Source of the DNA: Gammaproteobacteria bacterium
Lineage (GTDB): Bacteria > Pseudomonadota > Gammaproteobacteria > S012-40
Reading direction: 5' to 3'
Length of the DNA: 38,284 nt
Assembly: GCA_029884425.1 (NCBI GenBank)
Contig: JAOUHV010000027.1
Coordinates: forward strand, 1 to 38,284
The notes beneath the pieces are model-generated. The model saw only the letters and a program-made list of their open reading frames with translations, was not told where the DNA came from and did not search any database. How positions within the stretch are numbered: the first letter of the stretch is position 1; each line of letters starts with the position of its first letter. A program made the position numbers and the translations under genes. Of this stretch, positions 1-38,284 are shown in pieces.

Positions 1-60
1 AACCAAGGCAGCGGCATCATGTTTAAATTCTGTCGTAAAGGTTCGACGCTGTTTTTTCAT
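1..60 (-). CDS. IS3-family transposase OrfA, N-terminal fragment (cut by window edge)
   Basis: Reading leftwards from the ATG at 60-58, the 20 visible residues begin MKKQRRTFTTEFK and continue HDAAALV. This is the typical start of the small helix-turn-helix protein OrfA of IS3-family elements, which binds the element's ends and is fused to the OrfB integrase domain by frameshifting. A GAGG ribosome-binding site lies 6 bases upstream. The rest of the gene is outside the window, so whether the element is intact cannot be judged. Confidence 0.8.
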   Translation of the reverse strand, partial: MKKQRRTFTTEFKHDAAALV

Positions 61-127
61 GGAACACCTCGTTCAGGGTGGCAATTTTACCACCTAAAAT
101 GGTGTCCGGTTTTATTAGACCACTACA
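1..127 (-). mobile_element. End of an IS3-family insertion sequence
   Basis: The stretch holds the start of an OrfA gene and, outside it, a likely terminal inverted repeat at 101-127. Read from the outside inwards the repeat starts TGTAGTGGTCTAATAAAACC and ends in GGACACC, a TG...CA type end usual in the IS3 family. About 67 bases separate this end from the OrfA start codon, a normal distance for the left end. The element sits just downstream of the RND pump terminator, so it probably inserted between transcription units without breaking a gene seen here. The other end and the target duplication lie outside the window. Confidence 0.7.
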
Positions 128-157
128 GTCCAGCCTCCATTGGATTGGCGCTGGGGT

Positions 158-183
158 AAAAAAAGCCCCCGATTAACGGGGGC
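158..183 (-). terminator. Rho-independent terminator of the RND operon
   Basis: On the minus strand a GCCCCCG/CGGGGGC stem (7 bp, loop TTAAT) is followed directly by seven T residues. It lies 22 bases beyond the RND pump stop codon, the classical form and place for an intrinsic terminator. Confidence 0.9.
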
Positions 184-205
184 GAAGGGGGTGGAGCAGG
201 ATTGG

Positions 206-3200
206 TTAGGCTTTTTCCAGTTGTTTGTATTTGAACGCGTAATACATCACCGGAATGATGACCAGTGTCAGCAGCGTTGACACCAGAATGCCGAAGATCA
301 GCGCAATGGCCAGACCGTTGAAGATCGGGTCATCGAGGATAAACAGCGCGCCCAAGATCGCCGCCAGTGCGGTCAGGGTGATGGGCTTGGCGCGCACGGC
401 ACCGGCGCGAATCACCGCGTCCTGGAAGTTGACGCCACGCGCAACTTCCTCGTTGATGAAATCCACCAACAAAATGGAGTTACGCACGATAATCCCTGCC
501 AGTGCGATCATGCCTATCATCGAGGTCGCGGTGAACTGCGCACCCAGCAGTGCATGACCGGGCATGACACCAATCACTGTCAGCGGAATCGGCGCCATGA
601 TGATCAGCGGCACGACGTAGCTGCGGAATTGCGCTACCACCAGCAGGTAGATCAGTATCAGACCTACCGAATAGGCCAGACCCATGTCGCGGAAGGTTTC
701 GTAGGTCACCTGCCATTCGCCATCCCACTTGATGGAGTACTGGTAGGGGTTCTCCGGCTGGTTGATCAGATACTGGGTCAGCTCTTCGCCCATCAAGGCT
801 TTCAGCGGCGTGTCGGCCAACTGGCCAAGGATGTCGAACATGCCGTACAGCGGGCTGTCCAGATTGCCGGCCAGATCGCCAGTGACGAACACCACCGGTA
901 ACAAATCCTTGTGCAGAATGCTGTATTCACGACGGCTGCCGATCACTTCGGCGACTGCCGACAACGGAATCAGCTTGCCGGTTTGCGAGCGAACTTTCAG
1001 CGCCAGCAGTGACTGAATGTCGGCCTTGTCACCTTCGCTGAATTCCAACCGTATCGGCACTGCCGATTTGGTGTGAATCGTACGCAGATTGCTGACATCG
1101 GCACCGCGCAGTGCGGTTGCGATGGCGTCGGTGACGGCTTGCTGGTTCAGACCCAGCAATGCAGCTTTCTGTCTGTCCACCTGGATGACCCACTTGGCGC
1201 TGGGGGATTCGACGCTGTCGTCCACGTCAACGATGTCGGCGGTGTTTTCAAACACCTCGCGAATGGATTTGGCGACTTCAATCTGGCCGTCGTAGTTGAT
1301 GCCGTAGACCTCTGCAACCAACGGTGCCTGTACCGGTGGACCGGGTGGCACTTCGATGACCTTGACGTTGGCCTGATATTTCTTGCCTATCTCAACCAGC
1401 GGGCCGCGCACCGCCATGGCGATGTCGTGGCTCTTGCGCTCACGCAAGGACTTGTCGCGCAGATTGACCTGGATGTCGGCCACATTGGCGCCATCACGCA
1501 GGTAATACTGGCGCACCAGACCGTTGAAGTTGATCGGCGCTGCGGTGCCGACATAGGCCTGATAATCTGTGACTTCGGGCACGGTGCTCAGGTAGTCACC
1601 CAGTTCCTTGATGACCAGCGCGGTTTGCTCCAGCGAGGTGCCTTCGTTCATGTCGACCACGACCTGGAACTCGGACTTGTTATCAAACGGCAGCATTTTG
1701 AGCACCACCAGTTTGAATCCCGCCAAGCTGACCGAGATCACGATCAGGGCAATGACCACGATGGTCAGTTTGTTGCGATTGCTGCGGCCTTCACGGCCAC
1801 GCAGGAAGGGACGTACGCCTTTTTCAAACAGCGCCAGCATGCGTGGATTCACGTCCTGATGCTGAGCATCACCGGCAGCGTGATGTTGCTGGTTTTGCAG
1901 CACTTTCAGCGTCAGCCAGGGAGTGATGATGAAGGCAACCGCCAACGAAATCACCATGCCGATACTGGCGTTGATCGGAATCGGACTCATGTACGGCCCC
2001 ATCAGGCCGGACACGAATGCCATGGGCAGCAGGGCCGCAACCACTGCGAAGGTCGCCAGGATGGTGGGACCACCCACTTCGTCCACTGCCAGCGGAATGG
2101 CTTCGGCCAGGTTCTTTTTACCCATCTGCAGGTGACGGTGAATGTTTTCCACCACCACGATGGCGTCATCCACCAGAATACCGATGGAGAAAATCAGCGC
2201 GAACAACGATACGCGGTTGAGGGTAAAGCCCCACGCCCAGGAGGCGAACAGGGTCAGCGCCAGGGTGACAACGATGGCGGTGCCGACGATAAAGGCTTCA
2301 CGCTTGCCCAGGGTGAACAACACCAGCAACACCACCACGCCCGTGGCGAAGAACAGCTTTTGGATCAGCGTCATCGCCTTGTTGTTGGCGGTGGCGCCGT
2401 AGTTACGGGTTACAGTGACTTCAACGCCTTCAGGGACGAAAATGCCGCGTAACTGGTCAAAGCGCTCAATAACCTGTTCGGCCACTTCAATGGCATTGGT
2501 GCCGGGTTTTTTGGCAATGGCGACGGTGACGGCGGGGTAAATGCCCTGGCCATCAATGGCCTTGTCCGCCGCCGCTGGGCCGGTGCCAAACCAGACGTAT
2601 TGCTCGGGCTGGTCGGCTTCGTGGCGTACGGTAGCCACGTCGCGCAGATACACTGGCGCGCCGTTGGACAGGCCGACGATCAGGTTGTTGATTTCATTGG
2701 CTTCGGACAGGAAAGTGCCTGCCTGGATGGTGATTTCCTGATTATCGCGTACCACTTCGCCGGCATTTTCCGAAGCATTGGCCGCCAGCAGGGTTTGTTT
2801 GATCTGCTGGATGTCGATGTTGTAGCCGGACAGACGCTGCGGATCGAGCAGCACATGCACTACCTGATCGGCACCGCCGATGGTGTAGATGTCACGGGTG
2901 CCGGGCACGCGCTTGAGTTCGGACTCGATGGTGTGGGCCACTTTCTGCAAATCAAACGCGCCACGGCTTTCGTCTTTGGTCCACAATGTCAGGCTGACCA
3001 CGGGCACGTCATCAATGCCCATGGGCTTGATGATGGGCTTGCCTACGCCCAGGTTGGGCGAAATCCAGTCCTCGTTGGACAGGATATTGTTGTACAGCTT
3101 GACGATGGAACGGGTGCGATCCTGGCCGACTTCGAACTGCACAGTCAGCACCGACATGCCGGGGCGAGACACAGAATAAACGTGTTCAATGCCGGCAATT

Positions 3201-3442
3201 TCTGACAACACCTGTTCGGCCGGTGTGGATACCAGTGCTTCCACTTCCTTGGCGGTGGCACCGGGGAAGGGGATGAACACGTTGGCGAAGGTGACGTCGA
3301 TTTGCGGTTCTTCTTCGCGCGGGGTGACCAATACGGCGAAAATGCCCAGCAGCAGGCCAACCAGCGCCAATAGCGGGGTGATTTCCGACTTGAGAAACTT
3401 TTTGGCAACGCTGCCAGAAAAGCCGAGTTTGTCGTTACTCAT
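206..3442 (-). CDS. RND-family efflux transporter, inner-membrane permease subunit
   Basis: This 1078-residue protein has the size and layout of an RND (AcrB/HAE-1 type) proton-driven exporter. It has an N-terminal membrane helix, a large periplasmic loop, a block of helices from about residue 360, a second periplasmic loop, and a final helix block. The fourth-helix proton-relay motif ILVDDAIVVVEN has both aspartates (D425, D426). The matching late helix reads GIIVRNSILLVDF, with Arg where AcrB has the relay Lys. It starts at an ATG overlapping the membrane-fusion gene stop by one base (TAATG), with GGAGG just upstream, so the two are translated together. No outer-membrane TolC partner is in this operon. 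The substrate cannot be told from sequence; organic compounds are as possible as metals. Confidence 0.93.
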   Translation of the reverse strand: MSNDKLGFSGSVAKKFLKSEITPLLALVGLLLGIFAVLVTPREEEPQIDVTFANVFIPFPGATAKEVEALVSTPAEQVLSEIAGIEHVYSVSRPGMSVLTVQFEVGQDRTRSIVKLYNNILSNEDWISPNLGVGKPIIKPMGIDDVPVVSLTLWTKDESRGAFDLQKVAHTIESELKRVPGTRDIYTIGGADQVVHVLLDPQRLSGYNIDIQQIKQTLLAANASENAGEVVRDNQEITIQAGTFLSEANEINNLIVGLSNGAPVYLRDVATVRHEADQPEQYVWFGTGPAAADKAIDGQGIYPAVTVAIAKKPGTNAIEVAEQVIERFDQLRGIFVPEGVEVTVTRNYGATANNKAMTLIQKLFFATGVVVLLVLFTLGKREAFIVGTAIVVTLALTLFASWAWGFTLNRVSLFALIFSIGILVDDAIVVVENIHRHLQMGKKNLAEAIPLAVDEVGGPTILATFAVVAALLPMAFVSGLMGPYMSPIPINASIGMVISLAVAFIITPWLTLKVLQNQQHHAAGDAQHQDVNPRMLALFEKGVRPFLRGREGRSNRNKLTIVVIALIVISVSLAGFKLVVLKMLPFDNKSEFQVVVDMNEGTSLEQTALVIKELGDYLSTVPEVTDYQAYVGTAAPINFNGLVRQYYLRDGANVADIQVNLRDKSLRERKSHDIAMAVRGPLVEIGKKYQANVKVIEVPPGPPVQAPLVAEVYGINYDGQIEVAKSIREVFENTADIVDVDDSVESPSAKWVIQVDRQKAALLGLNQQAVTDAIATALRGADVSNLRTIHTKSAVPIRLEFSEGDKADIQSLLALKVRSQTGKLIPLSAVAEVIGSRREYSILHKDLLPVVFVTGDLAGNLDSPLYGMFDILGQLADTPLKALMGEELTQYLINQPENPYQYSIKWDGEWQVTYETFRDMGLAYSVGLILIYLLVVAQFRSYVVPLIIMAPIPLTVIGVMPGHALLGAQFTATSMIGMIALAGIIVRNSILLVDFINEEVARGVNFQDAVIRAGAVRAKPITLTALAAILGALFILDDPIFNGLAIALIFGILVSTLLTLVIIPVMYYAFKYKQLEKA

Positions 3443-4479
3443 TACTTACCTCCGGCCTGAGACTTTAACTGCACGCCTGCTTGTACGGGGTCCAGAGCGA
3501 TGGTTTCACCGGCGCGCAGACCTGACAGAATTTCAATGAGATCGTTTTTGCGGTTGCCCAGGCGCACCTGGCGCATGCTGATCTTACCGTCGGCGGCAAT
3601 CACGTAGATTGCGCTGACTTCGCTGCGGTGGAACGCAGCTTGGGCGGGAACCAGCAGGGCTTGTTCTTCAGCCACGGTGAACGAGGCTTTCACCAACATG
3701 CCGGGGAAAATCTGCTCGGTGTTTTCCGGCAAATCCAGACGCACACGGAAGGTGTGGTGGGCGGCATCGGCAATGGGGTAAATGGTCAGTTTGGCGGCAT
3801 CAATGCGACGACCGTCCGGCAAAATGATGCTGGCTTTCTTGTGCTGGCGCACGGCGTTGATGAAGGCTTGTGGCACTTGTACATTGACGCGCAATTTGTT
3901 CATGGCCAAGCCGCTCATGATGGGTTTGCCGGGGCTGGCCATTTCGCCCACCTCAATGAGACGCTCGGTGACAATGCCGGAATAGGGCGCGCGGATCGCG
4001 GTGTTGCCGACTTGTTCGTTGGCTTCGGTGACCTGGGCTTCAGCAGCGTTGACGTTGGCTTCGGCGGCGTTCAGTCGTGCCTGGGCCTGATCCAGCATGG
4101 CCACGGAAATCAGTCCCTGGTTGGCCAGATCCTTTTTGCGGTCGAAATCCAGACGAGCATCCTTGGCTTCGGCTCGGGCAGATTGCAGCGCGGCATTGGC
4201 TTTGCTCAGGCCGGCTTTGTATTCCTTGTCGCGGACGTAGGCGATGATTTGATTTTTTTCCACGAAATCATCCACATCCACCTTGATGGCGGTGACGCGG
4301 CCGGAAACTTCAGAGGAAATGGTCGCCCGATTGACGGCCTCTACCACGCCATCCAACAGCTGTTCTTTGGTGTGTAGCTGGTATTGCGCCTTGTGGCTAA
4401 GCAGCGCGCCATTTTCGGCAGCTTGCGCCGAACCCAGGCCAATCAAGAGAAATAGTCCAAAAATCAGTTGGTTGTGCAT
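3442..4479 (-). CDS. RND efflux membrane-fusion (periplasmic adaptor) protein
   Basis: A 345-residue HlyD/AcrA-type adaptor linking the inner-membrane pump to an outer-membrane channel. It has a signal peptide (MHNQLIFGLFLLIGLGSAQA), a first half-lipoyl strand with VSGRVTAIKVDVDDFVEKNQ, a long coiled-coil hairpin rich in Ala, Glu and Asn repeats (about residues 80-155), the returning lipoyl half with IRAPYSGIVTERLIEVGEM, then beta-barrel domains. I chose the ATG at 4479 because it has TGAGG 9 bases upstream. An in-frame ATG at 4494 adds five residues but lacks a clear ribosome-binding site. The gene is the first of the pair with the pump and has its own promoter. Confidence 0.88.
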   Translation of the reverse strand: MHNQLIFGLFLLIGLGSAQAAENGALLSHKAQYQLHTKEQLLDGVVEAVNRATISSEVSGRVTAIKVDVDDFVEKNQIIAYVRDKEYKAGLSKANAALQSARAEAKDARLDFDRKKDLANQGLISVAMLDQAQARLNAAEANVNAAEAQVTEANEQVGNTAIRAPYSGIVTERLIEVGEMASPGKPIMSGLAMNKLRVNVQVPQAFINAVRQHKKASIILPDGRRIDAAKLTIYPIADAAHHTFRVRLDLPENTEQIFPGMLVKASFTVAEEQALLVPAQAAFHRSEVSAIYVIAADGKISMRQVRLGNRKNDLIEILSGLRAGETIALDPVQAGVQLKSQAGGK

Positions 4480-4533
4480 TGGTATGTGCCTCATGTGTAA
4501 GCTAAATTCACTGATGGACGGGGGCCATTAGTG

Positions 4534-4582
4534 AATATTAGAGTTTGCTAATGTGCATAGAATATAGCTAATCTCTAATATT
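4534..4582. repeat. Operator-like inverted repeat in the RND promoter
   Basis: AATATTAGAG at 4534-4543 is repeated exactly in inverse as CTCTAATATT at 4573-4582. A smaller dyad ATTAG-N6-CTAAT lies at 4537-4552, and two further CTAAT copies lie at 4568-4572 and 4575-4579. One arm falls in the promoter spacer and the other just past the expected transcription start, as in repressor operators. The same ATATTAGAG sequence recurs upstream of the SulP gene. Which regulator binds is unknown; none is encoded next to it. Confidence 0.5.
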
Positions 4583-4587
4583 ATCAA
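4559..4587 (-). promoter_or_regulatory. Sigma-70-type promoter for the membrane-fusion/RND operon
   Basis: On the minus strand TTGATA (4587-4582) and TATTCT (4564-4559) are separated by exactly 17 bases, matching five and four of six consensus positions. Transcription would start near 4552, giving a leader of roughly 60-75 bases. This implies the pump is expressed separately from the upstream GGDEF/EAL gene. Confidence 0.55.
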
Positions 4588-4637
4588 GTGTTCAATTTGT
4601 GGGCGATTGACGCTGACCAGGGTGATTCGGCGCAGGG

Positions 4638-7600
4638 CTAGAAGCTTTTGTCTGGTTTGTATTGGGTGATATAGCTGAGGAAACGGTTCAACGGCATAGG
4701 TCGCGCCAGGACGTAGCCTTGGGCGGTGTCGGCGCCGCTTTGCTTCAGGAAACTGACGTGGTTGAGGGTTTCGGTGCCTTCGGCCACCACTTCCAGGCCG
4801 AGGATTTTGGCCATGGCGATGATGGCCTGGCACAGGGCGGCATCGTCCTTGTTCTGCAACACATCCAGCACGAAGGCTTTGTCGATTTTCAGCGCGTCGA
4901 AGGGGAAGCGTTTGAGGTAGCCCAGCGACGAGTATCCGGTACCAAAATCGTCCAGCGCCAGGCGTATGCCCAATTGTTTGATCTGGAACAGCAGGTTGAG
5001 CGTGCCCTGGATGTTTTCCAGCAACAGTCGCTCGGTGATTTCCATTTCCAGCAGGTGGCCAGGCAGGCGGCTGTGGTGCAGGGCTTGTTCAAGATGCATG
5101 AGGCAGTTTTCGTCATGCAGCTGACGTGGTGAAAAATTCACTGAAACGCGAATGGGGTGCGGATACAGGTCTTGCCATTTGGTGGCGGCCTGGCAGGCCT
5201 GATCGAGTACCCACTGGCCGATGGGCTGGATCAGACCGGTGTCTTCGGCCAGTGGAATGAATTCGTCGGGGCTGATCTGGCCCAGTTCGTCATCACGCCA
5301 GCGCAGCAGTGCTTCGGCACCGATGATACGTTGATCTTGCAGGCTGATTTGCGGCTGGAAGTACAGTTCCAGTTCATTTTGGGCAATGGCATGGCGCAGG
5401 CGTGATTCCAGTTGCAGGCGGCGGCTGGCCTTTTCACTCATTTTCTGATCAAAAAATGCGTAGGTATTGCGGCCTTTTTCCTTGGCTTTGTACATGGCGG
5501 TATCGGCATAGGCCAGCAGGGTTTGCGGACTATCGCTGTCATCGGGATAGCCGCTGATGCCTATGCTGGCGGCGATGTGCAGCTTGAGTTCGCCGATGTG
5601 GAACGTCGGGCGCAGGCTGGATAACACTTTACGCACCACGGCTTTGGCTTGTCGGAGTTCAGGCAGATCTTGCAGGATGATGAGAAATTCGTCGCCGCCA
5701 AGGCGAGCAACAGTATCTATTGAACGCACGCTTTTGCGCAGTCGATTGGCGACTTCGATCAGCATCTCATCGCCGATGGCATGGCCGAGTGTGTCGTTGA
5801 CGTGCTTGAACAAATCCAGATCGATGAACAGCATCGCCATGGAGGTCTGGTTGCGTTTGGCGCTGTTGATTGCAGTGTCGATGCTGTCCATCGCTGCCTG
5901 GCGGTTGGGCAATTCGGTCAGGCTGTCGTAGTTGGCCTGGTAGTTGAGTCGGGCTTCGGCGATTTCGCGATCGGTGATGTCGTTGACCAGTGAGGCAACG
6001 CCGATGACTTGATCATTTTCGTCGGTGAGCACGGAGTTGTACCACTCGCAAATGATGATGTGACCATCTTTGGCGAGATTGTGCCGAGTGGTCTGAAAGC
6101 CGCGTTGCTGGCTCATCAGCTCATCCCAGGCATTCTGGATATTTTGTTGTTCATTCGCAGGTACCAGTATTGCGCCAGATTTGAGCAATACTTCGTTGCG
6201 CCGATAGCCAAAGATTTTTTCTGCTGCATGATTCCACTGGGTGATGCGAAATTGGGTGTCGAATTCAATCACGCCCAACGGCGTGCGTTGGACATGCAGC
6301 GCCAGGCGTTGTTGTGATTGGGTAAGTTGATCATTAATGGCGCGCAGATGTCGATCCATTTCAATGTGGCGACTGACGTCGTAGGCGATGCCTTCGGTGC
6401 CAATGGGTTCGCCACGCACGTTAAAAATAGTGCTTTCACTGATTTCCAGTTGGTGGGGTTTGCCATGAGCATCGTTGATTTCCAGTTCGCTGTTACTGGT
6501 ATTGTCGCCGGTAGGTTGATGCAGCAAAGCGAACGCTTTGGGTGCAAGCAGTAAAAACTGTTCTGGCTGGAAACCCAGCACGCGTTCCACCGAGGCGCTC
6601 ACGTACTGATATTCGCCCTGCAGATCACGAGTATAGAAAAACAGATCACCTTTGATGTTTTCCACCAGATTGCGATATTTCTGCTCGTTCTGGCGAACGC
6701 TGTTGAGCAGTTGTCGGTGCAAGGTAATGTCGTGACTGACGTGAATGATGCCGGGCACAGTCGCACCAATCGGCGTGAGCATAAACTCATGCCAGGTGTC
6801 GTTGTCGTAGGGCATCTCAAAACCGCGCAGTTCTTCCTGATTGCGGATGTGCTGACAGAGTGGGCATTGCTGTTCGCCAATATCGTGGGGATGAAACAGC
6901 GGGTGACAATGTTTGCCCAGCATGTCGTTGATGGCCAGACCGCTCATTTGACTGGCGGCGGGGTTGGCGCTGAGTATGGTGCCATTCGGTGCCAGCAGTA
7001 ATACGGGCATGGGGATGGCGTGGAAGCTGTTAGCCTCGTTGCTCATCAGCGTGTAGGGTTTGGTCAGTGACGCCAGAATCAATGCATCGAATACCAGCCA
7101 GAACGAAATGAATTTAAACACATGGCCAATGACGTTGAACGACGCATGCAGGGTTTCATCGGCGCTAAAGGTAATTTCTGCCGCGATGGTGAATAAAATC
7201 GCCGCCAACATTTGCCGCAGTAAAGTGCGATCCAGCAACACCCTGCGTGACCAGGTGAACCACAGTGCGATCAGCAAGATCGCAATAATGACGTATTGGC
7301 CATAAATTTTCGTCGGGGTTAGACCATACTCAAGTGAGTAGGTGGCTGGAAACTGGCCGTTGAATATCATCGCAGTCACCGCGACGGTGTATCCGGCCAT
7401 CAGCAGATTCAGCCGCCAGGCCGGGACGGCGCGAGACAGGAAAAATACTGCGGACAGCAGGGTGATGGCCTCAAGCAGGCGAGTGGCCATCCAGAGTTGG
7501 GCGCTGGTGTCGACGCTGGGCGGGGTGATGATGGTAACACCGGGGTAGGTGAAGGTGTGCAGCAGACCCAGCAAGCCTACCCAGAAATAGCCGCTGCCTA

Positions 7601-7820
7601 GCACTAGCAGATAGTGGTTGCGGGTAAAGCGGAAGCCTTGCCAGGCCACCACGGCCATGATCAGCGAGACAAGGATGGTAAACAGCTCCGCCAGGCTGTG
7701 AAAGAGCGCGAAGCCAAAATGATCGCTGTACAGCAAAATAGCCAGCAACAAGGTAAAAATACCAAGTCGTTCGACAACATGCCTGGATGAGTCGGCATGG
7801 GTTTGGCTGAGTTTGCGCAT
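4638..7820 (-). CDS. Membrane sensor with MASE3, three PAS, GGDEF and EAL domains (c-di-GMP turnover)
   Basis: This 1060-residue signalling protein starts with a seven-to-eight-helix membrane sensor (about residues 15-255) that resembles MASE3. Three PAS domains follow (about 265-375, 380-495, 505-625); the first contains an HxCPLC-type cysteine stretch. The GGDEF domain has an intact GGDEF motif (708-712) and an RSID inhibitory site at 699-702 for product feedback. The EAL domain has an intact EAL motif (836-838), DDFGTGYSSL and VAEGTET. Both synthesis and breakdown of cyclic di-GMP are therefore possible; which dominates cannot be told. It lies 158 bases upstream of the membrane-fusion gene in the same direction. 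The signal sensed by MASE3 is not known. Confidence 0.93.
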   Translation of the reverse strand: MRKLSQTHADSSRHVVERLGIFTLLLAILLYSDHFGFALFHSLAELFTILVSLIMAVVAWQGFRFTRNHYLLVLGSGYFWVGLLGLLHTFTYPGVTIITPPSVDTSAQLWMATRLLEAITLLSAVFFLSRAVPAWRLNLLMAGYTVAVTAMIFNGQFPATYSLEYGLTPTKIYGQYVIIAILLIALWFTWSRRVLLDRTLLRQMLAAILFTIAAEITFSADETLHASFNVIGHVFKFISFWLVFDALILASLTKPYTLMSNEANSFHAIPMPVLLLAPNGTILSANPAASQMSGLAINDMLGKHCHPLFHPHDIGEQQCPLCQHIRNQEELRGFEMPYDNDTWHEFMLTPIGATVPGIIHVSHDITLHRQLLNSVRQNEQKYRNLVENIKGDLFFYTRDLQGEYQYVSASVERVLGFQPEQFLLLAPKAFALLHQPTGDNTSNSELEINDAHGKPHQLEISESTIFNVRGEPIGTEGIAYDVSRHIEMDRHLRAINDQLTQSQQRLALHVQRTPLGVIEFDTQFRITQWNHAAEKIFGYRRNEVLLKSGAILVPANEQQNIQNAWDELMSQQRGFQTTRHNLAKDGHIIICEWYNSVLTDENDQVIGVASLVNDITDREIAEARLNYQANYDSLTELPNRQAAMDSIDTAINSAKRNQTSMAMLFIDLDLFKHVNDTLGHAIGDEMLIEVANRLRKSVRSIDTVARLGGDEFLIILQDLPELRQAKAVVRKVLSSLRPTFHIGELKLHIAASIGISGYPDDSDSPQTLLAYADTAMYKAKEKGRNTYAFFDQKMSEKASRRLQLESRLRHAIAQNELELYFQPQISLQDQRIIGAEALLRWRDDELGQISPDEFIPLAEDTGLIQPIGQWVLDQACQAATKWQDLYPHPIRVSVNFSPRQLHDENCLMHLEQALHHSRLPGHLLEMEITERLLLENIQGTLNLLFQIKQLGIRLALDDFGTGYSSLGYLKRFPFDALKIDKAFVLDVLQNKDDAALCQAIIAMAKILGLEVVAEGTETLNHVSFLKQSGADTAQGYVLARPMPLNRFLSYITQYKPDKSF

Positions 7821-7996
7821 GAGAGCCTGCGGGCGGTGGATATCTTTAATTTATAGCGGTCATCGGTCGATGGTATTGAGTGAGCGCCGGACACGCCGAT
7901 CAGTTTGTTGATTACGCTATATTTTTGTGAGTATTGTGACGCTGCAGACAGATTCTGCTGCAGGTGTCGGCTGGAAAATGAAGTGCTCATAGTTTA

Positions 7997-8020
7997 GTAT
8001 ATAAATATTCTCTAATATAC
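7997..8020. promoter_or_regulatory. AT-rich dyad upstream of SulP, sharing the ATATTAGAG element
   Basis: GTATAT (7997-8002) and ATATAC (8015-8020) form a perfect dyad around AAATATTCTCTA. Inside it, TCTCTAATAT is identical to bases 4572-4581 in the RND promoter. TAATAT at 8013-8018 could be the -10 box of the SulP gene, though no good -35 box is seen. It lies within the 209-base gap between two divergent genes. Confidence 0.4.
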
Positions 8021-8029
8021 AAGGGTGAT

Positions 8030-9856
8030 GTGTCACCCGGGAGTTTGCCGCCCATGTCGCGTAACCGACGTTCCTATTCCCCCTGGATGCTGACGCTGTT
8101 CCCGTTTTTGATGTGGTGGCATCGGGTTGACGGACAAAGCCTGAGAGCGGACCTGCTGGCGGGCTTGACTGGCGCGGTGGTGGTGTTGCCTCAAGGGGTG
8201 GCGTTTGCCACCATCGCCGGTATGCCGCCGGAATATGGTTTGTACGCGGGCATGGTGCCGGCAATCATCGCTGCGCTGTACGGTTCGTCATGGCATTTAG
8301 TGTCCGGGCCGACTACGGCGGCGTCCATTGTGTTGTTTTCCGCCATCAGCGCCTATGCTGAACCCGGTAGCATTGATTACGTGCGTTTGGTGTTGACGCT
8401 GACGTTCATGGTGGGCGTGATTCAGTTGACCATGGGACTGGCGCGGCTAGGCACGCTGGTGAATTTTATTTCGCATTCGGTGGTGATTGGCTTTACTGCC
8501 GGTGCTGCCATTCTGATCATTGCCGCGCAGATTAAAAACTTTTTTGGTTTGGAAATGGAGCGCGGCCTGCGATTTTACGAAGTCCTGCTGAGCATGGTTT
8601 CGCAGCTGGATAAAATCAACTGGTTTGTGACGACGGTGGCGCTGGCGACCTTGCTGTCGGGCATTGCTGCGCGACGTTGGTGGCGCAAGTTTCCATACAT
8701 GATTGTCGCGATGACGGTGGGGACAGGGTTGTCGATCTTGTTTAACGGCATTTATGGTCAGTCGTATACGGGTATTTCTACCGTGGGTGCATTGCCCGAG
8801 CAATTGCCACCGTTGTCGTCACCGGAATTTAGTCTGGAAGTGATTCGTGAACTGGCGCCGGTGGCGTTTGCGGTGACGCTGTTTGCACTCACCGAAGCGG
8901 TGTCGATTGCCCGATCCATTGCGGTTAAGTCAGGACAGCAGATAAACGGTAATCAGGAATTTATTGGTCAGGGAATGTCGAATATTTTCGGCGGATTTTT
9001 CTCAGGTTATGTGGCCACCGGTTCGTTTAATCGCAGTGGTTTGAATTATGAGGCAGGGGCAAAAACGCCCCTGTCGGCAGTGTTTGCTGCGGTGATGCTG
9101 ATGGGCATCGTGTTGCTGGTGGCACCCTACGTGACTTATCTTCCCAATGCGGCGATGGCGGGAATTTTGTTTTTGGTGGGCTGGACGCTGATTGATTTTC
9201 ATCACATCAAACGGGTGCTCAAGGCGAGTCGATCTGAAGGTGGAATTCTGGTGGCCACGTTTGTGGCGACACTGTTCCTGGAATTGGAATTCGCTATTTT
9301 TCTCGGTGTGTTGTTGTCACTCATTGCCTATCTGAATCGCACTTCCCGGCCGCGTATTTTGTCACGCATGCCTGATCCTCGTTTGCCGCATCGTGCATTT
9401 AATACTGACCCTGAATTGCAGGAATGTCCGCAGTTAAAAATTGTTCGTATTGATGGTTCGTTGTTTTTTGGTGCGGTAGCACATTGTCGTGACACCTTCG
9501 CCAGATTTTCCGAAATGCATCCAGAACAAAAACATGTGCTGGTGGTGTGCTCGGGAATTCATTTTGTCGATGTCGCTGGCGCGGAATTTTTGGTTGAGGA
9601 AGCCAATCGTCATCGACGTGAAGGCGGCGGCATGTATTTGTATGATGTAAAGGATGCGGTGTGCAGTTGCTTTAAGCAAGGTGGCTATGGTCAGGAAATT
9701 GGCCAGGAGAACATTTTCCGCTCCAAGCAGGAAGCCTTAAACGTCATCACATCTCAGCGACTGGATCGCGAAATCTGTCGCCGCTGTCCGCACAGGGTAT
9801 TTAAAGAATGTGCGACGCTGGCGGGTGAAAAAGAAAGTGATTCGAGCAGTTCCTAA
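8030..9856 (+). CDS. SulP-family inorganic anion transporter with STAS domain
   Basis: The 608-residue protein shows the SulP fold. It has the early motif DLLAGLTGAVVVLPQGVAFA, then SGPTTAASIVLF, a dozen or more membrane helices to about residue 440, and a C-terminal cytoplasmic STAS domain (about 465-560). SulP proteins carry sulfate, bicarbonate or other anions; the substrate is not readable here. The tail after STAS contains CRRCPHRVFKEC, three cysteines of unknown role seen in some relatives. Translation may start at the GTG at 8030 (AAGGG 4 bases upstream) or at an ATG at 8054. The latter fits better if the TAATAT at 8013 is the -10 box. It converges on the REC gene with a 4-base overlap. 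Confidence 0.93.
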   Translation: MSPGSLPPMSRNRRSYSPWMLTLFPFLMWWHRVDGQSLRADLLAGLTGAVVVLPQGVAFATIAGMPPEYGLYAGMVPAIIAALYGSSWHLVSGPTTAASIVLFSAISAYAEPGSIDYVRLVLTLTFMVGVIQLTMGLARLGTLVNFISHSVVIGFTAGAAILIIAAQIKNFFGLEMERGLRFYEVLLSMVSQLDKINWFVTTVALATLLSGIAARRWWRKFPYMIVAMTVGTGLSILFNGIYGQSYTGISTVGALPEQLPPLSSPEFSLEVIRELAPVAFAVTLFALTEAVSIARSIAVKSGQQINGNQEFIGQGMSNIFGGFFSGYVATGSFNRSGLNYEAGAKTPLSAVFAAVMLMGIVLLVAPYVTYLPNAAMAGILFLVGWTLIDFHHIKRVLKASRSEGGILVATFVATLFLELEFAIFLGVLLSLIAYLNRTSRPRILSRMPDPRLPHRAFNTDPELQECPQLKIVRIDGSLFFGAVAHCRDTFARFSEMHPEQKHVLVVCSGIHFVDVAGAEFLVEEANRHRREGGGMYLYDVKDAVCSCFKQGGYGQEIGQENIFRSKQEALNVITSQRLDREICRRCPHRVFKECATLAGEKESDSSSS

Positions 9857-9867
9857 TGGAACTGCTC
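9844..9867. terminator. Perfect hairpin across the overlapping stop codons of two convergent genes
   Basis: GAGCAGTTCC (9844-9853) and GGAACTGCTC (9858-9867) form a perfect 10-bp stem with loop TAAT. The TAA stop of the SulP gene (9854-9856) and the TAG stop of the REC gene (9855-9853) both fall at the loop. There is no T-run on either side, so it may act as a bidirectional 3' end or RNA-stabilising hairpin rather than a classical terminator. Confidence 0.55.
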
Positions 9868-10974
9868 AATGCGTTTGGCCAGTTGTCCCAGTAATTGATC
9901 GACTTCCAATCCCTGATCAAACAGCGCCTGGCTGCGAGTCAGGGTGGAGTTGACGATCTCCATCAATTTTTGTTCTTGCTGCTCGGATAATCCCAGGTGG
10001 AAAAAAGATTCTTCTACCTGGGCACGCAAATCTTCGAGAATGCTGGCGCTGTGCTGTTGCTGTTGATGATATTTCTGGTTGATGCCCTGAATGGCATTTT
10101 CAACCCCATCCAGGGCCAGACTGAGTGCCTGTTGCTGCAGTGAGACTGCATTGCTGGCGGCAATGGCGTGAATGCGTGCGTCAGCGCCTTCGACTAACAG
10201 TGCGACGTTGTCCTTGATGCGACCGTAGCGTTCGCTGTCATCCTGCGGCATGTTTTTTATCAGCAGTGTGATGCCGGGAAAATTAAACGCAGTGCGATTG
10301 CCAAAATCGAAAATACGCTTCTCGCTGGCGAGTTTGGTCAGCAGACTGCTTTCGATCGCGCTGACACTGCCGGTGGCTGCCAGTTCGACGATCTGTTTTT
10401 CACTGCGAATTTGTAAACAGCAATTGAGCTGGTAGTTGGCCATGCTGTCGAGGATGGCCTGGGCGAGTGCCTGGTAATTGTTGCAGCGGAAACTTTCCGA
10501 CAAAAAATTGAGTACAACGCCGAGTTCGCCGGTGCTGGTCATGGCTGTCATGGCGGTGCGCATGGCGTCGTTAGCATTTTGTTGCAGTTGATCGGCGCGG
10601 CGTTTGGTTTCAATGGCGAGTTTGGTCTTGGTACGCAACTCTTCGGCTTGAAATGGTTTGATGAGGTAATCATCGCCACCTGCCTGATAGCCCTGCAGGC
10701 GTTCTTCGAGCGAATCCATTGCTGAAACGAAAATGATGGGGAGTGAAGCGGTGTCAGCAGTATCTTTGATGGTGCGACATAGCTGGTAACCGTCGATGCC
10801 TTGCATACGCACGTCCAGCAGAATCAAATCCGGTTTTTGTTGTTGCAGCATCTGCAGTGCTTGTTCGCCGGAGTTGGCATACAGCAGATCAAATTCGTTG
10901 TCGAGGGCGTAACCGATTAAATCCTGTGTTGCCGGCTCATCATCCACGGAAAGTACGGCAAATTTACTGCTCAC
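9853..10974 (-). CDS. Response regulator: REC domain plus uncharacterised C-terminal region
   Basis: Residues 1-125 are a standard receiver domain: acidic pair D11/D12, phospho-acceptor D54 in DLILLDVRM, and conserved K106 in YLIKPF. A coiled-coil linker follows (about 120-140). The remaining 230 residues match no output domain I recognise. They contain a GAF-like stretch (about 160-270, ending FPGITLLIKNMPQDD) and long helices near the end. Start is a GTG with AGGAGG 5 bases upstream. It is the last gene of the run that begins with the Gld-like ABC genes, 18 bases after mutM. No partner kinase adjoins it; the orphan kinase 16 kb away is only a possibility. Confidence 0.85.
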   Translation of the reverse strand: MSSKFAVLSVDDEPATQDLIGYALDNEFDLLYANSGEQALQMLQQQKPDLILLDVRMQGIDGYQLCRTIKDTADTASLPIIFVSAMDSLEERLQGYQAGGDDYLIKPFQAEELRTKTKLAIETKRRADQLQQNANDAMRTAMTAMTSTGELGVVLNFLSESFRCNNYQALAQAILDSMANYQLNCCLQIRSEKQIVELAATGSVSAIESSLLTKLASEKRIFDFGNRTAFNFPGITLLIKNMPQDDSERYGRIKDNVALLVEGADARIHAIAASNAVSLQQQALSLALDGVENAIQGINQKYHQQQQHSASILEDLRAQVEESFFHLGLSEQQEQKLMEIVNSTLTRSQALFDQGLEVDQLLGQLAKRIEQFH

Positions 10975-10992
10975 CCTGTCCTCCTGAGTTAT

Positions 10993-11805
10993 CTATCGTT
11001 GGCACCGTCCGCAATAATAGGTGGCGCGCTGTGCCAAAATGGATTTACTGATTGCATTCGCACACTTCGGACAAGGCAATCCTTCCCGTCCGTAAACCTG
11101 CAACTGCTGGGCAAAGTAACCAGGTTTGCCATCACTGTTGCTGAAGTCCTTGAGTGTGGTGCCGCCTTGGTCAATAGCGCGGGTCAATACCAGCTTAATG
11201 GACTGACACAGTTTCTCAAAACGCGCCCGGCTAACATCGCCCGCAGCGGTGGTGGGTAATATTCCTGCCATGAATAATGCTTCGCTGGCGTAGATGTTTC
11301 CAACCCCCACCACGTTTCGGCTGTTCATGATAAACCCTTTAATATTTACAGTCTTTTTTCGCGATAGATCAAAAAGGTATTGAGCATCAAACGTATCATC
11401 CAGTGGCTCGGGACCAAGTTCTGTCAGTAGTGAGTGATTACCGTCATCACTCCATAGCACACATCCAAACCGGCGAGGATCATGAAAGCGCAGTACGGTG
11501 CCGTTGCTAAAAATAATGTCGACGTGATCGTGTTTGCCTGGGGCTGGTATTGGTGAGTGCAGGATGCGCAGGCCGCCAGACATGCCTAAATGAATGAGCA
11601 GCATGCCGTGGGCAAATTGCAGTTGCAGATACTTGGCGCGGCGGGTTACTTGCTGTAGAGGTTGATTGCGGAGCAGGCGGTCAAGGTTGTCAGGGATTGG
11701 CCAACGCAAAGTGTCGCGCCGTAGAATCACGCGCTGTACGGTTTGACCCTCAATATGGGGCGCAATACCGCGACGCGTGGTTTCGACTTCGGGTAATTCG
11801 GGCAT
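10993..11805 (-). CDS. mutM: Formamidopyrimidine-DNA glycosylase (Fpg/MutM)
   Basis: The 270-residue enzyme removes 8-oxoguanine and other oxidised purines from DNA and nicks the strand. Sequence evidence is strong: MPELPEVET supplies the catalytic Pro2 and Glu3, the conserved Lys is in RRAKY (K58 counting Met), the helix-two-turn-helix has VVGVGNIYASEALF, and QGGTTLKDF is present. The C-terminal zinc finger has CPKC...CGRC with Arg in AQRATYYC. Length and order match the E. coli enzyme throughout. It sits 6 bases downstream of the DUF4340-like gene and is probably transcribed with the ABC genes, although MutM is a soluble repair enzyme with no obvious link to them. Confidence 0.97.
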   Translation of the reverse strand: MPELPEVETTRRGIAPHIEGQTVQRVILRRDTLRWPIPDNLDRLLRNQPLQQVTRRAKYLQLQFAHGMLLIHLGMSGGLRILHSPIPAPGKHDHVDIIFSNGTVLRFHDPRRFGCVLWSDDGNHSLLTELGPEPLDDTFDAQYLFDLSRKKTVNIKGFIMNSRNVVGVGNIYASEALFMAGILPTTAAGDVSRARFEKLCQSIKLVLTRAIDQGGTTLKDFSNSDGKPGYFAQQLQVYGREGLPCPKCANAISKSILAQRATYYCGRCQR

Positions 11806-11811
11806 GGGCGA

Positions 11812-12585
11812 TTACTGCGGTTGCAGCAGCGACTGTAACTGCAGATCGTTGAGTTCGTAGGCCAGGGCCAAGTCAGGGCGCACTAAAAATTTATCTTGCA
11901 GCAATAGTGATAGCTGCTGACCGTTGCCATAGATAATATCAATGTTGCGGCCGGATGTAATATCTTGGGCTGCGATGACTTGCAGCGCCTGCAGATGACG
12001 CCATTGATCAAGCCAGGCTTTGCGTTCATCACTTTGCAGGGTGATGTTGGCTTGCTGGATGCGAACATCGGTAATTGTCAGATCGTCCAGTGGACTCAGG
12101 CTCAGGTAGTTGGTCAGATCCGCAAACAAGTGAATGTAATATTGATCGGTGACCAGCATGACGGTGTTGTTGTGCGCGATGTAGCGCTGACGCTGAATCG
12201 GGTCGTTGTCGCCGATCAACAGGGTGTAATCGTTAAAGCGAATTTGTGCACGCGGCGGTGCGAGGCCGAATTTGCCAGGTTCCTGGGTGTCAAATCGGTG
12301 TTCGCTTTTGGCTTGCAGTAACTGCAGCAAGTTATCGATTCGCCACTGGTGGGCGGGCAGCATCTGCTGTCGGTAATTCAGCATCCAGTGGCCGTTGATT
12401 TTTTCTAGTTTCACGTCGTCCAGATTGTTGCGCTGCAACAGAATCTGTGTCACTTGCTCGGCGTTTACCGCATCAAACGATTGCTGGGGCGTCTCTTTGC
12501 TGGGCGTGGGCGCAAAATAAACAAATGCACCCAAGCCCAACAAGGTTACGAACAGGAGCAGGTTGAGAATGCCAAGCCGGCTCAT
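11812..12585 (-). CDS. DUF4340-like membrane-anchored protein of the Gld-type ABC cluster
   Basis: A 257-residue protein with one N-terminal membrane helix (about residues 5-25) and a periplasmic body of mixed strands. It contains the motif FGLAPPRAQIRFNDYTLLIGD, reminiscent of the DUF4340 repeat. DUF4340 proteins usually follow GldG-like genes, as here: its ATG overlaps the GldG-like stop by one base (TAATG). The role is unknown. It may act as a periplasmic partner of the ABC complex, which is inferred only from linkage and coupling. Confidence 0.7.
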   Translation of the reverse strand: MSRLGILNLLLFVTLLGLGAFVYFAPTPSKETPQQSFDAVNAEQVTQILLQRNNLDDVKLEKINGHWMLNYRQQMLPAHQWRIDNLLQLLQAKSEHRFDTQEPGKFGLAPPRAQIRFNDYTLLIGDNDPIQRQRYIAHNNTVMLVTDQYYIHLFADLTNYLSLSPLDDLTITDVRIQQANITLQSDERKAWLDQWRHLQALQVIAAQDITSGRNIDIIYGNGQQLSLLLQDKFLVRPDLALAYELNDLQLQSLLQPQ

Positions 12586-14012
12586 TATGAACGTCTTCTC
12601 TTAAACCACAGCCACAAGCCTACGGTCAGTAATCCCAGTGGCAACAACAGCAGGAAGCTGACAGCAATAATGCCTTGTTGCACGCTGCTGAGATTGAGCT
12701 GTTGATCGACCGCCGTTTTGGCAGGAATGCTGATCAGTTGATCGTCGTTGCTCAACCAGTCGATGATGTTCAGACCCACTTGCAGATTGCCGGCTTGACC
12801 GAGGTAGGCGTTGGACAGGAAATCAGCATCGCCAATGACGATGATGCGCTGGTGTTGTTCGCGAGGGGGCGGGTCGATGGTGTCGCTGCTTTCGGCAGGC
12901 GCATCCAGTTCTTCGCTGTCGATTTGCGGTAAATTATTTTGGCCGTCGATTTGGCGCGTCAGTGCAAGGCCAATCACGATCGGGCCTTGAGTATCGCTGC
13001 CTTCGTCGAAACGAATTTCGCTACTCAGGTCATCGTTTTCCAACCAGCTGCGCGGCAGGGTGACCAATAAATTTTCTGCGTCCCACTGCTCTGCGCCGTT
13101 GAACTCCAGGCCGGCGGCTTGCGGAAACAGCGTGAGCGTATCAAATCCCTGGGTGATGGCATGCATTGGGTATTCGGCAACGATGGCAAAGCGCGGATCA
13201 CGAATGCCGAGAATCTGTGTGTTCAGATCGACCAATATGCCAGGTAAAATTTCAACGCCAAGATTTTCTGCCAGTTGACGCAAATTGTTGCTGCCGGGTT
13301 CAAGCAGCCACAGCAAATTACCGCCGTTGTCGACGTAATCAAGTATCAGTTGAATTTCGCCGGGTAAAAATCCACTTTGTGGATCGGCAATGACCAGTGC
13401 CAGTGTGTGGTCAGGAATGCTGCCGCTGGTGGCCAGATTGATGCTGCCCAGTTGCACGCCTTTGCTTTTGAGCTGCGTGGCGAAGTTGCCAAAATCAATA
13501 TTGCTCTTGTTGTCGAGTTGGCGCTCGCCATGACCCTGCACGAACAACACATTGCCGTCACTGCTGCGGGCAAGTTTTTGCAGATTGTTGGTGAGGTCTT
13601 GCTCTGAAACGGTTTGCAGTTTTTGCTGTTTTTGGCCGTACTCAATCAGCATCTCGCCATCAGCACTGATACCCAGTTCGCGCACCATGGCTGGTTCGGT
13701 GACCGGGTCAATGAAGGTCAGTGTAATGTCTGACTTGTGGCGCTGGTAGAGGTTGACCAGTTGCTGAATTTGTTTGCGGCCTTGCTGGTTGGCCTGACTG
13801 ACGAACGCGCGAATGGTGACGGGTTCAGACAGTGTTTTTAGTACTGCAATCGTGGCTTCGCTGGCGCTGTTGCGCTGGCTGGCGCTCCAGTCACCCTGAA
13901 TGTCATAGCGCTGGCTGAGCCAGGCAAGCAAACCGATGAGCGTTAAAAACAGCAGGACGAAGCCGGCATTCTGAAACCGTAATTGGCGTTTTACCTTGGG
14001 ATTGATTTGCAT
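12585..14012 (-). CDS. GldG-like auxiliary component of an ABC transport system
   Basis: The 475-residue protein has a membrane helix near each end (about 14-32 and 447-468) and a large periplasmic domain between them. The motifs LSEPVTIRAFVS, LLWLLEPGS and IVIGDADFLSNAY are typical of the GldG/ABC-type auxiliary family. In Bacteroidetes GldAFG is tied to gliding motility. In proteobacteria relatives are widespread without a proven role, so the gliding name should not be taken as function. An acidic, low-complexity stretch at about 360-385 (EELDAPAESSDTIDPP) is probably a disordered loop. It begins 9 bases after the permease gene. Confidence 0.82.
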   Translation of the reverse strand: MQINPKVKRQLRFQNAGFVLLFLTLIGLLAWLSQRYDIQGDWSASQRNSASEATIAVLKTLSEPVTIRAFVSQANQQGRKQIQQLVNLYQRHKSDITLTFIDPVTEPAMVRELGISADGEMLIEYGQKQQKLQTVSEQDLTNNLQKLARSSDGNVLFVQGHGERQLDNKSNIDFGNFATQLKSKGVQLGSINLATSGSIPDHTLALVIADPQSGFLPGEIQLILDYVDNGGNLLWLLEPGSNNLRQLAENLGVEILPGILVDLNTQILGIRDPRFAIVAEYPMHAITQGFDTLTLFPQAAGLEFNGAEQWDAENLLVTLPRSWLENDDLSSEIRFDEGSDTQGPIVIGLALTRQIDGQNNLPQIDSEELDAPAESSDTIDPPPREQHQRIIVIGDADFLSNAYLGQAGNLQVGLNIIDWLSNDDQLISIPAKTAVDQQLNLSSVQQGIIAVSFLLLLPLGLLTVGLWLWFKRRRS

Positions 14013-14021
14013 CGAAATATC

Positions 14022-14768
14022 CTAGTGCTGCAGGCGATACGAATCGAGGCGACGAATGCTCATCACCAGAAATGTAACGATTAACAGCAGATAATAAATG
14101 ACGTCACTGCTTTTGAACTGACCATTGAGCAGAGGTTCGTAGTGTTTGAGCATCGACAAATAATGCAACACGCTGTCGGTATTGGTGTTGCCGGCCCAGT
14201 CGATAATCCACAAAAGCAGCAGCAAGCCGAAGGTGCTGATGGCAGCAACCGAGGGTTGCGCGGTGAGCGATGACATGAACAAACCTGCCGCGGCGAAACT
14301 GGCCAGCAATAACGCCAGCCCGAGAAAACCGCTGAAAACCACGCCCAGATCCAGCGACGTTCCCATCAGCAATGACAGCGGCATGAGCAAAATCATCAGC
14401 ATCATGATCACCAGGAACAACAAAATGCCAAGATATTTGCCCAGCACAATTTCGGTCATCGACAGTGGTGCGCTAAACAGCAGTGGCAAGGTTTGGCTGC
14501 GTTGTTCCTCGGCCAGCAGACGCATGGTCAGCAGCGGAATCACCAGCAGCAGGATGATGGTCGCGTTGCCGTAAATGGGCGTGACAACAATTTGGGTCAC
14601 GCCGGGCGCGCCATCCATTGCAGCCAGTTGTGGTTGCAGTTGCAGGTACACATCGATCTGCGCCAGGAACAAATAGCCGAGAATCAATTGCACAATCGCC
14701 AGAATGCACCAGGCCAGCGGTGAAAAAAACAGGCTGCGTAATTCGCGCAGCGCCAGGGTCAGCATCAT
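14022..14768 (-). CDS. ABC-2 type permease (GldF-like)
   Basis: A 248-residue integral membrane protein with six predicted helices, starting LALRELRSLFFSPLAW as GldF-like and NosY-like permeases do. EEQRSQTLPLLFSAPLSMTEIVLGKYLG is the conserved coupling region of ABC-2 permeases. Its ATG overlaps the ATPase stop by 4 bases (ATGA), which shows translational coupling with the ATP-binding subunit. The substrate is unknown. ABC-2 systems usually export or remodel envelope components, which would fit its periplasmic partners. Confidence 0.87.
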   Translation of the reverse strand: MMLTLALRELRSLFFSPLAWCILAIVQLILGYLFLAQIDVYLQLQPQLAAMDGAPGVTQIVVTPIYGNATIILLLVIPLLTMRLLAEEQRSQTLPLLFSAPLSMTEIVLGKYLGILLFLVIMMLMILLMPLSLLMGTSLDLGVVFSGFLGLALLLASFAAAGLFMSSLTAQPSVAAISTFGLLLLLWIIDWAGNTNTDSVLHYLSMLKHYEPLLNGQFKSSDVIYYLLLIVTFLVMSIRRLDSYRLQH

Positions 14769-15718
14769 GACGCAGGCTCCAAATGTGTTTCAACAGTGGT
14801 CAGGTTGACGAAAATCTGTTCCAGCGACAAACGTTCGGGAATCAGCTCAACCAGTCCCCAGTTTTCGCGCACCGAGGTTTCCACCAGCGCTTCGGCGGGT
14901 GAATGTTCCGGCAGGTGGCTGAGGCGGAACTGCTGTTCGCCCAAGGCATCGACCTGGGTGATTTCTGGCAGTGCCTGTAGTTTTTCCAAGGCAGGTGGTC
15001 GCTGCAGTTTGATGAGCAAGCTGCTGCTTTGCATGCGCTGCTGCAGGCCGGCGGCGGTGTCGCTGAAAATCAATTCACCCTGGTTGATGATCAGCACGCG
15101 ATCGCACGTGGCCTGAACTTCGGGCAGGATGTGGGTGGACAAAATCACGCTGTGGTCTTTGCCCAGTTCGCGAATGAGGTGACGAATTTCGCGAATCTGA
15201 ATGGGATCAAGGCCGACCGTGGGTTCGTCGAGAATGACCACCGCCGGGCTGTGAATAATGGCCTGGGCAATGCCGACGCGCTGCTGATAGCCTTTGGACA
15301 AGTTACCAATCAGGCGATGGCCAACCTGTTCCAGCCCGCAGCGCTGTTTGGCTTTGCTGACGGCTGCAGCAACGTCCTTGCTGGCGATGCGATTGAGTTT
15401 GGCGCAGAACGTCAGGTACTCATCGACTTTTAATTCCTTGTACAGCGGTGGCTGTTCCGGAAGATAGCCCATGCCCAGTTTGGCCAGTTTGGGGTTGTCC
15501 AGAATGTCCACGCCGTTAATCAGGATTTCACCCGTACTGGGTGCCAGATTGCCAGCAAGCATCTGCATGGTGGTGGATTTGCCGGCACCGTTGGGGCCGA
15601 GGAAACCCAATACTTCACCGCGCAATACGTCAAAGCTGACATTGTTCACTGCCAGCTGAGTGCCGTAATAGCGCGACACATTTTTAATTTGTACCAAGGG
15701 TTCGATTGTCATGGGCAC
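14765..15718 (-). CDS. ABC transporter ATP-binding protein (GldA-like)
   Basis: A 317-residue ATPase with Walker A GPNGAGKST, Q-loop region YLPEQPPLY, signature LSKGYQQR, Walker B VVILDEPT and a switch His in LSTHIL. A C-terminal extension of about 100 residues beyond the nucleotide-binding fold is normal for GldA-type and DrrA-type exporters. It opens the six-gene minus-strand run. The GTG at 15718 or the ATG two codons later (15712) may be the start; neither has a strong ribosome-binding site. Only 50 bases separate it from the divergent sensor gene, so their promoters must be packed together. Confidence 0.9.
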   Translation of the reverse strand: MPMTIEPLVQIKNVSRYYGTQLAVNNVSFDVLRGEVLGFLGPNGAGKSTTMQMLAGNLAPSTGEILINGVDILDNPKLAKLGMGYLPEQPPLYKELKVDEYLTFCAKLNRIASKDVAAAVSKAKQRCGLEQVGHRLIGNLSKGYQQRVGIAQAIIHSPAVVILDEPTVGLDPIQIREIRHLIRELGKDHSVILSTHILPEVQATCDRVLIINQGELIFSDTAAGLQQRMQSSSLLIKLQRPPALEKLQALPEITQVDALGEQQFRLSHLPEHSPAEALVETSVRENWGLVELIPERLSLEQIFVNLTTVETHLEPAS

Positions 15719-15768
15719 ATATTATTGTTAAAAAAGCGACATTGCCAAGAGAGTCTGCGAATTAAAAA

Positions 15769-16839
15769 ATGAAGAATGAATCGCTGCAGAATTATTGTGA
15801 AAAACTAGGGATCACCGAAGTGCATCGTCAGGAGCGGCTTGCTCTGCTGGAGTTGGGACCTGCCGACGAAGCGCTGAGTCGCTACCTGCGAGACCACGTC
15901 ATTCTGCCACATGTTGATGGCATGGTGGAACAGACCTATCGAATTTTGCATTCAAACCCGCAGTTTGAACGGATTATTGCCAAAGGCTATGACCTGGGAA
16001 AATTAAAGGTCACTTTGCGCGAATATTTCCTGAGTCTGGGGCAGGAATACGCCAGCCAGGAATATTTTGAATCACGCCTGCGTATCGGCATGGTCCACAT
16101 CTGGGTGGGGGTGGGCTTGGCTTTGTATCAGTGCACCTACCGCATCATGCAGCAGCTGCTGATTAATGCGATTCCGGCGAACACGCCGGCACGCGACGCG
16201 CTGATTGCGTATATCCTCAAGATTACGACTCTGGACATGTCGCTGGCGATTGAGGCCTATCACGGTGCTCAGGTGAGCGGTTTGCTCGAGTCGCTGACGG
16301 TGCAAAAACAGTTGAACGAAGATCTGGAAGATCGCGTCAGTCATGACAGTTTGACCGGCGTGCTCAGTCGCGCCAGCTTTATGGAGCATTTGCGGCTGGC
16401 GATTTTGGCGCTGAATGAAACCCCCAAGCCGTTTTGTTTGGCGATGATCGACTTTGATCACTTCAAGGACGTGAATGATCAATTCGGCCACGTGAGCGGT
16501 GACAAGGTGTTGGCAGAGGTGCCCAAGCGTATCGCCAGCGCCTTGCGTTCTCATGATGTGATTGGGCGCTACGGCGGCGAAGAGTTTGTGGTGTTGCTCA
16601 GTGGCATGGAGTTGAACAAGGCGGCGGAGGTTGCCGAACGTTTGCGCCAGCGGGTGATCAACAACCCGGTGCACACCTACGAAGGCAGGGAAATCCCGGT
16701 GTCGATCAGCATTGGCGTGGTCCAGGCGCGCGCGGGCGAAGCTGTGGAGGAGTTGTTGGAGTTCGCCGATCGCGCACTGTACCGCGCCAAGGAAAATGGC
16801 CGCAATCGGGTCGAAGTGTACCATGCTGCTGGGCATTGA
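15769..16839 (+). CDS. Globin-coupled diguanylate cyclase (haem-based gas sensor, GGDEF)
   Basis: Residues 1-175 look like a protoglobin-type sensor. RIGMVHIWVGV...YQCTYRIMQ puts the likely haem-binding His at 110, the usual place in globin-coupled sensors. The C-terminal GGDEF domain has an active GGEEF motif (269-273), DFDHFKDVNDQFGH and an RSHD inhibitory site (260-263). It should therefore make cyclic di-GMP in response to oxygen or another haem ligand; ligand and direction of control are inferred. The gene end overlaps the HyuA-type gene by 17 bases. A GAGAG 14 bases before the ATG is the only ribosome-binding candidate. Confidence 0.88.
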   Translation: MKNESLQNYCEKLGITEVHRQERLALLELGPADEALSRYLRDHVILPHVDGMVEQTYRILHSNPQFERIIAKGYDLGKLKVTLREYFLSLGQEYASQEYFESRLRIGMVHIWVGVGLALYQCTYRIMQQLLINAIPANTPARDALIAYILKITTLDMSLAIEAYHGAQVSGLLESLTVQKQLNEDLEDRVSHDSLTGVLSRASFMEHLRLAILALNETPKPFCLAMIDFDHFKDVNDQFGHVSGDKVLAEVPKRIASALRSHDVIGRYGGEEFVVLLSGMELNKAAEVAERLRQRVINNPVHTYEGREIPVSISIGVVQARAGEAVEELLEFADRALYRAKENGRNRVEVYHAAGH

Positions 16840-18766
16840 TACCGGCGGTACCTTTACCGATTTTGTGCTGCTGGACCAGGATGGATTGCGGGTGCATAAG
16901 GTCTTGTCCACGCCGCAGGCACCCGAGCATGCGATTTTGCAGGGCATAGCCGAGCTGGGGCTGGATTTGAATGATCTGCAAATTGTCCATGGCTCAACGG
17001 TGGCGACCAATGCGGTTTTAGAGCGCAAGGGCGTGCGCACCGCCTATCTGACTAATCTGGGTTTGGAAGATGTGCTCAGCATTGGTCGTCAGGCCCGCGC
17101 CGAGCTCTACCAGCTTCAGTCCCGGGAGACTTCGCCACCAGTTCTGGCCGAATTGTGCCTGGGTGTGCGTGGTCGCCTGTCGGCTCAGGGTGAGTGGCTG
17201 GATCAGCCGGACGAGGCAGAGCTGCAGGCGCTGCGCGAACAGTTGCGGGCGCTTAATCCTCAGGCAGTGGCGATCAATTTGTTGTTCTCTTTTTTGGACA
17301 ATCGCGTCGAGCAGCAGTTGCGGCAATGGATGCCCGAGGGCGTGTTCGTTTGCCTGTCATCGGATATTTTGCCGGAATACAAAGAATACGAGCGCGGTAT
17401 CAGCACCTGGCTGAATGCCTACGTCGGGCCGCTGGTGCAGGGCTATTTGCAGCGTTTGCAGTCGGCGGTGTCACCTGCGCCACTGACGGTGATGCAAAGT
17501 TCCGGAGGCACTATGACGGCGGATCATGCCGGCCGGCGTGCGGTGCACATGTTGTTGTCGGGACCTGCCGGTGGTTTGCAGGCGGCGAGTTACATGGGCC
17601 GACTGGCGGGATGCGAGCGACTGCTTACTTTTGACATGGGCGGTACGTCGACAGATGTTGCTCTGCTGGATGGTGAGGTTCGCCTGACCAGTGAAGGGCA
17701 GATTGCAGGCTACCCGGTGGCGGTGCCCATGGTGGACATGCATACCATCGGTGCCGGCGGTGGTTCCATTGCCTACATTGACGAAGGCGGGATGTTACAA
17801 GTGGGGCCGGAATCCGCCGGTGCCCTGCCGGGGCCGGTTTGTTATGGCCGTGGCGGCACAAGGCCGACGGTGACCGATGCCAATCTGGTGTTGGGGCGGT
17901 TGCAGCCCGAGGCATTTTCCTCCGGCGGGATGGTGCTGGATGTGGCCGCTGCGCGGGCATCCATGGCGCCGCTGGCAGCGCAGCTGGGTTTAAGCATTGA
18001 GCAGTTGGCGCAAGGAATTGTACAGATTGCCAACGAGCACATGGCGCAGGCGCTGCGGGTGATTTCGGTGCAGCGTGGCGTTGATCCCAGCGCGTTTCAG
18101 TTGATGTGTTTTGGCGGGGCTGGCGGCGTACATGTGTGCGCGCTGGCCGATGCCCTGGGGATGCGTCAGGCTATCGTGCCCATGCATGCAGGGGTATTAT
18201 CGGCGCTGGGAATGCTGGTGGCTCCGCGTTCTCGGCAGTTGTCGCGAACGGTGGGTGGCTTGCTGCGGGACGCCTCGGCGGAGGGGCTGCAGCAGGTGAT
18301 AGAAACCCTGGCCGAGCAGGGTGAGGCGGAGCTGGTTGCCGAGGGCGTGACGCCTTGCCAGATGCAGGGACAGATCTCGCTGGACTTGCGTTATCGCGGA
18401 CAATCTTACACCCTGAACGTCCCTTGGCAGGATTTGGCGACGAGTGAGCAGGCGTTTCATCAGGCCCATCTGCAGCGCTATGGATACCAGTTGGAGCATG
18501 ACATTGAGCTGGTGAATGTCAGGCTGCGGATGAGCGGTCCCATGCCGTCGTTGGCTCTGCCCCGGCACTTGTCGACACCTGCATCGGCGGCCAACTGGCC
18601 GATGGATGGTTGGCCTGAGGCAAAAATCATTGCCAGACAATCGGTTAGTGCTGACGACTGGCTGTCTGGGCCGTTGCTGATTACCGAGCCGATAGCGACA
18701 ACCCTGGTGGCTCCCGGCTGGAAATGCCAAGTCGATCAATGGGGAAATTTGCGGCTAAGCCGATAA
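16823..18766 (+). CDS. Hydantoinase/oxoprolinase-family protein, HyuA-type
   Basis: The 647-residue protein has the two actin-like ATPase motifs of the HyuA family: N-terminal LLGIDTGGTFTDFVLL and, mid-protein, LLTFDMGGTSTDVALLDG. It also has the family signatures VHGSTVATNAVLERKG and LSGPAGGLQAASYMG. HyuA proteins open cyclic amides such as hydantoins or 5-oxoproline using ATP, or form part of acetone carboxylase. Most act with a HyuB subunit, which is not encoded here. I chose the ATG at 16823 because homology begins there; upstream in-frame codons would lie inside the cyclase gene. The substrate is unknown. Confidence 0.88.
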   Translation: MLLGIDTGGTFTDFVLLDQDGLRVHKVLSTPQAPEHAILQGIAELGLDLNDLQIVHGSTVATNAVLERKGVRTAYLTNLGLEDVLSIGRQARAELYQLQSRETSPPVLAELCLGVRGRLSAQGEWLDQPDEAELQALREQLRALNPQAVAINLLFSFLDNRVEQQLRQWMPEGVFVCLSSDILPEYKEYERGISTWLNAYVGPLVQGYLQRLQSAVSPAPLTVMQSSGGTMTADHAGRRAVHMLLSGPAGGLQAASYMGRLAGCERLLTFDMGGTSTDVALLDGEVRLTSEGQIAGYPVAVPMVDMHTIGAGGGSIAYIDEGGMLQVGPESAGALPGPVCYGRGGTRPTVTDANLVLGRLQPEAFSSGGMVLDVAAARASMAPLAAQLGLSIEQLAQGIVQIANEHMAQALRVISVQRGVDPSAFQLMCFGGAGGVHVCALADALGMRQAIVPMHAGVLSALGMLVAPRSRQLSRTVGGLLRDASAEGLQQVIETLAEQGEAELVAEGVTPCQMQGQISLDLRYRGQSYTLNVPWQDLATSEQAFHQAHLQRYGYQLEHDIELVNVRLRMSGPMPSLALPRHLSTPASAANWPMDGWPEAKIIARQSVSADDWLSGPLLITEPIATTLVAPGWKCQVDQWGNLRLSR

Positions 18767-18800
18767 CAAAACATTGGAGTATCCTCGTTTGGAGTGTGTG

Positions 18801-20282
18801 ATGCGGGCGTTTGGTCGGTGGCCATGGGGTGTGTTGGCACTGGTACTGGTGTTGGCCGGGTGCAGTGGCCAGAAAAGTGTGACGAACCTCAACAATACCT
18901 TCAATTTTCGTAGCAATGCCTATATGGCGGCGTTCCAGGATGGCAACGAGCCCTGGGAGTTGTCGTTTACGTTAAACGAAAAAAACCTCATTAATCAGCG
19001 TAACTATACCCTGAGTAATCCCGACGGCCAGTACGCGGTGATGTACGTTTGCCCCTCGCAGTTTAAAGGTCGAAACCACGAAGTGTATCTTTACATGTTG
19101 ACCAATGCCGAGATGCGGGTGAGCAGTCACTTTTGCCGCGTTGCTGCGGCAGATCGTCAGCAGTTTAATGTGAGTGGTGCGGTGTTCAAAGCCTGGAACA
19201 ATTTGCCACCGGGCAGTGACGAGCTGGCGCAGCAAATGGCGGTGGTGGCGTTGTCGCGCGACGTTAACATGCGTGCCTACGAGGGATATGCGGCCGCAGT
19301 GTTTGGTTCCACGCACGACATACTCGCCTACCTCGGGCCGTTATTGCCGGACAATAGTGTTCAGCCGCTTTTTTACTATCGCTCACAGCCGACGTTTGGC
19401 AGCAAGGTTAATGAGTTCACTATCGATTTCAACGCCAAGGCATCGCAGGTTATACCCAAAATTGTGGTTTCGGCCGTGGGAATGACGCCGGCGACGGTGA
19501 GCATCCAGGGTGAAACCGGTAACGAAATCCTGAGTTCGGTATTTGGCTTTGGCAGTGCCGAGGAAACTTTCTTGCCCATTGTGACCAGCAACGCCAAAAG
19601 TTTTAACGTCACCGGGGTGCCGCCGGGATTTTTTACCACCAAGGATAATGGCCAACCTGCCAAGGAAGGGCATGAGTTGCACGTGAAGGCGATCGATAAA
19701 ACCACCAAGAGTGAGCGTGCGGTGGTGGCGTTTTTTGATCAGCCCACTGACCTGACAGTGGACCTTCCTTCACTGCCAACGGGGGCGCTGGGTTTGGCGG
19801 CCAGTGATCTTGTCAGAAAAGTGACCGATAATCAGGAAATTAAAATTCGCAAATTTGAGATTGATTTGCCGGCATATAGTGATTCGTCATATGGCACTGC
19901 ATCACTGTATCAACTGGATTTGCGCGGTCGTTCGTCTTATAGCGGACCTGCGCGCATTCAGTGGCCGGCGGATTCCAACCCGCCGGTGTATGTGATTGTA
20001 CCGACAGAGCTGGAATGGCACGTCTATGTCAGTCGTGGCTGGTTAAAGGCGCATGGCTCGAACAAGATTCAGTTGCCGGATTTTTCCTCGCTCACTGGCT
20101 GGGACTTTGACTGGGATTACATGGGCGGCAGTCAGGGCAAGGTTGCTTTGGATATTTACGCCTCGGAACAGCCTGCCGGAATATTGTTGTCGCATTTGCA
20201 GAGTGGTGAGTACATCAACGGTACCAAATTCGGCAAGGTACAGCGCTTTGCCGAGTTGGTATCCGTCCCCTCCACGCCATGA
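18801..20282 (+). CDS. Predicted lipoprotein of unknown function
   Basis: A 493-residue protein whose N-terminus, ending VLALVLVLAGC, is a lipoprotein signal with the lipobox LAGC. It is therefore likely anchored in the envelope. I recognise no domain in the mature part, which is rich in beta-strand-like segments, Ser, Asn and aromatic residues. Two cysteines lie early in the mature protein (YVCPSQF and SHFC). Start is the ATG at 18801 with GGAG 6 bases upstream; an in-frame TTG at 18774 is less likely. It lies 34 bases after the HyuA-type gene and overlaps the TSUP gene by 4 bases (ATGA), so it is coupled to the exporter. Confidence 0.8.
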   Translation: MRAFGRWPWGVLALVLVLAGCSGQKSVTNLNNTFNFRSNAYMAAFQDGNEPWELSFTLNEKNLINQRNYTLSNPDGQYAVMYVCPSQFKGRNHEVYLYMLTNAEMRVSSHFCRVAAADRQQFNVSGAVFKAWNNLPPGSDELAQQMAVVALSRDVNMRAYEGYAAAVFGSTHDILAYLGPLLPDNSVQPLFYYRSQPTFGSKVNEFTIDFNAKASQVIPKIVVSAVGMTPATVSIQGETGNEILSSVFGFGSAEETFLPIVTSNAKSFNVTGVPPGFFTTKDNGQPAKEGHELHVKAIDKTTKSERAVVAFFDQPTDLTVDLPSLPTGALGLAASDLVRKVTDNQEIKIRKFEIDLPAYSDSSYGTASLYQLDLRGRSSYSGPARIQWPADSNPPVYVIVPTELEWHVYVSRGWLKAHGSNKIQLPDFSSLTGWDFDWDYMGGSQGKVALDIYASEQPAGILLSHLQSGEYINGTKFGKVQRFAELVSVPSTP

Positions 20283-21073
20283 TCTGGGGGCTGTTGCTGC
20301 TCGCCGGGCTGCTTGCCGGTACCGTGGCGGGGTTGTTGGGTGTGGGGGGCGGCTTGATCACCGTGCCCATCATGGTCTGGCTGTTGCCGCAGCTGGGCGT
20401 TCCTGCTGAACAAGTCATGCACGTTGCCGTGGCCACGGCGCTGGCGATTATCATTCCCACGGCTATCGTTTCTGCACGCTCCCATCACCAGCGCGGCGCG
20501 GTGGACTGGTCCCTGTTTGCGCGTTTTACCCCTGGGTTGTTGCTGGGCGGCCTGTTGGCGGCTGCCATTGCTTCGCTGTTGCCGCGCTTCTGGATGCAGT
20601 TTCTGTTTGGCACCTTTCTGTTGCTGGTGGCGTTAAGCATGCTGCTGGGCGAGCCGCGCTTGGCCGGGCGTGCGCTGATTTCCAGACTGGAGCAGTTCAT
20701 CGTCGCCACCCTGATCGCCAGCTGGGCGGCGCTGGTGGGTACCGGCGGCGGTACGCTCACGGTGCCGTATCTCTACTGGCGTGGGGTGGCGTTGCGCACG
20801 GCGGTGGGTACGTCTGCTGCCTGCGGCTTGCCCATTGCGCTGGCGGGTATGCTGGGGTTTGTCTGGATTGGTCTGGGTGAAACAGCGGACGAGGCGTTTT
20901 TTGGCTATGTGCAGTGGCAGGTGGCTGGGCTGATGATGTTGGGCTCAGTGCTGGCGGCGCCCTGGGGGGCCAAGCTGGCGCACCAGTTACCGGTGCCGGT
21001 GCTGAAAAAAATCCTCGGTGGGGTGATGTTGCTGGTGGCAGGTCGGCTGCTGTGGGGACTGCAAACGCTGTAA
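20279..21073 (+). CDS. TSUP-family (TauE/SafE-like) membrane transporter
   Basis: A 264-residue protein of about eight membrane helices with the two family repeats: AGLLGVGGGLITVPIM near the N-terminus and ALVGTGGGTLTVPYLYW in the middle. Members export sulfite, sulfoacetate or related organosulfur anions, or have unknown substrates; none is provable here. The start codon overlaps the lipoprotein stop, so the two are made together. It is the last gene of the run that begins with the globin-coupled cyclase. Confidence 0.88.
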   Translation: MIWGLLLLAGLLAGTVAGLLGVGGGLITVPIMVWLLPQLGVPAEQVMHVAVATALAIIIPTAIVSARSHHQRGAVDWSLFARFTPGLLLGGLLAAAIASLLPRFWMQFLFGTFLLLVALSMLLGEPRLAGRALISRLEQFIVATLIASWAALVGTGGGTLTVPYLYWRGVALRTAVGTSAACGLPIALAGMLGFVWIGLGETADEAFFGYVQWQVAGLMMLGSVLAAPWGAKLAHQLPVPVLKKILGGVMLLVAGRLLWGLQTL

Positions 21074-21103
21074 ATCCTGAGTGAATATCTGTGTTATTTC
21101 TTC

Positions 21104-21112
21104 TGGTATAAT
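21104..21112 (+). promoter_or_regulatory. Extended -10 promoter of ygiQ
   Basis: TGGTATAAT contains a perfect TATAAT (21107-21112) preceded by a TG pair, an extended -10 element. No good -35 box is seen, which such promoters tolerate. Transcription would start near 21119, about 23 bases before the ygiQ ATG. Confidence 0.6.
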
Positions 21113-21141
21113 AGCCGGCAGATTTCTTTGAAGGCCGTGCC

Positions 21142-23127
21142 ATGAAACCCGCTCCCTCGATTTTTTCCTACCGTCCTTATTGGGCTAAACGCTTTGGCGC
21201 GGCCAAGGAACTGCCGACCAGTCGAGCGGAAATGGAGGCCATGGGCTGGGATAGCTGCGACATCATCCTGGTGACCGGCGACGCCTATGTCGACCACCCC
21301 AGCTTTGGCATGGCGGTGATTGGCCGCGTGCTGGAGGCGCAGGGCTTTCGCGTTGGCATTATCGCCCAGCCTGACTGGCAGTCCGAGGCCGACTTCCAGC
21401 GCCTGGGCCGTCCCAACCTGTTCTTCGGCGTCACCGCCGGCAACATGGATTCGATGATTAACCGCTACACCGCCGACAAAAAAATCCGTCGTGACGATGC
21501 CTATACCCCGGCGGGTGAGGGCGGCAAACGTCCGGATTATTCGGTCACGGTGTACGCCCAGCGCTGCCGTCAGGCTTACAAGGGCGTGCCGGTGGTGATT
21601 GGTGGTATCGAAGCCAGCCTGCGTCGCATTGCCCATTATGACTACTGGTCGGATACGGTGAAGCGTTCGGTGTTGCTGGATTCCAAGGCCGACCTGCTGG
21701 TGTACGGCAATGGCGAGCGGCAGGTGGTGGAGATTGCCCACCGGCTGGCCAAGGGCGATGACATCAAAACCCTGACCGATATTCGCGGCACAGCCTACGC
21801 CATCAATGACATTCCTGACGGCTGGTATGAACTGGATTCGCGCCAGCTGGATACACCCGGCGAAGTGATTGTGCACGGCAATCCCTACGATTACGATGCC
21901 TCTGCGCACAGTGACTGCAAAACGGCGCAGGACAAAAGTGGTACCGTCATTCAGTTTGTGCCGCGCAAACAATTGAAACTGGAGCGTGATCACACTGTGA
22001 TTCGCCTGCCGGATTTTGAAACGGTCAAAGCCAACGATGTCATGTATGCCCACGCTTCACGGGTGATGCATCTGGAGACCAATCCCGGCAATGCGCGGGC
22101 GCTGGTGCAGCGTCATGGCAATCGTCAGGTGTGGATTAATCCGCCGCCGATTCCGCTGACGACCAAAGAACTGGACGGCGTGTTCGAACTGCCCTATACC
22201 CGTCAGCCCTACAGCGGTTACGGCGGCAAAAACATTCCCGCCTACGAGATGATCCGATTCTCGATTAACATCATGCGTGGCTGTTTTGGTGGCTGTACGT
22301 TTTGCTCTATCACCGAGCACGAAGGGCGGATTATTCAAAATCGCTCGGAAAATTCCATCATCAAGGAAATCGAAACCATTCGTGATACGGTGCCCGGATT
22401 TACCGGCCACATTTCCGATCTGGGTGGGCCGACCGCCAACATGTATCGCCTCGCCTGCAAGAGCAAGGAAATCGAGGCTGCCTGTCGCAAACCCGCCTGT
22501 GTGTATCCCGATATCTGCCAGAATTTGAACACCGATCATTCGGCGCTGATTTCGTTGTATCGTCGCGCGCGCGAACTCAAGGGCATTAAAAAAATCTTCA
22601 TCGCCTCGGGGTTGCGTTACGACCTGGCAGTGAAGTCGCCGGCCTACGTGAAGGAATTGGTGACGCACCATGTGGGTGGCTATCTGAAAATTGCGCCGGA
22701 GCACACCGAGCAGGGGCCGCTGTCGAAAATGATGAAGCCCGGCATCGGTACCTATGATCGTTTCAAGGAAATGTTCGACAAGTTTTCCAAAGAGGCTGGC
22801 AAGGAACAGTACCTGATTCCCTACTTTATCGCCGCGCATCCAGGTACCAGCGACGAAGACATGATGAATCTGGCGATCTGGCTGAAGCACAACGGTTTTC
22901 GTGCAGACCAGGTGCAAACGTTTTTGCCCTCACCCATGGCCAGTGCGTCGGCGATGTACCACACGGGCATCAACACGCTGAAAAAAGTGGCACAGGACAG
23001 CGAACGTGTCGCCACGGTAAAGGGCTTGAAGCAGCGTCGTCTGCACAAGGCATTTTTGCGCTATCACGATCCGGAAAACTGGCCGTTGTTGCGCGAGGCG
23101 CTCAAGCAAATGGGCGCGCCGATTTGA
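21142..23127 (+). CDS. ygiQ: YgiQ-family radical SAM protein, probably truncated by a frameshift
   Basis: The 661-residue reading frame matches YgiQ (UPF0313) from its start, [14 protein letters not shown]. The radical SAM cluster motif CFGGCTFC has cysteines 381, 385 and 388, which hold a 4Fe-4S cluster that cleaves S-adenosylmethionine. The reaction catalysed is unknown. The frame ends [10 protein letters not shown]-stop, but the next bases in the -1 frame read [19 protein letters not shown], the expected continuation of YgiQ. Inserting one base near 23113-23116 would turn MGAPI-stop into [10 protein letters not shown] and give about 733 residues, close to the 739 I recall for E. coli YgiQ. 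No slippery sequence is present, so a mutation or sequencing error is likelier than programmed frameshifting. Confidence 0.9.
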
Positions 23128-23342
23128 TTGGTAACGGCAAAAAGCATTTGATTCCCAGCTTCCAGCCGGCGGGTACCGCAGGTCGGCCATCCAAAGAAGA
23201 ATTGATTGCCCAAGGCAAGACCAAGTCGAAAAAGAAAACGGCCACCCCAGCAGGGCAGCCGTTTAAAACTCAGCACACCGGTTTGCCAAAGACGCCGCAC
23301 CTGAAGAAAAAGAGCGGCGCCCCCGGCAAGCGGCGCAAGTGA
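23121..23342 (+). pseudogene. ygiQ: Detached C-terminal tail of YgiQ in the -1 frame
   Basis: Seventy-three codons from 23121 to the stop at 23340-23342 encode [16 protein letters not shown] and then a Lys-, Pro- and Gly-rich basic tail ending SGAPGKRRK. This is the normal extreme C-terminus of YgiQ. There is no ribosome-binding site or good start codon, so it should not be read as a separate gene. The radical SAM core is upstream of the break, and proteins lacking the tail might still work. Confidence 0.75.
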
Positions 23343-24788
23343 TTACATCAAATCCGCGTTCAGCAGGAAGTGAACCCAGATGCTGGCGGCATAACCCAGC
23401 GCAACCGCCCAGCTCCATTTGAGGTGGGCGAAGAAGGTGTAAATGCCGCGCGCCTGGCCCATCAGTGCCACGCCAGCGGCTGAACCAATCGACAGCAACG
23501 AACCACCCACACCTGCAGTTAGCGTTACCAGTAGCCACTGGCCGTCAGACATGGTTGGATTCATGGTTAATACCGCGAACATTACCGGAATGTTATCAAC
23601 GACGGCTGATAGCAGACCGATCAGAATATTGGCCCAGGTCGGGCCCAAGTCCACGTAGATGGCTTCGGACAGCATCGCCAGATAGCCGATGGTGCCCAAA
23701 CCGCCCACGCACAGAATCACACCATAGAAAAACATCAGCGTGTCCCATTCGGCGCGTTTGATACTGACAAAAATATCAAACGGTTTTTGCCGCAGTTTGT
23801 AGTGTTTTTCCAGGAGTGCCGAACCGTTATCATCCAGACCCAGCAATTCCGGGCCGGCGGGACGGAAGTTTTGTCGATCAACACGCTTCATCTGGTAGCC
23901 ATACAGTTTGAGCAAGCCCAGGCCGGTCATCATGCCCAATACGGGCGGTAGATGCAGGTAGTTGTGGCAACTAACCGCCAGGGCAATGGTGGCAAAAAAC
24001 AGTGCCAGCACGACGAAGCCACCGTATTTGACATCAACTTTTTCACCGATGGCTTGCGGTTTGTCCTTGGTCACGGCAAACGACATGATCAGCGCCGGTA
24101 CAAACCAGTTCACCAGCGACGGGATGAACAGCGCAAAAAACTCCTCAAAACGCAGTACACCTTTTTGCCATACCATCAGCGTGGTGATGTCGCCAAACGG
24201 GCTGAAGGCGCCGCCGGCATTGGCTGCCACCACGATGTTGATACAGGCGACGGTAATAAACACGGCGTTGCCTGCCCCCACCGCAATGGCAACCGCAGCC
24301 ATCAGTAGAGCGGTGGTTAAATTGTCGGCAACCGGGGAAATAAAAAATGCCAGCAAGCCGGTCAGCCAAAAAATCGTGCGCAGTGAATAACCCGACGAAA
24401 TCAGCCAGGCGCGCAGGGCGGCGAACATGTTGCGTTCATCCAGGGTGTTGATGAAGGTCATGGCGGCTAACAGGAACAGCAGCAGTTCACCGTATTCCAT
24501 CAGATTGTGGCGCAATGCCTCACCGGCGGTATGGGTGTCACCGGCATTGGCATAGGCGATGCCGATCAAAATCCAGATAATACCGGCGGCAATAATGACC
24601 GGTTTGGATTTGCGCAAATGTAAAAACTCTTCGCCAATGACCAGCGCATACGCCAGTGAAAAGACGATCAGCGCAATGATACCGTACGTGGTTGCGGTGA
24701 GATCGAGTGTTTCACCGCCGCCAGAGGCGAGTGCATTGATTGGTGTCAGCGCGGCCAATGTTGCCAGAAACAGGCTGAGTGGTTTCAT
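23343..24788 (-). CDS. nhaD: Na+/H+ antiporter NhaD
   Basis: The 481-residue membrane protein belongs to the NhaD branch of the ion-transporter superfamily: about 12 helices, PVADNLTTALLMAAVAIAVG, INIVVAANAGGAFSPFGDITTLM and VVDNIPVMFAVLTM. NhaD exchanges sodium or lithium for protons and is typical of marine, halophilic and alkaliphilic bacteria. I chose the ATG at 24788, which gives a signal-like start (MKPLSLFLATLAALTPINALA) and has AGGAAA about 10 bases upstream. An in-frame ATG at 24920 would add 44 residues unlike the family. The stop abuts the end of the ygiQ tail with no gap. Confidence 0.93.
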   Translation of the reverse strand: MKPLSLFLATLAALTPINALASGGGETLDLTATTYGIIALIVFSLAYALVIGEEFLHLRKSKPVIIAAGIIWILIGIAYANAGDTHTAGEALRHNLMEYGELLLFLLAAMTFINTLDERNMFAALRAWLISSGYSLRTIFWLTGLLAFFISPVADNLTTALLMAAVAIAVGAGNAVFITVACINIVVAANAGGAFSPFGDITTLMVWQKGVLRFEEFFALFIPSLVNWFVPALIMSFAVTKDKPQAIGEKVDVKYGGFVVLALFFATIALAVSCHNYLHLPPVLGMMTGLGLLKLYGYQMKRVDRQNFRPAGPELLGLDDNGSALLEKHYKLRQKPFDIFVSIKRAEWDTLMFFYGVILCVGGLGTIGYLAMLSEAIYVDLGPTWANILIGLLSAVVDNIPVMFAVLTMNPTMSDGQWLLVTLTAGVGGSLLSIGSAAGVALMGQARGIYTFFAHLKWSWAVALGYAASIWVHFLLNADLM

Positions 24789-24947
24789 ATGTGGAGATTT
24801 CCTGCGTTGTAGAAATGTTCTGCTATCCACGGTAATTGCGGATGAAGAATCTAATTGTTTGAGGCTTTTTGGGCTTGGGTTTACTGAAAAAATTGTCGTG
24901 AATTCTGCCATGTTTGGCATGACGAATCCAGAAAGGCGCGGAAAGCT

Positions 24948-24977
24948 GAAGTTCCGCAGGGTTGGCTGCGGAACTTC
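24948..24977 (-). terminator. Perfect 12-bp hairpin just after nhaA
   Basis: GAAGTTCCGCAG (24948-24959) and CTGCGGAACTTC (24966-24977) pair perfectly around a 6-base loop. On the minus strand it begins 12 bases after the nhaA stop and 159 bases before nhaD. No T-run follows directly, so it may be a weak terminator, an RNA-end stabiliser or a control point that reduces read-through into nhaD. Confidence 0.55.
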
Positions 24978-24989
24978 GATGGAGTTGGA

Positions 24990-26369
24990 TCAGGCTTTGG
25001 CCGGGCGAGGGCTGCCCACTTTGTACAGCCACAGATAGCCAGCCACGCCGGCCACAATGGAGCCAATCAGGATGCCGGTTTTGGCCATCAACAGATGTTC
25101 TGGCGAATTCGAGAACGCCAGTTCGGCGATGAAAATCGACATGGTAAAACCGACGCCGCCGAGCAGGCCCACGCCAATGACGTGCTTGAAATTGGCACCT
25201 TCTGGCAGCACGCCGATACCGAGTTTTATCGCCAGCCAGGTGGCGCCGGCAATGCCAAGCAATTTGCCCAGCACCAGACCCGCCATGACTCCCAGTGATA
25301 CGGGGGATGTCAGGGCTTCGCCCATGCTGTCAACGCTGATGGGAATGCCGGCGTTGGCCAGTGCAAAAATGGGGATAATCAGAAACGCCACCGGCATGTG
25401 CAGTGAGCGTTCCATTCGTTGCAGAGGCGAGGTGACCAGCGTAATGCCGTTGCTGAGCGAGCGCAGCACCGCGTTCTGGTTTTCGTTATTCATAATGTTT
25501 TGATTGGGAATCGTATGGGCATCAAAACGCAGAATCGATTGCTGGGCCAGGCGGCTGAATTCGGTCGGCGAAAACTTGGGGAGCGCGGGAATGGTCAGCG
25601 CGGTGAGTACCCCGGCAATAGTTGCATGCACGCCGGATTTGAGCATGAAAAACCACATTAAAATGCCAAAAATCACATAGGGAAGATAGCTGCGAACACC
25701 TCCCTGATTGAGCAAAACCAGCAGGCCGAAGATGGCGAACGCCATCATCAAATAGGTCAGGTCAAGGTTTTCGGTATAGAACATGGCGATAACGATAACT
25801 GCGCCAAGGTCATCGACAATGGCGAGCGCAATCAAGAATGTCAGCATGGATTTGGGAACGCGACTTCCCAGCAAGGTCATGATGCCTACCGCAAAGGCGA
25901 TGTCGGTGGCCATGGGAATGCCCCAGCCATCCACGGTATTGCCACCGGCGCTCAGGCTAAGATAAATCAACGCAGGAACCACCATGCCGCCAATGGCTGC
26001 AAAAATGGGTAGCGCGGCAGCGCGAGCATCAGAGAGCTCGCCGACCATGACTTCACGTTTGATTTCCAGTCCCACCAGGAAGAAGAAAATCGCCATCAAA
26101 CCATCGTTGATCCAGTGGTGTAATGACTTTTCCAGTTGCCAGCTGCCAAATCCAATGCCCACGGGGGCGTGCAAAATGTTTTGGTACAGCGGGGCCAGGG
26201 CGGTGTTGGCAACAACCAATGCCAAAACGGTGCAGGCCATAAGCAGAAGGCCACTCACACTTTCGTGATGAATGAACTCTTCGATAGGCGTCATTACTTT
26301 GTGAAAGACTTTTTCTAAGGCGCTGTTTTCCGGGGTGGGCAGCGAAAAATCCTTATTATCTGTAGACAT
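24990..26369 (-). CDS. nhaA: Na+/H+ antiporter NhaA
   Basis: The 459-residue protein is a clear NhaA, with the two key motifs: WGIPMATDIAFAVGI (Asp156) and ALAIVDDLGAVIVIA (Asp186 and Asp187, the pair that binds sodium and protons). FFFLVGLEIKREVMVGEL and LLGGVGFTMSIFIAELAF are also intact. NhaA swaps one sodium for two protons and matters most at high pH and salt. It is longer than the E. coli protein (388), with about 35 extra N-terminal residues and an insert near residues 290-325. The start has GGAG 7 bases upstream. nhaD lies downstream in the same direction. Confidence 0.95.
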   Translation of the reverse strand: MSTDNKDFSLPTPENSALEKVFHKVMTPIEEFIHHESVSGLLLMACTVLALVVANTALAPLYQNILHAPVGIGFGSWQLEKSLHHWINDGLMAIFFFLVGLEIKREVMVGELSDARAAALPIFAAIGGMVVPALIYLSLSAGGNTVDGWGIPMATDIAFAVGIMTLLGSRVPKSMLTFLIALAIVDDLGAVIVIAMFYTENLDLTYLMMAFAIFGLLVLLNQGGVRSYLPYVIFGILMWFFMLKSGVHATIAGVLTALTIPALPKFSPTEFSRLAQQSILRFDAHTIPNQNIMNNENQNAVLRSLSNGITLVTSPLQRMERSLHMPVAFLIIPIFALANAGIPISVDSMGEALTSPVSLGVMAGLVLGKLLGIAGATWLAIKLGIGVLPEGANFKHVIGVGLLGGVGFTMSIFIAELAFSNSPEHLLMAKTGILIGSIVAGVAGYLWLYKVGSPRPAKA

Positions 26370-26576
26370 TACGGGCTCCGAACATCATTTTTGGGAGAGT
26401 TGGCAGTGTAGCATGTGACTGCAACAAGGGTAACCAAGCATGAGAGTGTGCGGCCAATCACACAACGAGTGGAAATTGTTAAATAAATATACGTTTAGAG
26501 ACGCTCTTAATGGGATGTAAGCGGGGAGCAGTAGCGGAACGGATGAAGTAGCAACTCAATCTGTGGGGTTTTTAGC

Positions 26577-28301
26577 ATGAAAAAAGGACTGCTGGGATCC
26601 TTTTGGCTGGAAGCTGTCGTTCTGATATTTGCCGCTTTGGTGTTGCTGCTAATCAACGAAGCCTATGGCAATTTTGCCACGATTGTGCAGCTCAATAGCG
26701 AGCTGAGCGAATATCAGCATCGTCTGCGTGCGGACGTGATGAGTGTTCACATTTTGGTTCACGAAAAACCCGAATCGGAAGATCTGCGTCAGGATTGGGA
26801 AACCCAACTGACGGGCCTGTTTGGTCGTATGAATACCAATCATCATCAAATGGAGGAAATATTGCACTCCGTGGGATTGTCATTTGATGATGAGTTGCAT
26901 GAGTCAATGGATGAAAATCTGGAAAATTTGTACGAATACGGCAGGCTCATGATCAGTGTCGAGGGCAATAAATTTCTCCAGACAGAGCATGAATTTGACG
27001 GTGCGTACGAATCGACAATGGCGCTCATGGCGGCACACCAGCAGGAGGTTAAGCAGGCCATCAGTATTGCAAGAGCTGAGTATCGTGAGCAATTCGAGCA
27101 ATTGATGATTACGGTGCTGCTGCTGTTTGTGGTCATGCTTGGCTTGTTGGGATGGTATCAGTATCGCACCGCGCGCCTGCACAATCGGCTGCAGGAACAG
27201 ATTCGCGCCAGTTGGGCAATTACCGACAACTTGGTTGATGGGGTAATTACGCTGGATGCTAGAGGCATAATCCGAGCTGCCAATTCGGCAGTAACACATG
27301 TTTTGGGTTATACGGTGGATGAGTTGATTGGTAAGTCAATAGAGACTTTGATGCCGCCTGAGCATGTGGGAAAGCATGATGCCTACGTTGAAAAATTCTT
27401 AACGACCGGTGTTAGAAAAGTGATTGGTGTTGGGCGTCAAACAAGAGCCAGACACAAAGATGGTCGTTTGGTGTCAATCTATCTGGGTGTCAGTGAATAT
27501 TGGCTCGATGGCAAGCACTGGTTTGTTGGTGTGTTGCGGGATGTTACTCGCGAGCTTGAACATGAGCGCGATTTACTGCAGGCCAAAGAGCGAGCAGAAG
27601 CGGGAAATCGCGCAAAAAGTGAATTTCTAACGGCAATTACCCATGAGGTGCGCACGCCGTTGAATGGTATTATTGGGCCGCTGAGTTTGCTGAAGAGCGA
27701 TTGTCTGGAGGGGCAAAAAGAGTTTGTGGATCTTGCATATCAGTCGGCCAATGATTTGTTAAAACTGCTGGACTCGGTATTGGCGTTCAATCGTATGGAT
27801 TCGGAGCATGTGGTGTTGCAGTCCATGGATATCGATTTGGCGCAATTTTCCAAGGATATCTTGAGAGAGTTTCAAATTACGGCAGATAAAAAACAGTTGG
27901 CCCTGCATTTGGAATTGCAATCATCGTTGCCATCGGCGGTGAGACTGGATGTGTTGCGTGTGCGTGAAGTGGTAGATCATCTGCTGGAGAATGCAGTGAA
28001 ATTTACCGAAAAAGGCAGCGTCACTTTAAGTGTAAGTTACAAAAACAGCCCGTTGTCATCAAGTGTAGTATTTGCAGTTTGTGATACAGGTGAAGGGATT
28101 GCGCAAGAAAACCACGAGCTTATTTTTCAGGCATTCAAGCAGGTTGATGGCAGTATTACTCGTCGTCATGGTGGCTTGGGCTTGGGACTGGCGATATGTC
28201 GCCGATTGACGCATTTGATGAACGGTTCACTGACCGTGCAGTCCGAGCCTGGCAAGGGGAGTTGTTTCTATTTTGAATTGCCGGTCGAGCTTGTTGGCTG
28301 A
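26577..28301 (+). CDS. Membrane-bound PAS histidine kinase (orphan)
   Basis: The 574-residue kinase has a helix at about residues 10-28, a periplasmic helical sensor region to about 175, a second helix (176-196), a PAS domain (about 215-325; VDGVITLDARGIIRAANSAV), a HisKA domain with H-box FLTAITHEVRTPLNG (phospho-acceptor His356), and an ATPase domain with N-box LLENAVKF, DTGEGI and GGLGLGLAIC. The H-box resembles those of hybrid kinases, but no receiver domain is attached. No response regulator adjoins it, so the partner is unknown. It is divergent from nhaA across 207 bases, which leaves open a role in sodium or pH control (inference only). Confidence 0.9.
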   Translation: MKKGLLGSFWLEAVVLIFAALVLLLINEAYGNFATIVQLNSELSEYQHRLRADVMSVHILVHEKPESEDLRQDWETQLTGLFGRMNTNHHQMEEILHSVGLSFDDELHESMDENLENLYEYGRLMISVEGNKFLQTEHEFDGAYESTMALMAAHQQEVKQAISIARAEYREQFEQLMITVLLLFVVMLGLLGWYQYRTARLHNRLQEQIRASWAITDNLVDGVITLDARGIIRAANSAVTHVLGYTVDELIGKSIETLMPPEHVGKHDAYVEKFLTTGVRKVIGVGRQTRARHKDGRLVSIYLGVSEYWLDGKHWFVGVLRDVTRELEHERDLLQAKERAEAGNRAKSEFLTAITHEVRTPLNGIIGPLSLLKSDCLEGQKEFVDLAYQSANDLLKLLDSVLAFNRMDSEHVVLQSMDIDLAQFSKDILREFQITADKKQLALHLELQSSLPSAVRLDVLRVREVVDHLLENAVKFTEKGSVTLSVSYKNSPLSSSVVFAVCDTGEGIAQENHELIFQAFKQVDGSITRRHGGLGLGLAICRRLTHLMNGSLTVQSEPGKGSCFYFELPVELVG

Positions 28302-28315
28302 GTGTCGATTGTTTT

Positions 28316-29248
28316 TTATCTAAACGAATCCAGGCATTGGTAGCTGTTTTTTTGCGGTTGCCATCCCAGTTGTTCGCGGGCACGGCGGCTGTCGATGGCC
28401 AGAGCGTGCTGCAATCCCTCAACCCAGCCAGGTTCGCCAGCGCTGCCGGTAAATTTCCATAACAATCGATGCAGGCGTATCAATGGCGCGAGTGACAGCG
28501 CGAAGTTGTATCGATGCCGGTATTGAATCATGGATTTGAACGAGAGTGGTGGATCGGCGGCGAGATTAAATGCACCGTGAGCACTGTTTTTTAATGCCAG
28601 ACAAATTGCCTGGCAGACATCTTCTTCCCATACGCATTGAGTGAGCGGCTGTGGATCTGGCAGGCGCGGGTAGCAGGGCTGACGTAATAAATTGCGCAGC
28701 AGCGGTTGAGCATGTGAGCCCAAAATAACATGCGGTCGCAGGCGTACAATGCGTGGCGCGTGAGGCACTGATTCCAATTCATCAAGAATTTTTTCCACGG
28801 CGACTTTGTCTTCGGCGTAGGCAAAGCCAGTCATGGCGCGTAGCGGCTGGCGTTCGTCCATGATGGCTGGATTGTCAGCCCAGGCACCGTACACCACCGC
28901 ACTGGAGAGATGAATCAGCGCGGGAATGCGATGGGCAATGCAGCGCTCAAACACATGGCGGCTGGCGCTGACGTTCAGCTCACGAATCAATTCGCGATGA
29001 TGGCGACGATGTTTGAGCCAGCCAGGGATGACGACAAATGCCATGTGAATCACCGCTTGCTGGTTCGGCATTAATTCATCCAGTTTTTCCGAACGGATAT
29101 CAAATTGATGATGTTGATATTTTGGATGATTCAGCGTGGTTGGCTGTAAATCAACGCCGGTGATTGCGCTGATTTCGGGATCGGCACATAGGCTGGGCAG
29201 TAATGCTCTGGCGAGATGGGATGACGCGCCAGTGATTAAAATTTTCAT
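28316..29248 (-). CDS. NAD-dependent epimerase/dehydratase-like (extended SDR) protein
   Basis: A 310-residue protein of the extended short-chain dehydrogenase type. MKILITGASSHLARALLPSL starts a Rossmann fold, though the usual TGxxGxxG glycines are partly replaced (TGASSHLA). The active-site Ser is in HLSSAVVYG and the Tyr/Lys pair in YAEDK. Substrate and reaction are not evident. The ATG at 29248 is chosen because the fold starts there; it overlaps the monooxygenase stop by 4 bases (ATGA), so the two are coupled. The stop lies 14 bases from that of the convergent kinase gene. Confidence 0.82.
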   Translation of the reverse strand: MKILITGASSHLARALLPSLCADPEISAITGVDLQPTTLNHPKYQHHQFDIRSEKLDELMPNQQAVIHMAFVVIPGWLKHRRHHRELIRELNVSASRHVFERCIAHRIPALIHLSSAVVYGAWADNPAIMDERQPLRAMTGFAYAEDKVAVEKILDELESVPHAPRIVRLRPHVILGSHAQPLLRNLLRQPCYPRLPDPQPLTQCVWEEDVCQAICLALKNSAHGAFNLAADPPLSFKSMIQYRHRYNFALSLAPLIRLHRLLWKFTGSAGEPGWVEGLQHALAIDSRRAREQLGWQPQKNSYQCLDSFR

Positions 29249-30312
29249 GACTGGGGCGAAAAGGCTGGCATCACTTGTGATGCCAGGACGAGCATGGATT
29301 CCTGTACCTGTTCGCTGGGAAGCGCGCCCGCGCCGATGGCGCATAACACATGCGTGACGCCGTGTTGTTGCAGTTGCCGAAGTTTGGCAATGCAGTGGTC
29401 AGGATCACCGACGATGGCCATGCCCAGGGTTTCCAGTACGCGCAGGTGAATTACCTTGGTGAACAGGGTGTGCAGCGTTTCCATGCTTTTGTAGTATTCG
29501 TAACTGCGGTACATTTTTTCCAGAATAGGCCGGGTTTGATTGAGCAAATGGCTGTAAAACCATTCCAGTGCCGGTTTGGCAAGCTGACGTGCGCGCTTGC
29601 CGTCTTCCAGACAAAATATGCCGACAGTCATGCCGACGTGGGCAGGTTTGTCGGGGTGTAATTGTTGCCAGCATTCGCGGTAGCGACGAATGTCTTCTTT
29701 GACCATGAACCACGGTTTGAACGGGCCGACCAGTACCGCCGCTTGCTGCTGGGCGGCGAGTTCAAAACTTTCCGGGCTGACTGCCGCTGCCCAGAGGGGG
29801 GGATGGGGTTGCTGCACGCATTTGGGTAATACGTCCAATTGTTCAAACTGGAAATGCTCACCGCGAAAATTAACCGCCTGGCCGCTGAACGAGGCACGGA
29901 TAATGTCGAGAGATTCCTGGGTCAAATGGCGACTGTTGGCCATGTCTGCACCAAAGACCTGATATTCTTGTGGAGAAAATCCCCGGCCATAGCCGAATTC
30001 CACCCGGCCACCAGAGAGCACATCCAGGGTCGCCAATTGCTCTGCGACGTGAATCGGGTGGTGATAGGGGAGTGGCACAATCCCGTGGCCCAGCCGCAAT
30101 CGTTGAGTTCGCTGGCTGGCGGCGGCAAGAAATAATGAGGGGGAGGAGCTGTGCGAATAGGCGCGCATGAAATGATGCTCAACCAGCCACGCTGCGCGAA
30201 ACCCGAGTTGATCGGCCAGTTGCCATTCATTCAGCGTGTCGGCAAAGACCTGAGATTCGGTTTTGTGACTGTGTGGCGGAACGGAAAGCTCGTAAAACAG
30301 ATCAAAATGCAT
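29245..30312 (-). CDS. Luciferase-like flavin-dependent monooxygenase
   Basis: The 355-residue protein belongs to the bacterial luciferase-like family, TIM-barrel enzymes that use reduced FMN or F420. Signs are MHFDLFYELSVP at the start, WLVEHHF, RLRLGHGIVPLPYHHPIHVAEQLATLD, LSGGRVEFGYGRGF and VGDPDHCIAKL near the end. The substrate is unknown. The ATG at 30312 begins the barrel; an in-frame start at 30354 would add 14 residues unlike the family. It precedes and overlaps the epimerase-like gene, which suggests a two-step modification pathway, with no further evidence. Confidence 0.88.
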   Translation of the reverse strand: MHFDLFYELSVPPHSHKTESQVFADTLNEWQLADQLGFRAAWLVEHHFMRAYSHSSSPSLFLAAASQRTQRLRLGHGIVPLPYHHPIHVAEQLATLDVLSGGRVEFGYGRGFSPQEYQVFGADMANSRHLTQESLDIIRASFSGQAVNFRGEHFQFEQLDVLPKCVQQPHPPLWAAAVSPESFELAAQQQAAVLVGPFKPWFMVKEDIRRYRECWQQLHPDKPAHVGMTVGIFCLEDGKRARQLAKPALEWFYSHLLNQTRPILEKMYRSYEYYKSMETLHTLFTKVIHLRVLETLGMAIVGDPDHCIAKLRQLQQHGVTHVLCAIGAGALPSEQVQESMLVLASQVMPAFSPQS

Positions 30313-30373
30313 GAAATTGGCCGTCCGTTTGTGATTACGGCTATGTTTTTGCAAATAAATTTATAGTGTAATC

Positions 30374-30401
30374 TTGACGGTTTTGGGTTACACAGTAAAT
30401 A
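30374..30401 (+). promoter_or_regulatory. Possible promoter of the mla operon
   Basis: TTGACG (30374-30379, five of six consensus bases) and TAAATA (30396-30401, three of six) are separated by 16 bases. They lie 65-92 bases before the mlaF start, the only gap upstream of the operon. The -10 match is poor, so this is tentative. Confidence 0.3.
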
Positions 30402-30465
30402 GCTAATTATTTTTGCAAGCCTAGTCCATTCAACCAGCCCTGTTGGGCGATTAACGACACAGAAT

Positions 30466-31290
30466 GTGCACGCAGTGAACGGATTAACACAAGATATTTT
30501 GGTGAGCATACGCTCAGTCCACTTCAGTCGCGGAGAGCGGAAGATTCTCAATGGCATGGATCTGGATATTCCCCGAGGCAAAATAACCGCGATCATGGGT
30601 CCCAGTGGCACCGGCAAAACGACGGCGCTGAACCTGATCGGCGGACAGATTTACCCTTCTGCGGGCGATGTGCTGGTGGATGGTTTGTCTGTTCCTCGGT
30701 TGCGTCGGCGGGAATTATTCGCATTGCGCAAGCGGATGGGGATGTTGTTTCAGAGTGGCGCATTGTTTTCTGACCTGAACGTGTACGACAATGTTGCGTT
30801 TCCTTTGCGTGAGCATACGGACCTGCCTGAGCCCATGATTCGCGATCTGGTGCTGATGAAACTGGAAGCGGTGGGATTGCGTGGCGCACGCGAACTGCGG
30901 CCCAATCAGTTGTCGGGCGGCATGTCTCGACGGGTGGCGCTGGCGCGGGCCATTGCGCTGGATCCGATGATGATGATGTATGATGAGCCCTTCACCGGCC
31001 AGGACCCCATCACGGTGGGGGTGTTGATGAAATTGATCCGGCAATTAAACGACAGCTTGGGGATGACCAGCATTATTGTTTCTCACGACGTGCAGGAAGT
31101 CTGCGCGATTTCCGATTACATTTACCTGATTGCTGATGGCCAGGTGATGGCGAGCGGAACGCCCGATGAGTTGGGGCGCGACGCATCAGAATGGGTTCAG
31201 CAGTTCATGCAGGGGAAGCCGGATGGTCCTGCCGCATTTCATTTTCCTGCGGAAGATATTGCCCTGGATCTGTTGGGCGAGGCGCGCTGA
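30466..31290 (+). CDS. mlaF: MlaF, ATP-binding subunit of the Mla phospholipid transporter
   Basis: A 274-residue ATPase that powers lipid movement between inner and outer membrane through MlaFEDB. It is close to E. coli MlaF throughout: [20 protein letters not shown] (Walker A at 45-53), [39 protein letters not shown] (signature), Walker [17 protein letters not shown], and the C-terminal [18 protein letters not shown] tail. Start is a GTG without a strong ribosome-binding site; GTG codons a few residues in are alternatives. The stop overlaps the mlaE start by one base (TGATG). Confidence 0.95.
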
Positions 31291-32072
31291 TGATGGGTGT
31301 GTTTCAGCGGTTGGGGCAGTGGGCGCTGGGCATGTTTCAGCGCTTGGGTCGTGGACATCTGTTTTTGTTGCGGGTTTTGTCGCAAGTCCCCATGGCTGTG
31401 CTGGATTTCCGTTTATTGGTTCAGCAACTGTATTTTGTTGGCGTACTGTCGCTGATGATCATCGCTGTGTCTGCGCTGGCAGTGGGCATGGTGTTGGGGT
31501 TGCAGGGTTATAACACCCTGGTCGACTTTGGTGCCGAAGCGTCCTTGGGGCCGATGGTGGCCTTGTCGCTGGTGCGTGAACTGGGGCCGGTGTTGACCGC
31601 GCTGCTGGTGGCGGGTCGAGCGGGTTCGGCATTGACGGCAGAAATTGGTTTGATGCGCGTTACTGAGCAATTGCCATCGATGGAAATGATGGCGGTTGAT
31701 CCGTTTCGCCGGGTAATTGCGCCACGGTTTGTTGCTGGCGTGTTGTCCATGCCCTTGCTCGCGGCGGTGTTTAGTGCGGTGGGTATTCTGGGTGGTTATT
31801 TTGTCGGCGTTGGTTTGCTGGGTGTGGACACTGGTGCATTTTGGTCGCAAATGCAGGCCAAAGTAGGCTTTGAAGAAGATATTATCAACGGCGTAGTCAA
31901 AAGCATTGTGTTTGGCGTGGCGGTGACCTGGATTGCGGTGTTTGAAGGTTATGATGCAGCGCCCACGACCGAAGGTGTCAGTCGTGCGACAACGAGAACA
32001 GTGGTGCATAGTGCATTCGCAGTCTTGGGGTTGGATTTTATTCTGACCGCGCTGATGTTTGGAGGGAATTGA
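31290..32072 (+). CDS. mlaE: MlaE, permease of the Mla phospholipid transporter
   Basis: The 260-residue permease has five to six helices and the MlaE motifs: [25 protein letters not shown] (read in two parts), [25 protein letters not shown], and [21 protein letters not shown]. It sits in the inner membrane between the two MlaF subunits and the MlaD ring. The start ATG at 31290 overlaps the mlaF stop. A second ATG one codon on (31293) is equally possible. Confidence 0.95.
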
Positions 32073-32073
32073 G

Positions 32074-32541
32074 TTGAACCACAAAAGCACAACAGAAATT
32101 GCAGTCGGTATTTTTGTGGCCATTGGCTTGGCGGCATTGTTCATGTTGGCCATGAAGGTTAGCAACCTGAGCAATGCGACCAGTGATAATACCTATGCGC
32201 TTACCGCTAAATTTGAAAATATCGGTGGGCTGAAAGTGCGTTCTCCGGTCATGATGGCCGGGGTGCGTATCGGCCAGGTGACCGACGTGCGTGTCGATGC
32301 CGAAACTTTTGAAGCGGTGGTGACCATGGAGATTGAGCAGCGGTTTACCTCGCTTCCCAAGGATACCAGCGCGAGCATTTTGACTTCCGGTTTGCTTGGT
32401 GAGCAGTATTTGGGCTTGGAGGCCGGTGGCGATAGCGAGGCGCTAAAGCACGGTGACGAAATTCGCATTACCCAATCGGCGTTCGTGTTGGAGCAGGTGA
32501 TTGGTCAGTTTCTGTTCAAAAAGGCTGCCGGGGATGAATAA
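32074..32541 (+). CDS. mlaD: MlaD, MCE-domain lipid-binding ring protein
   Basis: The 155-residue protein has one N-terminal membrane helix (TTEIAVGIFVAIGLAALFML) and a single MCE domain (FENIGGLKVRSPVMMAGVRIGQV; SGLLGEQYLGLE). In E. coli six copies form the ring through which phospholipid passes above MlaE. I chose the TTG at 32074 because GGAGG lies at 32061-32065 and the family starts there. The short helical tail ends KKAAGDE. The end of the gene overlaps the TolC-like gene by 8 bases. Confidence 0.93.
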   Translation: MNHKSTTEIAVGIFVAIGLAALFMLAMKVSNLSNATSDNTYALTAKFENIGGLKVRSPVMMAGVRIGQVTDVRVDAETFEAVVTMEIEQRFTSLPKDTSASILTSGLLGEQYLGLEAGGDSEALKHGDEIRITQSAFVLEQVIGQFLFKKAAGDE

Positions 32542-33901
32542 ACGTTGGCTGCTGCCAGCGCTGTTGCTGTTGTCTGGCGGTGTGGCGGCGGACCAGGGTG
32601 TTTACACTTTGGAGCAGTTGACGCAAATGGCCTTGCAAACGGATCCTCGCATCAGCGAGCGGGAGCAATTGGTGGCTTCCGCTCGTGCATTGCAGCGCGA
32701 AGCTAAAGAGTCTGGCGGCGTGAAGGTGGATACCAATAGCTTTTTGGCCATTGCGCCGGCAGTGAACGGCGGTCTTTTTGAAGAGGTGGCCTGTGACCCC
32801 TCCGTCGTTGAGTGCAAGGTTCGTGACGATCGCTTTGATCTGGTTCAGGGCTTGTCGCTGTGGACCTATCTGGAATTTAGCGTCATCAAACCTCTGAGCA
32901 CGTTTGGCAAGGTGGAAAATTTTGCCGAGGCTGCTCGCCACAATGTGACAGTCAAAGAAAACGATGTGCGCATCCAGCGCGGTGCCACCATGCTTGATGT
33001 CCGGCGTGCCTATTACGGTCATTTGGCCTCGCGCAGCACGGTGCTGTTTTTGACCGATGTGAAACGACGCGTCGGCAATGCCGAAACGCTGGTACAGGAC
33101 TGGCTGGATCAGGGAGAGGGCAATGTTCGGCAATCAAGTCTATACGCCATCCAATCTGCCAACAAATTAGTCTCTGCCTACCTTGCCCAGGCCGATGGAA
33201 TACAAAAAATCAGTCTGGACGGTTTGAAGGTGCTCAGTGGCATTGGCTTGCAGGGGGAGCTGAGTTTGGCCGAAGCCTCACTCGCCCCGGTGCCTTTGCC
33301 TACGTACGATTTGGTGGGCTTGCAGGATCTCGCGTTGCAACGACGCCCGGAAATGCGCCAGGTCGAGGCCGGCTTAAAGGCCAGACGTGCTTTGGTGGAA
33401 GCCAATAAGGCGATGGTGCGGCCAAACTTATATGCCGGTGTGGCGGGGGTGTATTCCGCAGCGCCGGGTCGGGATAGGCTGGATAATCCATACATCTATG
33501 ACCCATTCAATGATTATGGTGTGACGCCGCTGCTGGGCTTGCAGTGGAGCTGGGAGCCTGGCGTACAGAGCGCGCGCGTTGATCAAGCTAGGGCGGAATT
33601 GAGTGCATTGATTGAAAAGCAAAGTCTGGCGCGCAACGGTATTCCCTTTCAGGTAGCTGAGAAATATCATGAAATGCACGCCTATCACGATTCGTTGTTG
33701 GCGCTGGAGGAAGGGGCCAAGTCTGCGCGGCGCTGGATGGTGGCGGCATACACAGATTTTGAAGCTGGGCTGGAAACGACCGATAAACTGGTTGCTGCGT
33801 TTCAGGCCTACGTGCTTGCGTACACGGAGTATTTGAAAACCGTGTATGAATACAACATGCGGGTGGCGCAGCTGGATCAGGTCACAGGAGCATATGAATG
33901 A
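32534..33901 (+). CDS. TolC-family outer-membrane protein encoded inside the mla operon
   Basis: The 455-residue protein has a signal peptide (MNKRWLLPALLLLSGGVAA) and the OEP layout of TolC-family channels: two halves of long helices (YTLEQLTQMALQTDPRISE; LVGLQDLALQRRPEMRQVEA) with strand segments between them (FSVIKPLSTFGKVEN; GLQWSWEPG). Such proteins form trimeric outer-membrane channels. A pair of cysteines (CDPSVVEC) sits in the first half and could form a disulfide. The gene overlaps mlaD by 8 bases and mlaC by 4, so it is translationally embedded in the operon. The mla operons I know of from E. coli and Pseudomonas have mlaC directly after mlaD, so this insertion is unusual. A role in lipid traffic is inferred from position only. 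Confidence 0.88.
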   Translation: MNKRWLLPALLLLSGGVAADQGVYTLEQLTQMALQTDPRISEREQLVASARALQREAKESGGVKVDTNSFLAIAPAVNGGLFEEVACDPSVVECKVRDDRFDLVQGLSLWTYLEFSVIKPLSTFGKVENFAEAARHNVTVKENDVRIQRGATMLDVRRAYYGHLASRSTVLFLTDVKRRVGNAETLVQDWLDQGEGNVRQSSLYAIQSANKLVSAYLAQADGIQKISLDGLKVLSGIGLQGELSLAEASLAPVPLPTYDLVGLQDLALQRRPEMRQVEAGLKARRALVEANKAMVRPNLYAGVAGVYSAAPGRDRLDNPYIYDPFNDYGVTPLLGLQWSWEPGVQSARVDQARAELSALIEKQSLARNGIPFQVAEKYHEMHAYHDSLLALEEGAKSARRWMVAAYTDFEAGLETTDKLVAAFQAYVLAYTEYLKTVYEYNMRVAQLDQVTGAYE

Positions 33902-34503
33902 GAAAATTGGTTTTCGCGTGGTTAGTGCTGGGCTTGTTTGTATCGCAGTCCCTGGCTGCGGCGCAGCCGCCGCAGCAATTGGTAGAGCAAACTGCGCAAA
34001 AAGTGCTGGGCAAACTAAAAACAGATCGCGAATTGATCAAAAAAGACCCAGGCTACATTCATGGTCTGGTTGATGAATATGTGCTGCCGCATTTTGATTT
34101 TGAGGGTATGGGGCAGTGGGTGTTGGGCAAATACTGGCGCACGGCTAGCGAGTCGCAACGCAGTCAGTTTGTGGCGGAATTCCGTACCTTGCTGGTGCGC
34201 ACCTACGCTACGTCGCTGACGGAATTTACCGATCAAAAAATCACCTACTTGCCGATGCGAGGCAAGGAGGCTGATGGTGATGTGACGGTGCGCTCCGAAG
34301 TGGAGCAGCCTGGTAGTTTTCCGGTGCCGATCAATTATCGTCTGCACAAAAAGGGTGATGCCTGGAAAGTGTACGATGTCACCATTGATGACGTCAGTTT
34401 GATTGCCAATTACCGGACAAGTTTTTCCAGAGAAATCAAAGATTCCGGCATGGATAAGCTGATCCAGTCTCTGGCCGAGCGCAACAAAAAGGCCGGCTCG
34501 TGA
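33898..34503 (+). CDS. mlaC: MlaC, periplasmic phospholipid carrier
   Basis: A 201-residue secreted protein with a signal peptide (MRKLVFAWLVLGLFVSQSLA) and MlaC family features: VDEYVLPHFDFEGMGQWVLGKYW, ASESQRSQFVAEFRTLLVRTYA, VYDVTIDDVSLIANYRTSF. MlaC shuttles phospholipid across the periplasm between MlaD and the outer-membrane MlaA complex; no mlaA is in this window. The ATG overlaps the TolC-like stop (ATGA) and has AGGAG 7 bases upstream. Confidence 0.94.
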   Translation: MRKLVFAWLVLGLFVSQSLAAAQPPQQLVEQTAQKVLGKLKTDRELIKKDPGYIHGLVDEYVLPHFDFEGMGQWVLGKYWRTASESQRSQFVAEFRTLLVRTYATSLTEFTDQKITYLPMRGKEADGDVTVRSEVEQPGSFPVPINYRLHKKGDAWKVYDVTIDDVSLIANYRTSFSREIKDSGMDKLIQSLAERNKKAGS

Positions 34504-34799
34504 GCATTGAGCTGACCGAGCTTTCTGCCAACCGCTACCGGGTGTCAGGAGTGCTGACTCTGACGAGTGTGGCCCAGGCTTGGCGGCAGCGACTGTTGCC
34601 GGACGCGGCGCCTGGGGTTGAGTTGGTGCTGGATCTGTCCAACGTTTCCCATGTGGATAGCGGGGGGTTGGCGTTGTTGATCGCCTGGACACGGCAGGCG
34701 CGTGGGGCAGGTTATTCTCTGGTGTTTAGTGGGGTTTCGGCGCGAATGGCGTCCCTTGCCCAGGTCACTGGCGTAGATCGGGTGTTGACCATCCAATAA
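34500..34799 (+). CDS. mlaB: MlaB, cytoplasmic STAS protein of the Mla transporter
   Basis: A 99-residue STAS-domain protein with VLDLSNVSHVDSGGLALLIAW, the loop that in STAS proteins contacts the partner. MlaB binds MlaF and supports assembly and activity of the ABC complex. The GTG start overlaps the mlaC stop (GTGA). Length and position match E. coli MlaB (97 residues) and complete the Mla set MlaF, E, D, C, B. Confidence 0.9.
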   Translation: MSIELTELSANRYRVSGVLTLTSVAQAWRQRLLPDAAPGVELVLDLSNVSHVDSGGLALLIAWTRQARGAGYSLVFSGVSARMASLAQVTGVDRVLTIQ

Positions 34800-34822
34800 A
34801 TCCAGCTTTCATTACCTGAATG

Positions 34823-34860
34823 GCCCGCAGTAATGTTATTATTGCGGGCTATTTCTATTT
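34823..34860 (+). terminator. Terminator-like hairpin between mlaB and ibaG
   Basis: GCCCGCAGTAA (34823-34833) pairs with TTATTGCGGGC (34839-34849) with one G-T pair and a short loop. TATTTCTATTT, a T-rich but interrupted run, follows. It likely ends most mla transcripts and lets some pass into ibaG-murA. Confidence 0.7.
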
Positions 34861-34884
34861 ATAGATGTCACGAAATTAAGACTC

Positions 34885-35127
34885 ATGCAGCCAAATGAAA
34901 TAAAAACACTGATCGAAGCCGGGTTGCCTGGGGCGACGGTGATACTCGGTGGCGAGGGTTGTAACTCGCAAGTGACCGTGATTAGCGAAGATTTTGCGGG
35001 CAAGTCATTGTTGCAGCAGCAACGGATGGTCTATGCCGCGCTTGGCGACAGATTCCGTACTGGAGAAATCCATGCGCTGTCGGTCAAGTCCTATACCCCG
35101 GCCCAATGGGCTTCACGGGGATCCTGA
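34885..35127 (+). CDS. ibaG: BolA-family protein IbaG
   Basis: An 80-residue BolA-like protein, near-complete match to E. coli IbaG (YrbA) in length and pattern: LIEAGLPGATVILGGEGCNSQVTV, GKSLLQQQRMVYAALGD and IHALSVKSYTPAQW. BolA proteins pair with monothiol glutaredoxins around an iron-sulfur cluster; the Cys at GCNSQ may be a ligand. It lies 28 bases before murA, as in other Gammaproteobacteria. The ribosome-binding site is weak. Confidence 0.93.
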   Translation: MQPNEIKTLIEAGLPGATVILGGEGCNSQVTVISEDFAGKSLLQQQRMVYAALGDRFRTGEIHALSVKSYTPAQWASRGS

Positions 35128-35149
35128 AAACATGTCTGAGAAGTATTAA

Positions 35150-36415
<1,266 letters not shown>

Positions 36416-36429
36416 GCGGAATTATTGTC

Positions 36430-37074
36430 ATGACTCAACTGACCATCGCATTGTCCAAAGGCCGAATTTTTAACGAAACCCTGCCGCTGCTGGCGCACGC
36501 CGGCATTGTGCCGGTTGATGATCCGAAGACCAGCCGCAAGCTGATCCTGGATACCAATCTGCCGCACGTCAAACTGGTGATTGTGCGCGCCTCGGATGTG
36601 CCCACCTACGTGGAATACGGCGCTGCCGATCTGGGTGTGGCCGGCAAGGACGTGTTGATGGAGCACGGTGGCGACAACGTTTACGAGCCATTGGACTTGC
36701 GCATTGCACGCTGCAAATTAATGGTGGCCGAGCGGGTGGGCGAGCCTCTGCAAGGCGACAAACGCCGTATTCGCATCGCGACAAAATATGTTAATTCTGC
36801 CAAGCGCTATTTCGCCGCCAAGGGGCAGCAGGTAGAAATCATCAAACTGTACGGCTCCATGGAGCTGGCACCGCTGGTCGGTTTGGCTGACGGTATTGTC
36901 GACGTGGTTGATACCGGCAACACCCTGCGCGCCAATGGTTTGGAGCCGACCGAACACATGGCCGACATCAGTTCACGACTGATCGTCAACAAGGCCTCAA
37001 TGAAAATGAAATCACAAGCCATCAAGGAGTTCATCAAACTGGTGAGCGAGGCGGTTGATAGGCAAAACGCGTAG
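36430..37074 (+). CDS. hisG: ATP phosphoribosyltransferase, short form (HisG)
   Basis: The 214-residue catalytic subunit starts histidine synthesis by joining ATP and [44 protein letters not shown], and the PRPP-loop region [18 protein letters not shown]. It lacks the roughly 80-residue C-terminal regulatory domain of the long form (299 residues in E. coli). The short form needs a HisZ partner, which is not in this window. Gene order murA-hisG-hisD matches Pseudomonas. Confidence 0.96.
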
Positions 37075-37090
37075 CCAAGTGAGTACGACC

Positions 37091-38284
37091 ATGATCAAGA
37101 TGAGACGCTTAAATTCGCAATCAAAAACTTTCTGGAATGATCTGGAAAGATTGATTGCCTGGGATGGTGTGTCCGATGCCAAGGTTAATGACATCGTTAC
37201 CGACATTATCAAAAATGTACGCGAGCGCGGCGACGCTGCCGTGCTGGAATACACCAATCGCTTTGATCGCATGGGTGTCAGCAGTCTGGCTGATCTGACC
37301 ATCCCTAAGGAAGATCTGCAAAAAGCACTGAACAATCTTGATCCAGAATTGCGTGAGGCGCTGCATCAGTCCGCCGAGCGTGTGCGCTCCTATCACGAAA
37401 AACAAAAAATCGATTCTTGGCATTACACCGAAGCCGATGGCACGCTGCTGGGTCAGCAGGTGACGCCGGTGGATCGCGCCGGTCTGTACGTGCCTGGTGG
37501 CAAGGCCGCCTATCCGTCCTCGGTATTGATGAATGCCATTCCTGCCAAGGTGGCTGGTGTGCCTGAGCTGATCATGGTTGTGCCTACGCCGGATGGTGAG
37601 CGCAACGAATTGGTATTGGCGGCTGCGGCGGTTGCTGGCGTGGACAAAGTATTCGCCGTCGGTGGCGCGCAAGCGGTTGCAGCGCTGGCCTATGGCACGG
37701 AATCGATTCCTGCGGTCGACAAGATCGTAGGTCCCGGCAACATTTTCGTTGCTACCGCCAAGCGCATGATTTTTGGTGCAGCCGGTATCGACATGATTGC
37801 CGGTCCGTCGGAGATTCTGATTATCTGTGATGGCAAGACCGATCCGGAATGGATTGCGATGGACTTGTTCTCCCAGGCCGAGCATGACGAAGATGCGCAA
37901 TCGATTTTGATTGCCGATGACGCGGATTTCCTCGACATGGTCGAGCAAAAAATTAACGAACTGCTGCCTACCATGGAGCGCAAAGACATCATCAGCAAAT
38001 CGCTGAAAGATCGCGGTGCGTTCATTTTGGTGGGCGATTTGGATGAAGGTGCCGAGGTTGGCAATTTCATCGCACCTGAGCATCTTGAATTGTCCATCGA
38101 AGACCCGCTGTCTTACGTGGGCAAGATTCGTAATGCCGGTGCGATTTTCATGGGTCGCTATACCGCCGAAGCGCTGGGCGACTACTGCGCCGGACCAAAC
38201 CACGTTCTGCCGACCTCGCGCACTGCGCGTTTCAGCTCGCCGCTGGGCGTGTACGATTTCCAGAAACGGTCCAGCTTGATCATG
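37091..38284 (+). CDS. hisD: Histidinol dehydrogenase (HisD), truncated by window edge
   Basis: The first 398 residues are present and open at the window edge. Family motifs are clear: [25 protein letters not shown] (read in two parts), [43 protein letters not shown] and [13 protein letters not shown], whose Gln and His are zinc-site residues; also the catalytic APEHLEL. HisD makes L-histidine from histidinol in two NAD-dependent steps. The ATG at 37091 is used; one at 37100 is possible. It is 16 bases after hisG. Confidence 0.96.

Follow-up and report, generated by a model that had tools for sequence, protein, structure and literature searches.

A conserved TolC-family channel gene between mlaD and mlaC that most likely replaces MlaA

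The window—the whole stretch of 38,284 nucleotides that was analysed—contains an mla operon with a gene for a TolC-family outer-membrane channel protein (OEP) lodged between mlaD and mlaC, raising the question of what such a channel contributes to the Mla pathway. That the gene inside this operon is genuine is confirmed. It is complete (455 aa, ATG at 32534 to stop at 33901, + strand), and overlaps mlaD (stop at 32541) by 8 bases and mlaC (start at 33898) by 4 bases. ORF coordinates and the PF02321 match bear out the preliminary description, which had reported a complete OEP-type gene with a signal peptide and these two overlaps, both exact, in an otherwise ordinary mlaFEDCB operon; the latter point also holds, the mlaF, E, D, C and B families all being recovered by Pfam and NCBIfam profiles, so that MlaFEDB and MlaC of the canonical pathway are all present in the window. 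The gene order is mlaFED–OEP–CB, then a BolA/IbaG gene, murA and a hisG-like gene, the last assigned from its sequence. The features are as follows.

30466–31290, + strand: mlaF, ABC ATPase (PF00005), GTG start as called; the top NCBIfam model is MlaF, at 388 bits, below its cut-off of 441
31290–32072, + strand: mlaE, permease (PF02405, E=2.4e-76; above the NF033619 cut-off)
32074–32541, + strand: mlaD, short, single-MCE, 155 aa, TTG start (above the cut-off of the TIGR04430 equivalog; Pfam MlaD, 5.7e-22)
32534–33901, + strand: mla-linked TolC-family outer-membrane channel (OEP), 455 aa (PF02321; AlphaFold2 TolC fold; clade support 99/99; conserved slot)
32534–32590, + strand: predicted cleavable signal peptide of the OEP, SPI type, no lipobox (from the translation)
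~33098–33145, + strand: OEP periplasmic tip 1, approximately residues 189–204, WLDQGEGNVRQSSLYA, with the 2-residue insertion of the subfamily
33758–33787, + strand: OEP periplasmic tip 2, residues 409–418, FEAGLETTDK, with E at the TolC R367 site and K at the TolC D371 site
33898–34503, + strand: mlaC, periplasmic lipid-carrier homologue (PF05494, E=5e-58), found in 44/44 OEP-bearing genomes; putative partner of the OEP
34500–34799, + strand: mlaB, STAS protein (PF13466; below the NF033618 cut-off)
34885–35127, + strand: BolA/IbaG-family gene (PF01722), a downstream neighbour conserved in order

The N-terminus of the OEP, read off the sequence, is MNKRWLLPALLLLSGGVAA/DQ, which has the form of a signal peptide and lacks the cysteine of a lipobox. 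PF02321 matches at E=1.9e-21 (77.2 bits against a cut-off of 22) with the second repeat covered, and the protein scores far under the models for type I secretion TolC (TIGR01844, 28.8 bits against a cut-off of 225) and NodT (TIGR01845, 25.8 bits against 210). The AlphaFold2 monomer model, built on a 79-sequence alignment, is a complete TolC protomer (mean pLDDT 91) with four strands in two pairs and helices of 68, 36, 69 and 36 residues. It superposes on solved E. coli TolC (1ek9) with a TM-score of ~0.76, and a Foldseek search returned TolC, CusC, OprM and OprN on top, at 13–18% identity to solved outer membrane factors (OMFs). No match to the MlaA domain (PF04333) was found in the OEP with Pfam; where we liken it to MlaA, the likeness is one of role only.

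Is the arrangement a local accident? An OEP orthologue was found in 15/56 genomes sampled around the window (its own included), the relatives sharing 46–59% identity; these comprise 11/13 genomes of its own family and members of four other families. All 15 lie between mlaD and mlaC, or directly 5′ of mlaC at a contig end or beside unresolved upstream genes. Scanning 84,980 species genomes turned up 188 confirmed relatives, of which the best 80 were taken as named loci. Among those best 80 of 188, the OEP gene stands immediately before mlaC wherever there is enough flank, directly preceded by mlaD in every locus that has mlaFED on the contig, and their hosts include Thiobacillus thioparus DSM 505, Sulfuriferula, Sulfuricella, Sulfurimicrobium, Candidatus Tenderia, a Thiotrichaceae MAG and many Gammaproteobacteria. 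The downstream BolA/IbaG gene order is conserved across loci. Recurrence in the same slot, in 15/56 genomes and 80 further named loci, excludes chance or a local insertion. In 370 genomes of the class the subfamily is sharply delimited: 44 genomes score 406–749 bits, the next match 103 bits—the other part of one OEP gene split across contigs (G286)—and the remainder ≤73. A count of mla neighbourhoods had been proposed in the preliminary description; the subfamily is present in 15/56 sampled genomes and 44/370 class genomes.

A further feature of these genomes, which that description did not raise, is that MlaA is missing. There was no PF04333 match in the genome of the window (98% complete), which in this respect departs from the canonical six-component pathway, nor in any genome of its family (13 in all), and MlaA was absent from all 15 sampled genomes bearing the OEP. 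Likewise, no MlaA match was found within up to 8 kb either side of the OEP in the best 80 of 188 loci, and MlaA was absent from 28/30 named OEP-bearing genomes, that of T. thioparus DSM 505 among them. Across the 370 class genomes, 39 had the OEP without MlaA, 5 had both, 293 had MlaA without the OEP and 33 had neither. MlaC was present in 44/44 OEP-bearing genomes, and when only MlaC-bearing genomes are counted (two MlaC-less genomes being taken as MlaA-less), MlaA was found in 5/44 with the OEP compared with 291/304 (96%) without it (Fisher p ~8e-35, kinship ignored).

Both genes are carried by six genomes, the 5/44 of the class sample and the named genome L093. In these the MlaA gene is sited away from the mla operon (four loci inspected, two more seen as short loci); in one such genome (G126, L172:7972-11416) the MlaA gene is near a TolC/AcrB-type efflux operon. 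Four MlaC-bearing genomes with neither MlaA nor the OEP were looked at for a further MlaA replacement and none was seen, three having an ordinary mlaED–CB without insert and the fourth MlaC away from mlaD. In the same family as the window's genome, one genome listed as 100% complete (G005) yielded no MlaA, MlaC or mla OEP, and its Mla pathway seems to have been lost.

The association might still reflect common descent. A first tree, from MlaFE only, showed a trend of MlaA opposite to the OEP but gave only 4 supported contrasts (p 0.125), and a five-gene tree (MlaF+MlaE+MlaD+MlaC+MurA) was therefore built. Here OEP-bearing and MlaA-bearing genomes are scattered, and no fewer than 10 switches in OEP state are required by supported branches. 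Of 8 supported path-independent contrasts, whose counts do not tell OEP gain from OEP loss, an average of 6.9 show MlaA moving opposite to the OEP and 0.0 show it moving with the OEP (a rounded mean; one case each in 3/200 random pairings), giving a median two-sided p of 0.016. The rows with MlaA and without the OEP were chosen as MlaA-bearing, 96% of OEP-less genomes with MlaC being so; nearly all both-gene genomes then known were put into the test, which works against the result.

Exchange can also be seen at close range. In family f65, G350 has mlaFEDCB without the OEP and MlaA elsewhere, its sister genomes having the OEP and no MlaA; in family f69, G283 has mlaED–mlaA–mlaC, its sisters again having the OEP and no MlaA. 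Moreover, MlaA can occupy the very same slot, as mlaFED–mlaA–mlaCB in L214 and L215 and as mlaED–mlaA–mlaC in L217. The full order of the L214/L215 type (G106, G212), which we take to be Burkholderiales-type, is mlaF–mlaE–mlaD–mlaA–mlaC–mlaB–(ABC)–bolA–murA. These observations bear on the suggestion that loss of MlaA and presence of the OEP are both side effects of a single lineage trait, such as an unusual envelope in sulfur or iron oxidisers, with no functional exchange. Many hosts are indeed chemolithotrophs (Thiobacillus, Sulfuriferula, Sulfurimicrobium, Ca. Tenderia), and the six genomes with both genes are compatible with it. Against it speak MlaA taking the identical slot in related operons, switches inside two families, and an OEP that is tied to mlaC rather than scattered, and we regard it as very unlikely.

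The preliminary description had also offered that the OEP serves an RND pump whose operon lacks a channel. The pump is real: genes for an AcrB-family RND protein and a HlyD-type adaptor lie at 209–4494 (− strand) of the window, with no OMF gene in their operon. An ordinary efflux OMF, serving this pump or others and hitch-hiking in the mla operon, would also fit the OEP fold and Pfam family. The genome, however, has two general TolC homologues, one on contig C1 next to pcm and the other on C3; C43 and C59 carry additional OEPs, there adjoining pumps of the Cus/Czc type. In a tree the mla OEPs form their own clade (99/99), to which neither E. coli TolC nor CusC nor the other TolCs of this genome belong, and group with none of the tree-placed OEPs of C1, C3 and C43; in the phylogenetic comparison with efflux TolCs that had been suggested as a check, the protein accordingly does not fall among the general TolCs. 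The gene is flanked by mlaC and, if the locus has it, mlaD (in all loci with these on the contig), rather than by an adaptor of the HlyD/AcrA kind with its pump, and a hitch-hiker would not predict the absence of MlaA from independent lineages.

The periplasmic end of the protein, where an adaptor would sit, is altered too. In TolC the entrance is closed and tuned by an R367–D153 lock and an aspartate ring, D371/D374 (PMC8277102). The R367 site is E in 66/78 mla OEPs and the D371 site K or R in 64/78, while D153 is kept in 75/78, the Y362 site is F in 75/78 and G365 is kept; the R367 lock and D371 ring of a canonical efflux tip are therefore not what this subfamily carries. A 2-residue insertion in tip 1 is present in 77–78/78 mla OEPs and in one RND-linked relative (L028), compared with 0/12 other OEPs. 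Since VceC and CusC likewise lack parts of the TolC network, the change is not exclusive to mla OEPs and does not on its own exclude efflux. It does suggest that the docking end of the mla OEP is under different selection. With two ordinary TolCs elsewhere, a separate clade and a changed adaptor side, the attribution to the pump is not supported, and an ordinary efflux role, for this pump or others, appears to us very unlikely.

If the OEP is not an efflux channel, with what does it work? Seven OEP-bearing genomes have no MlaE anywhere (L096, L098, L108, L120, L130, L132 and L139), and have therefore lost MlaFED, and in these the OEP gene and mlaC still stand side by side, with murA downstream if the contig extends that far. 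The sister of the mla-OEP clade (100/100, both on long branches) is the RND-linked OEP of G003, a genome that has, besides its mla-operon copy, a separate cluster of an MMPL-type RND gene, a diverged mlaC and a diverged OEP gene. This three-gene cluster (G003:C12; L171:9222-13575), its RND of MMPL/sterol-sensing type, is a second pairing of an MlaC-like protein with an OEP. Because the OEP–MlaC pair outlasts MlaFED and recurs in the RND–MlaC–OEP cluster, the partner of the OEP is most likely MlaC, judging from gene content and order. Stand-alone MlaC–MlaA gene pairs without adjoining mlaFED exist in the MlaA-bearing genomes L218 and L219, providing a close parallel: either MlaA or the OEP beside MlaC, with or without MlaFED. 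An MMPL RND was considered as the missing driver in the MlaE-less genomes, and gave no signal because MMPL-like proteins occur in every genome tested.

Attempts to see the partnership in MlaC itself were uninformative. A basic patch of E. coli MlaC takes the acidic tail of MlaA (PMC10719372), and that the acidic OEP tip is linked to this patch is a guess. The residues tied to MlaA binding (R90 and its neighbours) showed no useful difference between OEP-bearing and MlaA-bearing genomes, a comparison with little power because the patch also serves MlaD (PMC10245069), the footprint being common to both.

Alternatively, the OEP could team up with MlaFED, and perhaps also with MlaC, to form a conduit across the envelope, an MlaD hexamer leading to a TolC trimer and exporting a lipid or other hydrophobic compound in the manner of a tripartite pump. 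The OEP gene overlaps mlaD, and in Veillonella parvula mlaEFD is followed directly by tolC and tamB, without MlaA or MlaC (PMC10665443). One locus, L095, has an MlaD that would suit a conduit: its 277 aa carry two tandem MCE repeats instead of one, possibly giving a longer reach towards the channel. In nearly all OEP-bearing loci, however, MlaD is short, 150–166 aa, as in MlaA-bearing loci; the two groups do not differ in MlaD length, and the MlaD of the window falls in the same class as those of MlaA-bearing genomes. MlaC is moreover retained in all 44 OEP-bearing genomes, and the OEP–MlaC pair in the seven that lost MlaE. A conduit is, in our estimation, unlikely.

We think it likely, instead, that the OEP takes over the role of MlaA, as an outer-membrane port dedicated to MlaC, an assignment drawing on the observed gene, fold, synteny, separate clade, MlaA absence, shared slot, OEP–MlaC persistence and altered tip. 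The operon would then encode a variant Mla pathway with its own outer-membrane component: a presumed trimer of TolC shape, its 12-strand barrel set in the outer membrane and its helical tunnel extending into the periplasm, taking the place of MlaA as docking site. MlaC, lipid-loaded or empty, would move to and fro between MlaD, in the MlaFEDB complex, and the periplasmic tip of the trimer, where it would contact the channel. The cargo would be phospholipid and its transfer retrograde, removing surface-exposed lipid. It counts against a port that the tunnel of a TolC offers outer-leaflet lipid no evident sideways passage, and that six genomes have MlaA as well. With somewhat less assurance, we lean towards a broader reading, that a TolC-family channel has repeatedly been exchanged with MlaA as the partner of MlaC, and that MlaC and channel form a separable module able to work without MlaFEDB, driven by an RND protein or by a part not yet found. 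The proposal in the preliminary description that this lineage couples the Mla machine to its own channel stands in part: synteny, the separate clade and the near-perfect exclusion of MlaA speak for a channel belonging to Mla, but the conserved partner is MlaC, and not the MlaFEDB machine: the OEP–MlaC pair outlasts MlaE and is also met beside an MMPL-type RND.

There is still debate over the way in which MlaC passes lipid to or from the outer membrane, and over the direction of Mla transport. If an unrelated fold has taken over from MlaA, the minimal requirement can be tested, since features common to MlaA and a TolC-like protein are what MlaC needs. If the port is real, a TolC-family protein would be dedicated to lipid traffic rather than to efflux or secretion. 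The data suggest that Mla can operate with another kind of outer-membrane half, and a missing MlaA need not mean a broken pathway. A cultured host with the OEP is available in T. thioparus DSM 505 (L135).

The mla operon variant described here, with a TolC-fold protein most likely standing in for MlaA, is thus real and conserved, and apparently unreported: no account of a TolC-family protein in the place of MlaA was found in the full texts of openly licensed papers, preprint servers aside, and for TolC or an outer membrane factor together with Mla only the Veillonella paper was relevant in that literature. V. parvula resembles the window in having a TolC homologue encoded after the mla inner-membrane proteins, and in lacking MlaA, but it lacks MlaC as well, and its long MlaD ends in a C-terminal barrel of its own, compared with an MlaD of 155 aa in the window; the part of that source consulted gives no function for its TolC (PMC10665443). 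The likeness drawn here is one of gene order. TolC, CusC and OprM share with the mla OEP the fold and a full-length helical tunnel, and differ from it in sequence (13–18% identity), clade, tip and an operon partner that is here MlaC and not a HlyD adaptor. The E. coli system (MlaFEDB–MlaC–MlaA/OmpC) has the same order and families of mlaF, E, D, C and B, with BolA/IbaG and murA downstream, whereas here the genome has no MlaA and a TolC-family channel gene lies between mlaD and mlaC. The presumed Burkholderiales-type operon of L214 and L215 likewise places a single gene for an outer-membrane component between mlaD and mlaC: the MlaA lipoprotein there, a TolC-family channel here.
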